A model generated the notes under the pieces. That model worked only from the letters and a program-made list of their open reading frames with translations, did not search any database and was not told where the DNA came from. Shown one piece after another: positions 1-64,000 of a DNA stretch of 64,000 nt. The first letter of the stretch is position 1. Every line of letters starts with the position of its first letter. The stretch lies in assembly GCA_900319645.1 (NCBI GenBank), contig ONPG01000021.1, forward strand, positions 1-64,000, read 5' to 3'. The stretch comes from an uncultured Bacteroidales bacterium (GTDB taxonomy: Bacteria; Bacteroidota; Bacteroidia; Bacteroidales; Paludibacteraceae). A program made the position numbers and the translations under genes.

Positions 1-1
1 C

Positions 2-133
2 GACCAGGCACGCTGGGCAGCCGCCCGCAAAGCCGGCGACCCGCACCGCACCTTCCGCGGATGGCTCTTCGCCAAAGGCTGGGAGAACTACGACGAGGAA
101 AGCGGAACCGTTATCTGGCCAAGCGAGCTCTAA
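2..133 (+). CDS. C-terminal end of an unidentified protein (partial)
   Basis: The window opens inside an open frame that runs 43 codons to a TAA at 131-133. The peptide is rich in Trp, Arg and acidic residues and ends in VIWPSEL. Nothing in this short tail identifies a family. It is kept as a gene because the frame is open from the window edge and the stop is followed by a repeat element and a strong hairpin terminator, as expected at the end of a transcription unit. The longer overlapping frame starting at 61 runs through the terminator and the tRNA and is not real. Confidence 0.5.
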   Translation, partial: DQARWAAARKAGDPHRTFRGWLFAKGWENYDEESGTVIWPSEL

Positions 134-189
134 CACCTCGGAGATTGACTGCCGCTTGGCGGCATTGGCTCCTCGGTTTAGCTCTCGCT

Positions 190-266
190 CCCCACGGGAT
201 GCACGCTGTTGGCATCCCGCGGGGACCCCAAATGGCTTTAACGGCTTTGGCCTTGGCTTTGGCTAC
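190..266 (+). repeat. Dispersed intergenic repeat, copy A
   Basis: The segment holds an 8-bp hairpin (CGGGATGC at 195-202, GCATCCCG at 212-219), then GGGGACCCCAAATGGCT at 221-237, then a run of YTTGGC units. A related copy lies on the opposite strand at 30873-30916: 25 nt at its core match with one difference. A shorter copy lies at 39561-39600. The element sits between a gene end and a terminator. Function unknown. Confidence 0.7.
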
Positions 267-274
267 AAAAAAAA

Positions 275-295
275 ATGACGGCTTCGTGCCGTCAT
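275..295. terminator. Bidirectional rho-independent terminator
   Basis: Perfect 8-bp stem ATGACGGC / GCCGTCAT with a 5-nt loop, preceded by an A run (267-275) and followed by a T run (296-301). It can end the upstream + gene and also the tRNA-Pro transcript arriving on the - strand. Confidence 0.85.
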
Positions 296-302
296 TTTTT
301 TG

Positions 303-375
303 TCGAGAAGAGGTGACTCGAACACCCGACCCCCACGTCCCGAACGTGGTGCGCTACCAACTGCGCTACTTCTCG
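303..375 (-). tRNA. tRNA-Pro (anticodon CGG)
   Basis: Read on the - strand, a full cloverleaf can be drawn. The acceptor stem CGAGAAG pairs with CTTCTCG. The D-arm contains AGCGCAGTTGGTAGCGC. The anticodon stem CCACG/CGTGG encloses the loop TTCGGGA (anticodon CGG, reading CCG codons), and the T-loop is TTCGAGT. The discriminator base is A and CCA is not encoded. A perfect promoter lies upstream at 417-448 and a terminator follows at 275-295. Confidence 0.93.
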
Positions 376-416
376 GTTTTTGAGAAAACATCAATGGTTT
401 TTCACAAAAGCGGGTG

Positions 417-448
417 CAAAATTACTGCTTTTTTTTGATATAGCCAAA
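417..448 (-). promoter_or_regulatory. Promoter of tRNA-Pro
   Basis: On the - strand, TTTG (445-448), 20 nt, then TAATTTTG (417-424). This matches the Bacteroidota primary sigma consensus TTTG-N19-21-TAnnTTTG. Transcription would start near 410, about 35 nt before the mature tRNA. Confidence 0.8.
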
Positions 449-517
449 TTTTTCTGCATTTTTTTGCAAAATAATGCAAATTTAGTGGCGTTTAACCTGT
501 TTTTGGGAGATAAAAAG

Positions 518-582
518 GGCTGATTATGCGAATTACGCTTATGAAAGAACACTAACCTTTCGCTATATTCGCATAATCAGCC
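518..582 (-). terminator. Long inverted repeat downstream of the aldo/keto reductase
   Basis: Sixteen-bp perfect arms (518-533 and 567-582) flank a 33-nt loop. On the - strand the second arm is followed by CTTTTTA, so it can act as terminator of the reductase gene. The reductase stop codon lies in the T-run just outside the other arm. The loop is long for a simple terminator. Confidence 0.6.
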
Positions 583-590
583 GTTTTTTT

Positions 591-1547
591 TTAGTTCAGT
601 ACCGCGAGGTTGTTCTCCAGTTGGGCAACCGAGCTGGCACCGACCAGGACGGAGGTCACTCCTGCCTGATCAAGGATCCACGTCAAAGCTTCCTGCGCAA
701 TCGAGCGTCCGTTGGTACGGCCTTTTGCTTCCAGTTCGTGGAGATAATCCAGCAGTTTGGGAGTGCGGCTGTAGGGATGGAGGAAATGATCCTTCGCCAT
801 GCGCGAGTCGGCGGGGATACCCTCCAGATAGCGGTCGGTGAGCAGTCCCTGTGCCAGCGGAGAGTAAGCGATAAATCCGATACCCTGCTCGCGGCAAAAC
901 TCCAGAATACCTTCTTCGATAGGTTTTTGATAGAGCATATTGAGCCGTCCCTGATAGATCAGGAGCGGCGTTTTTGCTTCCCGGAGGTAATCGACTGCAT
1001 AGCGAAGGGGTTCGAGCGGCCAGTTGGAGATACCCAGATAGAGCGCTTTGCCGCTGCGGACGATATCCACCATCGCCTGAAGGGTCTCCTCGACGGGCGT
1101 GTCCGGGTCGAACCGGTGGGAGTAGAACAGATCGACATAATCGAGGTGCATGCGCCGAAGCGACTGGTCGAGACTCGCCATGAGGTACTTGCGGCTGCCA
1201 TGGTCGCCGTAGGGTCCGGGCCACATGTCATACCCCGCCTTGGTGGAGATGAACAGTTCGTCGCGGTAGGGCCGGAAATCATCGTCCATGAGTCTTCCCA
1301 TCGTGACCTCGGCGCTGCCGTAGGGAGGACCGTAGTTGTTCGCCAGATCGAAATGGGTGATTCCGTGGTCGAACGCATAATGGGTGATAGCACGGCTCCG
1401 CTCGTAGGGATCCACCCCTCCGAAATTGTGCCAGAAGCCGAGACTCACTCGGGGCAGCAGTACGCCGCTCCTTCCGCACCGGGCATAAAGCGTCTGCGCC
1501 CGGTCATACCGCCCTTCGGCGGCGAAATAACGTTGCTGAATATCCAT
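591..1547 (-). CDS. Aldo/keto reductase, YghZ/AKR14-like
   Basis: An NADPH-dependent aldo/keto reductase of 318 aa that most resembles the E. coli YghZ (L-glyceraldehyde 3-phosphate/methylglyoxal reductase) group. The blocks HFDLANNYGPP, STKAGYDMWPGPYG and SRKYLMASLDQSL are visible. The catalytic tetrad reads D67, Y72, K103 and H144. The start was placed at 1547 because the open frame upstream translates an intergenic repeat. The family normally continues about 25 residues after the last helix (QLENNLAVLN here), so the C-terminus looks clipped, with the stop lying beside a T-run and hairpin. It lies downstream of the PUL regulator on the same strand, but nothing ties its function to glucan use; a role in carbonyl detoxification is the family-based guess. 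Confidence 0.9.
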   Translation of the reverse strand: MDIQQRYFAAEGRYDRAQTLYARCGRSGVLLPRVSLGFWHNFGGVDPYERSRAITHYAFDHGITHFDLANNYGPPYGSAEVTMGRLMDDDFRPYRDELFISTKAGYDMWPGPYGDHGSRKYLMASLDQSLRRMHLDYVDLFYSHRFDPDTPVEETLQAMVDIVRSGKALYLGISNWPLEPLRYAVDYLREAKTPLLIYQGRLNMLYQKPIEEGILEFCREQGIGFIAYSPLAQGLLTDRYLEGIPADSRMAKDHFLHPYSRTPKLLDYLHELEAKGRTNGRSIAQEALTWILDQAGVTSVLVGASSVAQLENNLAVLN

Positions 1548-1552
1548 AATGT

Positions 1553-1600
1553 GATTTACGATTTGACGATTTACAATTTTACGATTTATTGACGATTTAG
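1553..1600. repeat. AATCGTAAATCGTC tandem-type repeat before a start codon
   Basis: Imperfect 7-8 nt units (ATTTACG / ATTTGACG on the + strand) fill the gap between the regulator stop and the reductase start. The same units occur at 43619-43660 and 62299-62342, each time directly 5' of the ATG of a - strand gene. Confidence 0.75.
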
Positions 1601-1611
1601 TTTTATTGACT

Positions 1612-3135
1612 TCAGTACCTGGCGGCGAGGGAGCGGATCTTGGGCTCGAAATCGTCGCGGTTGCCAAGGGCGTTGTTCTTGATCTTGACGCGGTAATTGC
1701 TGATGGTGTTGGGGCTGTAGCAGAGCAGTTCGGCTATCTTGGCGGAACTGTCGATACCCAGAAGAATGAGGGCGAAGATACGCATCTCCACCGTCATGCG
1801 TTCGCCGGGTTTGGGAGTGATGCGCGCTTCGGGTTTGAGGAGCGCATTGAAATCCTCGACAAACGTACCGTAGAGCGAGAGGAAGGTGTCGTCGAACGAG
1901 CGGTAGAAATTCTCCATCTCGCGATCCATGAACGCCGATGGATCTTTCTCTCCGGCTCGCCGCGCCATGGTGGTCAACCGGCGGATATAGTCGTTATACA
2001 CCTCCAGGTAGCGGCATATATACTGCTCCTTGACGATGTTCGCCTCCTTGAGTTGGCGGTTGGTGGTAGAGAGTTGGGTGTTGATAGCCGAGAGTTTCTT
2101 GTTCTGCCGCACGATATACAAACCGGCGAGCACCCAGCCGAAGAGAACGAGTGCGAGCGCTGAAAGGGCGATCACCAGATTGATGTAGTTGCGGCGAAGC
2201 CGCTGCTCGTATTCGTTGCCGATGGTATGACCGAGGGCGTAAGTCTGGATATAGCGCGCAGGCGCATTGAAGAGCGAAGCGTTGGTGAGGGTGTAGTCGC
2301 TGATGATATGGGCGTTGGTGAGATCGCCGGCATCATAGCAGTCCCGCGCAATGAGCCATGAGGAGCCGTTGTCGGTGATACCGCATCGTACGTCGGAAAT
2401 AGCGGAGCGTATCAGCCACTCGCGGCGTTTGAGGGCGTCCCCCGCCTGCTCATAGAGCATAGCGTGCCCGTAAGCGAGAATAGCATACTGGTTGTTTTCG
2501 GGCTGCGTAGCATTGATCAGTTGCATGCTGGCTTGCAGCGCCGTAGGCCAGTCGTGCGCATCTGACGCCTTGTAGAGAGTCAGCCAGAGGCGGCTCTCCG
2601 CGGTATGCAGCGTGTCCTGCTCCAACGCCACCAGGAGCGAGTCGTAGTAGTGAGCGGCTATCTCCCCCCACTCCGCCATACCAAACGCAGGGAGGAGCGA
2701 GGTGGTGGAAGCTTCCTTATAGAGCAGCCACAGCACTTTGTAGCCCTCCACCGACTGGACGGAGGGTGCACCGGGCAGATCGAGCAAAGCAAACGCATTG
2801 GCGTAGTGTCCGGAATAGGTGTAGAGCTGGATCAAACCGAGAAACGCCTCGCTGTTATAGGGTTCGGGTGCTTCACGCAGGCGTATAAAATAGGTACGCG
2901 CGCTATCGGACTGGAAATGCTGGTACTCCTGCGCCAAATGGAGAAGCACCTTGTCGGATTGCGGACAAAGATACTTGAGCGAGTCGATACGCGCCTGACG
3001 ACGCGCTATATAGACATCCGATCGCGCGATCTCAGCCGTATAGACATTCAATAGCGAATCGATTGTAGCATCCGCCCAAGCCGGCACCCACACGGAGCAC
3101 CCCAAACACAAGAGAAACAGAAAACGTTTGAACAT
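1612..3135 (-). CDS. DUF6377-type membrane-anchored HTH regulator (probable PUL regulator)
   Basis: A 507-aa protein. It has an N-terminal signal peptide (MFKRFLFLLCLGCSVWVPAWA), a helical TPR-like region of about 280 residues, one transmembrane helix at about 318-342, a short coiled segment, and a C-terminal LuxR/GerE-like helix-turn-helix at about 447-495 (IAELLCYSPNTISNYRVKIK). This order is typical of DUF6377 regulators of Bacteroidota, where a periplasmic sensor half is joined to a cytosolic DNA-binding half. It starts at 3135, since the longer frame has no signal peptide and would run through the promoter. It diverges from the beta-glucan PUL, so control of that locus is the natural inference. 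The ligand is unknown. Confidence 0.85.
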   Translation of the reverse strand: MFKRFLFLLCLGCSVWVPAWADATIDSLLNVYTAEIARSDVYIARRQARIDSLKYLCPQSDKVLLHLAQEYQHFQSDSARTYFIRLREAPEPYNSEAFLGLIQLYTYSGHYANAFALLDLPGAPSVQSVEGYKVLWLLYKEASTTSLLPAFGMAEWGEIAAHYYDSLLVALEQDTLHTAESRLWLTLYKASDAHDWPTALQASMQLINATQPENNQYAILAYGHAMLYEQAGDALKRREWLIRSAISDVRCGITDNGSSWLIARDCYDAGDLTNAHIISDYTLTNASLFNAPARYIQTYALGHTIGNEYEQRLRRNYINLVIALSALALVLFGWVLAGLYIVRQNKKLSAINTQLSTTNRQLKEANIVKEQYICRYLEVYNDYIRRLTTMARRAGEKDPSAFMDREMENFYRSFDDTFLSLYGTFVEDFNALLKPEARITPKPGERMTVEMRIFALILLGIDSSAKIAELLCYSPNTISNYRVKIKNNALGNRDDFEPKIRSLAARY

Positions 3136-3154
3136 AGCAAATTCATTTTGAGTG

Positions 3155-3186
3155 CAAAGGTACAATAAATTTATGATATATGCAAA
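3155..3186 (-). promoter_or_regulatory. Promoter of the DUF6377 regulator
   Basis: On the - strand, TTTG (183-186 of the 3 kb block), 20 nt, TACCTTTG (3155-3162). Transcription would begin about 12 nt before the ATG at 3135, leaving a very short leader. Confidence 0.85.
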
Positions 3187-3541
3187 TTTTACGACGACAA
3201 ATTGCCGAATTTTTGCAAAGTAGAGTTGGCAAAAGGGGTACATTCAACGTACTTTTTTTAGCCTTGCAAAATACATAAACGACTGATAATCTGAGATAAT
3301 TACCGTACTTTGATGTACTTTTACGTTGTGCAGTATATTTGAACGCTTGCGCATGTGAGAAAAAAGCAGTAATTTTGTCGTCGAAATTGCTCGCCTATGT
3401 GATTTCGCTAAAGCAAAATGAAGCGGCTCGCAATTTCTCCTCCTCCCCACAAAACACCACAGCGTTAGCGTTTCGCGGGGAACCCGAAAAGGGAAAGCGG
3501 AGCAAACTATAGTTAACAAAAATAATTCACAAAAAAATTTC
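3187..3541 (+). promoter_or_regulatory. Intergenic control region of the PUL
   Basis: About 355 nt without a gene. A usable + promoter is TTG (3347-3349), 20 nt, TAATTTTG (3370-3377). Transcription would then start near 3384 and give a leader of about 158 nt. The leader can fold: GAAATTGC at 3383-3390 is complementary to GCAATTTC at 3430-3437. No direct repeat clear enough to call an operator was found, although the regulator for the locus is divergently encoded here. Confidence 0.5.
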
Positions 3542-4639
3542 ATGGCCATGAAAAAATTTTCCACTATTCAACATGCCTTGATGGCAGGAAAGAAATTATT
3601 GCTTTCAGTGATTGCAATCAGTATCTCAGCAACGGTTTTCGCCATTGATTGGGACAGTTATGCCTGGCTGGGTGACGGCGCAGGAGGCGGTGCTTATTCG
3701 GAGATGTACAAAGTAGCTCCGGCTGAGGGACAAAACGTAGTGAACATCCAGAAACCGGGTTTTGCTGCGGAAGACGGTATCTACACCAACTTCCCGGCCG
3801 GAATCAGTGCTTGTTCGCTGGGTGAGAAATGCGCTATTGACGGTGCGGGAGTGGTGCTTTATCTGAGCGCTTTCACCGCCAAAGAGACCGACGTAACCGT
3901 TACAGCCGGCGACAAAGAGTATGCTTTCACCGTATTCTACAAGAACGGTCAGGGAGGCCAGCAGGACGACACAGAGTACACCATCACGGTTATCCAGCCT
4001 GCTCAGGGCGGCACTATCGCTGCGGATGCCACCAAAGCTGTTTACCACACCACCATCACACTGACCGCTACTCCAGTAGAGGGCAAGCAACTGGACAAAT
4101 GGATTGTCATTGACGCAGAGAGCAACCCTGTTGCTGTCAGCAAGAACAAGTTCGACATGCCCAAGAGCAATGTGACCGTAACGGCTACATTCAAAGACAA
4201 AGTGGATCTGAAGCCCGCTACCTACAGCGGCAGCAAGAAGGAGGGAGAAACCACATTCGAGTGGAGCGTTACCCGCAATACCGACCAGACCCTGACCTTT
4301 GCTATCAGCTGGGACAAAGAGCTGGAAGGCGCAGCTCCCCAAGTCAACATCAAAGACAACTATATCGCTATGACAGCGACGGGCAAGTCCGCCACCTACA
4401 CCACCACGGATATCTACGACGACGGAGACCAACTGAACTTCTTCTTCTACGTAGCCTATACCGGAGCCGCCGCACGGATCGACGTGCAGTACACGGTAGG
4501 CGAATCCAACGAGACGGACACCACCGCTTTTGAGCGCGTATATAATAATGAGACGCGCACGCGCAAAGTGATAGAGAACGGCACCATCGTCATCATCAAG
4601 GACGGTATCCGCTACAATGCACTCGGAACAAAACTATAA
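3542..4639 (+). CDS. Secreted PUL protein: DWSxY-type N-module, InlB-like repeat, C-terminal tag
   Basis: 365 aa with an N-terminal hydrophobic signal (about residues 17-34) and no lipobox. Residues about 35-135 form a module (starts IDWDSYAWLGDGAGGG, ends near VLYLSAFTAKETDVTV) that is nearly repeated in the next gene. Residues about 148-225 resemble an InlB B-repeat/Ig-like fold (TITVIQPAQGG ... VTVTATFK). A further beta-rich domain follows, and the last 25 residues are a tag (RKVIENGTIVIIKDG) shared by four other proteins of the locus. No catalytic motif is seen. A surface glucan-binding role is inferred from the neighbours. The start at 3542 (MAMKK) or 3548 (MKK) cannot be separated. Confidence 0.75.
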   Translation: MAMKKFSTIQHALMAGKKLLLSVIAISISATVFAIDWDSYAWLGDGAGGGAYSEMYKVAPAEGQNVVNIQKPGFAAEDGIYTNFPAGISACSLGEKCAIDGAGVVLYLSAFTAKETDVTVTAGDKEYAFTVFYKNGQGGQQDDTEYTITVIQPAQGGTIAADATKAVYHTTITLTATPVEGKQLDKWIVIDAESNPVAVSKNKFDMPKSNVTVTATFKDKVDLKPATYSGSKKEGETTFEWSVTRNTDQTLTFAISWDKELEGAAPQVNIKDNYIAMTATGKSATYTTTDIYDDGDQLNFFFYVAYTGAAARIDVQYTVGESNETDTTAFERVYNNETRTRKVIENGTIVIIKDGIRYNALGTKL

Positions 4640-4675
4640 CCCAAAATATTTATTTAACAAAAAAATCTAACAGTT

Positions 4676-7600
4676 ATGAAAAAGATTTCATTCTTGTTTG
4701 CGCTCCTATGCGCAAGTGTAATGAGCTTTGCAGCCATCGACTGGAGTCAGTATGAATACTTGGGCGACGGCGCCGGCGGTGGTGCTTATTCCAACAAGTA
4801 CAAAGTAGCTCCTGCCGAGGGACAAAACGTAGTGAATATCCAGAAACCGGGTTGGGCCGCTGAAGCCGGTATTTACACCAGCGATTTCGGTGGTGCTATC
4901 CAGTCCTGCTCGCTGGGTGACAAGTGCGCTATTGACGGCGGCGGTGTAGTACTGTATCTGAGTGCTTTCACTGCCAAGGAGACCGAAGTTACCATCGTTG
5001 CGGCACTGGGAACCAAGACCTTCACCGTTTACTACGAAGACGGTACGGAAGGCGGCGGTAGCGGAGAGCCTTCCAAGATTTACGATACCAACTTCGCTCT
5101 GGCCAGCAACGGCAGTTCAGCAACCGCCAGCAGCGGCAACGCCGCATTAGCCATTGACGGCGATGAAGGCACCCGCTGGGAGAGTGCAGCAACCGATGAC
5201 GAGACATGGACGCTGGATATGGGTCAGGCTCGTATCTTCAACACCATCAAGATCCTCTGGGAAGGCGCGTATGCCAAAGAGTTTGAGTTGACCTACTCGA
5301 TGGACGGCGAGACCTGGAACACGCTCTACACCGAGACCAATCTGACCAAAGCGGGTTGGCAGACGATTGAGGTGGAAGAAACCACAGCGCAGTACATCAA
5401 ATATCACGGCACCAAACGCGCAACCGGTTGGGGTCAAAGTTTCTTTGAGTTCCAAGTGCTGCTGCCGGGCGTCAGCACCCTGACAACGATTGATCTGAGT
5501 GCTGCAAGCACGATTTCGAAAACAGGCGGCAACGGAGTGGCATTGACCGCCAGTCCGAAAGACCAGAACGGCAAACCGATGGAGGCAGAGATCAGCTATG
5601 AGATTACTCCTGCTGCCGCCGGAAATGTAATAAACGGCAAGTATGTAGCCGCCCAAACAGGTGCAGCCAGCATCGTGGCTTACAACGGCGAGGTGCGTTC
5701 CAAAGCTGTCACCATCTATGGTGTAGCAAGCGACAACCTGGCGCTGAGCACCAATATCACCACGGACAACAAGATTGTAGCCCAATCTGACTTCGCTCCC
5801 GATGGCACCGATGCCTTCTACGCCGTGGATGGCAATGCGGGTAGTGTATATCAGGGTAGAGCCTCCAATAGTGCCGGTGTGGATTTCGATGCTTGGTTTG
5901 TAGTGGACCTGGGTGCGTACTATAATATTGACATGGTTACCATCAATTTCGAGGGAGCCTGCGCACAGAACTACCACGTGGATTTCTCGGCAGACAACAC
6001 CGAATGGCTTCTTGGCTATGACTTCGTAGGAACACCGGGTATCTATGGCCGTACCGACTATATCAGCACCCTGACCAACAACCAGAAGGTGCGCTACGTA
6101 CGCTTCTGGAGCACCAAGGCTGCCACCGAGTGGGGAATGAAGATTTTTGAGTTCCAAGTCTTTGGTCAAGAGTGGGTGGACAGCGGTGACACCGAGGCTC
6201 CGGTAATGGTCAGCGCTACGCTGGTAAGCAAGAACCACAATACGGCAGTCATTGCAGTGGAAGCTACCGACAATCATGAGATTGCTTCTTACCGCGTTAC
6301 AGGTACTGATCTGGACAAGAAAATTGCCGCAGTGGATGGCAAGATTACCGTAACCGGATTGACCCCGAACACAGCTTACACTCTCACCGTGACTGCTTTT
6401 GACGTAGCAGGCAACGAGTCGGCGAACAGCAAGAGCGTAGAGTTCACCACCGACAATTACATGACTGCTCCCACGGCAGCCGCTGAAGCTCCGACATGGG
6501 ATGCCAGCTTAGTGAAAGCCATCTACAGCCCGACCTATAGTGCCAACTGCGGTTTCGGCGAATGGGGCAGCGGTACGACCGTAACGGATACCGAGTTCGG
6601 AAAGAAATACGTTACCGTAGGCGGTGGCTATTTCGGTATGGTTGATTTCGCTATCAACGCCCTCACGATGGAGAAACTGCACTTCGACATCTGGATTGCC
6701 GATGATGCTACTATCCGTATCGTACCTATCTGGGGCGGTGCAGAGCAAGGCGTGACGGCTACGCTGAAAGGCCAGCAGTGGAACTGCGTAGATATTGCGC
6801 TGGAGCAGTACACCGGTATCACCGACTGGAGCAATATCTTCCAGATGAAGATTGACCAGGCATCGAACCTGACCTTCTGGGTAGGCAATGCGTATTTCTA
6901 CCGCGAGAGCGAGTTGGTGGACGATGTCAAGCCGACCAACGTAACGGCAGCCAAAGCATCGGAGTCGTATTTCTCTGTAGTACTGACCGTATCGGCAGAG
7001 GACAACAGCGGCGCAGTGCTCTACGTAGTGAAAAACGGCGAGACAGAAGTAGGCAGCGGTGCAGGCGCCAGCGGTGCAAACGTGAACATCACTGTCAACA
7101 ACCTGACTCCGAACACCGAGTACAACCTCCATGTGATTGCCAAGGACGGCAATGACAATGCCGCAGAGCCGGTAGCCGTACCCGTCAAGACCAAAGAAGC
7201 TCCCGCGGCTGCGCCCGTTCCGACGTTCGCCAACATGGAGAAAGTAGTGCCTGTCTTCACCGATGCACAAGCAGGCGGTCCTGTCATTGAATTCGGTGCA
7301 TGGGGACAATCGACAGTAGGTATGTTTGCCGAACTGGCAGCCAACGACCATGTATGCTACGGCAGCAACTTCAACTATATGGGCTGGTTGCTTACTCCGG
7401 CAGTCAACGCCACGGATATGCAATACCTGCATGTGGATCTCTACAGCGCTACGCTCGACAAGATCTCCGTGACTCCGATCAGCCCGGGTCATGAGGGCGT
7501 CAAAGCCATTGAGTTGACCAAGAACCAATGGAACTGCGTAGAGATCGACCTGAGCGCTTATGAAGGCAAGGAGATTGATTGGAGCAATATCTTCCAGTTC

Positions 7601-7789
7601 AAGTTCTTCGAGGCAGCTCCCACCGGCGGCGATCTGTTCATCGACAACGTATTCTTCTACACCCCGAAAACTACGGCTGTAGAAAATGTACAAGGCGACA
7701 AGATACAAAGTAGAAAGGTTATCGAGAACGGCGTTCTCTATATCATCCGCGACGGTGTACGCTACAACGTAATGGGTGCCCGTCAGTAA
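4676..7789 (+). CDS. Large secreted multidomain binding protein (two discoidin/CBM32-like domains)
   Basis: 1037 aa with a signal peptide (1-19). The order is: DWSxY module (about 20-125) paralogous to the previous gene; F5/8 type C (discoidin, CBM32-like) domain about 135-265 (NFALASNGSSATA ... SFFEFQV); Ig-like stretch about 268-350; second F5/8 C domain about 352-500; FN3-like about 507-590; a beta-sandwich-like module about 600-745 (FDIWIADDATIRIVP); a second FN3-like domain; a second copy of the sandwich module; and the C-terminal tag (RKVIENGVLYIIRDG). There is no catalytic signature. Binding of the target glucan at the cell surface or in the medium is the likely role. It is separated from the next gene by a strong hairpin. 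Confidence 0.82.
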   Translation: MKKISFLFALLCASVMSFAAIDWSQYEYLGDGAGGGAYSNKYKVAPAEGQNVVNIQKPGWAAEAGIYTSDFGGAIQSCSLGDKCAIDGGGVVLYLSAFTAKETEVTIVAALGTKTFTVYYEDGTEGGGSGEPSKIYDTNFALASNGSSATASSGNAALAIDGDEGTRWESAATDDETWTLDMGQARIFNTIKILWEGAYAKEFELTYSMDGETWNTLYTETNLTKAGWQTIEVEETTAQYIKYHGTKRATGWGQSFFEFQVLLPGVSTLTTIDLSAASTISKTGGNGVALTASPKDQNGKPMEAEISYEITPAAAGNVINGKYVAAQTGAASIVAYNGEVRSKAVTIYGVASDNLALSTNITTDNKIVAQSDFAPDGTDAFYAVDGNAGSVYQGRASNSAGVDFDAWFVVDLGAYYNIDMVTINFEGACAQNYHVDFSADNTEWLLGYDFVGTPGIYGRTDYISTLTNNQKVRYVRFWSTKAATEWGMKIFEFQVFGQEWVDSGDTEAPVMVSATLVSKNHNTAVIAVEATDNHEIASYRVTGTDLDKKIAAVDGKITVTGLTPNTAYTLTVTAFDVAGNESANSKSVEFTTDNYMTAPTAAAEAPTWDASLVKAIYSPTYSANCGFGEWGSGTTVTDTEFGKKYVTVGGGYFGMVDFAINALTMEKLHFDIWIADDATIRIVPIWGGAEQGVTATLKGQQWNCVDIALEQYTGITDWSNIFQMKIDQASNLTFWVGNAYFYRESELVDDVKPTNVTAAKASESYFSVVLTVSAEDNSGAVLYVVKNGETEVGSGAGASGANVNITVNNLTPNTEYNLHVIAKDGNDNAAEPVAVPVKTKEAPAAAPVPTFANMEKVVPVFTDAQAGGPVIEFGAWGQSTVGMFAELAANDHVCYGSNFNYMGWLLTPAVNATDMQYLHVDLYSATLDKISVTPISPGHEGVKAIELTKNQWNCVEIDLSAYEGKEIDWSNIFQFKFFEAAPTGGDLFIDNVFFYTPKTTAVENVQGDKIQSRKVIENGVLYIIRDGVRYNVMGARQ

Positions 7790-7798
7790 CGAACGGTT

Positions 7799-7825
7799 CC
7801 CTCCGCCTTGTGAGGAGGCGGAGGG
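7799..7825 (+). terminator. Intercistronic GC-rich hairpin
   Basis: Ten-bp perfect stem (7799-7808 with 7816-7825) and a 7-nt loop just after the stop of the preceding gene. No T-run follows, so mRNA stabilisation or partial attenuation is as likely as termination. Confidence 0.6.
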
Positions 7826-7866
7826 GATTCCCATTTAGATTATCCAAACCAAAAAACACATCTATT

Positions 7867-10398
7867 ATGAAAAAATTATCCTTATTCGTAGCTATGCTCT
7901 GCATGAGCGTAGTGATGATGGCCGATGATGAAGTGAACTTTGCTTTGGCAAGCAACGGTAGTTCGGCAACCGCCAGCACGGGCAACGCCGCATTGGCTAT
8001 CGACGGCAATCAAGGCACCCGCTGGGAGAGTGCCCAAACCGATGACGAGTGGTTCTTGCTCGACTTGGGTCAGAGCCGTACATTCAATTACTTCAAGATC
8101 CTCTGGGAAGGTGCGTATGCCAAAGAGTTCAAGCTGTTAGCTTCGACAGACGGCGAGACCTTCAACGCCATCTATACCGAGACCAGTCTGGCTCAAAGCG
8201 GTTGGCAGAAAATCTATCTGGAGACCGCTACTACCGCTCGCTACATCAAGTATCAGGGTATCAAGCGTGCTACAGGATACGGCCAGAGTTTCTTTGAGTT
8301 TGAGGTATATTATCTGAGCGAGGCTCCGAAGACCTACACCCAGATCGAGGGTCTGAGTATTGTAGCATCGTCGGGTGGCAATAACGACGTGAACCGCGTG
8401 CTTGACGGCAATGCGGGTTCGGAGTGGCAAGGTCGTCCTGACAGTATCAGCGGCGGCGACGAAGCAAGCCGTACGTTTGACGCATGGTTCGTAGTGGACC
8501 TGGGAGGAGTATGCAACGTAGATAAAGTGGATATTCATTTCGAGGGTGCCTGCGCACAGGATTATCATATTGATTTCTCGCTGGACAACACCACCTGGGC
8601 TTTGGGCTACGATTTCGTAGGAAACCCGGGTATCAACGGTCGTACGGACGAGGTAACCAAACTGAACAACAACATCAAAGTACGTTACGTGCGCTTCTGG
8701 AGCACCAAGGCTGCTACCGAGTGGGGAATGAAGATCTTTGAGTTCCGCGTGTATGGCGAACCTTGGGTACCGACAGAGGATTCCCAAGCTCCGGTGATGG
8801 TAAGCGCATCGCTGGTAGAGAACAACTACAACAGCGCAGTGATCGAAGTATCGGCTACGGACGACAACGAAGTGATGAAATACCGTGTGGTAGATTCGTC
8901 GAAAGGATACGACGCACAGTTTGTCGCAACGGATGGCAAGATCACCGTCATCGGTTTGACCCCGAGCACGACCTACAGCCTCAAAGTGTATGCTATCGAC
9001 ATCGTTGGCAAGGAGTCGCAGAACTTCAAGACGGTAGCTGTTACGACCGATGATTACATATCTGAACCGAGTGCAGCAGCCACCGCTCCGACATGGCCGG
9101 CAGCTCAGGTGAAAGCTATCTACAGCCCGACCTATAATGCAACCTGCAATTTCCAAGACTGGGGTAGCGGCACAGTTGCTTCGGACACGGATTTTGGCAA
9201 GAAGTTCGTTTTGGCAAACGGTGGCTATTTCGGTTTGGACGGCTTTGCGCTGAACTGCCTCTTGATGGAGAAACTGCATGCAGATATCTGGATCGCTGAT
9301 GATGCCACGCTTCGTTTGGTTCCTATTTACGGCGGAACCGGTTTGGATACGGACGATACGCATGGCAAGTTTGTGAACTTGAAAGGCGGTCAGTGGAACT
9401 GCATTGATCTGGATCTGGCTACCGACTACGCAGGATTGAACTTAGCCAGCATTTTCCAATTCAAGATTGATAATGCAGCTAATCTGACTTTCTGGCTGGG
9501 TAACCTTTATTTCTATCGTTCGGAGGCATTGGTTGACGACGAGAAACCGACGAACGTGCAGGCTTCTTTGGCTTCAAGCGGTTATTTCTCGGTTACTTTA
9601 GCCGTATCGGCAGAGGATAACAGCGGCGTAGTCAGTTTCCGTGTGATGAACGGCGAACTGGAAGTGGCTAATGGCGGCGGTGTTTCCGGCGCAACGGTAA
9701 ACGTTACCGTATCCAACCTGCCGGCTAATACCGAGTACGATTTCAAGGTGGTTGCAATGGATGCGAACGGCAATGCGGCTGAGCCTGTATCGGTAAAAGC
9801 CAGCACCCAAGCAGCTCCCGCTCCGGCAGCTCTTCCGACCTACAACGAAAAGAGTGTACTGGGTGTGTTCACCGATAATTACACCAACCTGGCAATCGGT
9901 ATCCAGCCGTGGTATGCCGAGCCGGCTATCGCTGACGGTCTGTTAGCAGCCAACCGCAAAGCGCTTTGCGTCACTCCGAATACGACTCCGAGCAGTTGCT
10001 TCGGTATTGCCTTCCCGGCTACTGACATCACGGCTTACAATGCTCTGGAGATGGACGTTTACCCGTTGGCAGAGAATGCCGTACTGGATATCCAGGTAAT
10101 CGGTATTGGCGATGCTTCTACTCCGTTCAACCTTGTTGCCAACGAGTGGAACCACATTGTACTCAATATCGCCAATAACACAAAGACCAACTGCGAGCAG
10201 ATCGGTTTCTACAACTGCGACAAGTTGCTGGGAGTATGTTTCATCCAGAACGTTTTGTTCGTGCAAGACAGCGACTCCACGGCTATCGAGTCAGCAGAGG
10301 TAAGCACCAAGGCCTTCAAGACGATCGAGAACGGTCAGGTGATCATCATCCGCGACCATGTACGATACAACATAACCGGACAGGTTATTGAGAAATAA
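7867..10398 (+). CDS. Secreted multidomain binding protein, paralogue of the preceding gene
   Basis: 843 aa. The start was set at 7867 (MKKLSLFVAMLCMSV signal) since the open frame upstream runs through a hairpin. It lacks the DWSxY module and begins with an F5/8 C domain (NFALASNGSSATASTGN) very close to that of the preceding protein. It then has a second discoidin-like domain, an FN3 domain, the sandwich module (ADIWIADDATLRLVP), another FN3 domain, a divergent last beta domain, and the tag IENGQVIIIRDHVRYN. The high similarity suggests tandem duplication followed by domain loss. No catalytic motif; glucan binding is inferred from context. Confidence 0.8.
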   Translation: MKKLSLFVAMLCMSVVMMADDEVNFALASNGSSATASTGNAALAIDGNQGTRWESAQTDDEWFLLDLGQSRTFNYFKILWEGAYAKEFKLLASTDGETFNAIYTETSLAQSGWQKIYLETATTARYIKYQGIKRATGYGQSFFEFEVYYLSEAPKTYTQIEGLSIVASSGGNNDVNRVLDGNAGSEWQGRPDSISGGDEASRTFDAWFVVDLGGVCNVDKVDIHFEGACAQDYHIDFSLDNTTWALGYDFVGNPGINGRTDEVTKLNNNIKVRYVRFWSTKAATEWGMKIFEFRVYGEPWVPTEDSQAPVMVSASLVENNYNSAVIEVSATDDNEVMKYRVVDSSKGYDAQFVATDGKITVIGLTPSTTYSLKVYAIDIVGKESQNFKTVAVTTDDYISEPSAAATAPTWPAAQVKAIYSPTYNATCNFQDWGSGTVASDTDFGKKFVLANGGYFGLDGFALNCLLMEKLHADIWIADDATLRLVPIYGGTGLDTDDTHGKFVNLKGGQWNCIDLDLATDYAGLNLASIFQFKIDNAANLTFWLGNLYFYRSEALVDDEKPTNVQASLASSGYFSVTLAVSAEDNSGVVSFRVMNGELEVANGGGVSGATVNVTVSNLPANTEYDFKVVAMDANGNAAEPVSVKASTQAAPAPAALPTYNEKSVLGVFTDNYTNLAIGIQPWYAEPAIADGLLAANRKALCVTPNTTPSSCFGIAFPATDITAYNALEMDVYPLAENAVLDIQVIGIGDASTPFNLVANEWNHIVLNIANNTKTNCEQIGFYNCDKLLGVCFIQNVLFVQDSDSTAIESAEVSTKAFKTIENGQVIIIRDHVRYNITGQVIEK

Positions 10399-10417
10399 GA
10401 AAGTATCACTTAGGGTG

Positions 10418-10437
10418 TGGGGCGTTGGTTCGCCCCA
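10418..10437 (+). promoter_or_regulatory. Intercistronic hairpin with TTGGTT loop before susC
   Basis: Seven-bp stem TGGGGCG / CGCCCCA with the loop TTGGTT. A hairpin with the same loop lies at 16314-16335. It precedes the SusC start at 10470 and may set transcript ends or stability between the binding-protein block and the SusCD block. Confidence 0.5.
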
Positions 10438-10469
10438 TACTCACCAAACTAATTATAACAAACAAATAC

Positions 10470-13400
10470 ATGAAAAAACAACTCTTTTTGCTTTCCGTAA
10501 TGGCACTCTGTGCGATAGGGTTGCAAGCTCAAACCCTGACCGTAACAGGTGTGGTGATGGCGCAGGACGAACCGGATCCGGTGATCGGCGCCAATGTGAC
10601 GGTGAAAGGTACCACAACGGGTACTATCACCGATTTTGACGGAAATTTCACTATTCAGGCTAATGCCGGCGACGTGCTGCAAGTGTCGTTTATGGGCTAT
10701 AAGGCACAGGATGTGAAGGTGACGAATGCCGGTCCGCTGCGTATCACCTTGGTGCCGGACAATGTACAGTTGCAGGAAGTGGTAGCCGTAGGTTACGGTA
10801 CGATGAAGAAAAGCGACCTGACGGGTTCGGTAGCTTCGGTGAGCGCCGACCAGCTGCTCAAAGCCCCGGTGTCGGGTCTGGACCAAGCTCTGCAAGGCCG
10901 TGCAGCGGGTGTGACGGTCACTTCCGGTTCCGGTCAGCCAGGTGAAGGCGCAACCATACGTATCCGCGGTATCGGTTCAGCACTCGGAGGCAATGATCCG
11001 CTGTATGTAGTTGATGGAGTGATTACCGGTGATATAAAATGGCTCTCCCCAACCGACATCAAATCGATGGAGATTCTAAAGGACGCTTCGGCAGCCGCTA
11101 TCTACGGTAGCCGCGGTGCGAACGGCGTCATCCTGATTACTACCAAATCCGGAGGCAAAGGCAAAGCCAATGTGACATTCGATGCCTATTGGGGTTTCCA
11201 GAACCGATGGAAGAAACTGGATCTGATGGGCAGCAAAGAGATGGCGGAGACCAAACTGCGTATCGGAACGATGCGCGACGGCGCAGCCGAGATAGCCTAT
11301 TACAACCAGAACGGTTTCAACGAATGGATGAGCGTCTATAACTTAGGAACATCCAAATATTTCCCTGTTCCGATGACGATAGCCCATCCGGATGGTCTGG
11401 ACTACTCGTCAATCAATACCGACTGGCAGGACGAGGTATTCCATCCTAATGCATTCATGCATAACTACAACCTCTCTGTAGATGGCGGCGGCGAGAAAGG
11501 TCATTATGCTTTCTCCGCTTCGTATTTCGGTCAAGAGGGAACGATTATCGGTAGTGATTATCAGCGTTTTACGCTTCGTCTGAACTCCGATGTTCAGTTG
11601 TTCAAATGGCTGACCATAGGCGAGCACCTGTCTTTCGTACACAGCTCCGGCCGCAATGCGATGAATAACAATTCGAGCCCCGGCGCTTCCGTCATCTCTG
11701 CCGCACTGGCTATGGCTCCGTGGGACCCGACGCATTATCCAGAGGGGTCTGTCAATGCACAAGGCGAAGATATCAGCGGACGTACGGCGGCTTCGTCCAA
11801 TTTCAAGAACGTGACCAATCCATTCTCCATGGTCAATGAGAGCTATCCGCTAGACAAAACCAACCGCTGGGTGGGTGATATATATCTGGAAATCAAGCCG
11901 GTGGAAGGGCTGACTATCCGTCCGTCTATTTCTATGGATACCTATCTGACGAACCATCGTTTGTTCAAAAACCAATACGAGTACTCGACGTTCGACAAGA
12001 TGAACAAGAATTTCTTGGAGCGCTCAATGACAAACTACACTTCGCTGTTGGAAGAAGTAACGGTTACTTATGCCCGCGAGATAGGCAAGCATAACTTCTC
12101 AGTGATGGTGGGTCAGACATGGCAGGAGATCAATTCGAACGGTTTGAGCGGTTCGGGTGCATCTATTTTGAACCCGATTCCGGAGAACTGGTATCTTGGC
12201 AACACGACTGAGGACAACACAAATCCGACCGGCGAGAGCGTATGGCGCCGCCGCCGTCTGTCCTTCCTCGGACGTGCATTCTATAACTACGACAACCGCT
12301 ATATGGCTACCGTCAATTTCCGCGCGGATGCTTCTTCGTCCTTTTCCCGCCAGCCGTGGGGTTTCTTCCCCTCTTTCTCGTTGGCATGGCGTCTGAGCGA
12401 AGAGCCGTTCATGCGTGACTTGGATCTGGACTGGCTGGATAATATCAAAGTCCGTGCCGGTTACGGTCGTGTAGGAAGCGAGGGCGGAATGTCCAGTGGC
12501 GGATTTGTACAGAGTATTTTCTCTTCGGCGAATGTGTTCGTGGGCTATCCTTTCGGCACCTATCCCCAGATGGTTCAACAAGGAGCAGCAGTCCTGACTT
12601 TTGTGAACCCCGTAGGCGGCTGGGAAACCAACGAACAATGGGACGCAGGAATTGATTTCGGCTTCTGGAACGGCAAATTGACAGGAACAATCGATTATTT
12701 CCGTCGTACAACGCTGGATGCATTGCTTTATGTGACCACTCCGGCACACGTAGGAAACCTCTATTCGCCAGTGAACAATGTAGGAAACATCCTTAACGAA
12801 GGAGTCGAGGTGACACTGGGTCATGACAACCGCGTCAATCAGAACTTCTCCTATAATATCAACCTGAATTTCAGTTATATACACAATGAACTGACGGCTC
12901 TTAATGGCGGTTCGCCACTGTGGGGCGACCGCACGAAGACCGATCTGGGACTGCCTCTTAACTCGTACTGGGGATATACCTATGAGGGTGTATATCAAAG
13001 TGACGAAGAGGTGCTGGAGCAATTCTATGGCTATGCAGATAATGACGAAGCCAACCTGCATGCCGGCGACGCGCGCTATACCGATTGGGACAAAGACGGC
13101 AAGCTGACGGAGAAAGATATGCATTATATAGGCAATAACTTCCCTAAACTGACGGCAGGTCTGAGTTTCGGAGCCGAGTTCTACGGCGTAGATGTGCAGT
13201 TGTTCTTCCAAGGCGTATTCGGCAACAAGATATACAATGCACTCCGTCACCGTACAGAGGGTGCCGGTACCGAATGTGCGCTGTCCACCTCGATGCGTGA
13301 CGCGTGGGTCGGCTATACTCCGGCTGTGCGTAACCAGTTGCTTGTGAAAGGTATTGACTATGCAGATTTGGAGAACCGCGCAGGAACGATTCCTAATCCG

Positions 13401-13670
13401 GTAGGATCAACGCTCAACAGAGAGAACTCGACACGATTCTTAGAGGACGGAACTTACGTCCGTCTCAAGAACCTGCAGATTGGCTATACTTTCCCGCTCA
13501 AATGGACCCAGAAATTCCGTTGTAACCGATTGCGTATATATGCTACTGCCAGCAATCTGTTTACCATCACCAAATATTCGGGTTACGATCCTGAGGTGGG
13601 TAGCGGAGTCGATTACGGAAACTATCCGCAAAGCCGTACGTTCACGTTTGGATTGAATGCAAGTTTCTAA
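10470..13670 (+). CDS. susC: SusC/RagA-family TonB-linked outer membrane transporter
   Basis: 1066 aa with a cleavable signal (MKKQLFLLSVMALCAIG...QAQ). Then come a carboxypeptidase-regulatory-like domain (about 22-100, with VIGANVTVKGTTTGTITDFDG), a plug with the SusC signature (GYGTMKKSDLTGSVASV, IRIRGIGS, DPLYVVDGV, ILKDASAAAIYGSRGANGVI), and a long beta-barrel ending in Phe. It imports oligosaccharides across the outer membrane together with the SusD partner just downstream (18 nt gap). The ATG at 10470 was chosen because the signal peptide starts there. Confidence 0.96.
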   Translation: MKKQLFLLSVMALCAIGLQAQTLTVTGVVMAQDEPDPVIGANVTVKGTTTGTITDFDGNFTIQANAGDVLQVSFMGYKAQDVKVTNAGPLRITLVPDNVQLQEVVAVGYGTMKKSDLTGSVASVSADQLLKAPVSGLDQALQGRAAGVTVTSGSGQPGEGATIRIRGIGSALGGNDPLYVVDGVITGDIKWLSPTDIKSMEILKDASAAAIYGSRGANGVILITTKSGGKGKANVTFDAYWGFQNRWKKLDLMGSKEMAETKLRIGTMRDGAAEIAYYNQNGFNEWMSVYNLGTSKYFPVPMTIAHPDGLDYSSINTDWQDEVFHPNAFMHNYNLSVDGGGEKGHYAFSASYFGQEGTIIGSDYQRFTLRLNSDVQLFKWLTIGEHLSFVHSSGRNAMNNNSSPGASVISAALAMAPWDPTHYPEGSVNAQGEDISGRTAASSNFKNVTNPFSMVNESYPLDKTNRWVGDIYLEIKPVEGLTIRPSISMDTYLTNHRLFKNQYEYSTFDKMNKNFLERSMTNYTSLLEEVTVTYAREIGKHNFSVMVGQTWQEINSNGLSGSGASILNPIPENWYLGNTTEDNTNPTGESVWRRRRLSFLGRAFYNYDNRYMATVNFRADASSSFSRQPWGFFPSFSLAWRLSEEPFMRDLDLDWLDNIKVRAGYGRVGSEGGMSSGGFVQSIFSSANVFVGYPFGTYPQMVQQGAAVLTFVNPVGGWETNEQWDAGIDFGFWNGKLTGTIDYFRRTTLDALLYVTTPAHVGNLYSPVNNVGNILNEGVEVTLGHDNRVNQNFSYNINLNFSYIHNELTALNGGSPLWGDRTKTDLGLPLNSYWGYTYEGVYQSDEEVLEQFYGYADNDEANLHAGDARYTDWDKDGKLTEKDMHYIGNNFPKLTAGLSFGAEFYGVDVQLFFQGVFGNKIYNALRHRTEGAGTECALSTSMRDAWVGYTPAVRNQLLVKGIDYADLENRAGTIPNPVGSTLNRENSTRFLEDGTYVRLKNLQIGYTFPLKWTQKFRCNRLRIYATASNLFTITKYSGYDPEVGSGVDYGNYPQSRTFTFGLNASF

Positions 13671-13688
13671 AGGAAAGGAGAAAGAATT

Positions 13689-15263
13689 ATGAAAAAGAAT
13701 ATAGTTAAGATAGCCCTTTGTGCAGTATCCTTTGTCACTTTGTCATTTTCTATGACCGGCTGCAAGGAGTGGTTGACGGCACCGGAACCGGGACAGGTGA
13801 AACTGGAAGATTTCTTCACCTCAAAAGCTGCCGCCCAGCAGTGCGTGAACGGATGCTATACGCCGTTGATGTGGGAGTTCAAACGCACGTACTCCTGCGA
13901 ATGGTTTATCGGCGACGTGGTGAGTGATGATGCGCTCAAAGGCGGTCAGAACACCACAGATATGGGGGCGGCGTACGATATGGAGAACTGGAAAACGACG
14001 CCGCGTAATGAACTGCTTCACGATTTCTATCAATCGAACTATCTGGGCATCAGTCGTTGCAATCTGGCGTTGACCTATATCCCCGCCATGAAGCTGGACA
14101 CTGCTTTTTCAGCCCAAGAGCGGGATATGATGTTGGGTCAAGCTTATTTCCTGCGTGCCTACTATTATTTCCGCCTGGTGCGCGTGTTTGGCGGAACGCC
14201 GCTGGTTACGGTCGTTTTGGATACCAATGACAAATGGCAGCAACCTCGCGCCACCACGGCAGCTGTTTTTGACCAGATCATTTCTGATTTGAAAGAAGCG
14301 CAACGGATGTTGCCGGTTGCCAGCAAATGGGACGCAGACAATAAAGGACGCGCCACCAGAGGGGCTGCGCAGGCGATGCTGCTCAAAACGTATCTCTATA
14401 TGGCTTCGCCGTATTGGTGCGGTAAAATATCCGGAAATGCCGCGGAGTATGCCAAAGAAGCCAAAGCATGGGGTGACTCCATTATCACTTCGGGCGAATA
14501 TATCCTCTGTCCGAATTATGCGGACAATTTCACCTTGGAAGGAGAGAACGGATCGGAGTCCGTCTTTGAGATACAGTATAAAGAGGTAGCTTGGGGTGAT
14601 TACGGCGAAGGATTCGGTTATACAGCCGGCAACTTCACGCAACGTCTCGTCCGCTCCCGTTCCGCCACCCTGACGGATGGCGATGCCGGATGGGGCTTCA
14701 ACCACCCGACGCAGAACCTCTATGATGAGTTTGAGGCAGGCGACCCGCGTCGCGATGTAGCTATCCTCAACCCAGATCCAGCGAAGATGGATAACCCCAC
14801 GGAGGAGATATATTTAGGCAGCCCTTATTTGAATAACAAATACGGGTGGTATGGCAACAAAATCGCCCATGACAGCCGCGGTCCGCTCAATAACAAACAG
14901 ATCCGCTATGCCGATGTACTATTGATGTATGCGGAAGCTTGTCTCATGGCAGGCGATGCCGGGACGGCAAAGACCTATATAGATCAAGTTCGTTCGCGTG
15001 TGGGCTTGGCTTCTGTGCCTGCTGCGGATGAGGCTACGCTCCGTCATGAGCGCCGCTGTGAGTTGGCAATGGAGGGACACCGATGGTTCGATCTCGTTCG
15101 ATGGGGTGGAACCAAAGCACATATGGATGCGTATGCCGCTACCGAGAGCGAAGAAGCACGCTCCCATATGGGTACATTCCGCGAAGGAGTACATGAGATA
15201 TTCCCCATTCCGGTTGAGGAGATAGAACTCAATCCGATGGAGCAGAACCCCGGATATAATTGA
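13689..15263 (+). CDS. susD: SusD/RagB-family surface glycan-binding lipoprotein
   Basis: 524 aa with a lipoprotein signal; the lipobox SMTGC puts the acylated Cys at about residue 25. The SusD-like body has TPR helices (MMLGQAYFLRAYYYFRLVRVFGG, DQIISDLKEAQ) and the C-terminal RagB/SusD block (RRCELAMEGHRWFDLVRWG, IFPIPVEEIELNPMEQNPGY). It caps the SusC barrel and delivers glucan oligosaccharides. It directly follows susC. Confidence 0.96.
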   Translation: MKKNIVKIALCAVSFVTLSFSMTGCKEWLTAPEPGQVKLEDFFTSKAAAQQCVNGCYTPLMWEFKRTYSCEWFIGDVVSDDALKGGQNTTDMGAAYDMENWKTTPRNELLHDFYQSNYLGISRCNLALTYIPAMKLDTAFSAQERDMMLGQAYFLRAYYYFRLVRVFGGTPLVTVVLDTNDKWQQPRATTAAVFDQIISDLKEAQRMLPVASKWDADNKGRATRGAAQAMLLKTYLYMASPYWCGKISGNAAEYAKEAKAWGDSIITSGEYILCPNYADNFTLEGENGSESVFEIQYKEVAWGDYGEGFGYTAGNFTQRLVRSRSATLTDGDAGWGFNHPTQNLYDEFEAGDPRRDVAILNPDPAKMDNPTEEIYLGSPYLNNKYGWYGNKIAHDSRGPLNNKQIRYADVLLMYAEACLMAGDAGTAKTYIDQVRSRVGLASVPAADEATLRHERRCELAMEGHRWFDLVRWGGTKAHMDAYAATESEEARSHMGTFREGVHEIFPIPVEEIELNPMEQNPGYN

Positions 15264-15325
15264 TAACAAAACTAGTTCAACTAGGATAAATAATCTTTTT
15301 AATTAACTTTTAAACAACAAACATT

Positions 15326-16291
15326 ATGAAAGCAAACAAAATTTTTGCTGTAGCGCTGGCAGCGCTGACATTGGCTGGTTTCAATGCATGTAAACCGGGC
15401 CAATCAGAGGTTGAGGTAGAGAGCGTAACTCTGGACCAGAAGACCCTTCAAATCGAGGTAGGTGCAACCGCTACTTTGGTAGCCACCGTAGCACCGGAGG
15501 GTGCAGCAACTGTAGCATGGAGCAGCGAAGATGCAGCCGTTGCTTCTGTTGATGCCAAAGGTGTAGTAACCGGCGTTGCAGAAGGTCAGACAATCATTAC
15601 CGCAACCGCAGGTAAGAAAAGCGCACGTTGCATCGTGAAGGTAGGCAAGGCAGCAGAGGACAATCCGTTTGCAGCATTGCTGACAGGAAAGAACTACTAT
15701 GTTCTGAACCTCGGTGAGACCGCTTATGAGGCTATCAAAGCTAACGTAAAAGAGGACCTGCGTATCAATGGCGAGTATGTAGGCGAAACCATTCCGGAAG
15801 AGACCACTTGTGTGCTGGAGATCTGGGGTAACACCTTTGGCGGCGGTGCCGGTGGCGGTCTGAACTGCTTCGGTCATTCGGGCGAAGGAAACGGTTATAT
15901 CAGCCTTGTATCCCAAACCGGTGAAGGCTGGGGACTCGGTTGCGGCGGTCTGCGTATTACCCACCGTACACTGGATCTGAGTGCTATCACAGGAGATTAT
16001 GTATTGGCTATCGTTTATAAGACGCCGGCAAACAACACGAATACCACTGCTAAATTCACCCTCTACAGCACCAATGCAGCCGGTCCTGAGGTTGCAAAAG
16101 AAGTATCGGGCAACACCAACGGCGAGTGGAAACTGCTGGAGTACAAGATGTCTGACCTCTTCGCAGCAGGCTTGGATTGGAGCACTCCTTGGAGCGCATC
16201 TGTCAAAGAGGCTATGTATTCGATCGGTCTGTTGATCAACGGTATCGGCAATGGTCTGGATGTAGATGCTATTCTTATTTACGAGAAATAA
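15326..16291 (+). CDS. Surface lipoprotein with a BIG2 domain (probable glycan-binding protein)
   Basis: 321 aa. The lipoprotein signal ends GFNAC (Cys about 22). A bacterial Ig-like (BIG2) domain at about 33-107 (VTLDQKTLQIEVG ... IITATAGKKSA) is followed by a beta-rich C-terminal domain of about 200 residues that I cannot assign. Position directly after susD, lipidation and the Ig spacer fit a SusE/SusF-like or SGBP-B-like protein that holds glucan at the surface. No enzyme motif and no C-terminal tag. Confidence 0.75.
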   Translation: MKANKIFAVALAALTLAGFNACKPGQSEVEVESVTLDQKTLQIEVGATATLVATVAPEGAATVAWSSEDAAVASVDAKGVVTGVAEGQTIITATAGKKSARCIVKVGKAAEDNPFAALLTGKNYYVLNLGETAYEAIKANVKEDLRINGEYVGETIPEETTCVLEIWGNTFGGGAGGGLNCFGHSGEGNGYISLVSQTGEGWGLGCGGLRITHRTLDLSAITGDYVLAIVYKTPANNTNTTAKFTLYSTNAAGPEVAKEVSGNTNGEWKLLEYKMSDLFAAGLDWSTPWSASVKEAMYSIGLLINGIGNGLDVDAILIYEK

Positions 16292-16313
16292 TCCGCATTA
16301 ATCCTATTTGCAG

Positions 16314-16335
16314 GCAGGGGGTTGGTTCCCCCTGC
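16314..16335 (+). promoter_or_regulatory. Intercistronic hairpin with TTGGTT loop before the first GH16
   Basis: Eight-bp stem GCAGGGGG / CCCCCTGC around the loop TTGGTT, 26 nt before the ATG at 16361. Same loop as the hairpin ahead of susC. There is no clear T-run, so it more likely tunes mRNA processing or stability than ends transcription. Confidence 0.5.
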
Positions 16336-16360
16336 TTCGCTCAAACAAAGAAAACCAGCA

Positions 16361-17638
16361 ATGAGAAAATTAACGATGTTGATAATTGCAGCCGCCGTAT
16401 TGATGGCATGCAATACGCAGGAGGTGAACCGCATCTCACTCTCCTCCAACTCCCTGCAGATGAAGGTGGGAGACATGGAGATTATAGATGTCAATCCGAG
16501 TGATGTGAGTGTGGTGTGGACCTCTTCCGACCCTAATGTGGCGACAGTAAAAGACGGAGTAGTTTCTGCTATCGGAGTGGGGTTCACTTCTATCCGCGCC
16601 ACAGCAGGGAAAGACTATGCCGAATGTCAGGTATATGTGATTGGCGCAAAAGGCGAAACGCTGTCTATCACGCCGTCTATCGTATCGCTCAAAAAAGGCG
16701 AGACACATCAATATACCTATACTTCTACGTATGATGTGCCGCTGACGTGGACCTCTTCTAATCCGGATGTGGCTACTGTCTCTGAAGCAGGTCTGGTAAC
16801 AGCCCTTAGCGCCGGTAACACGTTCATCACACTCAGCAACGGATTGGAGGAAGTGACATCGCGCGTGGCGGTAGAGCACACGTGGGGCGAATACCAACTG
16901 GTATGGTCTGACGAGTTTGACGGCTCTGCGCTGAATACCGATGTGTGGAATATAGAGGTGAATGGAAACGGCGGAGGAAATCAAGAGAAGCAGTATTATA
17001 CTGACCGCCCGGAGAATTTGCGTATTGAGGAGGGAAATCTGGTTATTGAGGCGCGCAAGGAAGAATATAACAATCGTGAATACACCTCTGCCCGAATCAA
17101 TTCCCGCGAAAAGAAATATTTCAAGTACGGCAAGATAGAAGCGCGTATTATGTTTCCTAAGGGCGGTGGTACATGGCCTGCATTCTGGATGATGGGTAAT
17201 GATTATCCGAAAAGCAACTGGCCGAAATGCGGCGAGATTGATATTATTGAGCATGTGGGCAACCAGCCCCGCATGGCGTCCTTCGCTATCCACACTCCTG
17301 AGAAGAACGGCTCAAGAGGAAACAACTGGTCAATGCGTTCTTACATGGACGGATTGGAGGAAAACTATCATGTGTATGGTATTGAGTGGCTCGAAGATGA
17401 TTTCAATGGTATGGACCGTATCTATTTTACAATCGACGGAGAGCGTCTGGCAATGGCACAGGAAGATGCTGAACATGTGGATGATAATTACTACTGGCCG
17501 TTCAACAAGGATCATTTTATAATCTTTAATCTCGCTATCGGAGGAACAATGGGAGGCAATATAGACGATGCAATATTCGCTTCTCCTGTACTGATGAAAG
17601 TGGATTGGGTGCGCGTATGGCAAAGGCAAGAACAATAA
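16361..17638 (+). CDS. GH16 endo-beta-1,3-glucanase lipoprotein with two BIG2 domains
   Basis: 425 aa. The start is the ATG at 16361, since upstream codons lie in the hairpin. Lipobox LMAC (Cys17); two bacterial Ig-like domains (about 20-93 and 98-172); then a GH16 catalytic domain from about 176 to the end. The active-site motif is CGEIDIIEH with nucleophile E292, D294 and acid/base E297. The methionine bulge after it is absent, as in laminarinase-like GH16. It cleaves internal beta-1,3 (or mixed-linkage) bonds at the outer face of the outer membrane, held away from the cell by the Ig spacers. Its 3' end overlaps the next gene by 22 nt. Confidence 0.9.
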   Translation: MRKLTMLIIAAAVLMACNTQEVNRISLSSNSLQMKVGDMEIIDVNPSDVSVVWTSSDPNVATVKDGVVSAIGVGFTSIRATAGKDYAECQVYVIGAKGETLSITPSIVSLKKGETHQYTYTSTYDVPLTWTSSNPDVATVSEAGLVTALSAGNTFITLSNGLEEVTSRVAVEHTWGEYQLVWSDEFDGSALNTDVWNIEVNGNGGGNQEKQYYTDRPENLRIEEGNLVIEARKEEYNNREYTSARINSREKKYFKYGKIEARIMFPKGGGTWPAFWMMGNDYPKSNWPKCGEIDIIEHVGNQPRMASFAIHTPEKNGSRGNNWSMRSYMDGLEENYHVYGIEWLEDDFNGMDRIYFTIDGERLAMAQEDAEHVDDNYYWPFNKDHFIIFNLAIGGTMGGNIDDAIFASPVLMKVDWVRVWQRQEQ

Positions 17639-18867
17639 TCATTCTCGCTATGGCAGTCCTATGGGCAGCATGCACGTCCACCAACACGCCGGACGAAAGA
17701 CGGGTGGCGAGCACAATGTCCAAGTCTGCCAAGCGCGGAGTAGCATTCAATTTCGCTGTGGCAGAAGATCTGCCGCTGTTGAGCGATGCTATCTCGTGGA
17801 ACTACAACTGGGGCAATGACCAGAACCCTACTGCCGCCTCCTGGATGGATATGGAGGGGATTGATTTCTGCCCGATGTGCTGGAGTGGCAATTATAGCGC
17901 CGACCGGATCCGTGCCTACGTGGCGGCTCATCCGAATACCAAGTATCTGTTGACCTTCAATGAACCGAACCTGAAAGATCAGGCACGCATGACTCCGGCA
18001 GAGGCAGCGGCTATGTGGGCTCCGGTGGTAGCCTTAGCCAAAGAGCTGAAACTCAAGCTCGTTTCGCCGGCAATGAACTATGGCACGTTAGCCGGCTACA
18101 GCGATCCCATCAAATGGCTGGATGAGTTCTTCGCCCAACCCGGTGTGTCAATTGATGATATAGATGCGATTTCCATTCATTGCTATATGGCTAATCCGCA
18201 AGCACTGCGAAACTATGTGGCGATGTTCTATAAGTACAATAAACCCATCTGGTTGACGGAGTTCTGCGCATGGGAGGAGTATGCCATCCATTCGGAAGAG
18301 GATCAGATGACCTATATGTGCAGCGTACTTAATTATTTAGAGCAAGACGGCAATGTGGAGCGCTATGCGTGGTTCATTCCCCGCTATAAGCCGGGATTCC
18401 CATATATGCCACTTCTCACCTATTACGCTCCTTATGAACTGACATCCGCCGGAAAAGTATATTGCGGATTCTCTTCTTTTGACCGCTCTGTATGGTTCCG
18501 CGGCGAGAAACAAGTGCAAGCCTCCAATTATATAGGAGTGTCGGATTTCGCAGTTCAGGTCCGTCCTTCATCGGATGGAGAAGGACTGATGCTATCCCGG
18601 TTTGCAGAATCGCAATATGCAGATTACCAGATATACATTCCGAGCGATGTGCAGACTCTTGCTCTTCGATATGCCGCATTGGGAAAAGCTATAGTGGCTA
18701 TATGGATAGACGACGAACCGACAGCCATAACTTCCCTCGCCGCAACAGGGGGCATGGACGAATGGACTATTGCTGAAATTGCCGCGTCTCTGAAAGCAGG
18801 CTACCACACGTTGCGATTAGAAATGCAAGAAGGTGTGATTAATATCAACTGGTTTAAACTCAATTAA
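17617..18867 (+). CDS. GH128 beta-1,3-glucanase lipoprotein with C-terminal beta domain
   Basis: 416 aa. The lipobox LWAAC gives Cys19. Residues about 40-290 form a glycosyl hydrolase catalytic core of the GH128 type (PF11790). The acid/base is predicted as E116 in LLTFNEPN and the nucleophile as E215 in IWLTEFCAW, with the typical SIHCY strand. The last 130 residues look like a CBM6-like beta-sandwich (IPSDVQTLALRYAA, GYHTLRLEM). The ATG at 17617 is preferred over an upstream TTG in frame; it lies inside the end of the GH16 gene. Acts on beta-1,3-glucan at the cell surface. Confidence 0.85.
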   Translation: MAKARTIIILAMAVLWAACTSTNTPDERRVASTMSKSAKRGVAFNFAVAEDLPLLSDAISWNYNWGNDQNPTAASWMDMEGIDFCPMCWSGNYSADRIRAYVAAHPNTKYLLTFNEPNLKDQARMTPAEAAAMWAPVVALAKELKLKLVSPAMNYGTLAGYSDPIKWLDEFFAQPGVSIDDIDAISIHCYMANPQALRNYVAMFYKYNKPIWLTEFCAWEEYAIHSEEDQMTYMCSVLNYLEQDGNVERYAWFIPRYKPGFPYMPLLTYYAPYELTSAGKVYCGFSSFDRSVWFRGEKQVQASNYIGVSDFAVQVRPSSDGEGLMLSRFAESQYADYQIYIPSDVQTLALRYAALGKAIVAIWIDDEPTAITSLAATGGMDEWTIAEIAASLKAGYHTLRLEMQEGVININWFKLN

Positions 18868-18869
18868 AA

Positions 18870-19892
18870 ATGAAACGAAGAATTGTATTGGCATTGGTTT
18901 TGGCGATGGCTATGGTAAGTCAAGCGCAAGAATATACCCTTGTCTGGAACGAAGACTTCACCGACGGGGCGCTGGATACGCAGGTCTGGAACATCGAGGT
19001 CAACGGCGATGGAGGAGGCAACAACGAGTTGCAGTATTACTGCGAGAAAGGTGTGTCGGTAGGCGCAGAGCCGACTACCGGCAAACAATGCCTTATCCTG
19101 ACGGCTACCAAAGAGGATTATCAGGGCAAGAACTGTACCTCAGGCCGCGTGAATAGCAAGAACAAAATGACTTATACCTTCGGCAAGATAGCCGCGCGAA
19201 TCAAGTTCCCGCGTACAGCCAACGGCCTTTGGCCGGCATTCTGGCAGATGGGCAATAACTTCGACCATGTAGGCTGGCCCAAATGCGGCGAGACCGATAT
19301 CATCGAGATGGGGCATCAGAACGCGTTCGCCAAAGGCACCCAGGACCGTTTCTTCAACGGCGCAATGCACGTAGGCAGAGCGTGGAACGCCGACTGGTGC
19401 GACGCACAGGAAGCCACGTGGGCGTATTCGTTGCAGGATACCTTCCATATCGTCACGATGGTCTGGACCCCCACCTCTATCGACATGTATATGGATGACG
19501 TCAAGACACCGTATTTCCACGCGGACCTGGAGCCTAACGAAGACGCGGACTATAACCGCCAGCTGGTGTTCGGCAAACCGAACTTTGTGATTGCCAACTT
19601 GGCTGTCGGTGGCAATTTCCCCGGAATATACAATATCGATGGAATCACGGCGCTCAACAACGGTTCGCAGTCCGTATATATCGACTGGATTCGCATCTAC
19701 CAGCGCGGCGATGAGAATCAGTCATTCACTTGCCCCTCGCCGTCCGATGAGATAGAGGAAGAGCATGCGCAAGGGAGCCTCTCCCCGACCCTCCCCAGCA
19801 GGGAGGGAGAAAAGGAGCTTCGCAACGGACAACTGCTGATCCGCCGCGGAGAGAAAACCTATACACTAACCGGACAAATAGTAGAACAATGA
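18870..19892 (+). CDS. GH16 beta-1,3-glucanase, secreted, with C-terminal tag
   Basis: 340 aa, signal peptide 1-20 (ending SQAQ), no lipobox. The GH16 domain has CGETDIIEM: nucleophile E141, D143, acid/base E146. After the catalytic domain comes a linker that carries an in-frame copy of a GC-rich palindromic repeat (translated SLSPTLPSREGE). The tag ELRNGQLLIRRGEKTY ends the protein. Two nucleotides separate it from the GH128 gene, and it overlaps the next GH16 by ATGA. It is probably released or attached by the T9SS rather than anchored as a lipoprotein. Confidence 0.9.
   Translation: MKRRIVLALVLAMAMVSQAQEYTLVWNEDFTDGALDTQVWNIEVNGDGGGNNELQYYCEKGVSVGAEPTTGKQCLILTATKEDYQGKNCTSGRVNSKNKMTYTFGKIAARIKFPRTANGLWPAFWQMGNNFDHVGWPKCGETDIIEMGHQNAFAKGTQDRFFNGAMHVGRAWNADWCDAQEATWAYSLQDTFHIVTMVWTPTSIDMYMDDVKTPYFHADLEPNEDADYNRQLVFGKPNFVIANLAVGGNFPGIYNIDGITALNNGSQSVYIDWIRIYQRGDENQSFTCPSPSDEIEEEHAQGSLSPTLPSREGEKELRNGQLLIRRGEKTYTLTGQIVEQ
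19778..19808. repeat. In-frame GC-rich palindromic repeat (copy 1)
   Basis: 31 nt (CCTCTCCCC...GGGAGGGA) that differ at two positions from 52818-52848 and match the reverse complement of 27911-27944 in pattern. Here it lies inside the coding region between the GH16 domain and the C-terminal tag. Confidence 0.75.
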
Positions 19893-20878
19893 GAAAGCTT
19901 TTATCTTTGAGCGCAAGCGGTCTTTTCGCTTTGAGCGCAGCGGTCTTTTGTCTAAGCGCTTGTTCCAAGCCGGAGTGGCAACTTGTCTGGAACGACGAGT
20001 TCGACGGCGAGACGCTGAACACCGCCTATTGGAACGTAGAGGACAATGCCCGTGGCGGCGGCAATGCCGAGTTGCAGTACTACGCGCCGAAGAACGTGAC
20101 GATAGAGCGTCACCCCGTATCCGGCGAGCGTTGCCTCGTGCTCAACGCCCAGCGCGAAGATTACAAGAACCGTCCGTGTACCTCCGCCCGCCTGAACACG
20201 CAGGACAAAGTGACGGTGGAGTACGGCAAGGTGGAAGCACGTATCGCTTTCCCTTATACCGCCAACGGTCTATGGCCGGCGTTCTGGATGCTGGGCAACA
20301 ACCTGGCTACCAACCTCGGCGACAATGATGATGTGGACAAACAGTTGGCGGAACTGGCTAAGCAAGGCAGAGTCGTTTGGCCCAAGTGCGGCGAGATAGA
20401 CATCTGCGAGATGGGTCACCACCATGGTATCGAGAATGGCACTCAGGACCGCTATTTCAACGGCGCGTGCCACTGGGGCGAGTCGTTCAACAACGGCGCT
20501 TATCCCAACGTAGGTCAGTTCCACACCTGGGATTATCCTGTGCAGGGCGATTTCCACTTGTTCACACTCATCTGGACGGAGGACTCCATTGCCATGTATC
20601 TGGACAAAGACCAATACCCTGACGCAGCGCCGTATTTCCAGCTCTCGCTCCGCGGCAAGGAGGTCAATGAGCCCGGGCACTATTTCAACCATCCGTTCTA
20701 CTTGGTGTTGAACCTCTCGGTAGGCGGATTCTTCCCCGCTATGCCGGCAGCCGAGAAATATCCGGAACTCATCACCGCCGATGATCCTTCGTTCCAAAAA
20801 GTAACCGCCCTGCCTGCTGACGGCACGCCGGTGAAGATGTATGTGGACTACATTAGGGTATATAGACCGCTGCGCTAA
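19889..20878 (+). CDS. GH16 beta-1,3-glucanase lipoprotein with large active-site insert
   Basis: 329 aa. Lipobox CLSAC (Cys25). GH16 domain with CGEIDICEM: E169, D171, E174. Compared with the preceding GH16 it has an insertion of roughly 25 residues just before the active-site strand (LATNLGDNDDVDKQLAEL...) and longer loops later (YPNVGQFHTWDYPVQG). These would lie near the substrate cleft and could alter which glucan or chain length is accepted. The signal peptide is encoded by two near-copies of a short repeat. ATGA overlap with the upstream gene. Confidence 0.9.
   Translation: MRKLLSLSASGLFALSAAVFCLSACSKPEWQLVWNDEFDGETLNTAYWNVEDNARGGGNAELQYYAPKNVTIERHPVSGERCLVLNAQREDYKNRPCTSARLNTQDKVTVEYGKVEARIAFPYTANGLWPAFWMLGNNLATNLGDNDDVDKQLAELAKQGRVVWPKCGEIDICEMGHHHGIENGTQDRYFNGACHWGESFNNGAYPNVGQFHTWDYPVQGDFHLFTLIWTEDSIAMYLDKDQYPDAAPYFQLSLRGKEVNEPGHYFNHPFYLVLNLSVGGFFPAMPAAEKYPELITADDPSFQKVTALPADGTPVKMYVDYIRVYRPLR
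19903..19927 (+). repeat. Signal-peptide-encoding repeat, copy 1
   Basis: 25 nt identical to 25425-25449, both encoding the LSLSASGLF / SSLSASGLF part of a lipoprotein signal. A degenerate second unit follows here at 19928-19950 (TTTGAGCGCAGCGGTCTTTT). Confidence 0.8.
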
Positions 20879-20926
20879 AAGAATAAAGACCGTTCATTTC
20901 ATTCACTGAAAGAATAAAGACTAAAT

Positions 20927-22282
20927 ATGAAACTATCTATTAGAGAGAAATTTGGCTACAGCCTGGGTGACACCGCGTCGCATTTTGTATGGGATTTGGT
21001 GGGTTTCTGGCTGTTGATTTTCTACACCGACATCTACGGTCTGAGTCCTGCGCTGGCAGGTGTGATCATGTTCGTAGGCAGTATATGGGATGCCATTATG
21101 GATCCTATCGTAGGTATTATCTCCGACCGCACGGATAGCCGCTGGGGCAAGTTCCGTCCCTATCTGCTGTTCGGATCGGTGCCCTATGCCATCTTGGCGG
21201 TGCTGGCGTTCACCACGCCGGAGTTCGGGCTGAACGGCAAGTTCGCCTATGCGCTCATCACCTGTCTCTTGCTGCGCACGGCGTACGCGTTTGTCAACCT
21301 GCCGTATAGTTCGCTCTCTGCGGTGATGACCGACGACAGCAACGAGCGTGCGGGACTAAATACCTACCGTTTCATCGCCGCTTATATCGGTCAGTTCGTC
21401 GTCACCGGTGCGGCTTTGTATCTGGTCAAATGGTTAGGAGCTATCGGCAATGACGGCGTAGTCAATCAGGCGCAAGGCTACCAATACACCGTAGCCCTCT
21501 TCGGCGTACTGAGTATAGCGTTTTTCCTCATTGCTTTTGCTACCACCAGGGAGCGTGTGCCGCAGCCCGAGAAACAGGACAGCAACGTACTCAAGGATTT
21601 CAAGTACCTGTTTATGAACAAAGCGTGGATCGTGCTCACCTGCGTAGGTATCGTGTCGTTCATCATGTTCGCCATGCAGAATGCCGCTATCGCCTATTAT
21701 TTCAAATACTATATCCACGACGCAGAGAACGTCCAGCTCTTCAATGTGCTGGGTACCGTGGCACTCATCGTCGCCCTGCCTGCCTCCAAACCGCTTGCCA
21801 AACGCTTCGGCAACAAAGCCGTGTATATCATGTCCTCTATCGTGTCGGGGGTATTCTTCTCGCTGATTTTTGTGGCAGGCGACAATCTGCCTTTGGTTTA
21901 TACCTTTAATATCCTTGCCAAGATGGCGTACGCGCCGGCTGTTCCTTTGCTTTGGACGATGCTGGCGGACGTAGCCGACTACGGCGAGTGGCGTTTCAAC
22001 CGCCGCACGACGGGACTCTGTTTCTCCGCCTCGGTGCTGGCGCAGAAACTCGGCTGGGCAATCGGAGCAGCGGCAGCAGGATGGCTGCTCTCGGTGACCC
22101 ATTTCGTAGCGAACGCAGATATCCAGAGCGACACCGCTATGATGGGTATCCGTCTGCTCGTCAGTGTCATTCCCGGCGTGCTCTACGCCTCCTGCGCATT
22201 GGTGATGGCGTTCTATAACCTCGACAACGCTACGATGGAGCAGATGAAAACCGAGCTGGAGGCCCGGCGCCAAAATGCGTAA
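20927..22282 (+). CDS. GPH-family (MelB-like) sugar:cation symporter
   Basis: 451 aa, twelve predicted membrane helices, no signal peptide. The GPH/MFS_2 signature is visible: YSLGDTASHFVWDLVGFWLLIF near the N-terminus, then DAIMDPIVGIISDRTDSRWGKFRPY. It moves a sugar with a cation across the inner membrane. Placed directly before a cytosolic phosphorylase, it is the likely importer of beta-glucan oligosaccharides from the periplasm. The exact substrate is inferred from context. Confidence 0.9.
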   Translation: MKLSIREKFGYSLGDTASHFVWDLVGFWLLIFYTDIYGLSPALAGVIMFVGSIWDAIMDPIVGIISDRTDSRWGKFRPYLLFGSVPYAILAVLAFTTPEFGLNGKFAYALITCLLLRTAYAFVNLPYSSLSAVMTDDSNERAGLNTYRFIAAYIGQFVVTGAALYLVKWLGAIGNDGVVNQAQGYQYTVALFGVLSIAFFLIAFATTRERVPQPEKQDSNVLKDFKYLFMNKAWIVLTCVGIVSFIMFAMQNAAIAYYFKYYIHDAENVQLFNVLGTVALIVALPASKPLAKRFGNKAVYIMSSIVSGVFFSLIFVAGDNLPLVYTFNILAKMAYAPAVPLLWTMLADVADYGEWRFNRRTTGLCFSASVLAQKLGWAIGAAAAGWLLSVTHFVANADIQSDTAMMGIRLLVSVIPGVLYASCALVMAFYNLDNATMEQMKTELEARRQNA

Positions 22283-22297
22283 ATAGTAAATGATTAA

Positions 22298-25200
22298 ATG
22301 GTAAATGACTTCATGGTACACGGACAATTTATAACCATCAACGGCGAGCGGTTCTACGAGATCGCTAACTACGACGAGATGCAGCCGTTCTTCATCTCGC
22401 TGGCATCGGACACGGATCTGTGGATGTACTTGGCATCCACCGGCGGACTGACAGCAGGCAGACGTTCGCCCAACGAGGCGCTGTTCCCCTATTACACCGA
22501 CGACAAGATCACCGAGAACTATGAGACCACGGGTCCCAAGACGATGATCCGCGTCAAGGGCGACAAGTTCCAGGTGAACGGCGATCTGCTGTGGATGCCA
22601 TTCTCCGACCAGCAGCAGGACGTGTTCGCTATCTCGCGCAAGATAGCCAAATCGATGGTGGGCAACCAGATCGTTTTCTGCGAGGAGAACCACACCCTCA
22701 AACTGCGTTTCTCCTATCTCTGGGCACCCGCCGGCAAACATGGCTGGGTACGTCGTGCCACGATAGAGAACCTCGGCAATTTCGACACGGCGATAGAGCT
22801 GATAGACGGTTTGCAGAACGTACTGCCTGCCGGCGTGGAACGCAAGACCCAGAACGAGTTCTCCACCCTGGTGGACGGCTACAAGAAGACCGAACTGGTA
22901 CCCACCGCCACCAACGCTCTGGCGCTCTTCCGCATGGAGGCTATCCTGGTTGACCGCGCCGAACCCTCCGAGAGTCTGCGGTGCAACACCGTGTATTGCC
23001 TGGGTCTGCCCCGGTGCACCTACAGTGTGAGTCCGGACAGCCTGCGTGCTTTCCGTGCGGGCAAGCAGACAGCTGCTGCCACGGAGTCGAAAGGCGTACG
23101 CGGAGCGTTCTGGGCACAGACCTCCCTCGTGCTGCCTGCCAGAGGTTCGCAAACCTGGTATCTCGTAGCGGACGTGAGCCAGGATGCTGTTCAGGTGCGC
23201 CATCTGATCCGCTGTATCGACCGTACGGACGCCATCGCTGCCATCGAGGCGGCTATGCAGCAGTCCACCGATACCCTCCGCGCTATCGTCGCGCAGAACG
23301 ACGGCGTACAACACACGGCGGACGAACACAACGACGCACGCCATTTCGCCAACGTGCTGTTCAATACCATGCGCGGCGGCTACTATCTGACCTATCCGCC
23401 AATCACCAACGCCATTGCCAATGCCAACGCCAACGCCATAAGGCATTCCTACGAATACCTGCCCCTCACTTTCGGCCGCCGTCACGGTGACCCCTCACGC
23501 CCGTGGAACCTGTTTGACATCCGCGTGCAGGACGATGAGGGTCATCCCGTGGTGGCTTATCAGGGCAACTGGCGGGACATCTTCCAGAACTGGGAAGCAC
23601 TATCCGTCTCCTATCCGCTGTATATCAACCATATCATCGCCAAGTTCCTCAACGCCACCACCGCCGACGGCTACAACCCCTACCGTATCACCGACAAAGG
23701 GATTGACTGGGAGGTGATCGAGCCGGAGAACCCGTGGTCGAACATCGGCTACTGGGGCGACCACCAGATTATCTATCTGCTGAAACTGCTGGAACTCAGT
23801 TTCAACCACGATCCCGAAGCATTGACCGCCCTGCTCAACAGCCGTATATTTGCCTTTGCCAACGTGCCCTACCGGCTCAAATCGTACGCCGAGATAGTAG
23901 CCGACCCCAAGAACTCCATCCGTTTTGACAACGAGGTGCACCAGCGTGCAATGGAGTTGGCAAAGACGATGGGGGCTGACGGCAAACTGGTGCTGGATGC
24001 CCACAACCGCGTGCTGCACACCACGATGGCGGACAAACTGCTGATCACCCTCCTCACCAAACTGAGCAATTTCATTCCCGAGGCGGGTATCTGGATGAAC
24101 ACCCTCCGTCCGGAGTGGAACGACGCCAACAATGCGCTGGTAGGTTACGGTGCGTCGATGGTGACCCTGTGCTATATGCGCCGCTACGTAGCGTTCCTGC
24201 AAAACCTGATTCAAACCGATGTGCAGATAGGCGTCGAGACGCTGGATTTCCTGCGCGCTATCCGCCACGCTTATATGAACGGCAACCGCAAGCAGTTCAC
24301 CGACATCGTCGGCACGGCAGGCGAAAACTACCGCACCAAGGTCTATGCCGGACTGAGTGGCGAGACCGAGACGCTGGAGACAGCCGAGTTGCAGGAATTC
24401 CTCACCGCCACACTCCGCAAGATAGACGAGACCATCCGTCTCAACAAACGCGCAGACGGACTCTATGAGGCATACAACCTCATCCGTTTCACTCCGAACG
24501 ATATCGAGGTGAGCCATCTCTATGAGATGCTGGAGGGACAAGTGGCGGTGCTCTCGTCCGGATTGCTGACCGCAGAGGAAGCGGCAGACCTGCTGGATGC
24601 CATGCGCGCTTCGGCACTCTATCGCGAAGACCAGCGCAGCTATATGCTCTACCCCAACCGCCGCAGGGCATCGTTCCTCGAGATGAACAATATCCCGGAT
24701 AGTGAACTGCTGCAAGCCAAAGGCGAGGAGTGGGTCAAAGCGGGGTATCTCACCCGCGACGAGGACGGAGGCTATCATTTCCATGCCACCTACCGCAACG
24801 CCGCCGGACTGCCGGACGATTTGGCTCAGATATACGAATCGGTCTTCCACCACCACGCTTTCACCGGCCGCAGCGGCACATTCTATAAATACGAAGGACT
24901 CGGCTGTATCTACTGGCACATGGTCAGCAAACTGCTGCTGGCAGTGGGCGAAACGATACAAGCCAATAGCCAGATCAGACCTGCAACAGCTGATAGCCAG
25001 GCAACTATGCTGCGCCTGCGCAAACAATATACTGAAATACGTGAAGGATTGGGCAGTCACAAGAAACCCGAAGAGTATGGCTCGTTCCCGTTTGACCCCT
25101 ATTCGCACACGCCGTCCATGGCGGGTGTACAGCAGCCCGGTATGACCGGACAAGTGAAAGAGGATATCCTCAACCGCTGGTTCGAATTAGGTGTTTCCGT

Positions 25201-25411
25201 ACGCGACGGACAGATCACTTTCTGCCCGACGATGCTGACTGACAGCGATTTCCGCAACGGCGAACTGCGGTTCACCTACTGCGGCACAGAGGTGGTATAT
25301 AGTCGAAAGTCGAAAGTCGAAAGTCAAAAGCCTTATACCCTTACCAAGGAACAGAGTCAACATATCTTTGCCCGCGACGGCCAAGTCAAACAATTAATCA
25401 TCGAACTATGA
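22298..25411 (+). CDS. Cytosolic beta-glucan oligosaccharide phosphorylase (GH94/GH149/GH161-like)
   Basis: 1037 aa, no signal peptide. The N-terminal beta-sandwich (about 1-330, with MQPFFISLASDTDLWMYLAS) is followed by an (alpha/alpha)6 barrel typical of clan GH-Q inverting phosphorylases. The block containing IGYWGDHQIIYLLKLLE at about 490 probably holds the catalytic acid region. The length fits GH149/GH161 beta-1,3-glucan phosphorylases better than GH94 cellobiose phosphorylase (about 800 aa), and the PUL content supports that. The enzyme would split beta-1,3-gluco-oligosaccharides with phosphate to glucose 1-phosphate. Two repeats lie inside the frame, at 23411-23437 (NAIANANANA) and 25302-25329 (SRKSKVESQK). 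Start 22298 or 22313. Its stop overlaps the GH30 start (ATGA). Confidence 0.75.
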   Translation: MVNDFMVHGQFITINGERFYEIANYDEMQPFFISLASDTDLWMYLASTGGLTAGRRSPNEALFPYYTDDKITENYETTGPKTMIRVKGDKFQVNGDLLWMPFSDQQQDVFAISRKIAKSMVGNQIVFCEENHTLKLRFSYLWAPAGKHGWVRRATIENLGNFDTAIELIDGLQNVLPAGVERKTQNEFSTLVDGYKKTELVPTATNALALFRMEAILVDRAEPSESLRCNTVYCLGLPRCTYSVSPDSLRAFRAGKQTAAATESKGVRGAFWAQTSLVLPARGSQTWYLVADVSQDAVQVRHLIRCIDRTDAIAAIEAAMQQSTDTLRAIVAQNDGVQHTADEHNDARHFANVLFNTMRGGYYLTYPPITNAIANANANAIRHSYEYLPLTFGRRHGDPSRPWNLFDIRVQDDEGHPVVAYQGNWRDIFQNWEALSVSYPLYINHIIAKFLNATTADGYNPYRITDKGIDWEVIEPENPWSNIGYWGDHQIIYLLKLLELSFNHDPEALTALLNSRIFAFANVPYRLKSYAEIVADPKNSIRFDNEVHQRAMELAKTMGADGKLVLDAHNRVLHTTMADKLLITLLTKLSNFIPEAGIWMNTLRPEWNDANNALVGYGASMVTLCYMRRYVAFLQNLIQTDVQIGVETLDFLRAIRHAYMNGNRKQFTDIVGTAGENYRTKVYAGLSGETETLETAELQEFLTATLRKIDETIRLNKRADGLYEAYNLIRFTPNDIEVSHLYEMLEGQVAVLSSGLLTAEEAADLLDAMRASALYREDQRSYMLYPNRRRASFLEMNNIPDSELLQAKGEEWVKAGYLTRDEDGGYHFHATYRNAAGLPDDLAQIYESVFHHHAFTGRSGTFYKYEGLGCIYWHMVSKLLLAVGETIQANSQIRPATADSQATMLRLRKQYTEIREGLGSHKKPEEYGSFPFDPYSHTPSMAGVQQPGMTGQVKEDILNRWFELGVSVRDGQITFCPTMLTDSDFRNGELRFTYCGTEVVYSRKSKVESQKPYTLTKEQSQHIFARDGQVKQLIIEL
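23411..23437 (+). repeat. In-frame (GCCAAY)n repeat in the phosphorylase gene
   Basis: GCCAATGCCAACGCCAACGCC and flanking units encode an Ala-Asn run. The same hexamer family (reverse complement RTTGGC) makes up the intergenic repeat copies at 190-266, 30873-30916 and 39561-39600. Confidence 0.55.
25302..25329 (+). repeat. Four tandem 7-nt units near the phosphorylase 3' end
   Basis: GTCGAAA three times followed by GTCAAAA, in the coding region about 27 codons before the stop. Seven is not a multiple of three, so gain or loss of one unit would shift the frame of the C-terminus. Confidence 0.8.
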
Positions 25412-27036
25412 TCAACAAGCTTTCATCTTTGAGCGCAAGCGGTCTTTTCTCTATAGCCATCGCGCTCCTATCCGCATGTACGCCGCAATTAAATTCCACC
25501 TGCGTCTGGCTGACCTCCGAGGCGGGCGACAAGTGCGCCGAGAAAGAAGCAGTGGTGTTCCGCAAAGGCACAGCTGCTGACGCAGTAACAGTGGATCTGA
25601 ACGACAAACGCCAGACGATTGACGGCTTTGGCAACTCGATCACCGAGTCCTCGGTCTTTGTGCTGGCATGCCTGACGCCCGAAGAGCGCCACGCGGTGCT
25701 GGAAGAGATGTATGGCGAGAACGGTGCGAATTTCTCCGCCAGCCGTACGGTAGTGGGTTCGTCGGATTTCACCGTCAAAGGGCACTACTCATACGACGAT
25801 GTGGACGGCGATGAGGCACTCACTCATTTCTCGATGGCTGTTCACCAGGACGGTTTCTCCAAGGCGGAGTACCCGCAGATCAAGGATGAGCAGTTTGATA
25901 TGTGGCAGTGTCTGCACGAGATAGCCGCTATCAAAGCCGGTCAGCAGGACAAAGAGTGGCGGCTGGTAGCTTCGCCGTGGACTTCGCCGGCATGGATGAA
26001 AGACAATCATCAGTTCTTCGACAAGCAGAAACGCTACGGCGGCACGCTGCTGCCCAAGTACTACGATGCTTTCGCACGCTACTACGTCAAGTATCTGGAG
26101 GCATATCGCGAGTCGGGTATCCGGTTCTGGGCTATCACTCCCGAGAACGAACCGATGGGCAATGACGGCAGTTGGGAGTCGATGCACCTGACGCCCGCAG
26201 CCGAGGCGGAACTGATAGGACACTACCTCGGACCCGAGATGGCGAAAGCCGGATTCGGCGATGTCAAGATCCTGGGCTTCGACCAGAACACTTTTGAAGC
26301 CGCACCCTATACGGCGGCTATCTTCGGCGACTCGCTCGCCTGCCGTTATACCGACGGTACCGCCCTCCACTGGTACGGCTCCACCGTCAGCTGTTTTCCG
26401 GAAGTGTTAGACTCCCTGCACGCAGCGCACCCGAACAAACGACTCATTCATACCGAAGGGTGCGTGGATAACCTGGGTCGTGACGGATGGCCCGGCGTCA
26501 GCGACTACGAGGGCTACAAAGAGTGCTGCTGGTTCCTCAACGACAGCTTCTGGTGGAACGCGAATGCCACCGACTGGGCGTACTCCACACCCTGGTGGCC
26601 CGAGTGGCACCCCAAATATGCAGTCACACACCGCTACGCCTCGTATATCATCGACGGTCTCAACCACTGGCTTACCGGCTATATCGACTGGAACGCCGTG
26701 CTCGACTCGATCGGAGGTCCTACCCACGTGTTCAACCACTGCGGCGCAATGCTGATGGTGGATTATCAGAACGACCGGCTCTATTTCACGCCTTATTACT
26801 ATGTGCTGAAGCAATTCAGCCGCTCTATGCGTCCGGGTGACACGGTATTAGGCATAAAGACACAAACGGCCAACCAATCGCTGCATGTTTGCGCCGTCAG
26901 CAAACCCGACGGATCGATTGCCGTCAATATCCTCAACACCGGTGCAGCAGTTACTTTCCCCTTGCAGATCGGCGAATATATAGCGGATATAGCTATGCCG
27001 GCTAACTGCGTAGAAACGATCATCGTGAAACTATGA
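25408..27036 (+). CDS. GH30 glycosidase lipoprotein (beta-1,6-glucanase-like)
   Basis: 542 aa. Lipobox LLSAC (Cys24). GH30 TIM barrel plus C-terminal beta domain: QTIDGFGNSITES at the first strand, WTSPAWMKDN, acid/base E248 in TPENEP, nucleophile E350 in IHTEGCVD, WYGS, and the closing beta domain (VAVNILNTG-like). GH30 enzymes in glucan loci are usually beta-1,6-glucanases or beta-glucosidases. With GH16/GH81/GH128 here, removal of beta-1,6 branches is the likely job, but the subfamily cannot be fixed by eye. It overlaps the genes on both sides by ATGA, so translation is coupled. Confidence 0.88.
   Translation: MINKLSSLSASGLFSIAIALLSACTPQLNSTCVWLTSEAGDKCAEKEAVVFRKGTAADAVTVDLNDKRQTIDGFGNSITESSVFVLACLTPEERHAVLEEMYGENGANFSASRTVVGSSDFTVKGHYSYDDVDGDEALTHFSMAVHQDGFSKAEYPQIKDEQFDMWQCLHEIAAIKAGQQDKEWRLVASPWTSPAWMKDNHQFFDKQKRYGGTLLPKYYDAFARYYVKYLEAYRESGIRFWAITPENEPMGNDGSWESMHLTPAAEAELIGHYLGPEMAKAGFGDVKILGFDQNTFEAAPYTAAIFGDSLACRYTDGTALHWYGSTVSCFPEVLDSLHAAHPNKRLIHTEGCVDNLGRDGWPGVSDYEGYKECCWFLNDSFWWNANATDWAYSTPWWPEWHPKYAVTHRYASYIIDGLNHWLTGYIDWNAVLDSIGGPTHVFNHCGAMLMVDYQNDRLYFTPYYYVLKQFSRSMRPGDTVLGIKTQTANQSLHVCAVSKPDGSIAVNILNTGAAVTFPLQIGEYIADIAMPANCVETIIVKL
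25425..25449 (+). repeat. Signal-peptide-encoding repeat, copy 2
   Basis: Identical over 25 nt to 19903-19927. It encodes part of the GH30 lipoprotein signal. The flanking AAGCTTT is also shared with one mismatch. Confidence 0.8.
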
Positions 27037-30000
27037 AACCCATCAGCTTAAGCGTTCTTTTCTCTTTGATTGCTGCGTTTGCCCTCCCTGCGGGGGAGGG
27101 TTTGGGTGGGGCTTTCGCCCAGACTCACGTTTCCGTCGGAGCCGGATCGTACGCCTCCTACGCACCCTTGTCGCAGAGCCGCAGCGAGCTGCATGGCGGT
27201 TGCCAGGCCTATCAGATGGAGCACCGCCGGCTCTACCTGCCGGACTCGTTGTTAGCGCAGCTGGGGACACCCGACGGAAGCCGGCAAGGGACACTTGCTT
27301 TGCCTACCAACGACTGGTGGACCTACGCCCTCGTCAACGACTGGACCGGAAAAATATGGTTCTATCCCGGCTGGGCGGAAGCTAAGGACGGCGAACTGCA
27401 GATAGGCTATCCCACCTATTGGGAACCTACGGGCTGCGAGGTCAAATGGGACACACCGCTCTCCGTCTCTTTCACCAACACCGCTACCGGCAAGAAAGCG
27501 GCTTTCCAAGAAGCACTGGTGGACAGCTGGTCGGATTTCTCCGTCTCGTTTATCATGCAGGACGGCAAGGCATGGGTGCGAGTGACCTGTATGCACGGCT
27601 CGCCGCTCGTCTGGATAGAAGGCTCCGGCATCACGATGCAGGCTGCTAATCCCGACACCACCCTTTACGCCGTTTTCTCACAGGCGAACCTAATGAGTAT
27701 CGCCCTGCTTACCGAGGGTCTTACCGCCGAAGACGTCGCTCCCTATGCCTTTCGTATTCCCCGTCAGACCACTTTCTCCTACGCCTACGATGCCGCTACT
27801 TCCTCGCTTTCAACAACCTTCAAGGTCTATACGACAAATGACCAATCAGCAATCACCAATCACCCCTCCGTCCTGATGGGCTTCCTCCCGCATCATTACT
27901 ATAGCAATAACTCCCTCCCTTCGGGGGAGGGATGGGGTGGGGCTGCTTACCTTTCTCCCCGCGGTGAAATGCGTCTTTTGAAGGGCAACGATTTCACCTT
28001 CACCTATCCCGTCCACCCGATGTTGCCTTTCTTCCCGGCACCGATGGAGTGGCGTGAGGGGTTCTCCGCCGAACGAATGGCGCAACTGAACGCTGACTAC
28101 GCCGCACGCGGCACCTTCGGTGGCGACACCTATTGGGGAGGAAAAGGTCTGACGCAGATGGCACATTATATGACTTTTGCGCTGCAGATGGGCGATACCG
28201 CTACTTTCCGTATGGCGAAACAGCGACTCAGAGAGGTGCTCATCGACTGGTACACCTATACGCCCGGCGAGCAGCGTTTCTATTTTGCCCGCTACCCGCG
28301 GTGGGGAGCCTTGATAGGCTTCGACACCTCCTACGACTCCGACACTTTCAACGACCACCATTTCCACTACGGCTATTTCGTCTATGCCTCGGCTATCCTC
28401 TGTATGCTGGACGATGATTTCCGTACGCAGTACGGCGCTATGGCAAGGGAGGTGGCACGCGACTACGCCAACTGGCAGCGCTCGGCGGACCAACCCTGGT
28501 TCCGTACGCTCGATCCCTATTGCGGACACTCGTTTGCCGGAGGATTGGGCAACGGCGGCAACGGCAACGGTCAGGAATCGACCTCCGAGGCTATCCAGGG
28601 ATGGGGAGGAGTCTATATGTTAGGCGCTGCGCTGCAGGACAAAGAGATGCTCGAGGCGGGTATCATGGGCTATACCCTTGAGACACGTGCCACGGCAGAG
28701 TACTGGTTCGACCGCCAGCGCCGTAATATCGATTACACCAAATATCAGCACCCCTATTGCTGCAACCTGACGATGCAGGGTGTAGGCTGGTGGACGTGGT
28801 TCTCCGGCGACCCCGTGTGGATGCACTCCATCCAGTGGCTGCCTATCTCGCCTGTCCTTACCAACCATTTCTGCGAAGACCTCGCTTTCACCCGCTGGGA
28901 CTACACCGAGATGTACAGCCACAAAGAGGTGGGCGATTACGAGGCTCCCTCCGGCGGTTTAGGAGACGAATCGGGACTGGGCAACGTCTGCCTGTCGTAT
29001 CTGTCGCTCTTCGACGCCGACTCGGCAGCACGCGTCTGGGACCGGATGGACCGGATGGGCAAACCGCTGGCGAAAAACCCCGACACCGGCGGTATCACCT
29101 ATTGGCTCGCACACTCCCACCGTGCGCTGGGCGAGAAACGCTACGACATCTTCGCCGACCATCCCTTGGCGTGCGTCTATACCGACACCCTCAGCGGACA
29201 AAACACCTACGCTGTCTATAACGCCGGCAACGCACCCCTCACCGTGCGTTTCTTTGGAGCCAAAGACACCACCCTCACCGTCCCGCACGGACTGACCCTC
29301 CTCTCCGGTACCCTTCAGCAGCACGTCACTACGATTGCGGACGAACAGACCGTTGCGCCCAAGGACTCGATGGCGTGGGATCTGCCCTATCCTAATCTGG
29401 CATTGCACAAACCCGTCACCGTCTCGTCCTACGAGAACGCCGGATGTGTGGCATCCAACCTCACCGACGGCGACCCTGCCACACGATGGGGGTCCACCCA
29501 CCACGACAACGAATGGGCGATGGTCGATCTGGGCGAACAGTGTTATATCGACCATCTCGTGCTGCGCTGGGAAGCCGCCTACGCCTCGCGCTACGAACTG
29601 GCACTGAGCAACGACCTATCCTCCTGGCAAACCGTCGAGAGACCTTCTTCCGGAGGCGTAGAAAGGATCCAATTTCCCATCACCAATCAGCAATCAGCTA
29701 TCACCCATAGCAGAGCCCGCTATATCCGTATCAAAGGTATCGAGCGTGCTACCTCCTACGGCACTTCGCTCTACGAACTCGAAGCCTACGGCAGACCCTT
29801 GCAAGGCGTGCCCGGCAAACTGTTTGTACTCGCTCTCGCTGCCTCCGACACCGTTGTCATGCAGGGAGGCTCCACCACTATCACCTCACGGGCCTACGAC
29901 GTGGCAGGCAACCTGATCCCTGTCAACGCACAACTCTCTGTCGTCAGCGGTGAAGCGCAGCTCATCGGCAACCGCCTGCAATGTGACCACTACGGAGAAA

Positions 30001-30815
30001 TCGTGGTCAAAGGGACAGTGGGCGACGTGGCGGCGTTGCTCACGATCATCGTTCTCGAGACCGAACAGCCCGCCGGACTCATCGTCCAACCCGAGGAGGT
30101 AACCCTGCCCCTCGGCGAGACGCAGACCTTCACCGTCTCACTCATCAACCAGTTCGGTTTGGAGACCGACACCTGCCAATCTGTTTTCCGGGCTACCCAA
30201 GTGGGCGACACCACCGTCCTGTTCGACTGCTTCAACCACGAAGCGGCTGCACTCGTTCACGTCAAGAACTATTCCGAGGTCAATCTGGCGCTCCATCAAC
30301 CCGCCACTGCCTCCGGCTCCGAGAACGACGGCACGAACGCTTCCCGAGCCGTGGACGGCGACCAGACCACCCGTTGGTCCAGCCGCTTCCGTGACAACGA
30401 ATGGATAGCCGTCGATCTGCAGGACTGCTACCGGCTCACCACCCTCCGCCTCTTCTGGGAAAACGCGTACGCCGACTCCTACGATGTCGAGATCAGCCAA
30501 GACGGTGAGATCTACCAACTCCTCCGCTCCGTCTCCGATGCCAAAGGGGGTGTACAGACCATCGACCTCCGCACCGAAACCGGAGAAGCTGTCGAAGCAC
30601 AGTTCGTACGTATCCTCTGCAAAACCCGCAACACCGGCTACGGCGCCTCGCTTTGGGAGATAGAGATATACGGAGAATCCAGATGCAACACCACCGACGA
30701 CCGCTCGCCTGTCACCACTCCTCCATCCCCAATCATTAAGTTCCTCCGCAACGGACAACTCTATCTAAAGTACAGCGAAACCATGTACAACGTACAAGGT
30801 TCCCGCGTACATTAA
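27033..30815 (+). CDS. GH81 endo-beta-1,3-glucanase with two CBM32-like domains and C-terminal tag
   Basis: 1260 aa. The signal peptide (MKPISLSVLFSLIAAFA...) has an in-frame repeat inserted in its C-terminal part (LPAGEGLGG). The GH81 catalytic region spans about 45-760 with hallmarks NDWWTYALVND, FNDHHFHYGYFVYASA, DPYCGHSFAGG and NGNGQESTSEA, where the Glu residues of QESTSEA include the catalytic acid/base. Two F5/8 C (CBM32-like) domains follow (about 787-930 and 1090-1225), separated by an Ig-like stretch. The C-terminus is the tag FLRNGQLYLKYSETMYN. It is the main candidate for first attack on insoluble or long-chain beta-1,3-glucan outside the cell. Three further repeat insertions lie in frame (27841, 27911, 29681). 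It is the last PUL gene, followed by a terminator. Confidence 0.92.
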   Translation: MKPISLSVLFSLIAAFALPAGEGLGGAFAQTHVSVGAGSYASYAPLSQSRSELHGGCQAYQMEHRRLYLPDSLLAQLGTPDGSRQGTLALPTNDWWTYALVNDWTGKIWFYPGWAEAKDGELQIGYPTYWEPTGCEVKWDTPLSVSFTNTATGKKAAFQEALVDSWSDFSVSFIMQDGKAWVRVTCMHGSPLVWIEGSGITMQAANPDTTLYAVFSQANLMSIALLTEGLTAEDVAPYAFRIPRQTTFSYAYDAATSSLSTTFKVYTTNDQSAITNHPSVLMGFLPHHYYSNNSLPSGEGWGGAAYLSPRGEMRLLKGNDFTFTYPVHPMLPFFPAPMEWREGFSAERMAQLNADYAARGTFGGDTYWGGKGLTQMAHYMTFALQMGDTATFRMAKQRLREVLIDWYTYTPGEQRFYFARYPRWGALIGFDTSYDSDTFNDHHFHYGYFVYASAILCMLDDDFRTQYGAMAREVARDYANWQRSADQPWFRTLDPYCGHSFAGGLGNGGNGNGQESTSEAIQGWGGVYMLGAALQDKEMLEAGIMGYTLETRATAEYWFDRQRRNIDYTKYQHPYCCNLTMQGVGWWTWFSGDPVWMHSIQWLPISPVLTNHFCEDLAFTRWDYTEMYSHKEVGDYEAPSGGLGDESGLGNVCLSYLSLFDADSAARVWDRMDRMGKPLAKNPDTGGITYWLAHSHRALGEKRYDIFADHPLACVYTDTLSGQNTYAVYNAGNAPLTVRFFGAKDTTLTVPHGLTLLSGTLQQHVTTIADEQTVAPKDSMAWDLPYPNLALHKPVTVSSYENAGCVASNLTDGDPATRWGSTHHDNEWAMVDLGEQCYIDHLVLRWEAAYASRYELALSNDLSSWQTVERPSSGGVERIQFPITNQQSAITHSRARYIRIKGIERATSYGTSLYELEAYGRPLQGVPGKLFVLALAASDTVVMQGGSTTITSRAYDVAGNLIPVNAQLSVVSGEAQLIGNRLQCDHYGEIVVKGTVGDVAALLTIIVLETEQPAGLIVQPEEVTLPLGETQTFTVSLINQFGLETDTCQSVFRATQVGDTTVLFDCFNHEAAALVHVKNYSEVNLALHQPATASGSENDGTNASRAVDGDQTTRWSSRFRDNEWIAVDLQDCYRLTTLRLFWENAYADSYDVEISQDGEIYQLLRSVSDAKGGVQTIDLRTETGEAVEAQFVRILCKTRNTGYGASLWEIEIYGESRCNTTDDRSPVTTPPSPIIKFLRNGQLYLKYSETMYNVQGSRVH
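27082..27113. repeat. In-frame GC-rich palindromic repeat (copy 2)
   Basis: CCCTCCCTGCGGGGGAGGG core followed by TTTGGGTGGGGCT, read as LPAGEGLGGAF inside the GH81 signal peptide. Opposite orientation to copies 1 and 4. Confidence 0.75.
27841..27865. repeat. In-frame CAATCAGCAATCACC repeat, copy 1
   Basis: Units of ATCASC/ATCACC type encode NDQSAITNHP in the GH81 domain. ACCAATCAGCAATCA (27841-27855) recurs exactly at 29682-29696. Confidence 0.65.
27911..27944. repeat. In-frame GC-rich palindromic repeat (copy 3)
   Basis: CTCCCTCCCTTCGGGGGAGG core plus GATGGGGTGGGGCT, read as SLPSGEGWGGAA within the GH81 domain, 46 nt after the CAATCAGC repeat. Confidence 0.78.
29681..29706. repeat. In-frame CAATCAGCAATCAGC repeat, copy 2
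   Basis: Encodes ITNQQSAITHS inside the first CBM32-like domain of the GH81 protein. It shares 15 nt exactly with 27841-27855. Confidence 0.65.
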
Positions 30816-30821
30816 CGGGGC

Positions 30822-30940
30822 CCCCGAGGATTTTTAATCCTTGGGGAAAGCGGAGCTGCTCCGAGGAGCCAATGCCAATGCCAAAGCCAACGCCGTTAGA
30901 GCCATTTGGGGTCCCCGAGGGAAAATTGAAAGTTGAAAGG
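30822..30940 (-). repeat. Composite intergenic repeat block, copy B
   Basis: It begins with an 11-bp hairpin (30822-30832 with 30836-30846, one G-T pair) and a second small palindrome (30851-30863). A run of GCCAAY units and the reverse complement of the copy A core follow (30892-30916, one difference over 25 nt), then GAAAATTGAAAGTTGAAAGG (30921-30940), a unit also seen before the MscS gene at 55401-55427. No gene is seen here. Confidence 0.7.
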
Positions 30941-30963
30941 AAGCACCCGCGTTGCGAGTGCTT
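30941..30963 (+). terminator. Terminator of the PUL
   Basis: Stem AAGCACCCGC / GCGAGTGCTT with one mismatch and a 3-nt loop, followed by TTCTTTA. Placed 125 nt after the GH81 stop. Confidence 0.65.
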
Positions 30964-31053
30964 TTCTTTATCCGTCCACAAATGAAAATCTTTTGGGATT
31001 TTTTTAGGGTACATTTGGTAAATTCTGTTTGTCAACAAAAAAATTTCAACTTA

Positions 31054-31085
31054 TTTGCATAATTCAGAAAAATGTAGTAATTTTG
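31054..31085 (+). promoter_or_regulatory. Promoter of the cas9-cas1 operon
   Basis: TTTG (31054-31057), 20 nt, TAATTTTG (31078-31085). Start of transcription near 31092 gives a leader of about 40 nt before the cas9 ATG. Confidence 0.8.
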
Positions 31086-31130
31086 CAAGCGGAATATAAT
31101 CAAACTGTAAAATCGTAAAGGAAAATAACC

Positions 31131-34100
31131 ATGAAAAAGAAAATTCTCGGTTTGGATTTAGGAACCAATAGTATCGGTTGGGCAGTAGTTAATGAGGATA
31201 ACAACATGAGAAGTATATCACATGCTGGTAGCCGTATTATTCCTATGGATGCAAAGTTGATGGGAGATTTTGAAAGCGGTAATTCGATCTCACAAACAGC
31301 AACTCGTACTGCTGCTCGCGGAGCAAGGCGTTTGTATGAGCGTCACGCTTTGCGTAGAGAACGCCTAAACCGAGTTTTAACTATTCTTGGCTTCTTGCCG
31401 GATCACTATACAAAAGAACTGAATCGTTACGGGCAATTAAATAAAGGCGCAGAACCTAAATTAGCATGGAAGTTCATTGATGGTAAATACTTGTTTTTAT
31501 TCAAGGAGTCCTTTTTTGAAATGGTTCGTGATTTTTCCAGAATACATCCGGAATTGTTGGAGAATGGACGAAATATAGCTTACGATTGGACGATCTATTA
31601 TTTGCGCAAGAAAGCATTAACTCAGCCCATTGGCAAACAAGAATTAGCATGGATTCTTCAGCAGTTTAATCAAAAACGCGGTTATAATCAAGCCCGCGGA
31701 GAGGAAGAAGAACAGAAAGAAAATAAACGTCAAGAGTTTATAACACAAAAAGTTCTTTCAGTTCGCGATACAGGCGAAAAGTCAAAGGGAAAAACTATAT
31801 ATGAAATATGTCTTGAAAATGGATGGAACTTTACCAAAGAAAGCAAATATCCTTTAGATTGGGAAGGCAAAACTAAAAACTTCATTGTTTCAACCACTCT
31901 CAATTCTGATGGAACAGATGCAATAGATAAAGATGGTAAAGCCAGAAGGACATTTAGAGCACCTGCTGATGATGACTGGGGGCTTCTGAAACTAAAGACC
32001 CAACACGATATTGATGCAAGCCACAAGACTGTCGGAGAATTTATCTACGATGCTTTGCTACAAAATCCTGATCAAAAGATTATTGGTCAGTTAGTACGTG
32101 TTGTTGACCGTAAATACTATAAAGACGAACTAAAACGCATCCTTGATACTCAAAAGCAGTTTATTCCCGAATTGCAGAACGGAAATTTGTATGATGAGTG
32201 TATTCATGCGCTTTATCCGCAAAATGAAGCTTATCGGAATAGTATAGCCGGCAAGGATTTTACGTATTTGCTGCTAAATGATATTATCTTCTATCAACGC
32301 CCGCTGAAAAGCAAGAAGTCATTAATCAACGAATGTCCGTACGAATATCATGTATTTAAGGAAAAAGATGGCAAATGGCAAAAAAAATACTTGAAATGTA
32401 TTTCCAAATCTCATCCTATTTATGAAGAGTTTCGTTTATGGCAGTTTGTGGAAAACTTACATATCTATAGAGAGGCTGCTAATGGAATAGGCAAAGAAGA
32501 TTGTACCGCAGAGTATATTGCTAATAAAGCGGAATTGATTTCTTGGCTGCTGACAAAGAAAGAAGTGACCGAAGAGTCTTTGCTCACACATGTAGCTGGA
32601 AAGCAAAAGAAAGGTCTATCGTGGAATTATGTTTCCGAAAAAGGGAAAACATACCCTGCTGCTCCTGTTTCTTCTACTATAATTGGTACTATTAAAGAGG
32701 CAGGTGGAGACATCAACACGTTAGCCGATCCATTTGAAATCCGCCAAAACAAGCACCATAGAAAATTATCAGGTAAAGAACAAGACGAGAAAGCCAAAAA
32801 GAATAATAGAATTATCAATAATTTAGAGCAAATATGGCACATGCTCTATTCAATATCTGACAAGTCTCAACTGCTTGCGGCTCTTAAACATTACGCAGAA
32901 ACAAACCATCTGTCCGATGTTTTTGTAGAGAAATTGGGTAAGATGAAGCCATTTACCGACTATGGAGCTTATAGCGAAAAGGCTACGCGCAAGTTACTGA
33001 ACTTAATGCGTAGCGGAGAGTATTGGAGCGAAGAAGCGATCGATGCTCAAACAAAATCTCGTATTGACCATATTTTAACCGGAGAAGTGGATGATTCGGT
33101 TAGTGAACGTGTACGCGAGAAATTGGACACAATGCATGAAGTAAAAGATTTTCAGGGACTTCCATTGTGGCTTGCGGAGTATGTGGTTTACGATGTGCGC
33201 AAGAACGACACCAAATGGGAGAAGCCGGAAGATATAGACAAGTATCTTCAATCATTCCGTTTACACTCGCTCAATAACCCCATTGTGGAGCAAGTAGTCT
33301 TGGAAAGCCTAAGAACGGTTCGTGATATTTGGAAACAAGAAGGACAAATTGATGAAATACATATCGAATTAGGTCGTGATCTCAAACAAAATGCGGAGCA
33401 ACGCAAGAAAACCATGCTACGCCAGCAGGAGAATGAGAAAGCAAATTTGCGTGCTAAATTGCTTTTGCAGGAATTTATGAATCCAGAGATGGATGTGGAA
33501 GGAGTTCATGCCTATTCGCCGAGTCAGCAAGAGCTGTTCCGTATTTATGAAGATGGTGTTTTGTCTGCTAATAAACCAGATGATGATACACAGCGTATTA
33601 TTAACGATTTATCGTCTCTCAAACAGCCATCGTTACAGGATATCAAGAAATACCGTTTGTGGCTTGATCAGAAGTATGTTTCTCCATACACCGGTGAGAT
33701 TATTCCATTAGCTAAACTCTTTACACCGGCATACCAGATTGAGCATGTTATTCCTCAATCGCGCTTCTTTGACGATTCGATGTCCAACAAGGTTATTTGT
33801 GAGGCAGAAGTAAATGCACGTAAAGATCGAATGTTGGGACATGAGTTTATCGCTCAATGTGGAGGAGAGAGAATTACGCTTTCCGGAGGAAAAGTGGTAC
33901 AAATATTGTCTCTACAAGCATATGAAGATACTATAAAAAAGAATTTTGCTGGAGATCCTCGCAAGCAAGAAAAACTGATGTTGGATGAGATTCCTGAGAA
34001 GTTTGTCGCTCGTCAGATGAATGATAGCCGCTATATTAGCCGACTGATGATGCAATTACTCAGCAATATTGTTCGCGAAAAGATTAGTAATACGGAATAT

Positions 34101-35720
34101 GAACCGGAAGCAGTTAGTAAAAATCTGATTGTTTGCAACGGAGCAACAACTACTCGTTTGAAGAAAGATTGGGGTATAAATGATGTGTGGAATAAGATTA
34201 TTCTTCCGCGTTTCGAGAGACTGAATCAGATCCAAAACACTACGGTCTTTACTATCAAAACGGCAAACGGTCATATTATTCCGAATATGCCTTTGGAACT
34301 CAAACAAGGATTTGAGAAAAAGCGTATTGATCATCGCCACCATGCTATGGATGCGATAGTTATTGCCTTTACCACACGCAATCATGTAGCTCTACTGAGT
34401 AATGAATCCGCCTTAGACAAAGACGAAAAAGCACGTTATGACTTGCAGACATTGCTGCGCAAACGCGAAGTATGGAGAAGCGCAGATGGTAAAGAGCATT
34501 ATAAATTTACAGATTTTATTGTGCCTTACGATGGTTTCCAAAAAGATGTGCAAGAAACGCTGGAAAATATAGTGGTTAGTTTCAAACAGAACTTGCGTGT
34601 TATCAATAAGAGCAATAACCATTTCGTTCATTTTGTAAAAGATGAAGAAACAGGAAAACTAAAAAAGAAAAGAGATCCACAAAAGAAAGGCGAAAACTGG
34701 TCTATTCGCAAATCTCTGCACAAAGCAACTGTTTTTGGAGAGATAAATCTGCGTAAAAAGAAATATGTAAATCTAACATATGCGCTCCAGCACGTAGAAG
34801 ATATTGTAGAGAAGGATTTGCGTGAAAAACTGAAGGAATTATTGCAGGAAGGCAAAAACGAAAAGCAAATCAAGCAATACTTTACCTCAGAGCCGGATGT
34901 TTGGGCAGATGTGAATCTAAAACGTATTGAAGTTTACTATTATACCAAGGATACAAATGACCATTACTATGCGGTAAGAACGATATTGGATGATTCGTTT
35001 ACAGAAGATTACATCCGTAATAAAGTAACTTCGGAAGCTATCCGGAAGATTCTCTTGGCACATTTAGAGCGTTGCAATAACGATCCTAAATTAGCGTTCT
35101 CTCCGGATGGTATTGAGAAAATGAATGCAGACATTCAGGCTCTCAATAACGGTGTACCCCATAAACCAATATATAAAGTTCGCACGTACGAAAAGTCTGA
35201 TAAAAAATTTGCAATTGGTCAAATTGGTTCAAAAAATAAAAAGTTTGTAGAAGCTGCGGATGGTACAAACCTTTTCTTTGCGGTTTATTCTACAAAGACG
35301 GAAGATGGTTCAGAAAAACGCTTCTTTGTCACTATACCTTTCAAAGTGGCTTTGGATTGTCAGAAACGTGGAAAGAAAGAATGGCGTACATTATTAGACC
35401 AATGGACGCAAAACCAACAACTTGTACCAGAGAATGCAAAATTATGTTTTATCCTTTCTCCCGGCGACTTGGTTTATGTGCCTACAATTGATGAGTTGCA
35501 TAGCAAACAATATTCGTTGCAACGAAATAGAATTTATAAATTGGTGTCAACAAATGATGCGAACGCATATTTTATTCCTTGTAGCGTGGCATCGCCAATA
35601 GTTAGCAATACAGAATATACGCAATTAAACAAAATACCTCGTTTGGATACGGGCGAACTAATAAGAGAAATTTGTATTCCTATTAAAGTTGATCGTTTGG
35701 GAAATATAATTTCACAATGA
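31131..35720 (+). CDS. cas9: Cas9, type II-C CRISPR effector nuclease
   Basis: 1529 aa RNA-guided DNA endonuclease. RuvC-I: LGLDLGTNSIGWAVV with D9. The Arg-rich bridge helix follows the start (ARGARRLYERHALRRERLN). RuvC-II: EIHIELGRDLKQN with E746. HNH: YQIEHVIPQS with H872 and N/K residues after it. RuvC-III: RIDHRHHAMDAIVIAF with H1071 and D1074. All catalytic residues are present, so the nuclease looks active. The length is at the upper end for II-C and agrees with other large Bacteroidota Cas9 proteins. Absence of csn2 and cas4 from the visible locus supports subtype II-C. The gene is clearly AT-richer than the PUL upstream, as expected for a transferred defence island. It overlaps cas1 by ATGA. 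Confidence 0.97.
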   Translation: MKKKILGLDLGTNSIGWAVVNEDNNMRSISHAGSRIIPMDAKLMGDFESGNSISQTATRTAARGARRLYERHALRRERLNRVLTILGFLPDHYTKELNRYGQLNKGAEPKLAWKFIDGKYLFLFKESFFEMVRDFSRIHPELLENGRNIAYDWTIYYLRKKALTQPIGKQELAWILQQFNQKRGYNQARGEEEEQKENKRQEFITQKVLSVRDTGEKSKGKTIYEICLENGWNFTKESKYPLDWEGKTKNFIVSTTLNSDGTDAIDKDGKARRTFRAPADDDWGLLKLKTQHDIDASHKTVGEFIYDALLQNPDQKIIGQLVRVVDRKYYKDELKRILDTQKQFIPELQNGNLYDECIHALYPQNEAYRNSIAGKDFTYLLLNDIIFYQRPLKSKKSLINECPYEYHVFKEKDGKWQKKYLKCISKSHPIYEEFRLWQFVENLHIYREAANGIGKEDCTAEYIANKAELISWLLTKKEVTEESLLTHVAGKQKKGLSWNYVSEKGKTYPAAPVSSTIIGTIKEAGGDINTLADPFEIRQNKHHRKLSGKEQDEKAKKNNRIINNLEQIWHMLYSISDKSQLLAALKHYAETNHLSDVFVEKLGKMKPFTDYGAYSEKATRKLLNLMRSGEYWSEEAIDAQTKSRIDHILTGEVDDSVSERVREKLDTMHEVKDFQGLPLWLAEYVVYDVRKNDTKWEKPEDIDKYLQSFRLHSLNNPIVEQVVLESLRTVRDIWKQEGQIDEIHIELGRDLKQNAEQRKKTMLRQQENEKANLRAKLLLQEFMNPEMDVEGVHAYSPSQQELFRIYEDGVLSANKPDDDTQRIINDLSSLKQPSLQDIKKYRLWLDQKYVSPYTGEIIPLAKLFTPAYQIEHVIPQSRFFDDSMSNKVICEAEVNARKDRMLGHEFIAQCGGERITLSGGKVVQILSLQAYEDTIKKNFAGDPRKQEKLMLDEIPEKFVARQMNDSRYISRLMMQLLSNIVREKISNTEYEPEAVSKNLIVCNGATTTRLKKDWGINDVWNKIILPRFERLNQIQNTTVFTIKTANGHIIPNMPLELKQGFEKKRIDHRHHAMDAIVIAFTTRNHVALLSNESALDKDEKARYDLQTLLRKREVWRSADGKEHYKFTDFIVPYDGFQKDVQETLENIVVSFKQNLRVINKSNNHFVHFVKDEETGKLKKKRDPQKKGENWSIRKSLHKATVFGEINLRKKKYVNLTYALQHVEDIVEKDLREKLKELLQEGKNEKQIKQYFTSEPDVWADVNLKRIEVYYYTKDTNDHYYAVRTILDDSFTEDYIRNKVTSEAIRKILLAHLERCNNDPKLAFSPDGIEKMNADIQALNNGVPHKPIYKVRTYEKSDKKFAIGQIGSKNKKFVEAADGTNLFFAVYSTKTEDGSEKRFFVTIPFKVALDCQKRGKKEWRTLLDQWTQNQQLVPENAKLCFILSPGDLVYVPTIDELHSKQYSLQRNRIYKLVSTNDANAYFIPCSVASPIVSNTEYTQLNKIPRLDTGELIREICIPIKVDRLGNIISQ

Positions 35721-36601
35721 TAAAGCGCGTCTTATGTTTTGAGAATCCTGCGCGGCTAAGTCTCAAGCTAGCGCAGATGGTGGTCGAGTTACAAGATGTG
35801 ACCCGCACGCTGCCTATTGAAGATATTGGTGTCGTCATTCTCGATCATATGCAAATAACCATTACTCACGCGCTTATTGATGCACTACTGGCTAATAATG
35901 TGGCGATTGTAACCAGCAACGACAAGCATCTTCCTGTCGGTTTGATGCTTCCTCTGGACGGAAACACCTTGCAAAGCGAGCGTTTCCGCGCACAGATAGA
36001 TGCTTCCGAACCACTCAAAAAACAAATGTGGCAACAAACGGTAGTTGCTAAAATCCTTGGACAAGCACATGTGTTAGGCACACAACTTCTTGAACACACA
36101 AACATGCTCAAATGGGCAAAAGATGTGCGTTCGGGAGATACGGATAACATGGAGGCGAGAGCAGCGGCATTCTATTGGCGCAATATGTTCGAAAAGGATG
36201 CGTTTATCCGTGACCCGCAAGGACTGCCGCCCAATAATTTGCTCAATTATGGCTATAGTATTGTGCGTGCGATGATGGCAAGAGCGTTAGTGGGAGCAGG
36301 ATTATTGCCGACATTAGGCATTCATCATCATAGCCGCTATGACGCGTATTGTTTGGCGGATGATATCATGGAGCCTTATCGCCCATTTGTGGACATGAAA
36401 GTGCTGGAAATGTGGAAGAAAGGAGACATAACAAGCGACATTTCGTCTGAGCAAAAACGCCAATTATTAGGAGTAACCACCATGGATGTGAACATCTCCG
36501 GTCATCGCAGCCCAATGATGTTAGCAATCCAAACAACCGCACAGAGTGTACAGAAATGCTTCTCCGGCGAAGCACGAAAAATCATATACCCAGATTGGTA
36601 A
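35717..36601 (+). CDS. cas1: Cas1 integrase
   Basis: 294 aa, the usual Cas1 length for type II. With Cas2 it inserts new spacers. An N-terminal beta domain (about 1-80) leads to the helical catalytic domain. Metal-binding residues are expected at the Glu in DNMEARAAAFYW (about 149), the His in GIHHHSRYD (about 204) and the acidic pair in CLADDIMEPYRPFVD. The motifs are intact. It is translationally coupled to cas9 through ATGA and separated from the next small gene by one nucleotide. Confidence 0.96.
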   Translation: MIKRVLCFENPARLSLKLAQMVVELQDVTRTLPIEDIGVVILDHMQITITHALIDALLANNVAIVTSNDKHLPVGLMLPLDGNTLQSERFRAQIDASEPLKKQMWQQTVVAKILGQAHVLGTQLLEHTNMLKWAKDVRSGDTDNMEARAAAFYWRNMFEKDAFIRDPQGLPPNNLLNYGYSIVRAMMARALVGAGLLPTLGIHHHSRYDAYCLADDIMEPYRPFVDMKVLEMWKKGDITSDISSEQKRQLLGVTTMDVNISGHRSPMMLAIQTTAQSVQKCFSGEARKIIYPDW

Positions 36602-36602
36602 A

Positions 36603-37058
36603 ATGAAAACAAGTAGTAAATTACCGAAGCGTAATAACGCGACAAGTGGTCAAAAAGCGCACAATGAAAGCCAATTCATAAAAATTGGCCGTGTTCGTCT
36701 GCATAGTTGGATGAATGAAAAATTGCCTGCTGCTGATATATTTATTTCGGAACGAGAAATAGTACACATAGCCAACAAACACAGCCGTGAATTAGCTTCG
36801 CTTGGAATGGAGGCATTCAACTATGTTACCATGATCATCAATCAGTCGAACGAAATTCGTAAAGATGATCGCGATGCGTTGTTCTTTATTGTTAGCGGAC
36901 AACGAAAGACAGATAGCGATTTGGAGCAATGTGCAGTTGTGGAACTTAAAATAGAATGGATGGGGCGCAAAAGAGTCTATGTAATCAAATCAGCCCGCCC
37001 GATAAATTGGGGCAGGCTGCGTAAAATTGAGTTGGTGTGTGTTAAACCCCGCTCTTAA
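36603..37058 (+). CDS. Unassigned 151-aa CRISPR-linked protein, possible BECR-fold RNase
   Basis: The ATG at 36603 is one base after the cas1 stop, so this gene is in the cas operon. It is not Cas2 (that gene is at 38852-39187), nor Csn2 or Cas4 by length and sequence. The first 25 residues are basic and Ser/Asn-rich; the rest is a compact alpha+beta domain. The stretch IFISEREIVHIANKHSREL, then YVTMIINQSNEIRKDD, then strands LFFIVSG, VVELKIEWM and VYVIKSARPI, follows the pattern of PBECR/Barnase-EndoU-ColicinE5/D-RelE nucleases (paired His, then a helix and antiparallel strands). That assignment is by eye and only tentative. Its coding is AT-rich like cas9/cas1. A role in crRNA handling, spacer acquisition or as a toxin are all open. 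Confidence 0.6.
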   Translation: MKTSSKLPKRNNATSGQKAHNESQFIKIGRVRLHSWMNEKLPAADIFISEREIVHIANKHSRELASLGMEAFNYVTMIINQSNEIRKDDRDALFFIVSGQRKTDSDLEQCAVVELKIEWMGRKRVYVIKSARPINWGRLRKIELVCVKPRS

Positions 37059-37140
37059 CATAAGACTTCCGTTCAGCCTTACCTCTGTGCCGCTGAATTG
37101 CAATAGTGAGCCACACGCGCTCAATATGCTTTTGCGACTG

Positions 37141-37172
37141 CAAAAGTACAACAAAAAATTGATATATGCAAA
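37141..37172 (-). promoter_or_regulatory. Antisense promoter between the cas operon and the array
   Basis: On the - strand TTTG (37169-37172), 20 nt, TACTTTTG (37141-37148): a perfect consensus pointing away from the array and toward the 3' end of the 151-aa gene and cas1. The transcript would begin near 37134. It contains a 6-bp hairpin AAGGCT/AGTCTT (read from 37080 down to 37062) and no open frame of note. It could make an antisense or small RNA. Confidence 0.6.
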
Positions 37173-37210
37173 TTTTTAGAAGAAAAAGTGATGAAATTTT
37201 TAATATTTAA

Positions 37211-37268
37211 TCAAAAAAGTAACTAACAATCGTTCCCTTTAGGGATAAGAAATACGGTCTAAAACAAG
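37211..37268 (+). repeat. Degenerate terminal CRISPR repeat split by a 26-bp insertion
   Basis: TCAAAAAAGTAAC (37211-37223) matches repeat positions 15-27 and 37250-37268 matches positions 28-46 with one change. Between them sit 26 extra bases (37224-37249) containing CCCTTTAGGG. The first 14 repeat positions are poorly conserved. A 29-nt spacer (37269-37297) separates it from the first intact repeat. Confidence 0.8.
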
Positions 37269-37297
37269 TTCTACGGCTCATTTACGGCTTACGTGCT

Positions 37298-38710
37298 GTT
37301 GTGTATGTCATTCAAAAAAGTAACAAATACGGACTAAAACAAGAAAGGTTTCTTTCGTGCTCGACCAACGCACGTTGTGTATGTCATTCAAAAAAGTAAC
37401 AAATACGGACTAGAACAAGCTGCGGTCGTCCCGCTGCCCATGCAATTATGTTGTGTATGTCATTCAAAAAAGTAACAAATACGGACTAAAACAAGGCACG
37501 TATTCCTTAACCGTTTCCGTATCGTGTTGTGTATGTCATTCAAAAAAGTAACAAATACGGACTAAAACAAGGAACAGTAACTGGTACAACTAATGGCTCT
37601 AGTTGTGTATGTCATTCAAAAAAGTAACAAATACGGACTAAAACAAGGCCGCTGTTTGGTGCTCCTTGTATTGACATGTTGTGTATGTCATTCAAAAAAG
37701 TAACAAATACGGACTAAAACAAGACGGCGTTACACTCCGATATTTTAGGCACCGTTGTGTATGTCATTCAAAAAAGTAACAAATACGGACTAAAACAAGA
37801 GCCGTTTTTACAATCTTTACTTTCCATACGTTGTGTATGTCATTCAAAAAAGTAACAAATACGGACTAAAACAAGAGTAAAAGGAGAATAAATTATGAAA
37901 ACTTTGTTGTGTATGTCATTCAAAAAAGTAACAAATACGGACTAAAACAAGTCTGGTCTCATTTCTGTGTGTTTTGTTTTAGTTGTGTATGTCATTCAAA
38001 AAAGTAACAAATACGGACTAAAACAAGCAAATTGAGGTTAACAAGTCAATCGCGAAGTTGTGTATGTCATTCAAAAAAGTAACAAATACGGACTAAAACA
38101 AGCGGGGTATTCGGAACGTGTTTTTAATACCTGTTGTGTATGTCATTCAAAAAAGTAACAAATACGGACTAAAACAAGTCCGGCGGAAAAGACGGAAATA
38201 CTGACGTAGTTGTGTATGTCATTCAAAAAAGTAACAAATACGGACTAAAACAAGAGCGGCAGCACCATTTCGGCAATGGACGCTGTTGTGTATGTCATTC
38301 AAAAAAGTAACAAATACGGACTAAAACAAGTCAAAATCCCGTCAATTCAAAAAACAAAAAGTTGTGTATGTCATTCAAAAAAGTAACAAATACGGACTAA
38401 AACAAGTTTCATTTCGTCGTCCACATCCGTGTAGCGGTTGTGTATGTCATTCAAAAAAGTAACAAATACGGACTAAAACAAGAAGATTATCCACCTTTGC
38501 GGGATCAACTTTGTTGTGTATGTCATTCAAAAAAGTAACAAATACGGACTAAAACAAGGATATTTATACCAATTCGTCTTCACTCCCCGTTGTGTATGTC
38601 ATTCAAAAAAGTAACAAATACGGACTAAAACAAGAGAATATGTGAAATACGTCCCGGACTACTAGTTGTGTATGTCATTCAAAAAAGTAACAAATACGGA
38701 CTAAAACAAG
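37298..38710 (+). CRISPR. Type II-C CRISPR array, 19 repeats of 46 nt, 18 spacers
   Basis: The repeat begins GTTGTGTATGTCATTC and ends ACGGACTAAAACAAG. Repeats start every 76 nt from 37298 to 38665, so spacers are 30 nt, apart from one of 29 nt at 38028-38056. One more 29-nt spacer (37269-37297) lies before the first intact repeat, after the degenerate one. All repeats look identical except the second (37374), where ACTAAAACAAG reads ACTAGAACAAG. The 5' part of the repeat is complementary to the tracrRNA at 39279, which fixes crRNA as the + strand. Spacer 37876-37905 looks like a gene start (AAGGAG, then ATGAAA). No spacer was seen to match another place in the window. Confidence 0.98.
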
Positions 38711-38768
38711 AGATTCCGTATAAAACACTAAAACACAACTAATTAAGACATGTTTTAGAACGTAAAAA
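38711..38768 (+). other. Right flank of the array, possible leader
   Basis: AT-rich segment after the last repeat, with an inverted pair CTAAAACA / TGTTTTAG. The end of the array next to it carries only intact repeats, so new spacers may enter here. No promoter reading into the array is seen. Confidence 0.4.
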
Positions 38769-38790
38769 AGCAGCACTTTCGAGTGCTGCT
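38769..38790. terminator. Bidirectional terminator between array and cas2
   Basis: Eight-bp stem AGCAGCAC / GTGCTGCT with a 6-nt loop, an A-run on the left and TTTGCTTTTG on the right. It can end both the + strand array transcript and the - strand cas2 transcript. Confidence 0.8.
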
Positions 38791-38851
38791 TTTGCTTTTG
38801 GTAGATCACTTTTTGATTCCTATAATTCCAATTAATGTTAATTTTCGATTT

Positions 38852-39225
<374 letters not shown>

Positions 39226-39240
39226 ATTTATGCGATTTTA

Positions 39241-39272
39241 TTTGCATATTTCAAGAAAAAGTGCTACTTTTG
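39241..39272 (+). promoter_or_regulatory. Promoter of the tracrRNA
   Basis: TTTG (39241-39244), 20 nt, TACTTTTG (39265-39272). Transcription from about 39279 would begin exactly at the anti-repeat. Back to back with the cas2 promoter. Confidence 0.85.
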
Positions 39273-39278
39273 CACAAC

Positions 39279-39358
39279 TTTTTGAATGACATACACAATA
39301 AGGATTATTCCGATGTGTAAACATTTAGGGTGGGACACCAGTCTCGCCCTCTTTTTTT
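39279..39358 (+). ncRNA. tracrRNA of the type II-C system
   Basis: The anti-repeat at 39280-39298 (ending GAATGACATACACAA) is complementary without mismatch to about the first 20 nt of the CRISPR repeat. AATAAGG follows, a nexus-like element common in II-C tracrRNAs, then a GATGTGTAAACATTT hairpin. A 10-bp terminator stem (39327-39336 with 39341-39350, loop ACCA) is followed by seven T. The predicted RNA is about 80 nt. It lies beyond cas2, about 570 nt from the last repeat and outside the cas9 operon. Confidence 0.9.
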
Positions 39359-39423
39359 GCTGCGGCGGGAGAGTTCACGACACTACCTTCGGCTGTGGCG
39401 GAGATCCGGAGAGGACTTGGATA

Positions 39424-39494
39424 GGAGATGGTCCCGTGATGGTCAAGTGCTGAGCAAGTGAGACCTAACACCAGACCATCACGGGACCATCTCC
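39424..39494. repeat. 21-bp perfect inverted repeat with 29-nt loop
   Basis: GGAGATGGTCCCGTGATGGTC at 39424-39444 is exactly complementary to 39474-39494. It lies in the gap between the tracrRNA and the metG terminator, where no gene is seen. It has no T-run. Possible roles are a structured RNA, a remnant of a small mobile element or a boundary of the CRISPR island. Confidence 0.75.
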
Positions 39495-39522
39495 CAAGGA
39501 AAAGCCAACAGCAAAAAGATAA

Positions 39523-39560
39523 CTACACAAAAATCGCCCATAAGAGCGATTTTTGTGTAG
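39523..39560. terminator. Terminator downstream of metG
   Basis: Fifteen-bp perfect stem (39523-39537 with 39546-39560) with AAAAATCGC / GCGATTTTT at its core and an 8-nt loop. It works in either direction; metG reads into it on the - strand. Confidence 0.85.
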
Positions 39561-39600
39561 CCAAAGCCAAAGCCAAGGCCAAGGCCGTTAAAGCAGATCC
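39561..39600 (-). repeat. Dispersed intergenic repeat, copy C
   Basis: GCCAAA and GCCAAG units followed by GCCGTTAAAGC, the reverse complement of the GCTTTAACGGC part of copy A. It abuts the metG stop on one side and the terminator on the other, as copy A abuts a terminator. Confidence 0.65.
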
Positions 39601-39610
39601 GGCTGCCAAG

Positions 39611-41686
39611 CTATCCCACTTGTGCGCCGGGGCGGACGGGAGCGGTGACGGTGGTGACCACCAGTTTGCCGTCGGCATTGACTGCCGAGAGGATCATTCC
39701 CTGGCTCTCGATACCCATCATCTTGCGCGGCGGGAAATTGGCGATATAGAGCACCTGTTTGCCTACCAGCACCGAGGGATCGGGATAACTCTGGGCTATA
39801 CCTGAGAGGATCGTTCTTCCGCCCATTCCGTCGTCGAGGCGGAACTGCAGCAGTCGGTCGGATTTCTTGACAGGCGTACACTCCAGGACGGTAGCCACAC
39901 GGATATCGGTCTTGTCGAACTCGTCGATGGTAGTAGCCCCTTTGACCGGCTCGGGACGCCAGTTCTTGAGCGCCTCGGCTTGGGCGGCTTCCTCGTTCTC
40001 CTTCTTGATACGCGCGAGACGGTCCAACTGCGCCTGGATAGCCGCATCGTCGATCTTCTCGAACAGCAGCGACACTTCGCCAAGAGGCTGACCCGCCTGC
40101 AGCATATCCATACGTCCCAGGTCGTCCCAACCCAACTTGGCATCCAACTGCAGCATCGCTTTCAGTTTCGCCGAACTAAACGGCAGGAACGGCTCGAAAG
40201 CAATCGCCAGGTTGGCTGCTATCTGCAAAGCGATATGCAGCACGGTAGCCGTGCGGTCCATATCGGTCTTGGCCAGTTTCCACGGCTCGGTATCCGCCAG
40301 ATACTTGTTGCCGATACGGGCGAGGTTCATCGCCTCTTTCTGCGCGTCGCGGAAACGGAAGTTATCGAGCAGGGACTCGATTTGCGATTTGTAGTTGGTG
40401 ATTTGCGCTATGATCTCGCGGTCGTAGTCGTTCAGTTCGCCGCAAGCCGGCACTGTGCCCTCGAAATACTTGCCGGTGAGCACCAAGGCACGGTTGACAA
40501 AATTGCCGTAGATAGCCACCAGTTCGTTGTTGTTACGCGCCTGGAAATCCGCCCAGGTGAAGTCGTTGTCCTTGGTCTCGGGTGCGTTAGCGGTGAGCAC
40601 ATAACGCAGCACATCCTGTTTGCCCGGGAAATCCTCGAGATACTCGTTGAGCCACACCGCCCAGTTGCGGCTGGTGGAGATCTTGTCACCCTCGAGGTTG
40701 AGGAACTCGTTGGACGGCACGTTGTCGGGCAGGTTGTAGCCCTGTGCTTTCAACATAGCCGGGAAGACGATACAGTGGAAGACGATATTGTCCTTGCCGA
40801 TGAAATGAATCATGCGGGTGTCGTCCTGTTTCCACCATTTCTCCCAGTTGCCGTATTTGTCCGGCTGTGCGTCGCAGAGCTCCTTAGTGTTGGAGATATA
40901 GCCGATAGGGGCATCAAACCACACATAAAGCACCTTGCCTTCTGCGCCCTCGACGGGCACGGGGATACCCCAGTCCAGGTCCCGCGTCACGGCACGAGGT
41001 TTGAGTCCGCCATCCAACCAGCTCTTGCACTGGCCATAGACGTTCGGACGCCACTCCTTGTGGTGGTTGAGGATCCAGTCCTCGAGCCACGCCTGATACT
41101 GATCCAAAGGCAGATACCAGTGCTTGGTGGCGCGTTTGGTGAGCGGATTGCCCGTCTCGGCGTTATAGGGGTTGATCAACTCGTCCGGCGAGAGGGTGGC
41201 GCCGCATTTCTCACACTGGTCGCCATACGCACCGAGCGAGTGGCAACGCGGACACTCGCCGCGGATATTACGGTCGGTCAGGAAATGACCGGTCTCCTCG
41301 TCGTAGAACTGCTCTGAGGTCTCCTCGGTGAACTGACCCGCGTCGTACATCTTACGGAAATAGTCCGCCGCAAAGCGGTGGTGAACCGCCGAGGTGGTAC
41401 GCGAATAGATGTCGTAACTGATACCAAACTCCTCGAACGAACGCTTGATCAACTCGTGATAACGATCGACGACCTGCTGGGTAGTGATACCCTCTTTGCG
41501 TGCCCGGATAGTAACCGGCACACCGTGTTCGTCGCTTCCGCCAACAAACAACACCTCACGGCCCTTCAGACGCAGATAACGGGCGTAGATATCCGCCGGA
41601 ACGTACACCCCTGCAAGGTGGCCGATATGCACCGGACCGTTGGCGTACGGCAGTGCTGCGGTGATTAAAGTACGATTAAATGCCAT
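39611..41686 (-). CDS. metG: Methionyl-tRNA synthetase with C-terminal tRNA-binding domain
   Basis: 691 aa, cytosolic, charges tRNA-Met. Class I signatures: HIGH at residues 20-23 ([14 protein letters not shown]) and a KMSKS-loop variant KISTS (about 335). The Zn-binding insertion has the Cys pairs CPRC and CEKC. The anticodon-binding helical domain is followed from about 585 by an EMAP/Trbp111-like OB domain ([22 protein letters not shown]). The full length suggests an intact dimeric form. Promoter at 41802-41833, leader about 105 nt. Confidence 0.97.
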
Positions 41687-41721
41687 ATTTTGTAGATTTT
41701 TTGTCTATTCTTTAAAAAAAA

Positions 41722-41753
41722 TTTGCGTATTCCAATTATTTTTTGTAATTTCG
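41722..41753 (+). promoter_or_regulatory. Promoter of the outer-membrane-type gene at 41841
   Basis: TTTG (41722-41725), 20 nt, TAATTTCG (41746-41753), one mismatch to the consensus. Leader of about 80 nt. It overlaps the metG leader on the other strand. Confidence 0.55.
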
Positions 41754-41801
41754 CACCGGATTATGGCACAACGTGTCACACCCGTTTTTGGAAATCGGGT
41801 G

Positions 41802-41833
41802 CAAAGGTAGTGATTTTTTCTGAAAAATACAAA
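41802..41833 (-). promoter_or_regulatory. Promoter of metG
   Basis: On the - strand TTTG (41830-41833), 20 nt, TACCTTTG (41802-41809). Confidence 0.82.
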
Positions 41834-41840
41834 TATTTTT

Positions 41841-42842
41841 GTGAAAAAACAATATTCTAATATCATTCTGTTGCTTGCGCTGCTGATTTCAGGTAGTGCC
41901 CAAGCGGACGTATTTCATTATGTGGGTGCGAATGTGCACGGAGGCGAATGGACGTTGTGGCACCCTGCCAATCTGAAATATATGGACAAGTCGTACGGTG
42001 TAGGCGGCGGTTTGGGTTTCAACTATGAGTTGCAGTCCGGCGACCGTTTCAGCGACACGCGTTTTCTGTTCGATATCGGCCTGACCGTTATCGGCGGCAC
42101 CACCACCTATACGCCCAGAAACGAGGTGCATGCTATTAACATCTCCTACAACAACGATCCGTTCAGATATGTGTATGAGGTCAAAAACCGCCGTGATACC
42201 TACACCAAGATAGCCGCCCAGGTGCCTATCCTCTTCGGTGTACAAAAACGCCGTTTCTATATGCTTGCGGGTGTGAAGATAGGCTATCACGTCACCGGTT
42301 CGTGGAACGTCAAATGCGACATCACGACCTACGGCGAGGATCCGGATATCGTAGGCGTCAAACTGACGGACAACGGTCCGGACGACCAGTTCTACAGCAC
42401 GCCGCAGCTCCGCGAAGAGAACAACAAGACCAATCCCGCCCCGAAGATGTTCCCCATCGCTCTGGACGGCACGATTGAGTTGGGCGCACGGTTGGGTCCC
42501 GTGCCTGACGGCACCGGATACGACGTCAAACGAAGCACGGTGGAATACCGGTTGGCTGCCTTTCTGGATGTGACCGCCTACGGAGGCTACCGCAAATATG
42601 ACAACCTACAGAAAATTATCGAATATCCGTCCGCCTACAGCAAGACGCTGGTCAACGACGTCCAGTTGCACGATTTTCTGTCGATCGTTCAGCCTACAGC
42701 CGCCAAAAATTACGGAATCAAGAAGGACTCCCCTCTCGGTAAGAATATTATGGCGGGTATCAAGTTCACCGTGCTGTTCCAGTTGCCGGAGAAACGCGGT
42801 TGCGTGATCTGCGGCGACAACTATCACGGCGGAGGATTCTAA
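41841..42842 (+). CDS. Secreted/outer-membrane beta-barrel-like protein of unknown function
   Basis: 333 aa with a GTG start (the only start that gives the complete signal MKKQYSNIILLLALLISGSAQA). The rest is made of alternating strands with many aromatic and glycine residues (YGVGGGLGFNYELQSG, FYMLAGVKIGYHVTGSW, FTVLFQLPEK), as in small outer-membrane barrels of Bacteroidota. Two Cys near the end (CVICGD) are unusual for such proteins. No close family is recognised. The stop overlaps the convergent cdaA stop by 4 nt. Confidence 0.75.
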   Translation: MKKQYSNIILLLALLISGSAQADVFHYVGANVHGGEWTLWHPANLKYMDKSYGVGGGLGFNYELQSGDRFSDTRFLFDIGLTVIGGTTTYTPRNEVHAINISYNNDPFRYVYEVKNRRDTYTKIAAQVPILFGVQKRRFYMLAGVKIGYHVTGSWNVKCDITTYGEDPDIVGVKLTDNGPDDQFYSTPQLREENNKTNPAPKMFPIALDGTIELGARLGPVPDGTGYDVKRSTVEYRLAAFLDVTAYGGYRKYDNLQKIIEYPSAYSKTLVNDVQLHDFLSIVQPTAAKNYGIKKDSPLGKNIMAGIKFTVLFQLPEKRGCVICGDNYHGGGF

Positions 42843-43612
42843 TCGGCGGGATTAGCCGTAGCGTGCAAGACGAGGAAGAGTTCATCTTCCTTCACTTCGT
42901 GGATTTCGCCCTCACGGGCAACGGATATACGCCCGGTCTCTTCGGACACAACGATACACGTTGCGTCCGTTTTTTCTGTCAGGCCCAGTGCTGAACGGTG
43001 GCGCAAACCGTAGTGGAGCGGAATGGTCTGGTTGTGACTGACGGGCAGGATACAAGCCGCAGCCTCCAGTTTGCCGTTGCGGATAATCAGCGCACCGTCA
43101 TGCAAAGGGGTGTTCTTGAAGAAGATATTCTCTATCAACCGCGCCGAGACCGTGGCATTGAGCCGCTCTCCGGTGTCGGAGTACTCCTTGAGGTCGCTCT
43201 CGCCCGCCAGGACGATCAGCGCCCCGGTCTTGGTACTCGCCATGTGACGGCAGGCGTTGATGACCTCCAGCACCTGCTGGCGCGAAGCATCGTCCTCCTT
43301 GTCACGGCGACGGAGCAGGAACTGGAAAGACGAGAAACGGGCACCTATACGGTAGAAAAACAAACGGATCTCTTCCTGGAAAATAACGATGATAGCTATC
43401 GCACCCACCGAGATAATACGGTCGAAGAGCGCACCGGTGAGGTCGAGCTGGAACACAAAACTGACCAAAAACCACACGACGATAAACGCCAGTATGCCCC
43501 AGAAGAGATTAGCTGCTCCCGAACGGCGCAACAAGCGGTAGGTTTCATATAAAATACCTGCTACCAGCAGAATATCCACAAAATCCTTGAATCCAAATTC
43601 AAATACAAACAT
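42839..43612 (-). CDS. cdaA: Diadenylate cyclase, CdaA/DacA type
   Basis: 257 aa. Makes the second messenger c-di-AMP from two ATP. Three N-terminal membrane helices (about 10-28, 35-55, 62-80) anchor a DAC domain (about 100-245) with the signature residues DGA at 172-174 and RHR at 204-206. c-di-AMP usually controls osmotic and cell-wall homeostasis. The gene follows folP, as in many Bacteroidales, with a tandem repeat between them immediately before the ATG. Confidence 0.95.
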   Translation of the reverse strand: MFVFEFGFKDFVDILLVAGILYETYRLLRRSGAANLFWGILAFIVVWFLVSFVFQLDLTGALFDRIISVGAIAIIVIFQEEIRLFFYRIGARFSSFQFLLRRRDKEDDASRQQVLEVINACRHMASTKTGALIVLAGESDLKEYSDTGERLNATVSARLIENIFFKNTPLHDGALIIRNGKLEAAACILPVSHNQTIPLHYGLRHRSALGLTEKTDATCIVVSEETGRISVAREGEIHEVKEDELFLVLHATANPAD

Positions 43613-43618
43613 AAAGAT

Positions 43619-43676
43619 ATTTACGATTTGACGATTTACGATTTGACGATTTACGATTTTCAGTTTTCAATTTTCC
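43619..43676. repeat. AATCGTAAATCGTC tandem-type repeat between folP and cdaA
   Basis: Units ATTTACG/ATTTGACG at 43619-43660, then TTTTCAGTTTTCAATTTTCC at 43657-43676, which overlaps the last codons and stop of folP. On the mRNA the array ends 6 nt before the cdaA start. Confidence 0.78.
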
Positions 43677-44389
43677 ATCAGTTTTCCGTAGAGCCGGACG
43701 GTTTGGCGTGCCTCTCTGACGTCGTGCACGCGCAGGATAGTTGCGCCGTGTTGCAGGGCGTACAGATGCAGCACCTGGGTGGCGGCAAGGCAGTCCTCGG
43801 GCGTTGTTTCCAACAGGCGGTACAGCATCGATTTGCGGCTCACGCCTACGAGCACCGGTCTGCCGGAATCGCCCAGCCGGTCGAGCTGACGCAGGCAACG
43901 ATAGTCGTTGTCCACTCCGCCGGTGAAACCCAATCCCGGATCAAGGATCAGTTCGATGCCCTCCATCCGGTCGATCTCCTTGAGACGGCTGTAATCCCCG
44001 CGCAGGGTCCATATATAAGGTACGCGATACCCGCGCACGAGGTTGAACATCGCTTCGCACCCGCCGGAGACATCGTTCACGATCAGGGGTCCGAAATGCT
44101 CCAATGCCCTGCGGGCTATCTCCGGCCGGAACGTATCGACCGACAATCGCGCATCCGGCATGCGGGTGCGCAATGCACGCAAAGCGGGTTCGAGTCTGCT
44201 CCACTCCTCTTCCTCACTCGCCGGAAGGCTGTCGGGACGGGTGGAACACGCACCAATATCCAATATATCCGCACCCTCGTCCAGACACCTTAACGCCGCC
44301 GACACGAGACGGTCGGGATCCTGAATCCGCGACCCGGCATAGAAGCTGTCGGGAGTCACATTCAATATCGCCATGATTTGCGGTTGCAT
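43667..44389 (-). CDS. folP: Dihydropteroate synthase
   Basis: 240 aa. Joins pABA to the dihydropterin pyrophosphate in folate synthesis; the sulfonamide target. Motifs: ILNVTPDSFYAG, GADILDIGACSTRP, SVDTFRP, VNDVSGG, LDPGLGF, LVGVSRKSML and ending RVHDVREARQTV. Slightly shorter than the usual 270-280 aa, with the stop formed in a GAAAATTGAAAACTG repeat. A TAATTTTG element at 44394-44401 suggests a nearly leaderless mRNA if the ATG at 44389 is used. Confidence 0.94.
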   Translation of the reverse strand: MQPQIMAILNVTPDSFYAGSRIQDPDRLVSAALRCLDEGADILDIGACSTRPDSLPASEEEEWSRLEPALRALRTRMPDARLSVDTFRPEIARRALEHFGPLIVNDVSGGCEAMFNLVRGYRVPYIWTLRGDYSRLKEIDRMEGIELILDPGLGFTGGVDNDYRCLRQLDRLGDSGRPVLVGVSRKSMLYRLLETTPEDCLAATQVLHLYALQHGATILRVHDVREARQTVRLYGKLMEN

Positions 44390-44493
44390 CGTGCAAAATT
44401 ACTAAAAAATCGGGACAATCACACTATCAAAAATCAAAAAAATGACTTTTTTAGAAGAAAAATACATTTTTTTTTCATTTTTAAGCAAAAAAA

Positions 44494-44525
44494 TTGGGGA
44501 GTTTGCAAAAAAAGTTGTATCTTTG
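44494..44525 (+). promoter_or_regulatory. Promoter of the gldJ-like gene
   Basis: TTG (44494-44496), 21 nt, TATCTTTG (44518-44525). Leader of about 80 nt to the ATG at 44611. Confidence 0.7.
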
Positions 44526-44610
44526 CAGGCTGAATAGTGTGCACGTATGTACACACGTAGCGCACAACGCGCATTTTATTAATGTAATTAGTTGTCATTT
44601 TACTACAAAT

Positions 44611-46206
44611 ATGAAGAGTGTAATTAAGTATCTTTTGTTGGTTTCGGTCGTAACGATGACCGCATGCAGCAACAAACGTGAGTTGAACACCAACGTGAGC
44701 AACACCACCGGTTGGAACTATTATGACCGTAAGATGAACTACGAGTTTCAGGCGAATGCCGGCGTAGGCAATGTTCATCCGGTCGGGATGATGCCCATCC
44801 AGGGTGGTACGTTCACCGTGGGTGAGAAAGACGAGTTTATGACCGCCCCGCGCAACAACGAGACCCGTAGTCTGACGGTGACCTCGTTCTACATGGACAA
44901 GTACGAGGTAGCCAACATCAACTGGAACGAGTATCTGCACTGGCTGGATGTAGTGTTCGGCGCAGTAGCTCCGGAGTTGGTGCAACAGGCTCGGCCGGAT
45001 CACACCGTGTGGCGTGAAGATATGGCGTACAACGAGCCGTATGAAGAGAACTATTTCGAGCACCCTGCTTTCTCGTTCTATCCGGTGGTAGGTGTTAGTT
45101 GGGAGCAAGCTATGGCTTACTGCCAGTGGCGTACCGACCGTGTGAACGAAATGGCGCTCATCCGTATCGGCGAGTTGGCCAACCCTGCTTTTGCCGACCT
45201 CCAGCCTATTGACGACGAGGCCGCCAAAGACGAGTGGGAGCAGCAGACGGGCTACCAGATGTTCTCCTATGAGGAGACCAGTCCGGAGGATCCGGAGCAG
45301 ACGATCACCATGTATCGTCCGAGCTACGAGTGGATCCGCGACAAGTTTGTATTCAATACCGACAAATATCTGTTGGATGAGACCTACAACCCTGAGTTCG
45401 GCCGCCGTCCGATGCGTGACAGCTACGGCAACGACCGCAAGGTGAACCGCAACGATGGTATTCTCGTTGCCAACTACCGTCTCCCGACCGAGGCGGAGTG
45501 GGAGTTCGCCGCTTACGCTCCGGTGGCCGGAATCGACGGTCTGACCGTAGAGGGCAAGATCTATCCGTGGTCAGGTTATCACCCGCGTGACATGAGCAAG
45601 AAAAACGCCGGTTTGATGCAGGCTAACTTCGTTCGCGGACGCGGCGATATGATGGGTGTCAGCGGTGCGCTCAACGACGGAAGCGTGATCACCTGCCCTG
45701 TAGATGAGTTTGCTCCGAACGATTTCGGATTGTATAATATGTCCGGCAACGTAAACGAGTGGGTACTGGATGTGTTCCGCGAGACGACTTTCCAGGACGC
45801 TACCGAGTACAACTCCTTCCGTGGTAATATCTACGCCAAACCCGCCAAGGACGCCAACGGTAAATTTGAGTTGGACTCTGTGGGTTGCATCCGTCTCACC
45901 TGGGATCCGGAGGATGATAAGCGTGACGTGCTGGATGGTGATTTCGCCAGCTTGATCGAGACCGACTATCCGCTGGACACCACGGGTATTGAGAATCCGA
46001 AGATCGACCCGACCGACGTTCTGGCTCCGCGCGTAACCAAGAAATCGCGCGTTTACAAAGGCGGCTCCTGGGCTGACCGTATTTACTGGCTCAACCCCTC
46101 CACCCGCCGCTATCTGGATCAGGACAAGAGTTCTTCCAAGATCGGTTTCCGCTGCGCTATGTCCACACTGGGTGACCAAATCCCGAGCGGACTGTCGAAA
46201 TACTAA
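44611..46206 (+). CDS. gldJ: GldJ-like gliding/T9SS lipoprotein with sulfatase-modifying-factor fold
   Basis: 531 aa. Lipoprotein signal with TMTAC (Cys about 19). The body has the formylglycine-generating-enzyme-like fold: MPIQGGTFTVG near the start, YEVANINWNEYLHWLD, VVGVSWEQAMAYCQWRT, YRLPTEAEWEFAA, MSGNVNEWVLD, and YKGGSWADR near the end. The TGWNYYD...EFQ start and the overall length fit GldJ better than the shorter GldK/PorK, but PorK-like assignment remains possible. Such proteins are structural parts of the gliding/type IX secretion machinery on the outer membrane. Its presence suggests that C-terminally tagged proteins of the PUL are T9SS cargo. The start was placed at the lipoprotein signal. 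Confidence 0.82.
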   Translation: MKSVIKYLLLVSVVTMTACSNKRELNTNVSNTTGWNYYDRKMNYEFQANAGVGNVHPVGMMPIQGGTFTVGEKDEFMTAPRNNETRSLTVTSFYMDKYEVANINWNEYLHWLDVVFGAVAPELVQQARPDHTVWREDMAYNEPYEENYFEHPAFSFYPVVGVSWEQAMAYCQWRTDRVNEMALIRIGELANPAFADLQPIDDEAAKDEWEQQTGYQMFSYEETSPEDPEQTITMYRPSYEWIRDKFVFNTDKYLLDETYNPEFGRRPMRDSYGNDRKVNRNDGILVANYRLPTEAEWEFAAYAPVAGIDGLTVEGKIYPWSGYHPRDMSKKNAGLMQANFVRGRGDMMGVSGALNDGSVITCPVDEFAPNDFGLYNMSGNVNEWVLDVFRETTFQDATEYNSFRGNIYAKPAKDANGKFELDSVGCIRLTWDPEDDKRDVLDGDFASLIETDYPLDTTGIENPKIDPTDVLAPRVTKKSRVYKGGSWADRIYWLNPSTRRYLDQDKSSSKIGFRCAMSTLGDQIPSGLSKY

Positions 46207-46240
46207 TCCTGTCAGTTAATCACAATTTAATACAACAACC

Positions 46241-46615
46241 ATGAATTTTCCTGAAAATCTTCGCTATACCAGCGAACACGAGTGGATTCGCGTTGAGGGC
46301 GACGTAGCCTACGTAGGAATCACTGATTATGCCCAATCCGAATTGGGAGAGATTGTTTTTGTGGACGTACCGACTTTGGGTGAGACCGTAGCCCAGGGCG
46401 AGGTGTTCGGTTCCGTAGAGGCAGTAAAGACCGTGAGCGACCTGAATATGCCGGTAACGGGCGAAGTGCTCGAACTGAACGAGGCGCTGGACGGCCAGCC
46501 GGAACTGGTGAACAACGACCCGTACGGCGAGGGTTGGATGATCAAGATCTCGGTCAAGGACGCATCCGAACTCGACAAACTGATGGATGCAGCCGCCTAT
46601 CAGGCATCGTTGTAA
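46241..46615 (+). CDS. gcvH: Glycine cleavage system H protein
   Basis: 124 aa. Lipoyl carrier that shuttles the aminomethyl group between the P, T and L proteins of glycine cleavage. The lipoylation site is K63 in [13 protein letters not shown] complete H-protein fold is visible, from the N-terminal [11 protein letters not shown] to [11 protein letters not shown]. It follows the gldJ-like gene by 34 nt without its own obvious promoter and ends at a strong terminator. The P and T genes are not in the window. Confidence 0.96.
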
Positions 46616-46634
46616 TACACAGGTATAGATTAGC

Positions 46635-46666
46635 AAAAACGCACTCGGACAACCGAGTGCGTTTTT
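46635..46666. terminator. Terminator after gcvH
   Basis: Fourteen-bp perfect stem with A5/T6 ends (AAAAACGCACTCGG at 46635-46648, complement 46653-46666) and a 4-nt loop. Confidence 0.92.
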
Positions 46667-46727
46667 TGTTTGGTTATGCTATGCGAGACGTGCGTTTATA
46701 CGAGACTGGGGTTACACGAGACTTCGT

Positions 46728-48158
46728 TTAGAAGCCGCTATAGACCACCTTGAGAATCAGTCCGCTATATGGCGACTGGATGAGTGTGGCGGAAACCGTC
46801 TGCTCCTCGCGGACACGTGTGATCGAGTTGTTGGACGACGAGCGGCTGACCGTCACGGGCACCAGCAGCAGTTGCAGCGTTTCGTCCTCGAGCTTACGGG
46901 TCTTCTCGTAGTTACGGAGTTGGCGGGTAAGCATCGCAGAGAGGTCGAAATTGTAGCAATAATAGGAGAACCCAACGTCGTCCGTCTCTTTGGTCAGCGT
47001 ACTGAGAATAGCCACCGTGTCCGAAGGCAGGCGCAGGTCATCGAAGAACTCTTCTTTGTAGTTCTCCTTGATCAGGAGCATATCCGTAGCCGGCTGCAAC
47101 CAGTTCTCATTTGTCAGTTTGCTCGGGCTGATATCGTCCTTGTTGTACACAACTATTTTGAGCTGCGCCATATTGACGTAAGGCCGCTTGACGTAGGAAA
47201 AATCCGCGCCCTGCTTAGGGATAACCAGAGTGTTGGTGATTGTGTCCACAATCTCTTTGAGCGGCAATTCCAATCGCGTGTACACGCCCGCGGGCGCAAC
47301 TATATAATTATGTATAAAGTCCGCTTTCATGTAGTCCAACCACTCGTCCTTGTCGATATAGGTGATCTGGTTGACCGTTTTGACCTCGGAATTGGCATAG
47401 AAAGCCTTCATATCATTGACCGTGGTGTCCTTGTCGGCCTTGCGGTAGGAGAAATGGTAATAGACACCTAACGCTACGTCGGTGACATTGAGCATCGTGG
47501 AGGAGCCGAACGAACTCTCGATGAGCAGCCCCTTGAACTGCTCATTGAATTTCTCCTGGCTTTCAAACGAACGGATTTCTCCGAAATATTTCGTGAAATC
47601 TTCGTTCAGACGCATGCGCAGCATAGGAATATACTGGCCGCTGCTGTTGCGGACCGAATCCAGTTTCTCGGACGCCGCCACGATACGGTGGTTGACCAGA
47701 ATACTCTTGTCCCGCGAGCAGTATTTATCCAGATCGATGTTGGTGTAATAGCTGCGCTGGAAATTGAGCGTGGCACGGTCCATAAGGTAGGCATTGACAG
47801 CCATCGGGGAGTTGCCGTCGCCTTTCCAACTGGAGTAGTACATAAACAGGCAGACGGAGTCGATGACGGCATTGTCCGGGTATTTATATCCCTCGGGGCA
47901 CGCCAGTTGGGTCAGCACACGCGCTTGCACCAAACCGTAATCGGTTTCCAGTTCTCCCAGCAGAAACGAGTCCGGCGCCGAATAGATCGAGTCGCAGTCC
48001 TCCGTAAAGGTCTCCAACTCAAACGAGTCCGCCAGCACGATGATGGCGTCCTCTTCGTCCAGGGCGGCCGTGCCCGCCTTGTAAGAATCCCCCTTGCACG
48101 AGTACATCCCCAGGCACAAGGCAGACATTATTCCTATAATAAAAAAGAGTCTTCTCAC
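46728..48158 (-). CDS. DUF4270 family lipoprotein
   Basis: 476 aa from a GTG start at 48158, two nucleotides after the stop of the upstream gene. That start gives a proper lipoprotein signal (VRRLFFIIGIMSALCLGMYSC, Cys about 21). The long frame upstream has no signal and lies within the neighbouring gene. The body is beta-rich with the features of DUF4270 (short ILADSFELET start, LLGELETDYGLVQARVLTQL, closing SPYSGLILKVVYSGF). Function unknown. Its position next to the glycogen-synthase-like gene and panC is a recurring Bacteroidales arrangement. Confidence 0.82.
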   Translation of the reverse strand: MRRLFFIIGIMSALCLGMYSCKGDSYKAGTAALDEEDAIIVLADSFELETFTEDCDSIYSAPDSFLLGELETDYGLVQARVLTQLACPEGYKYPDNAVIDSVCLFMYYSSWKGDGNSPMAVNAYLMDRATLNFQRSYYTNIDLDKYCSRDKSILVNHRIVAASEKLDSVRNSSGQYIPMLRMRLNEDFTKYFGEIRSFESQEKFNEQFKGLLIESSFGSSTMLNVTDVALGVYYHFSYRKADKDTTVNDMKAFYANSEVKTVNQITYIDKDEWLDYMKADFIHNYIVAPAGVYTRLELPLKEIVDTITNTLVIPKQGADFSYVKRPYVNMAQLKIVVYNKDDISPSKLTNENWLQPATDMLLIKENYKEEFFDDLRLPSDTVAILSTLTKETDDVGFSYYCYNFDLSAMLTRQLRNYEKTRKLEDETLQLLLVPVTVSRSSSNNSITRVREEQTVSATLIQSPYSGLILKVVYSGF

Positions 48159-48160
48159 GC

Positions 48161-48988
48161 TTATTTCTCCAACAACTTCTGGTAAAAATCCCACTGGCGG
48201 CTTCCCACCTCATTCATATCGCCCGCCTCGTAGGGCAAAATAGGTTTCCCTTTGGTGTCCGCATAGTTCATCAACCGTTGGTTGACCTGCGGCGTAGTAT
48301 AGACGATAGCATCCGAATAATCGATAGCCAGACGCATCAGTTCCTCGTATCCTACAGGGAATCCGGCAATCGACCTCACGTCGGTATTGGTGATCCCCTC
48401 CACGCGCAGTTTGTCAGCAAACTTGGTGCTAAAAGGCGTTTTGTACTCCTGGTCGTCCAAGGCGAGCACCACTTTGGATTGAGCAAAGAAAGGCTCGTCG
48501 CTGAAGGCTTTCTTGATATAGAGAGGAGCCAAGGCGGACATCCAGCCGGAGCAGACGATGATATTCGGCGTCCAACGTTGTTTCTTGACCGTCTCCAAAA
48601 CCCCCAGCGCATAGAAAATCGTACGGTCGTCATTATCCTTGTACTCCACGCCCTTGTCGTCCTTGACCCCTTTCCGTCGGTGGAAGAGATCGTCATTGTC
48701 AATGAAATAGATCTGAATACGCGCAGACTGGATGGACGCCACTTTGATCAGCAGCGGGTGGTCGCAGTCCTCGATAATAAGGTTCATACCAGACAGACGA
48801 ATCACTTCGTGCAACTGGTTACGACGCTCGTTTATCTCACCGAATTTAGGCATAAACGTACGTGTCTCAAAACTATGTGCCTGAAAGTACTCAGGCATCT
48901 TGCGATTGAGCATCCGGATCGGCGTTTCTTCAGCCAAATAGGGGTAAATCTCCTGCGAGATAAACAAAATACGCTTTGGCTCTTTCAT
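48161..48988 (-). CDS. Glycogen/starch synthase-like protein, GT5 N-terminal domain only
   Basis: 275 aa. Starts KRILFISQEIYPYLAEE and contains MPKFGEINERRNQLHEVIRL and PNIIVCSGWMSALAPLYIK, all typical of the N-terminal Rossmann domain of ADP-glucose glycogen synthase (GlgA). The usual second domain (C-terminal nucleotide-sugar site) is missing, as is normal for this short Bacteroidales form. Whether it makes glycogen by itself is unclear. Co-transcribed with the DUF4270 gene (2-nt gap). Confidence 0.88.
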   Translation of the reverse strand: MKEPKRILFISQEIYPYLAEETPIRMLNRKMPEYFQAHSFETRTFMPKFGEINERRNQLHEVIRLSGMNLIIEDCDHPLLIKVASIQSARIQIYFIDNDDLFHRRKGVKDDKGVEYKDNDDRTIFYALGVLETVKKQRWTPNIIVCSGWMSALAPLYIKKAFSDEPFFAQSKVVLALDDQEYKTPFSTKFADKLRVEGITNTDVRSIAGFPVGYEELMRLAIDYSDAIVYTTPQVNQRLMNYADTKGKPILPYEAGDMNEVGSRQWDFYQKLLEK

Positions 48989-49024
48989 AAGCGTTTGAGT
49001 GTTAATTAGGTGACTATATTACCA

Positions 49025-49077
49025 CAAAGGTACAATTTTCCATTGCAAAGGTACGAAAAAAATTTGATATTACGAAA
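49025..49077 (-). promoter_or_regulatory. Promoter with two tandem -7 elements for the glycogen-synthase-like operon
   Basis: TACCTTTG occurs twice on the - strand (49046-49053 and 49025-49032). The upstream one has TTTC at the -33 position (49074-49077, 20-nt spacing); the downstream one has no good -33 element. Confidence 0.6.
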
Positions 49078-49154
49078 AAAAATGACGAAAAATTTTATTT
49101 TTCGAGTAATTTTGACTATCTTTGCACGTTTTTTTGAACACAAACCGCAAAATT

Positions 49155-50015
49155 ATGCAAATTATCACAACAAAAAAGGAATTGCAGGAAGCAGTTCGTT
49201 CCTGCAAGATGATTGGCAAAACGATCGGCCTGGTCCCCACAATGGGTGCGTTGCACGAAGGTCACGCATCGCTCGTACGTCGTTGCGTGAGCGAGAACAA
49301 CGTGTGCGTCGTTTCGGTGTTTGTCAACCCCACCCAATTCAACAACAAAGAGGACTTAGCCAAGTACCCTCGTAACATCCAGCGCGATGCCGAGTTGTTA
49401 GAGCGTTTAGGTGTCAGTTTTGTTTTTGCGCCGACGCCGGAAGAGATGTATTCGGAGGAGGAGCTGAACTCGACCTTCTCGTTTGATTTCAACGGTCTGG
49501 ACAAGGTGATGGAGGGCAAAATGCGCCCGGGCCACTTCAACGGAGTGGTACAAGTGGTCAGCCGCCTGTTTTACCTGGTTCAACCCGACCGCGCCTATTT
49601 CGGAGAAAAAGATTTCCAACAGCTGGCTATTATCCATTATATGGCGGAGCGCAGCGAGCTGGCAGGAACCTTCGGCAATCTCAAGATTATCGGTTGTCCT
49701 ATCGTCCGTGAGGCGAGCGGATTGGCTCTGTCGAGCCGCAACGAACGTCTGTCGGAGGAAGAGAAACAGACTGCTCTGGCAATCTCGCGCACGCTGTTCG
49801 CCTCGGTGGAATGGGCGAAAGAAGCGGGTGCTACCGTAGCCGGCATCCAGCAGCGTGTGATCGACACCATCAATGCCGTTCCGGGTCTGGAGGTGGAGTA
49901 CTACGAGATCGTGGATCAGTCCACCCTGCTTCCCACCGACCGTTTTGAGCACGCTATCGGTTGCGTCACCGTCTATTGCGGACCGGTGCGACTGATAGAC
50001 AATATCAAGTACTGA
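49155..50015 (+). CDS. panC: Pantothenate synthetase
   Basis: 286 aa. Joins pantoate and beta-alanine with ATP to form pantothenate (vitamin B5, CoA precursor). Motifs: LVPTMGALHEGHASLV (the HIGH-like site), VSVFVNPTQF, FGEKDFQQLAII, and ASGLALSSRNERLS (KMSKS-equivalent region). The start at 49155 follows the promoter element TATCTTTG (49117-49124) with a leader of about 25 nt. The frame open upstream overlaps that promoter. Divergent from the glycogen-synthase-like operon. Confidence 0.96.
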   Translation: MQIITTKKELQEAVRSCKMIGKTIGLVPTMGALHEGHASLVRRCVSENNVCVVSVFVNPTQFNNKEDLAKYPRNIQRDAELLERLGVSFVFAPTPEEMYSEEELNSTFSFDFNGLDKVMEGKMRPGHFNGVVQVVSRLFYLVQPDRAYFGEKDFQQLAIIHYMAERSELAGTFGNLKIIGCPIVREASGLALSSRNERLSEEEKQTALAISRTLFASVEWAKEAGATVAGIQQRVIDTINAVPGLEVEYYEIVDQSTLLPTDRFEHAIGCVTVYCGPVRLIDNIKY

Positions 50016-50031
50016 AAAGCCTTCCGTTCCT

Positions 50032-50982
50032 GTGAAAATCGTTTCTGACCAATATATCCCTTTTCTGGCAGAGGCGGTGCAACAGCACTGGCCTGACGCG
50101 TTGATTACCCCGTTGAAACCGGAGGAGATCAACCGTCAGGCGGTGAGTGACGCCGATGTTCTGGTAATTCGTACGCGTACACGCGTTGATGCCCACCTGC
50201 TGGAAGGCACCCGTGTACGCTTGGTCTGCACCGCTACTATCGGCTTTGACCACATCGACACGCAGTGGTGTGCAGCCCACGGCGTGGAATGGATGTCGTG
50301 CCCGGGGTGCAACGCACAAGCCGTGTGCGACTATATTGAGGAAGCGCTGCTCGAATCGGAGACGCTTCCTGTCTTCCACACCCCGGATCGATTGACGATC
50401 GGCGTAGTGGGTGTTGGTCACGTGGGTTCGCTGGTAGCCCGTATGGCGGAACGGAAAGGCCTGAGGGTGCTTCTCAACGATCCGCCGAAAGGGATAGGTA
50501 TTCCGCTTGAGCAAATAGCCCGCGAGAGCGATGTCATCACTTTCCACGTGCCTCTGGACAGTACTACCCGGCATCTTTGCGATGCCGCCTTTCTGGCGCA
50601 GTGCAAACCCGGCGCTCTCATCATCAATGCCGCCCGCGGAGGTGTTGTGAACGAACAGGCACTGGCGGAAAGCGGTCATCCTTTTATTCTCGACACGTGG
50701 GAGAACGAGCCAGGGCTCAACCCGTCGGTGTTAGCACGCGCTTACCGCGCCTCGATGCACATCGCCGGCTATTCGGTTCAGGGCAAACGCAATGCGACGC
50801 AGATGTGCGTGGATGCTATAGCAGAAAGATTCGGTATGCCTCGTGTGCAGATACCGGCATCCGCAGTCCTCTCCTTCCCCGCCGGCGACACGGCCCCCGG
50901 ATGGCTGGAGCGCATTAGCTGCCAACTAAAAGAGCAACCCGAACAATTCGAGCTGCTCCGCAAAGAATACCGTCTGAGGTAA
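50032..50982 (+). CDS. pdxB: Erythronate-4-phosphate dehydrogenase
   Basis: 316 aa, GTG start, 16 nt after panC and probably co-transcribed. A D-2-hydroxyacid dehydrogenase of the PdxB type for vitamin B6 synthesis: MKIVSDQYIPFLAEAVQQH at the N-terminus, TATIGFDHID, NAD-binding GVVGVGHVGSLVARM, and DSTTRHLCD with the substrate-binding and catalytic loops. The short C-terminal domain is typical of PdxB. Pairing two B-vitamin genes is consistent with a cofactor operon. Confidence 0.92.
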   Translation: MKIVSDQYIPFLAEAVQQHWPDALITPLKPEEINRQAVSDADVLVIRTRTRVDAHLLEGTRVRLVCTATIGFDHIDTQWCAAHGVEWMSCPGCNAQAVCDYIEEALLESETLPVFHTPDRLTIGVVGVGHVGSLVARMAERKGLRVLLNDPPKGIGIPLEQIARESDVITFHVPLDSTTRHLCDAAFLAQCKPGALIINAARGGVVNEQALAESGHPFILDTWENEPGLNPSVLARAYRASMHIAGYSVQGKRNATQMCVDAIAERFGMPRVQIPASAVLSFPAGDTAPGWLERISCQLKEQPEQFELLRKEYRLR

Positions 50983-50995
50983 GTTCTGAGTTTTT

Positions 50996-52045
50996 TTACC
51001 AATACACGACTGCTCCTATAGGCTGATCCAGGACCCGCAAATGGTCTTTGGCGGCTATCTGCTGCGCCACGCTGTCGGGTTCGTTCCAGGCATGCGGCGC
51101 CAGGGAGAACTTATCGTGGTGAACCGTGATATACTGCTTTGCCTGCAAATCGAGCATTGCCCGCTCGAGATCTTTTGGCAACATATGGATAAACGCCCAG
51201 TTGGTGTTGTACTGACCATTCTCCATAATCGCCAGATCGACCTCGCCGAAGCGTTGGCGTATCCGTGCAAAACGGTCGTCGTAGCCTCCGTCGCCTCCTA
51301 TATACACTTTTCTTCCGTTGAAATCGAGCATAAACGACGCCCATAAGGTCTTGTTGGCGCCGAAAAGGCGGTTGGAGAAATGGCGGGTCGGGAGACAAGT
51401 GACCGTGAGCGGAGAGGGTTGGACGGTTATTTGAGATTGGTCGTACCACCCCATTTCTGTGATTTTCTGCTCGGGATAGCCCCACATCGTCAAATAGGCT
51501 TTGATGCCCTCCGGACAGACCACCCTTTTGATTTTCGGGCGGAGATCCCGCAAGGTGGCGTAATCCAAATGATCCCAGTGCTCATGCGTGATAACCAGCA
51601 AGTCGATTTCCGGCAGCATCTGCGGTTGGTAGTAATCGGTTCCGGCAAAGGGTTTCATCATCAACGAGGCGGGAAACTCCATTTTCAACACCGGATCCAC
51701 CAAGACCTTTTTTCCGCCGATAGAGAACAAATAGGAGGAGTGACCGAACCACACAAACCAATCTTTGTCCGAAGGCAGGCGCGAGAGATCGGTTTTGACG
51801 ATTTCAACGGGATTTTCCGGCACCCTCTGATTGGTTTTGTCGGTCAGGAAGTGCCAGATAGCCACCAGACCGGATTTCCTTTCGCCTGTGAACTGCGGCG
51901 TAAGGAGTTCGTTTGTATAGTGCTTGCCTGTTCTTCCGAAAGGATGCGGACCGAAAGCCGGATGGTGAAACACCCACAGCATCACCAGTAGTAGAAACAC
52001 TGTGATAGACACAATAGAGAGCAATATCATAGTTCGTCGTGACAT
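50996..52045 (-). CDS. Membrane-anchored metallo-beta-lactamase-fold hydrolase (NAPE-PLD/UlaG-like)
   Basis: 349 aa from the ATG at 52045. One N-terminal membrane helix (about 8-28) precedes a metallo-beta-lactamase fold. The metal motif HxHxDH appears in VITHEHWDHLDY, with further ligands in TRHFSNR, GGDGGY and TVHHDKF. Of the MBL families it looks most like the L-ascorbate-6-P lactonase/NAPE-PLD group (WFGHSSYLFSIGGKKVLVDP). The substrate is unknown. A nearly leaderless mRNA is predicted from the promoter at 52056-52087. Confidence 0.87.
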   Translation of the reverse strand: MSRRTMILLSIVSITVFLLLVMLWVFHHPAFGPHPFGRTGKHYTNELLTPQFTGERKSGLVAIWHFLTDKTNQRVPENPVEIVKTDLSRLPSDKDWFVWFGHSSYLFSIGGKKVLVDPVLKMEFPASLMMKPFAGTDYYQPQMLPEIDLLVITHEHWDHLDYATLRDLRPKIKRVVCPEGIKAYLTMWGYPEQKITEMGWYDQSQITVQPSPLTVTCLPTRHFSNRLFGANKTLWASFMLDFNGRKVYIGGDGGYDDRFARIRQRFGEVDLAIMENGQYNTNWAFIHMLPKDLERAMLDLQAKQYITVHHDKFSLAPHAWNEPDSVAQQIAAKDHLRVLDQPIGAVVYW

Positions 52046-52055
52046 AAATCGGGTG

Positions 52056-52087
52056 CAAAGGTACAACTTTTTTGCGACATACACAAA
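52056..52087 (-). promoter_or_regulatory. Promoter of the MBL-fold hydrolase
   Basis: On the - strand TTTG (52084-52087) followed by TGTATGTC, then TACCTTTG (52056-52063); 20-nt spacing. Confidence 0.82.
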
Positions 52088-52102
52088 ATTTGTGATTTTA
52101 TA

Positions 52103-52134
52103 TTTGCTGTTTTTAAATCTTTTTCGTACCTTTG
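52103..52134 (+). promoter_or_regulatory. Promoter of the TonB-dependent receptor
   Basis: TTTG (52103-52106), 20 nt, TACCTTTG (52127-52134); leader of about 50 nt. Divergent from the previous promoter with 15 nt between the -33 boxes. Confidence 0.83.
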
Positions 52135-52189
52135 CAGACTTTTTCGCCGCAGGCTGCGTGCCTGAGATGAAAAGAAAGTGAAAAATACA

Positions 52190-54370
52190 ATGTACAAACT
52201 CATCCAACCAAAACGTGGAATCCGTTTCCGCCGGTTCTGCCACAAGGCTTACGCGGCTTTCTGTTCGCTTCATCGTGAAGTGACTATCGGCCGTATAGCA
52301 GGCTATATGACCGACCTGGAAATGCTCAAACAGGGCAAGAGCGTAGCTGTGACGGCTATGCTGCTTTTCTCGGGTATTGCCGCCGCCGAAACGGATGAGG
52401 GTGTTCCGCCCGATTCCACCAGTCTGACCGCCCAACAACTTAGTCTTCAGGAGGTGTTGGTGACAGCTCACAAAGCTGAAGTTCATTCGGAAAGTTACCG
52501 ACTCATTACCCAGGTGTCGCACGCCGAGATAGAGGTGTTGCCCATCCAAACGGTGGCGGATATATTGCAATATCTGCCCGGTGTAGATGTGCGAACACGC
52601 GGTGCTAACGGCGCACAGGCGGATCTCAGTATGCGCGGCGGCACGTTCGACCAAGTGCTTGTTATGCTCAACGGAGTGAGCCTCAGCGATTTCCACACAG
52701 GCCATTATGCGCTGAATATCCCGATTTCAACGGAACTAATCGAGCGCGTGGAAGTGCTGCAAGGCACCTCCGCCAGTCTCCACGGTGCGTTCTCGGGAGC
52801 AATCAATATAGTGACAACCTCTCCCCAACCCTCCCCAGAAGGGAGGGAGCACCATGTCACTCTCAAACTGACAGGCGGCATGAACGGCTTGGTCACCCCC
52901 GAGGTGGCCGCCTCTTTGGCGCTTCCGGAGACACACACCTCGCTTGAAGGGAGACCGGGAGGGATAAATATCTCCGCGGGTTACAGCCGTGCGGACGGCT
53001 ATTACGCCCCTTCTCCCACGGAGAAAGAAGCCACCGCCTGCAAGAACAGCGATTTCAAACTCGCCAACCTTTATTTCCAAACCCGCTGGCGGGGGTTGGA
53101 CGTGCAAGCCGGTGCGCAGTGGAAAGACGCAGGATTAGGAATGGGTTACGGTTTCGGCAGTCAGGACCAGTTTGACGCTACGCGTACGGCCTTCGCTTCT
53201 GCAAGATATGAACACCGTTGGGGTGCCTGGCGGTTGGATGCCCAGGCTGCTTATCGCGCCAATTACGACCGCTATGAGTGGCATCGCGGACAGCGGCTGT
53301 ACGGCAATTTTCATTTTGCGCAGACCGCCTCAGCCGCTGTGGCAACCCATTATGCCTCGCGCGTAGGAACGACCTCGTTCGGTGTCAGCGTTCGCAACGA
53401 GAACATCCATTCCACCAATCTCGGCGACACGATCAATCCGAACGGTCAGGTGCCTAATGTAGCCTATTTTCCGCTGTCAGAGGTGCGTGTGTTAGACCTC
53501 GTACGGGGCGGTAACCGTTTTCATGCCAATTACTATGCCGAGCAGACTTTCTACTACGCAGGTTTGTCCGCATCCATCGGTATAAACGGCACTTACAACA
53601 CCCGTTTCGGCCACCATATAGGCGGCGGTGCGAATATCGGATATGCTTTCCGCCGCGGCGGCAAGGTGTATGTGAACGCCAACCGCGCCCTGCGGATGCC
53701 GACTTTCACCGACCTCTATTACAACGCCGGCAACCAACTCGGCAACCTCCACCTCAAACCCGAAGAGGCGTGGCTGCTGTCGGTGGGATATAAAGGCGAG
53801 TGGCGGTTTGGCAATCACCCATCCCCCAACACATATCACCACTCTCTCTCCGTCTCCGCCGATTGGTACTACCGCTGGGGAAGAAACATCATCGACTGGG
53901 TCTATGTGGCGGAGGACACCAAACGTCCTTACCACGCTATGAACCAGCAGCAAGTAAATGCGACGGGTGTGGAACTGAGTGTCGCCTATCGGCTCAACGA
54001 GTGGCTCAGGTGCGTGTCGGTGGACTACGCCTATACTTATCTGGATTTGGATCTGAAGGAGAGTGGTTCGCGCTATCTGGATTATCTGAGCCACAAACTC
54101 GCTATCCATCTGGAGCACGGAATCTACAAAGGTTTCGGAGCCTCGTGGACCGTACGGTTCCAGAAACGCGAGGGGCAGTATAACAATGCCGAAGGAGCCG
54201 TAGCCGATTACCGCCCGGTGTGGTTATTAGACGGATCTGTCTATTGGCAGAACCGGTATCTGCGCGTCAGCGCCGACTGCACGAACATAACCAACACCCG
54301 TTATTACGACTACGGCGGTATTCTGCAACCCGGCGCCTGGGCGAAAGTGAGTATCAAAGCTATGTTATAA
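52190..54370 (+). CDS. TonB-dependent outer membrane receptor (BtuB-like)
   Basis: 726 aa from the ATG at 52190 (a GTG at 52178 is in frame). The N-terminus has an extended basic leader with KAYAAFCSLHREVTIG before the hydrophobic part, as in many Bacteroidales TonB receptors. The plug domain (about 85-195) carries VLVTAHKAEVHSESYR, ADILQYLPGVDVRTRGANG, LSMRGGTFDQVLVMLNG and VLQGTSASLHGAFSGAINI, and the 22-strand barrel follows. The substrate may be a cobalamin-like or iron chelate; it is not a SusC. An in-frame GC-rich palindrome (TSPQPSPEGREH) is inserted just after the plug. Confidence 0.9.
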   Translation: MYKLIQPKRGIRFRRFCHKAYAAFCSLHREVTIGRIAGYMTDLEMLKQGKSVAVTAMLLFSGIAAAETDEGVPPDSTSLTAQQLSLQEVLVTAHKAEVHSESYRLITQVSHAEIEVLPIQTVADILQYLPGVDVRTRGANGAQADLSMRGGTFDQVLVMLNGVSLSDFHTGHYALNIPISTELIERVEVLQGTSASLHGAFSGAINIVTTSPQPSPEGREHHVTLKLTGGMNGLVTPEVAASLALPETHTSLEGRPGGINISAGYSRADGYYAPSPTEKEATACKNSDFKLANLYFQTRWRGLDVQAGAQWKDAGLGMGYGFGSQDQFDATRTAFASARYEHRWGAWRLDAQAAYRANYDRYEWHRGQRLYGNFHFAQTASAAVATHYASRVGTTSFGVSVRNENIHSTNLGDTINPNGQVPNVAYFPLSEVRVLDLVRGGNRFHANYYAEQTFYYAGLSASIGINGTYNTRFGHHIGGGANIGYAFRRGGKVYVNANRALRMPTFTDLYYNAGNQLGNLHLKPEEAWLLSVGYKGEWRFGNHPSPNTYHHSLSVSADWYYRWGRNIIDWVYVAEDTKRPYHAMNQQQVNATGVELSVAYRLNEWLRCVSVDYAYTYLDLDLKESGSRYLDYLSHKLAIHLEHGIYKGFGASWTVRFQKREGQYNNAEGAVADYRPVWLLDGSVYWQNRYLRVSADCTNITNTRYYDYGGILQPGAWAKVSIKAML
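52818..52848. repeat. In-frame GC-rich palindromic repeat (copy 4)
   Basis: CCTCTCCCCAACCCTCCCC ... GGGAGGGA, two differences from 19778-19808 over 31 nt. It lies in the TonB receptor at the plug-barrel junction, translated TSPQPSPEGRE. Confidence 0.78.
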
Positions 54371-54377
54371 CTACTCG

Positions 54378-54413
54378 AAAAGGGAGTTTAGGGCTAATCC
54401 TAAACTCCCTTTT
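54378..54413. terminator. Terminator after the TonB-dependent receptor
   Basis: Fifteen-bp perfect stem with A4/T4 ends (54378-54392 with 54399-54413), loop of 6 nt. Confidence 0.9.
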
Positions 54414-54457
54414 CACTTTCATTTCCTCTTGGATAGTTATAACAGAGTGGTAGTTTA

Positions 54458-54988
54458 TTACTGCAGGATTTGTATGGACGGGTATGAGCCCTTCTCAGGG
54501 GTTGAAAACGACTCTCCCCAGAGCTCACTGACAGGTAACTGGTGAAGTCCGTTATCGTCAAACTTCAACATATACCCCTCGTTAACCAAGACCTCTAATT
54601 TAGCCTCTAACAATTCCTTGTCGTTACTAAAGGTTAATTCTGTTTCCCCATCCACTATGGTATAATTATAGGGTGTTATATAAATAGGGCTTTTTCCTTG
54701 CGTCCGTTTGATGGTAAATGTTCCCCATTCGGGATGCTTCTTCAGGTCAGTGGTGTAGTACGAACCGACAGAAGCAGATATAAAGTGCGTAGCGCAATAT
54801 CGATCCGTCTCCGGCATAGCTGCGGTGATATAATTTCCATTAGGTCCGTCATAATAGCTGACTTCAATCTGCGTGTTCGGCGCATAGACATAATAGACGT
54901 TTGTCAGAGGCTGGTTCGGTTGGTTTGATTTGCACGCTGCCAATCCTACTAAAACAAATAGGAAGAAATAAATAGAATACTTTTTCAT
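54458..54988 (-). CDS. Small lipoprotein of unknown function
   Basis: 176 aa. Clear lipoprotein signal with GLAAC (Cys19), a short Asn/Pro-rich linker, then a mixed beta domain rich in Tyr (VYYVYAPNTQIEVSYYDG, PIYITPYNYTIVDG). I recognise no family. It has its own consensus promoter and is followed by a shared terminator region. Confidence 0.72.
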   Translation of the reverse strand: MKKYSIYFFLFVLVGLAACKSNQPNQPLTNVYYVYAPNTQIEVSYYDGPNGNYITAAMPETDRYCATHFISASVGSYYTTDLKKHPEWGTFTIKRTQGKSPIYITPYNYTIVDGETELTFSNDKELLEAKLEVLVNEGYMLKFDDNGLHQLPVSELWGESFSTPEKGSYPSIQILQ

Positions 54989-55024
54989 AAGTGCTTATAT
55001 TAATAGTTAGTGTCAAATTTGAGA

Positions 55025-55056
55025 CAAAAATAATGCTTTTATTTGACATACACAAA
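55025..55056 (-). promoter_or_regulatory. Promoter of the small lipoprotein
   Basis: On the - strand TTTGTGTATGTCA (from 55056 down), then TATTTTTG (55025-55032), spacing 20. The -33 region shares TTGTGTATGTCA with the CRISPR repeat. Confidence 0.8.
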
Positions 55057-55294
55057 TAATTTATCTAAAAAGTTGATTTTTATTGATTATTATATACCCA
55101 TGCGTAGTTTAAACCTCCTAAAATGCTCCAAAAAGGATAATAATGATGCTTACACGTAAAAAAACCATTATCAGTTACAAGCAGACGCATATAGGACTCA
55201 CACTGATATAGCGGATTAGGAACGAACGGTAAGGAGTTGAAAGGGGTATTTAGGTGCTAAAAAACACAATTCTGCGCAAAAAACGGGTGGTTTG
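55057..55294. other. Gene-free stretch
   Basis: About 240 AT-rich nt between two divergent promoters. No open frame, hairpin or repeat worth naming was seen. Confidence 0.6.
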
Positions 55295-55325
55295 TTGCAC
55301 AATTCAAAAAAAAGTTGTACCTTTG
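55295..55325 (+). promoter_or_regulatory. Promoter of the MscS-type channel
   Basis: TTG (55295-55297), 20 nt, TACCTTTG (55318-55325). Leader of about 100 nt containing the palindrome CCGATATCGG and a tandem repeat. Confidence 0.78.
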
Positions 55326-55400
55326 CAGGCGATTCAAGTAAGAGGGGGCCTATCCCGATATTGGCTCGATAATGGACCGATATCGGAACGATATTAAACG

Positions 55401-55427
55401 GAAAATTGAAAACTGAAAACTGAAAGG
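55401..55427 (+). repeat. GAAAATTGAAAACTG tandem repeat before the MscS start
   Basis: Three units of GAAAAYTG/GAAAACT type end 2 nt before the ATG at 55430. Related units lie at 30921-30940 and, on the other strand, at 43657-43676. Confidence 0.7.
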
Positions 55428-55429
55428 AA

Positions 55430-58057
55430 ATGATAAAAAGACTGATTCCTGTTTTTGTTACGGTTATTGCGTGTGCAATGCCTGTTTTGGCCGTGGTGGA
55501 CAATCGTCCGATGCACAACACGTTGCGTGAGTTGAAGGGCGAGTTGCGCAACACCTATACGCAACTGCCTCAAACACAAGCGTATTTCGACGGATTGTAC
55601 GAACAGCGTCATCAGAACATGCTGGATGCCATAGCTATGTCCAGCAGTCAATCGATTCTGCTGTACACGCAGGAGAAAAAGATGACCTTCAACATGACAT
55701 ACGCGCTGGAGAGAGTATCGAGCGAGTATAAGTCGTTTCAAGAGAACAAACATCCGTACGACCAAGACATAGATGCGCTGGATTACAACATCGACCGTTA
55801 TGCCCGCCTGATAGAGTCCTTACGGCGTCTTCCGCCGCAGCTCAAGCAAATCAAGGAAACGATAGTGCCGGACAGCCTGCTCTATCACAACGACACGCTG
55901 GAGAGCCACCTTGCCCAATCGTCCAGCACTCTGGAAAAGGAGATTATCCGTATTGTGAAAGACAGCACTTCGGCTCCTTTTGTACTGGATGCCGAAGGCG
56001 AAGCATACCGCGATTCGTGTATTTTCTATGCCTCGGAGGTTCTCAAGATGTACGCATCGAACCGAGACAAAATAATGCGTGACAACATTCACTACCAGGA
56101 GGCCGACCTGCGCATGAAAGAGAACTACGACTATGCGGAAGAACAATATCAGGCGTTGCAGGAGTATATCTTCCGCGAAGGTCAAATGCCCTATATGACG
56201 CTACTGAGGCATTTCGATTCGTTCAAGAACGTGCTGAAAACAGAAATAGTCAAACAATACGACCCGAGTCAGTTTGAGTATTCCGACGAGAACCAGCCGT
56301 TGCGTTTTGAGGAACTAACGGCACAAAGCACGCACCTTATTCTGGTAGTACTATGTGCGTTGCTGTTGCTCATATTAGCTGCTTTCTGGGGAATAACGTA
56401 CCTCATTCTATGGCTCATTCACCGTCTGTTCAAGATCAAGCGTGTGGACCGCAAGCAGTTGCCGTTGCTCTCTATTTTGTTCGGCACGCTGCTGTATATC
56501 CGTCTTGTAGTCCAGTTGTTTGAAGGTGGAGACTACGTCATAATGGGCATCCATAATATCAATACCTTTCTGTGGTTGTTGGTTGCTTTTGCAGGGTCGA
56601 TGCTGCTGCGCGACAAAGCCAGTCATACCAAGGAGCGTCTGTTGTTGTACCTGCCTCTGTTTGTGATTGCGTTCGTGATTATAGTTGCACGAAACACGTT
56701 TATTCCGGATAGTCTGTTAGTGTTGATTATGCCTCCGCTGATGTTGCTGGTTTCCGTCCGTCAGTTAGTAGGCTGTTTATTGACAAGAGGCAAGGCGCCG
56801 AAGACCGACAGCCGATTAGGCTGGGCCTCGTTAGTGGTGTATCTGACAGCGTTTGTCGTATCGTTTATGGGCTATACGTTTGTCAGCCTGCTGATCTTCA
56901 TCTGGTGGTATTTCCAATTGGCAGTTTTGCTGACAGTGGTTTGTATATCGGAGTTGTTGGACCGCTACAAAGCGAGCAGGCTGGACAAGAAAGTGGCATC
57001 GATGCGTGAGCGTATTACATACGTTACGGGCGACGAGCGAGAGTCGCTGCTGTTCGGCGCCACTTGGTGGTACGATCTGCTCCGCGAAGTGGCTATCCCT
57101 CTGATACTCCTCGTATCGCTGCCCGTGTGCGCCCATCTGTCGCTCAACATCTTCGATTTCGGCGATCTCTTCACCAAATACTACACCCAGCCGTTCTTCA
57201 GCATCGTGGGAAACGAGGGGACAGAAACCCTGTTGATCTCCGTGGAGAGTATTGTTTATCTGGTAGGTCTGTTCGTTGTGCTGAGATACCTGAATCGCGC
57301 TATTCACTCCCTGTGGCAGTATTTCCGCTACAGGCTGTTCATGCGCAAATACAACAGGACGAGTATCCGCTCGAACGAGATCAACCTGTCGCTCGGAAAC
57401 AGTATTATCACCGTGTTGATCTGGATGCTTTTTATCACAGTGGTAGTGGTGAAATGGAAGATTCCGACGGGTTGGCTGGCCATGGTGGCAGGAGGTTTGT
57501 CAGCCGGTATCGGTTTGGCACTCAAGGATATACTGAATAACTTCATCTACGGTATCCAGCTCTTAGGCGGTCGTTTGCGCGTGGGTGACTGGATAGAGTG
57601 CGAAGGTATTCGCGGCAAGGTGATTGCCATCAACTACCAGTGTGTGGAAGTAGAGACACTGGATGGTACCGAGATGTCGTTCCTCAACTCCTCGCTTTTC
57701 GGCAAGAACTTCAACAACCTGACCCGCAACAACTCGTATGAGCGCGTGAAGGTATTCGTCGGCGTTGCTTACGGGACCGATATTCAGAAAGTGCGTGAAA
57801 TACTGATAGAAGCAATGAAACAGATGCGTACAAAAGACCGCTACGGTCGCGAAGTGGTGGATCCGAAATACGGCATCAAAGTGATGATTGACGAGATGAG
57901 CGACAGTGCTGTGAATATAGCCGTAACCCAATACGTGCTGGTGGCGGAACGTCTCCCATACACAGACCGCGCCAAAGAGGTTATTTACAACGCGCTCAAC
58001 GCAGCGGGCATCACTATTCCGTTCCCGCAATGCGATGTCCACCTGATTCAACAATGA
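55430..58057 (+). CDS. Large MscS-family mechanosensitive channel
   Basis: 875 aa. Signal peptide or first helix at 1-21, then a long charged periplasmic helical domain (about 25-300), then about eight membrane helices (from about 305). The conserved MscS core is at about 650-870: GWLAMVAGGLSAGIGLALKDILNNFIYG is the pore-lining helix pair, GDWIECEGIRGKVIAINYQCVEV the beta domain. Opens under membrane tension to release osmolytes. The size and periplasmic part resemble the MscK/YbdG-type large channels rather than the 286-aa MscS. Confidence 0.92.
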   Translation: MIKRLIPVFVTVIACAMPVLAVVDNRPMHNTLRELKGELRNTYTQLPQTQAYFDGLYEQRHQNMLDAIAMSSSQSILLYTQEKKMTFNMTYALERVSSEYKSFQENKHPYDQDIDALDYNIDRYARLIESLRRLPPQLKQIKETIVPDSLLYHNDTLESHLAQSSSTLEKEIIRIVKDSTSAPFVLDAEGEAYRDSCIFYASEVLKMYASNRDKIMRDNIHYQEADLRMKENYDYAEEQYQALQEYIFREGQMPYMTLLRHFDSFKNVLKTEIVKQYDPSQFEYSDENQPLRFEELTAQSTHLILVVLCALLLLILAAFWGITYLILWLIHRLFKIKRVDRKQLPLLSILFGTLLYIRLVVQLFEGGDYVIMGIHNINTFLWLLVAFAGSMLLRDKASHTKERLLLYLPLFVIAFVIIVARNTFIPDSLLVLIMPPLMLLVSVRQLVGCLLTRGKAPKTDSRLGWASLVVYLTAFVVSFMGYTFVSLLIFIWWYFQLAVLLTVVCISELLDRYKASRLDKKVASMRERITYVTGDERESLLFGATWWYDLLREVAIPLILLVSLPVCAHLSLNIFDFGDLFTKYYTQPFFSIVGNEGTETLLISVESIVYLVGLFVVLRYLNRAIHSLWQYFRYRLFMRKYNRTSIRSNEINLSLGNSIITVLIWMLFITVVVVKWKIPTGWLAMVAGGLSAGIGLALKDILNNFIYGIQLLGGRLRVGDWIECEGIRGKVIAINYQCVEVETLDGTEMSFLNSSLFGKNFNNLTRNNSYERVKVFVGVAYGTDIQKVREILIEAMKQMRTKDRYGREVVDPKYGIKVMIDEMSDSAVNIAVTQYVLVAERLPYTDRAKEVIYNALNAAGITIPFPQCDVHLIQQ

Positions 58058-58079
58058 CGGGATCGGACGGATTTAACAA

Positions 58080-58111
58080 GAGGGTGTGCCAATTAGTTTT
58101 GACACACCCTC
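58080..58111. terminator. Terminator after the MscS-type gene
   Basis: Nine-bp stem GAGGGTGTG / CACACCCTC (58080-58088 with 58103-58111), 14-nt loop. Followed by ATTGATTTTG. Confidence 0.7.
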
Positions 58112-58136
58112 ATTGATTTTGTGTTGAGTAAGTTGG

Positions 58137-58715
58137 TTACTCCCATTCTGAAAGATAGGTAAAGTTACCATCAGCATCAACTGAGAAAAGCGTCTGATGA
58201 AATGGTTTTTGGCTATACTTGTTGATATACCCCTCTATCTTACCACTTACCACTGGTAATGTACTGTTCTTGTATCCATCCTTTCCTTTCTCTATTTTTT
58301 TGCCTTCTGCATCTACACAATAGGCATTATAGTTGTAACGATCGAGAATTGTTAATACATCGTATTTTGTAGAGTCAAAGTCTGCTTTCAAAGCCGTATA
58401 AATCTGAACGCCCAATTTGCCGGGTAATGCGGTCTGCATGATTTTATTCCACTTGTTACTTGCCAGTTTCTCTGTTTGAAGTTTTCCTTCATTGTCGTAG
58501 TAGGAGATGTTAAAATCTGCTACCTCTCGCATCTCGTCGGTCACTTCGAACGTGTAGTTCAATACAGCTGCTGCAGGCTTAGGATTCGTCGGGGTGGTCG
58601 GGTCAGTCGGAGTGGTCGGGGTCTGAGGATCATTCTTGGGTTGACAACCTACCATCATAGTGCATGCGCATACAAGCGCGCAGCAGAGAGCTGCAATTAA
58701 TTTCATTTTTTTCAT
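58137..58715 (-). CDS. Lipoprotein with Pro/Thr linker, unknown function
   Basis: 192 aa. Lipobox MMVGC (Cys about 24 from MKKMKL). A linker of repeated TPT/PTDP units (about 32-50) joins it to a globular domain of about 140 residues (YTFEVTDEMREVADFNISYYD, KYDVLTILDRYNYNAYCV). No family recognised. A TAATTTTG element at 58758-58765 gives a short leader; its -33 box is weak. The start could also be the Met at 58706. Confidence 0.75.
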   Translation of the reverse strand: MKKMKLIAALCCALVCACTMMVGCQPKNDPQTPTTPTDPTTPTNPKPAAAVLNYTFEVTDEMREVADFNISYYDNEGKLQTEKLASNKWNKIMQTALPGKLGVQIYTALKADFDSTKYDVLTILDRYNYNAYCVDAEGKKIEKGKDGYKNSTLPVVSGKIEGYINKYSQKPFHQTLFSVDADGNFTYLSEWE

Positions 58716-58886
58716 CTTTGTAAATGTTTTTAATTGGTTAATTTGCAAAATCGGGCACAAAATTACAAAAAGCCAGTGAAACAGACGTCTCACTGGCGGA
58801 AAAATAGGTCTCAAATTAGGAAAAACTACATATCTGCCAAACCTAGCGCGACAAACACAACTTTCTGTTATTTTTGATTTTTTCTG

Positions 58887-60593
58887 CTACTTATGCTTGG
58901 CTACCTGACGATATTCGCTGCAGGACATGCCGTACGCGTTTCGGAAAAGGCGGGCAAGGGTAGCACGGCTCGGTATTCCGGACAGCTCGCCGATGAGGGC
59001 AACAGGCTCGTCGGTGGTTTTCAACAGATGCGCCACATGCTCCAGACGGTAGCGGGTGATGAAGTCCATGACCGTCTCGCCATGCGAACACTCGTGGATA
59101 GCTTGTACCACATACGTGGCGTTCGTATTCAAGAGTCGAGCCAGCGCATCACGGTTCAAGTTCTCGTCGGTGTACGGTTGCTGTTCGGTCATCAGCGTAC
59201 ACAAACGGCGATAGAGTAGCTGCTCGGATGTAAGTTCCTCTTCGGGTTGTGCTTGCAGGAAACGCTGCTCTTCCGCCTCATTCTTTTCACGCTGCGCTAT
59301 CTGATCATAGAGACGGCTGTTCTTCTCCGCCAGCAGACGATTGTCACGGCGGACACGCCAAATGATGTAACACAACAATAGCAATAGAAGGAAAGCAGTA
59401 ATGAGAATAATACGGTGCGTAGTGATGGACTGACGCTTGAGAGCTATTTCCTCTCCCAATTGGCGAATCTCCTGCAACTGCTCCACGTCCGCCTGCCGTT
59501 CCTGCTGACGCAGCGAGTCGGTCAGCTGCCGCATATGATTACCCAACTCAAGTGCTTCCGCCGTACGTCCTGCTTGTTGCAGCGCATCATATTTGTGCTT
59601 CAGCAATGTCTTCACATAGAGGTCGTTGACAGGTTCGCCATCGGAACATATGATCGAGTCCGCCTCATCGAACAGACGGATTGCTTCGTCGAACCTTCCG
59701 GTCATGGTCAGATAGATCCCTTCTGCCGTCTTGTCACTCGCGTCAAGACCTTCTGCCTGCTGATGTTCGCGGAAAAGGGTTGCTGCCTGCTCATACTGTT
59801 TGTTGGCGGCATAAACCATCGCTTGGCTGATTGTTGCGTTGTTGCGGCGCATCTGTAGCACCCAATCGGTATCGTCTGAACAGCGCTCCAGACGATGGAT
59901 AGCCGTGTCCATCGTCGTTATAAGAGGAAGGGCCTTCTCAGGCATGTGGTTGTCAATGTACAGGTCATTAAGCGACAACAGCGCGTAGATAAGCGGGTCA
60001 ACATCCTCATAACCGGTGGCACTCACCGTGCTCTCCATCAGGATATCAACGCAGTGCAAAAACAACCGTTCGGCTTCGGAAACATGGTTCAGTTCGGTTT
60101 CGCACTCCGCTATTTGCAACAAGGCCCTGCATCGCATGGTGATGTCCTTGTTAGATGCCCCATTGCCTATAAAAGTAAGGATATCCTTCGCCAGCGAAAT
60201 CGATTTGCCATATTCGCCATTGGAGTAAGTGACATCCGCCAGTATCCAACGGGCGGCGCAATAGAGACTGCTGTCAGCCGATGTCTGAACAGCCTTCCCC
60301 GGCTCTGCATTGATAGCTTGCCTGGCATAATAAGCAGCCATCTGCAACTGATCGGCGTTCTCATAGATCATGGCTTTGACGGTGTTGGCACGAACCGCAG
60401 TGAACACCCCCGCCTGCTCTGCGCTATCCACGCGCTCCAAAGCATGCCCGATGTCAGCAAATGCCTCATCGACAATTTCATCACTCAGCGCCTCCGCCTC
60501 ATCGTTGCAGTCCGGCTTTGCGCATGACATAAAGGTCAGCAGGGCAAACAAGACCAGACAAACAATGATATTATATTTTCCGTTCATTGCCAT
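58887..60593 (-). CDS. TPR-sensor transcription regulator with AraC-type HTH
   Basis: 568 aa from the ATG at 60593 (60587 is also possible). A lipoprotein-like signal (LLTFMSC) leads to TPR-like helices (about 30-380), one membrane helix (ILITAFLLLLLLCYIIW, about 400-420), a coiled segment, and an AraC/XylS helix-turn-helix pair at the C-terminus (LARLLNTNATYVVQAIHE; SRATLARLFRNAYGMSCSEYRQV). This is a common Bacteroidota one-component design in which a periplasmic TPR half controls DNA binding. The target genes are unknown; neighbours are metabolic. Confidence 0.85.
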   Translation of the reverse strand: MAMNGKYNIIVCLVLFALLTFMSCAKPDCNDEAEALSDEIVDEAFADIGHALERVDSAEQAGVFTAVRANTVKAMIYENADQLQMAAYYARQAINAEPGKAVQTSADSSLYCAARWILADVTYSNGEYGKSISLAKDILTFIGNGASNKDITMRCRALLQIAECETELNHVSEAERLFLHCVDILMESTVSATGYEDVDPLIYALLSLNDLYIDNHMPEKALPLITTMDTAIHRLERCSDDTDWVLQMRRNNATISQAMVYAANKQYEQAATLFREHQQAEGLDASDKTAEGIYLTMTGRFDEAIRLFDEADSIICSDGEPVNDLYVKTLLKHKYDALQQAGRTAEALELGNHMRQLTDSLRQQERQADVEQLQEIRQLGEEIALKRQSITTHRIILITAFLLLLLLCYIIWRVRRDNRLLAEKNSRLYDQIAQREKNEAEEQRFLQAQPEEELTSEQLLYRRLCTLMTEQQPYTDENLNRDALARLLNTNATYVVQAIHECSHGETVMDFITRYRLEHVAHLLKTTDEPVALIGELSGIPSRATLARLFRNAYGMSCSEYRQVAKHK

Positions 60594-60617
60594 CTTGGGG
60601 TTACTCAAAATCGGCTG

Positions 60618-60649
60618 CAAAGGTAGCAGTTTTTTCTGACATACGCAAA
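60618..60649 (-). promoter_or_regulatory. Promoter of the AraC/TPR regulator
   Basis: On the - strand TTTG (60646-60649) followed by CGTATGTCA, then TACCTTTG (60618-60625). Spacing 20. Confidence 0.83.
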
Positions 60650-60719
60650 TACTTAGGTAAAAATTAGGTATTTTTAGGCTGAAATAGATAGATTTAGGCA
60701 GGAAAAGAGCCATACAAGA

Positions 60720-60753
60720 AATAAGGAACACGCACGCGCGTATTCCTTATTTC
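60720..60753. terminator. Terminator after the CoA transferase
   Basis: Stem of 14 pairs and one mismatch: AAATAAGGAACACGC (60720-60734) with GCGTATTCCTTATTT (60739-60753). Confidence 0.75.
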
Positions 60754-60798
60754 TATAATTGCCGTCCGTACGGAAGCATCGGAGCCTCCATGGGAAAA

Positions 60799-62295
60799 CT
60801 ATCGGATATAGTTCTCCCACTTCGTATTCCGCATGTCGCCGGACTTCATGAACTCCTCGTGCATCGCGAACGCGCAGGAGAGATTATGCTGGGTCTGACC
60901 GTGCTTGGAGATCTTGAGGTAGTCGCGGAGCATCTCGCGATACTCGGGAGCTACACAGTTATTGATGATCTCCTCGGCACGCTGACGCGGACTCTTGCCA
61001 CGCAGATCGGCTACACCTTGCTCGGTCACGATGACCTTGACAGAGTGCTCCGAGTGGTCGAGGTGGGTAACCATCGGTACGATGGATGAGATAGCACCGT
61101 TCTTCGCAGTCGAAGCCGTCGTGAATATACTAAGGTACGCGTTGCGCGCGAAGTCGCCCGATCCGCCGATACCGTTCATCATCTTCGTGCCGCACACATG
61201 CGTCGAGTTGACGTTGCCGTAGATATCTGCCTCAAGAGCCGTATTGATAGCGATGATACCGAGACGACGTGCGATCTCCGGGCTGTTGGATGTCTCCTGC
61301 GGACGAAGGAGTAGCTTGTCGCGGTAGAAATCGAGGTCCGCAAGGACTTCTGCCATCTTGCTCTCTACAAGACGCAGAGAACAACCGGAAGCGAACTTAC
61401 AATGACCTGCTTTGATGAGGTCCACGACGGAATCCTGGATTACCTCGGAGTACATCTCAAACGGCGGGATATGCGGGTTCTTACCCAGCTCGCCGAGGAC
61501 GGCGTTGGCTACATTGCCCACTCCACTCTGGATCGGCAAGAAGGATGCAGGAATACGTCCGGCTTTCATCTCTGCCTCCAAGAAAGCAGCTACGTTAGCG
61601 CCGATCTTCGCAGTTGTCTCATCCACTGGCGTGAAAGCAGCAATCTCATTCGGACGGTTGGTCTTTACAACGGCAGCAATCTTAGCGGGATCAACTTTCA
61701 GATGGTCGGAGCCGCAACGGTCAGAGGGTTTGTAGATAGGTATCTCGCGGCGGCAAGGAGGATCAAGCGGCTCGTAGAGATCGTGCATACCACGCATGGT
61801 AGCAGGGAACATCTCATTGAGTTCGACGATGATCTTATCCGCCATACGACAAATGGTCGGCATGATTCCGACTCCGGCAGCCGGCACGATCGTACCGTCT
61901 TCGCCGACATACGAAGCCTCGATAATCGCCCAGTTGGGTTTCGGCAAGAAGCCATAACGCAGATCTTGCGCCATATGGCTCAAGTGCATGTCGAAATAGT
62001 GCGTACCCTCGGCGTTGATCTCCTCGCGCATGGATTTATTGGATTGATACGGCGTACGGAACTCGACTGCGTGCGCGCGTGCTAAAGCACCGTCACAGCT
62101 GTCTCCCATCGACGCACCTGTCTCCAATCCCACACGGAAAGGAATACCCTGTTCGTGCAGTTTCTCTGCACGCTGTGCGAGGGCAAAAGGAACAGCCTTG
62201 GGCACACCGGTAGCCGTGAAGCCACCCATGCCCAAGACGTCACCATGTTGAATCAATTCAGCCGCTTCTTCAGCGGTCATAAACGGAAGTGCCAT
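60799..62295 (-). CDS. Acetyl-CoA hydrolase/succinyl-CoA:acetate CoA-transferase
   Basis: 498 aa, cytosolic. CoA transferase family I, Cat1/AarC group: GMGGFTATGVPKAVPFAL at the N-terminus, QSGVGNVANAVLGEL, the block EADIYGNVNSTHVCG with the likely catalytic Glu, GIGGSGDFARNAYLSIF, and PMVTHLDHSEHSVKVIVTEQGVADLRG. In Bacteroidales such enzymes move CoA between succinate/propionate and acetate during fermentation or release acetate. The exact acyl preference cannot be read here. The start lies directly after a tandem repeat. Confidence 0.9.
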   Translation of the reverse strand: MALPFMTAEEAAELIQHGDVLGMGGFTATGVPKAVPFALAQRAEKLHEQGIPFRVGLETGASMGDSCDGALARAHAVEFRTPYQSNKSMREEINAEGTHYFDMHLSHMAQDLRYGFLPKPNWAIIEASYVGEDGTIVPAAGVGIMPTICRMADKIIVELNEMFPATMRGMHDLYEPLDPPCRREIPIYKPSDRCGSDHLKVDPAKIAAVVKTNRPNEIAAFTPVDETTAKIGANVAAFLEAEMKAGRIPASFLPIQSGVGNVANAVLGELGKNPHIPPFEMYSEVIQDSVVDLIKAGHCKFASGCSLRLVESKMAEVLADLDFYRDKLLLRPQETSNSPEIARRLGIIAINTALEADIYGNVNSTHVCGTKMMNGIGGSGDFARNAYLSIFTTASTAKNGAISSIVPMVTHLDHSEHSVKVIVTEQGVADLRGKSPRQRAEEIINNCVAPEYREMLRDYLKISKHGQTQHNLSCAFAMHEEFMKSGDMRNTKWENYIR

Positions 62296-62298
62296 AAG

Positions 62299-62342
62299 AT
62301 TTACGATTTTACGATTTACGATTTGACAATTTATTGACGATT
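62299..62342. repeat. AATCGTAAATCG tandem-type repeat before the CoA transferase
   Basis: Units ATTTACG and ATTTGAC; on the mRNA it ends about 4 nt before the ATG. Similar units (CGTCAATCG, CCAATCGCC) continue loosely to the aldolase stop. No terminator is seen between the two genes. Confidence 0.75.
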
Positions 62343-62413
62343 AAGGTCAATTGTACAATTTTTATTCAATGGAACAATAACTCGTACCTCGTCAATCGTC
62401 CAATCGCCAATTC

Positions 62414-63397
62414 TTATTCAGCTTTTCCGTCGGAACCGAGGACGTTGATGATCTTGTGCTTGTAGAGCTCCTCCATGAGGTCACGAGCAGGACCGCAGTA
62501 CTTACGCGGATCGAACTCACCCGGTTTCTCTGCAAATACCTTGCGGACAGCAGCGGTGAAAGCAAGACGGCTATCGCTATCGATGTTGATTTTGCAAACA
62601 GCAGACTTGGCAGCCTTGCGGAGTTGCTCCTCAGGAATACCCACTGCGTCAGGCAGTTTGCCGCCGTACTGGTTGATCATGTCCACATACTCCTGCGGAA
62701 CAGAAGACGAGCCGTGGAGAACGATCGGGAAGCCCGGAAGCTGCTCCATGATAGCGTCGAGTACGTCGAATGCCAATGGAGGAGGAACGAGTTTGCCGGT
62801 TTTCGGGTCACGGGTGCACTGCTCCGGAGTGAACTTGTAAGCACCGTGGCTGGTACCAATCGAGATAGCCAAGCTGTCACAGCCCGTACGGGTAGCGAAA
62901 TCAACTACCTCTTCCGGCTTGGTGTAGTGGCTGACAGCTGACGAAACCTCATCCTCCACACCTGCGAGTACGCCGAGCTCAGCCTCCACAGTTACGTCAT
63001 ACTGGTGAGCGTAGTCAACTACTTTCTTGGTGAGGGCGATATTCTCCTCATACGGCAGAGAAGAAGCGTCGATCATAACGCTGGAGAAACCGAAGTCCAC
63101 GCAGGATTTGCAGAGTTCGAAGCTGTCTCCGTGGTCGAGGTGCAAGCAGATCTGCGGATGCTCCCAACCGAGCTCTTTAGCGTACTCTACAGCGCCCTGA
63201 GCCATGTAGCGGAGCAGGGTCTGGTTAGCGTAGTTACGTGCACCTTTCGATACCTGGAGGATCACCGGGCTCTTGGTCTCAGCCGAAGCTTTGATGATAG
63301 CCTGAAGTTGCTCCATGTTGTTGAAGTTGAATGCCGGGATAGCATAGCCTCCCTTGATTGCCGTGTTTACGAGGCCTAATTCCTTGTAAGAAACCAT
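62414..63397 (-). CDS. fba: Class II fructose-bisphosphate aldolase
   Basis: 327 aa. Splits fructose 1,6-bisphosphate in glycolysis, Zn-dependent. Zn and substrate motifs: AIPAFNFNNMEQ, ICLHLDHGDS (catalytic Asp and Zn-His), VEAELGVLAG, ISIGTSHGAYKF, IVLHGSSSVP, and KINIDSDSRLAFT. The length and the DHGDS and HGSSS signatures fit the class IIB-like forms common in Bacteroidota. It is followed on the same strand by the CoA transferase with only repeats between. Confidence 0.95.
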   Translation of the reverse strand: MVSYKELGLVNTAIKGGYAIPAFNFNNMEQLQAIIKASAETKSPVILQVSKGARNYANQTLLRYMAQGAVEYAKELGWEHPQICLHLDHGDSFELCKSCVDFGFSSVMIDASSLPYEENIALTKKVVDYAHQYDVTVEAELGVLAGVEDEVSSAVSHYTKPEEVVDFATRTGCDSLAISIGTSHGAYKFTPEQCTRDPKTGKLVPPPLAFDVLDAIMEQLPGFPIVLHGSSSVPQEYVDMINQYGGKLPDAVGIPEEQLRKAAKSAVCKINIDSDSRLAFTAAVRKVFAEKPGEFDPRKYCGPARDLMEELYKHKIINVLGSDGKAE

Positions 63398-63442
63398 AGT
63401 TGTAAATTGTTTTAAGTTGTTTATAATTGTTTGATGTGTTTG

Positions 63443-64000
63443 TTATTTTCTTTTGGCAGCCCAGATGAAATAGGCGATAAGGGCGATATAGGCGGCTATG
63501 CCCACAAGTTCGGCGGCAGAGGAACCTGCCCAAGCGGCGAGATACCAATCTGCTCCGCAGAACTTGACAATCGCCGAAACGACGCCCATCAGCGCACCTC
63601 CGGCGATGAAGCCCGAAGCAATCAAAGTACCTTTCTCCTGACGTGCTTGTGCTTTTTGCTCTGCCTCTTCTCCGTCGCTCTCTTTCTTTTTGCTGACAAG
63701 CCATGAAATAGCGCCACCGACTAACAGCGGCGTGTTCAGACTCAATGGAATGAACATTCCGAGTGCAAACGGCAGCACAGGTACGCCGAGCAAAGCGAGA
63801 ATGAGTGCCAATACCGCTCCTGCCAGATAGAGCATCCACGGAGCACCTTGACCGGACATGAGCGGCTCGATAACAGCTGCCATCGCATTGGCTTGCGGCG
63901 CTACCAAGGCGTTCTCGCCCACGAAGCCGTATGTCTTGTTGAGCACGATCATCACACCGCCCACCGTGGCTGCCGAAACCAGCGTGCCGAGGAATTTCCA
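63443..64000 (-). CDS. OPT-family oligopeptide transporter, C-terminal part (cut by window edge)
   Basis: The frame is open to the window edge; 185 codons are visible. Several membrane helices (WMLYLAGAVLALILALLG, PFALGMFIPLSLNTPLLVGG, GTLIASGFIAGGALMGVVS, GIAAYIALIAYFIW) and the segment FALGMFIPLSLNTPLLVGGAISW mark the last third of an OPT-type peptide or metal-chelate transporter. The charged loop with KKKESDGEE lies in the cytosol by the usual rule. It ends 45 nt before the aldolase start on the same strand. Confidence 0.85.
   Translation of the reverse strand, partial: WKFLGTLVSAATVGGVMIVLNKTYGFVGENALVAPQANAMAAVIEPLMSGQGAPWMLYLAGAVLALILALLGVPVLPFALGMFIPLSLNTPLLVGGAISWLVSKKKESDGEEAEQKAQARQEKGTLIASGFIAGGALMGVVSAIVKFCGADWYLAAWAGSSAAELVGIAAYIALIAYFIWAAKRK

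Follow-up and report, generated by a model that had tools for sequence, protein, structure and literature searches.

How does a type II-C CRISPR-Cas locus come to hold its array between cas1 and an inverted cas2, and what would this order mean for the supply of its guides? The locus that raises the question lies in the window, a 64,000-nt stretch of contig ONPG01000021.1 (assembly GCA_900319645.1) from an uncultured bacterium of the Paludibacteraceae. It reads cas9-cas1-orf151 (+), array (+), cas2 (-) and tracrRNA (+). This order, claimed in an initial annotation of the same DNA, is real, and all of its parts were located by ORF, profile, repeat and motif searches.

The cas9 gene (31131-35720, +) encodes a type II-C protein of 1529 aa that matches RuvC_III (2.4e-52), HNH_4 (2.3e-17) and TIGR01865 (2.1e-116), and its reading frame shares 4 nt with that of cas1 (35717-36601, +; 294 aa; TIGR03639, 9.6e-89). 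One nucleotide after the cas1 stop begins orf151 (36603-37058, +), an ORF for a strongly conserved small protein of 151 aa with a sub-threshold resemblance to PBECR3, a predicted RNase. Next comes a degenerate terminal (oldest) repeat at about 37209-37268 (+), in which the tracrRNA-pairing half is missing. The CRISPR array (37298-38710), found by repeat search, has 19 full 46-bp repeats with crRNA sense on the + strand; 17 spacers are 30 nt long and one is 29 nt. The leader side, from the array to the cas2 stop (38711-38851), contains a terminator hairpin (38766-38793) and is followed by the inverted cas2 (38852-39187, -; 111 aa; TIGR01573, 1e-17). The tracrRNA (39279-39358, +), starting near 39279, consists of a perfect 20-nt anti-repeat (39279-39298), the part TAAGGATTATTCCG, which we take to be the nexus, and a terminator (39327-39350).

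As promoter motif we used TTG about 20 nt ahead of TAnnTTTG, the Bacteroidota type, of which the TTG element and the spacing are our assumption. In the portion of one report on which we draw, TAnnTTTG is named as a Bacteroidota promoter motif (PMC10309648). Such motifs stand before cas9 (TTG-20-TAATTTTG, 31054-31085, +), where a cas9-cas1-orf151-array transcript would start, before cas2 (TTTTG-19-TAATTTTG, 39195-39225, -) and before the tracrRNA (TTTG-20-TACTTTTG, 39241-39272, +), the -7 boxes of the last two lying 63 bp apart.

With RuvC and HNH domains in Cas9, an array, a tracrRNA carrying anti-repeat and terminator, and both cas1 and cas2, the type II-C locus is complete. The genes csn2 and cas4 are absent from it, and its sole extra ORF, orf151, matches neither in Pfam, NCBIfam or PADLOC. 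Two usual but non-defining II-C traits, an array running against the cas operon and a promoter in each repeat, appear to be lacking here. A search with the 1431-bp array stretch gave no match among phage genomes. Just past the tracrRNA lies a long imperfect hairpin (39422-39496) with 26-bp arms that are 92% complementary; its Rfam microRNA matches fall far below their cut-offs.

The II-C locus of Flavobacterium psychrophilum, which has repeat-borne promoters, shares cas9, cas1, cas2, 46-bp repeats, a tracrRNA and the lack of csn2 and cas4, as far as the consulted part of its description goes (PMC10309648). The window differs from it in that cas2 is inverted behind the array with a promoter motif of its own, the array reads with cas9-cas1, and the repeat is without the TTG/TAnnTTTG motif. 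In the excerpts of two further reports, the II-C systems of Campylobacter jejuni and Neisseria meningitidis likewise gain new spacers at the last repeat and have a mutated oldest repeat, and transcription from upstream can be kept out of the array by terminators, which we list among the shared features; they differ from the window in having a promoter in each repeat and an array transcribed against the cas operon (PMC12080349, PMC3936727). Extra repeats with mutations are a known feature of II-C loci, according to the same excerpt (PMC12080349).

Cas1 loci were sampled from 76 matching genomes among 200 of the family (G065 was left out), from 25 among 178 of the window's genus and from 59 among 395 of the phylum. 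Of 30 named loci 23 were used, seven being dropped as doubles of genomes already sampled, and some of those used possibly still double a phylum genome. The named Cas1 relatives nearest to the window come from Paludibacteraceae and Bacteroidales bins, associated by their titles with goat, reindeer, pig and red deer. The 164 Cas1 loci comprise 148 ordinary ones, in which cas1 and cas2 are adjacent on one strand (median gap between the two matches 27 bp), 7 split ones, and 9 with no cas2 in the stretch, several of these being cut by contig ends. The split order was found in the window, G187, G175, G173, G165, L139 (RGIG1559) and L142 (RUG10750), that is in 7 of the 155 loci having both genes, all of them in one clade of one Paludibacteraceae genus. 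Among the genomes compared, the architecture is clade-specific, in agreement with the initial annotation, which had suggested a lineage-specific arrangement on the one locus; order search and synteny across the family, genus and phylum samples now bear this out. No paper describing the order was found in open-access full text, and it may be in print elsewhere. A co-directional array is not in itself unique, since among the 49 orientable arrays in the rest of the family 13 run in the cas direction as well, behind adjacent cas1 and cas2.

The named split loci all come from metagenome bins, which might point to an assembly artefact, an objection that had been anticipated. However, the order recurs in six separately assembled genomes besides that of the window (with goat, pig and red deer among the samples), on contigs of up to 379 kb, and we regard a misassembly as having next to no probability.

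In a Cas1 tree of 34 rows, the seven split loci form one clade (100/99) with three loci in which cas2 was not seen (L140, L141 and L146), and in a Cas2 tree of 31 rows the seven split loci again form one clade (100/99). One outgroup row (L063), which falls outside the split clade, was flagged in both trees as very long and is probably out of frame. Nine clade loci encode a Cas1 of 294 aa; that of G165 and of four loci of the sister group has 308 aa. Since cas2 is on the opposite strand and has a promoter motif of its own, it could be imagined that the original gene was lost and replaced or re-acquired from another CRISPR system. Yet the split Cas2 proteins are a single clade among the genus's own Cas2s, and the split cas2 keeps its leader link to the array, so that such a replacement is most improbable.

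The sister loci, which belong to the same genus (G070, G050, G142, G241, G316 and G319b), share with the split loci the leader, a far-end tracrRNA on the + strand and a divergent promoter pair. They differ in their ordinary cas1-cas2 order: cas9-cas1-cas2 (+) are followed by the leader, the array (-), a left-facing promoter motif (-) that faces the array, and the tracrRNA promoter with the tracrRNA (+). The corresponding block of the split loci reads array (+), leader, cas2 (-). Repeat sense is + in all five orientable split arrays (6 examined) and - in all eight orientable sister arrays (9 examined). The gap between cas2 and array measures 111-113 bp in six split loci and about 142 bp in the window; in the sister group it is 111-115 bp in L050-L052, L148 and L152 and 138 bp in L153. 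All seven split loci have 63-64 bp between the -7 boxes of the divergent pair, and so do four of the six sister loci in which the spacing was measurable (L050, L152, L153 and L193); in L051 and L052 the boxes are 149 bp apart, and in L152 a further - box lies at 35 bp. The other four of the ten sister loci were left out because a downstream tracrRNA (L154, L168, L192) or the tracrRNA box (L148) was not found, and in L168 the tracrRNA lies upstream of cas9. The breakpoints fall at the cas1 stop and just inside the divergent promoter pair.

We propose that the split order arose by one inversion of the cas2-leader-array block and that crRNAs are now mainly made by read-through from the cas9 promoter, a reading to which we give a probability of roughly 0.76. 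Its account of how the architecture originated is well supported by the comparison of loci. A single flip of the block would have left the divergent promoter pair in place, and the left-facing promoter, directed at the array in sister loci, would therefore now precede cas2; the motif before cas2 in the window is accordingly read as the former array promoter. The same flip would put the oldest, truncated repeat behind cas1, on the strand of cas9-cas1 and without a matching promoter. Adaptation presumably still works after the inversion, because leader, array and cas2 stop have kept their mutual layout.

Each of the seven split loci has a promoter motif ahead of cas2. In five of them, including the window, the box ends 7 nt short of the ATG; in L142 the distance is 10 nt, in L049 it is 39 nt. 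The earlier proposal that cas2 is expressed separately from cas1 is consistent with these motifs, but it had overlooked that the split is an inversion, which would also have turned the array round and taken it off its promoter. For this reason crRNA expression has probably changed at least as much as that of cas2.

Motif scans of the arrays bear on this second effect. All 8 sister loci tested have a - motif directed at the distal end of the array, as have 5 of the 66 other ordinary loci tested; over these 74 loci shuffles expect 2.8. In the control direction (+) the same distal stretches contain a motif in 11 of 74 cases, some of which are tracrRNA promoters. From 150 bp before the cas1 end to the first repeat, none of the seven split loci has a + motif, and a scan of the window's pre-array stretch that allowed one mismatch found none either. 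Among the arrays of other family members, TTG-18..21-TAnnTTTG lies inside the repeat in 40 of the 49 that could be oriented (54 examined), where letter shuffles expect 0.06. The counts are 7 of 45 in the phylum sample and named loci (61 examined), 1 of 8 in sister arrays (9 examined) and 0 of 5 in split arrays (6 examined). The repeat of L146, a member of the Cas1 clade, reads TTG-20-TAACTTTG by eye; internal motifs thus persist in some of the clade, and the inversion alone did not remove them. L146 has a short array directly behind cas1 (6500-6760), with no cas2 in the following 1.6 kb. Behind cas1, 6 of 10 sister loci have a hairpin with a T tract, a feature shared by 3 of 138 other ordinary loci and lacking from all 10 clade loci.

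With no array motif and no hairpin barrier after cas1, the array would be open to read-through from the cas9 promoter motif, and crRNA is probably read through from cas9-cas1. Guide supply would then be tied to Cas9 and Cas1, with Cas2 supplied separately, and the truncated oldest repeat, devoid of its tracrRNA-pairing half, would prevent a useless first guide. In the window, read-through would be hindered by the insert, which separates cas1 from the array by about 600 bp and brings in an opposing promoter. We infer from these motifs an effect of the architecture on expression that can be tested.

A promoter can be present where no motif is seen, and the array may have one that goes unrecognised. 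If so, the inversion would be true and the array would nevertheless keep its own promoter, missed by the TTG/TAnnTTTG motif, with no dependence on read-through. The evidence at hand consists of motif scans, the 3' halves of the repeats are conserved even in the degenerate terminal repeat and could hold a promoter element, and repeat-borne promoters are the II-C rule in the part of the review used here (PMC12080349). This has to be weighed against the split repeats and upstream stretches, none of which fits a motif found in most repeats of other family members, and against G165, where only about 12 bp separate the cas1 stop from the degenerate repeat. An array promoter of its own is thus a real though minority possibility, and we favour read-through after the inversion.

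It had further been suggested that the architecture places an extra gene, orf151, in the usual cas2 slot. In its strongest form, orf151 would have taken this slot and displaced cas2, hence the separate regulation of the integrase subunits. The gene lies on the cas strand under strong purifying selection and starts 1 nt (window) or 2 nt (L141) after the cas1 stop, which leaves no room for a promoter of its own. However, six of the seven split loci are without orf151, L140 and L142 have the degenerate repeat directly behind cas1, and elsewhere in the genus the orthologues lie away from cas genes. The gene therefore neither defines nor caused the split order, and a displacement of cas2 by orf151 is very unlikely.

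At E 1e-5, 17 of the 178 genomes of the genus match orf151, and in nine the match covers the full length with at least 86% identity; only two of the nine stand beside cas1 (the window and G319, the latter being L141), and orf151 is carried by 2 of the clade's 10 Cas1 loci. Fourteen other stretches with orf151 (4.5 to 17 kb each), seven with full-length orthologues and seven with truncated or distant copies, contained no cas gene in tblastn searches with the window's Cas proteins. In L141, array, cas2 and tracrRNA were not found in the 2.5 kb past orf151 on the contig. Nine orf151 sequences form 36 pairs, of which 30 have a saturated dS across codons 1-127, where dN is 0.03-0.12; by these estimates orf151 is strongly conserved and under strong purifying selection. 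Its distant relatives are 19-27% identical, and the histidines H55 and H60 are invariant. Over the last 25 codons dS drops to 0-0.19, and the 3' end therefore appears to overlap another conserved element.

Two candidate identities of orf151 were rejected. A Cas2 substitute would stand beside an intact Cas2, and orf151 has no Cas2 profile match. Against PBECR3 (PF18812), a predicted phage RNase domain, orf151 scores 12.7 bits (E 0.13), short of the gathering cut-off of 30 bits. Three of six relatives score better and still below this cut-off (L008 25.4, L009 18.6 and L010 16.2 bits), and the other three (L006, L007 and L011) have no PBECR3 match. The assignment was dropped because the scores are sub-threshold, L007 scores nearly as high as the best of these against the unrelated family SQAPI (24.2 bits), and AlphaFold2 models of two sequences, orf151 and its L141 counterpart, are too poor to use (mean pLDDT 38.5). 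In contrast to a predicted phage domain, orf151 has no relative in the phage genomes searched, nor in viral contigs searched with orf151 alone and with the family alignment; plasmids gave no match to L008, the sole query used there. PBECR domains might act on CRISPR RNAs, according to the part of one report that treats PBECR in general and leaves PBECR3 unnamed (PMC5512222). An action of orf151 on CRISPR RNAs is a lead only.

Convergent with the 3' end of orf151 and overlapping it, we observed an undescribed, putative structured small RNA (36985-37172, -, with its promoter). The RNA itself would span 36985-37136, its ends being estimated, behind the promoter motif TTTG-20-TACTTTTG (37141-37172, -), and it also has a terminator. 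Copies were found in L055, L056, L058, L074-L076 and L175-L187. The RNA occurs in 17 of 178 genus genomes and 5 of 200 family genomes, and it is nearly invariant in most Paludibacteraceae genomes that have it. Some genomes with a shortened orf151 (G285, G311, G314 and G149) still keep it. Seven of 42 predicted pairs show changes on both sides that keep the pair, and the covariation term is overall slightly unfavourable (+1.14). One arm has lost about 31 nt in the window and about 18-20 nt in L141. In the window and five loci with orf151 or the RNA, neither the tracrRNA nor the antisense RNA has an Rfam match at gathering score, and the sub-threshold matches resemble chance. Within the order sample of 295 genomes, the antisense RNA occurs in the window's own genome only.

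On the present comparison, we read orf151 and the antisense RNA as later passengers that entered the gap between cas1 and array in this genome, in one corner of the clade. By gene layout and conservation they would also be candidates for a toxin and its RNA antitoxin. A bolder model would make guides solely as the 3' tail of the cas9-cas1 messenger, with Cas2 as a separately switched, limiting adaptation factor and the RNase-like orf151 and the antisense RNA inserted as a valve on pre-crRNA supply; we consider this combination doubtful.

Together, our results suggest that a flip in one group of animal-gut bacteria created a new wiring of CRISPR guide production. One family would then hold a record of stepwise rewiring, from repeat-borne promoter motifs, through a promoter outside the array, to an inversion that handed this promoter to cas2. 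If crRNA read-through is true, the split loci would be natural test cases for the role of II-C repeat promoters and for a Cas2 regulated apart from Cas1.

Two kinds of Cas9, only about 23% identical to each other, occur in the clade. One is about 1500 aa long (window, L047, L048, L049, L139 locus) and the other about 1154 aa (L046, L140, L141, L142, L146), and in L046 and L142 array and tracrRNA are nearly those of the other Cas9 kind. Dual-RNAs are described as exchangeable only among close Cas9s in the part of the source considered here (PMC3936727), a rule on which this pairing of dissimilar Cas9s with nearly the same tracrRNA and repeats would bear.

Several further irregularities were seen in single loci. 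G165 (L049, cas9 on +) has two nearly identical tracrRNA genes (+), at positions 1604 (before cas9) and 9947 (after cas2). The array of L139 (8890-9480) mixes 46-nt repeats with longer ones that carry an insert of about 20 nt near the cas1-side end. G187 has another insert at the cas1-array junction (L046 7527-8570), a 348-codon ORF with an MPNHLH motif and no Pfam match, which by this motif we take to be a REP-associated transposase. G319 combines the remnant of a split-type cas9-cas1-orf151 locus (L141) with a second, ordinary locus (L193), in which cas1 has an in-frame stop.
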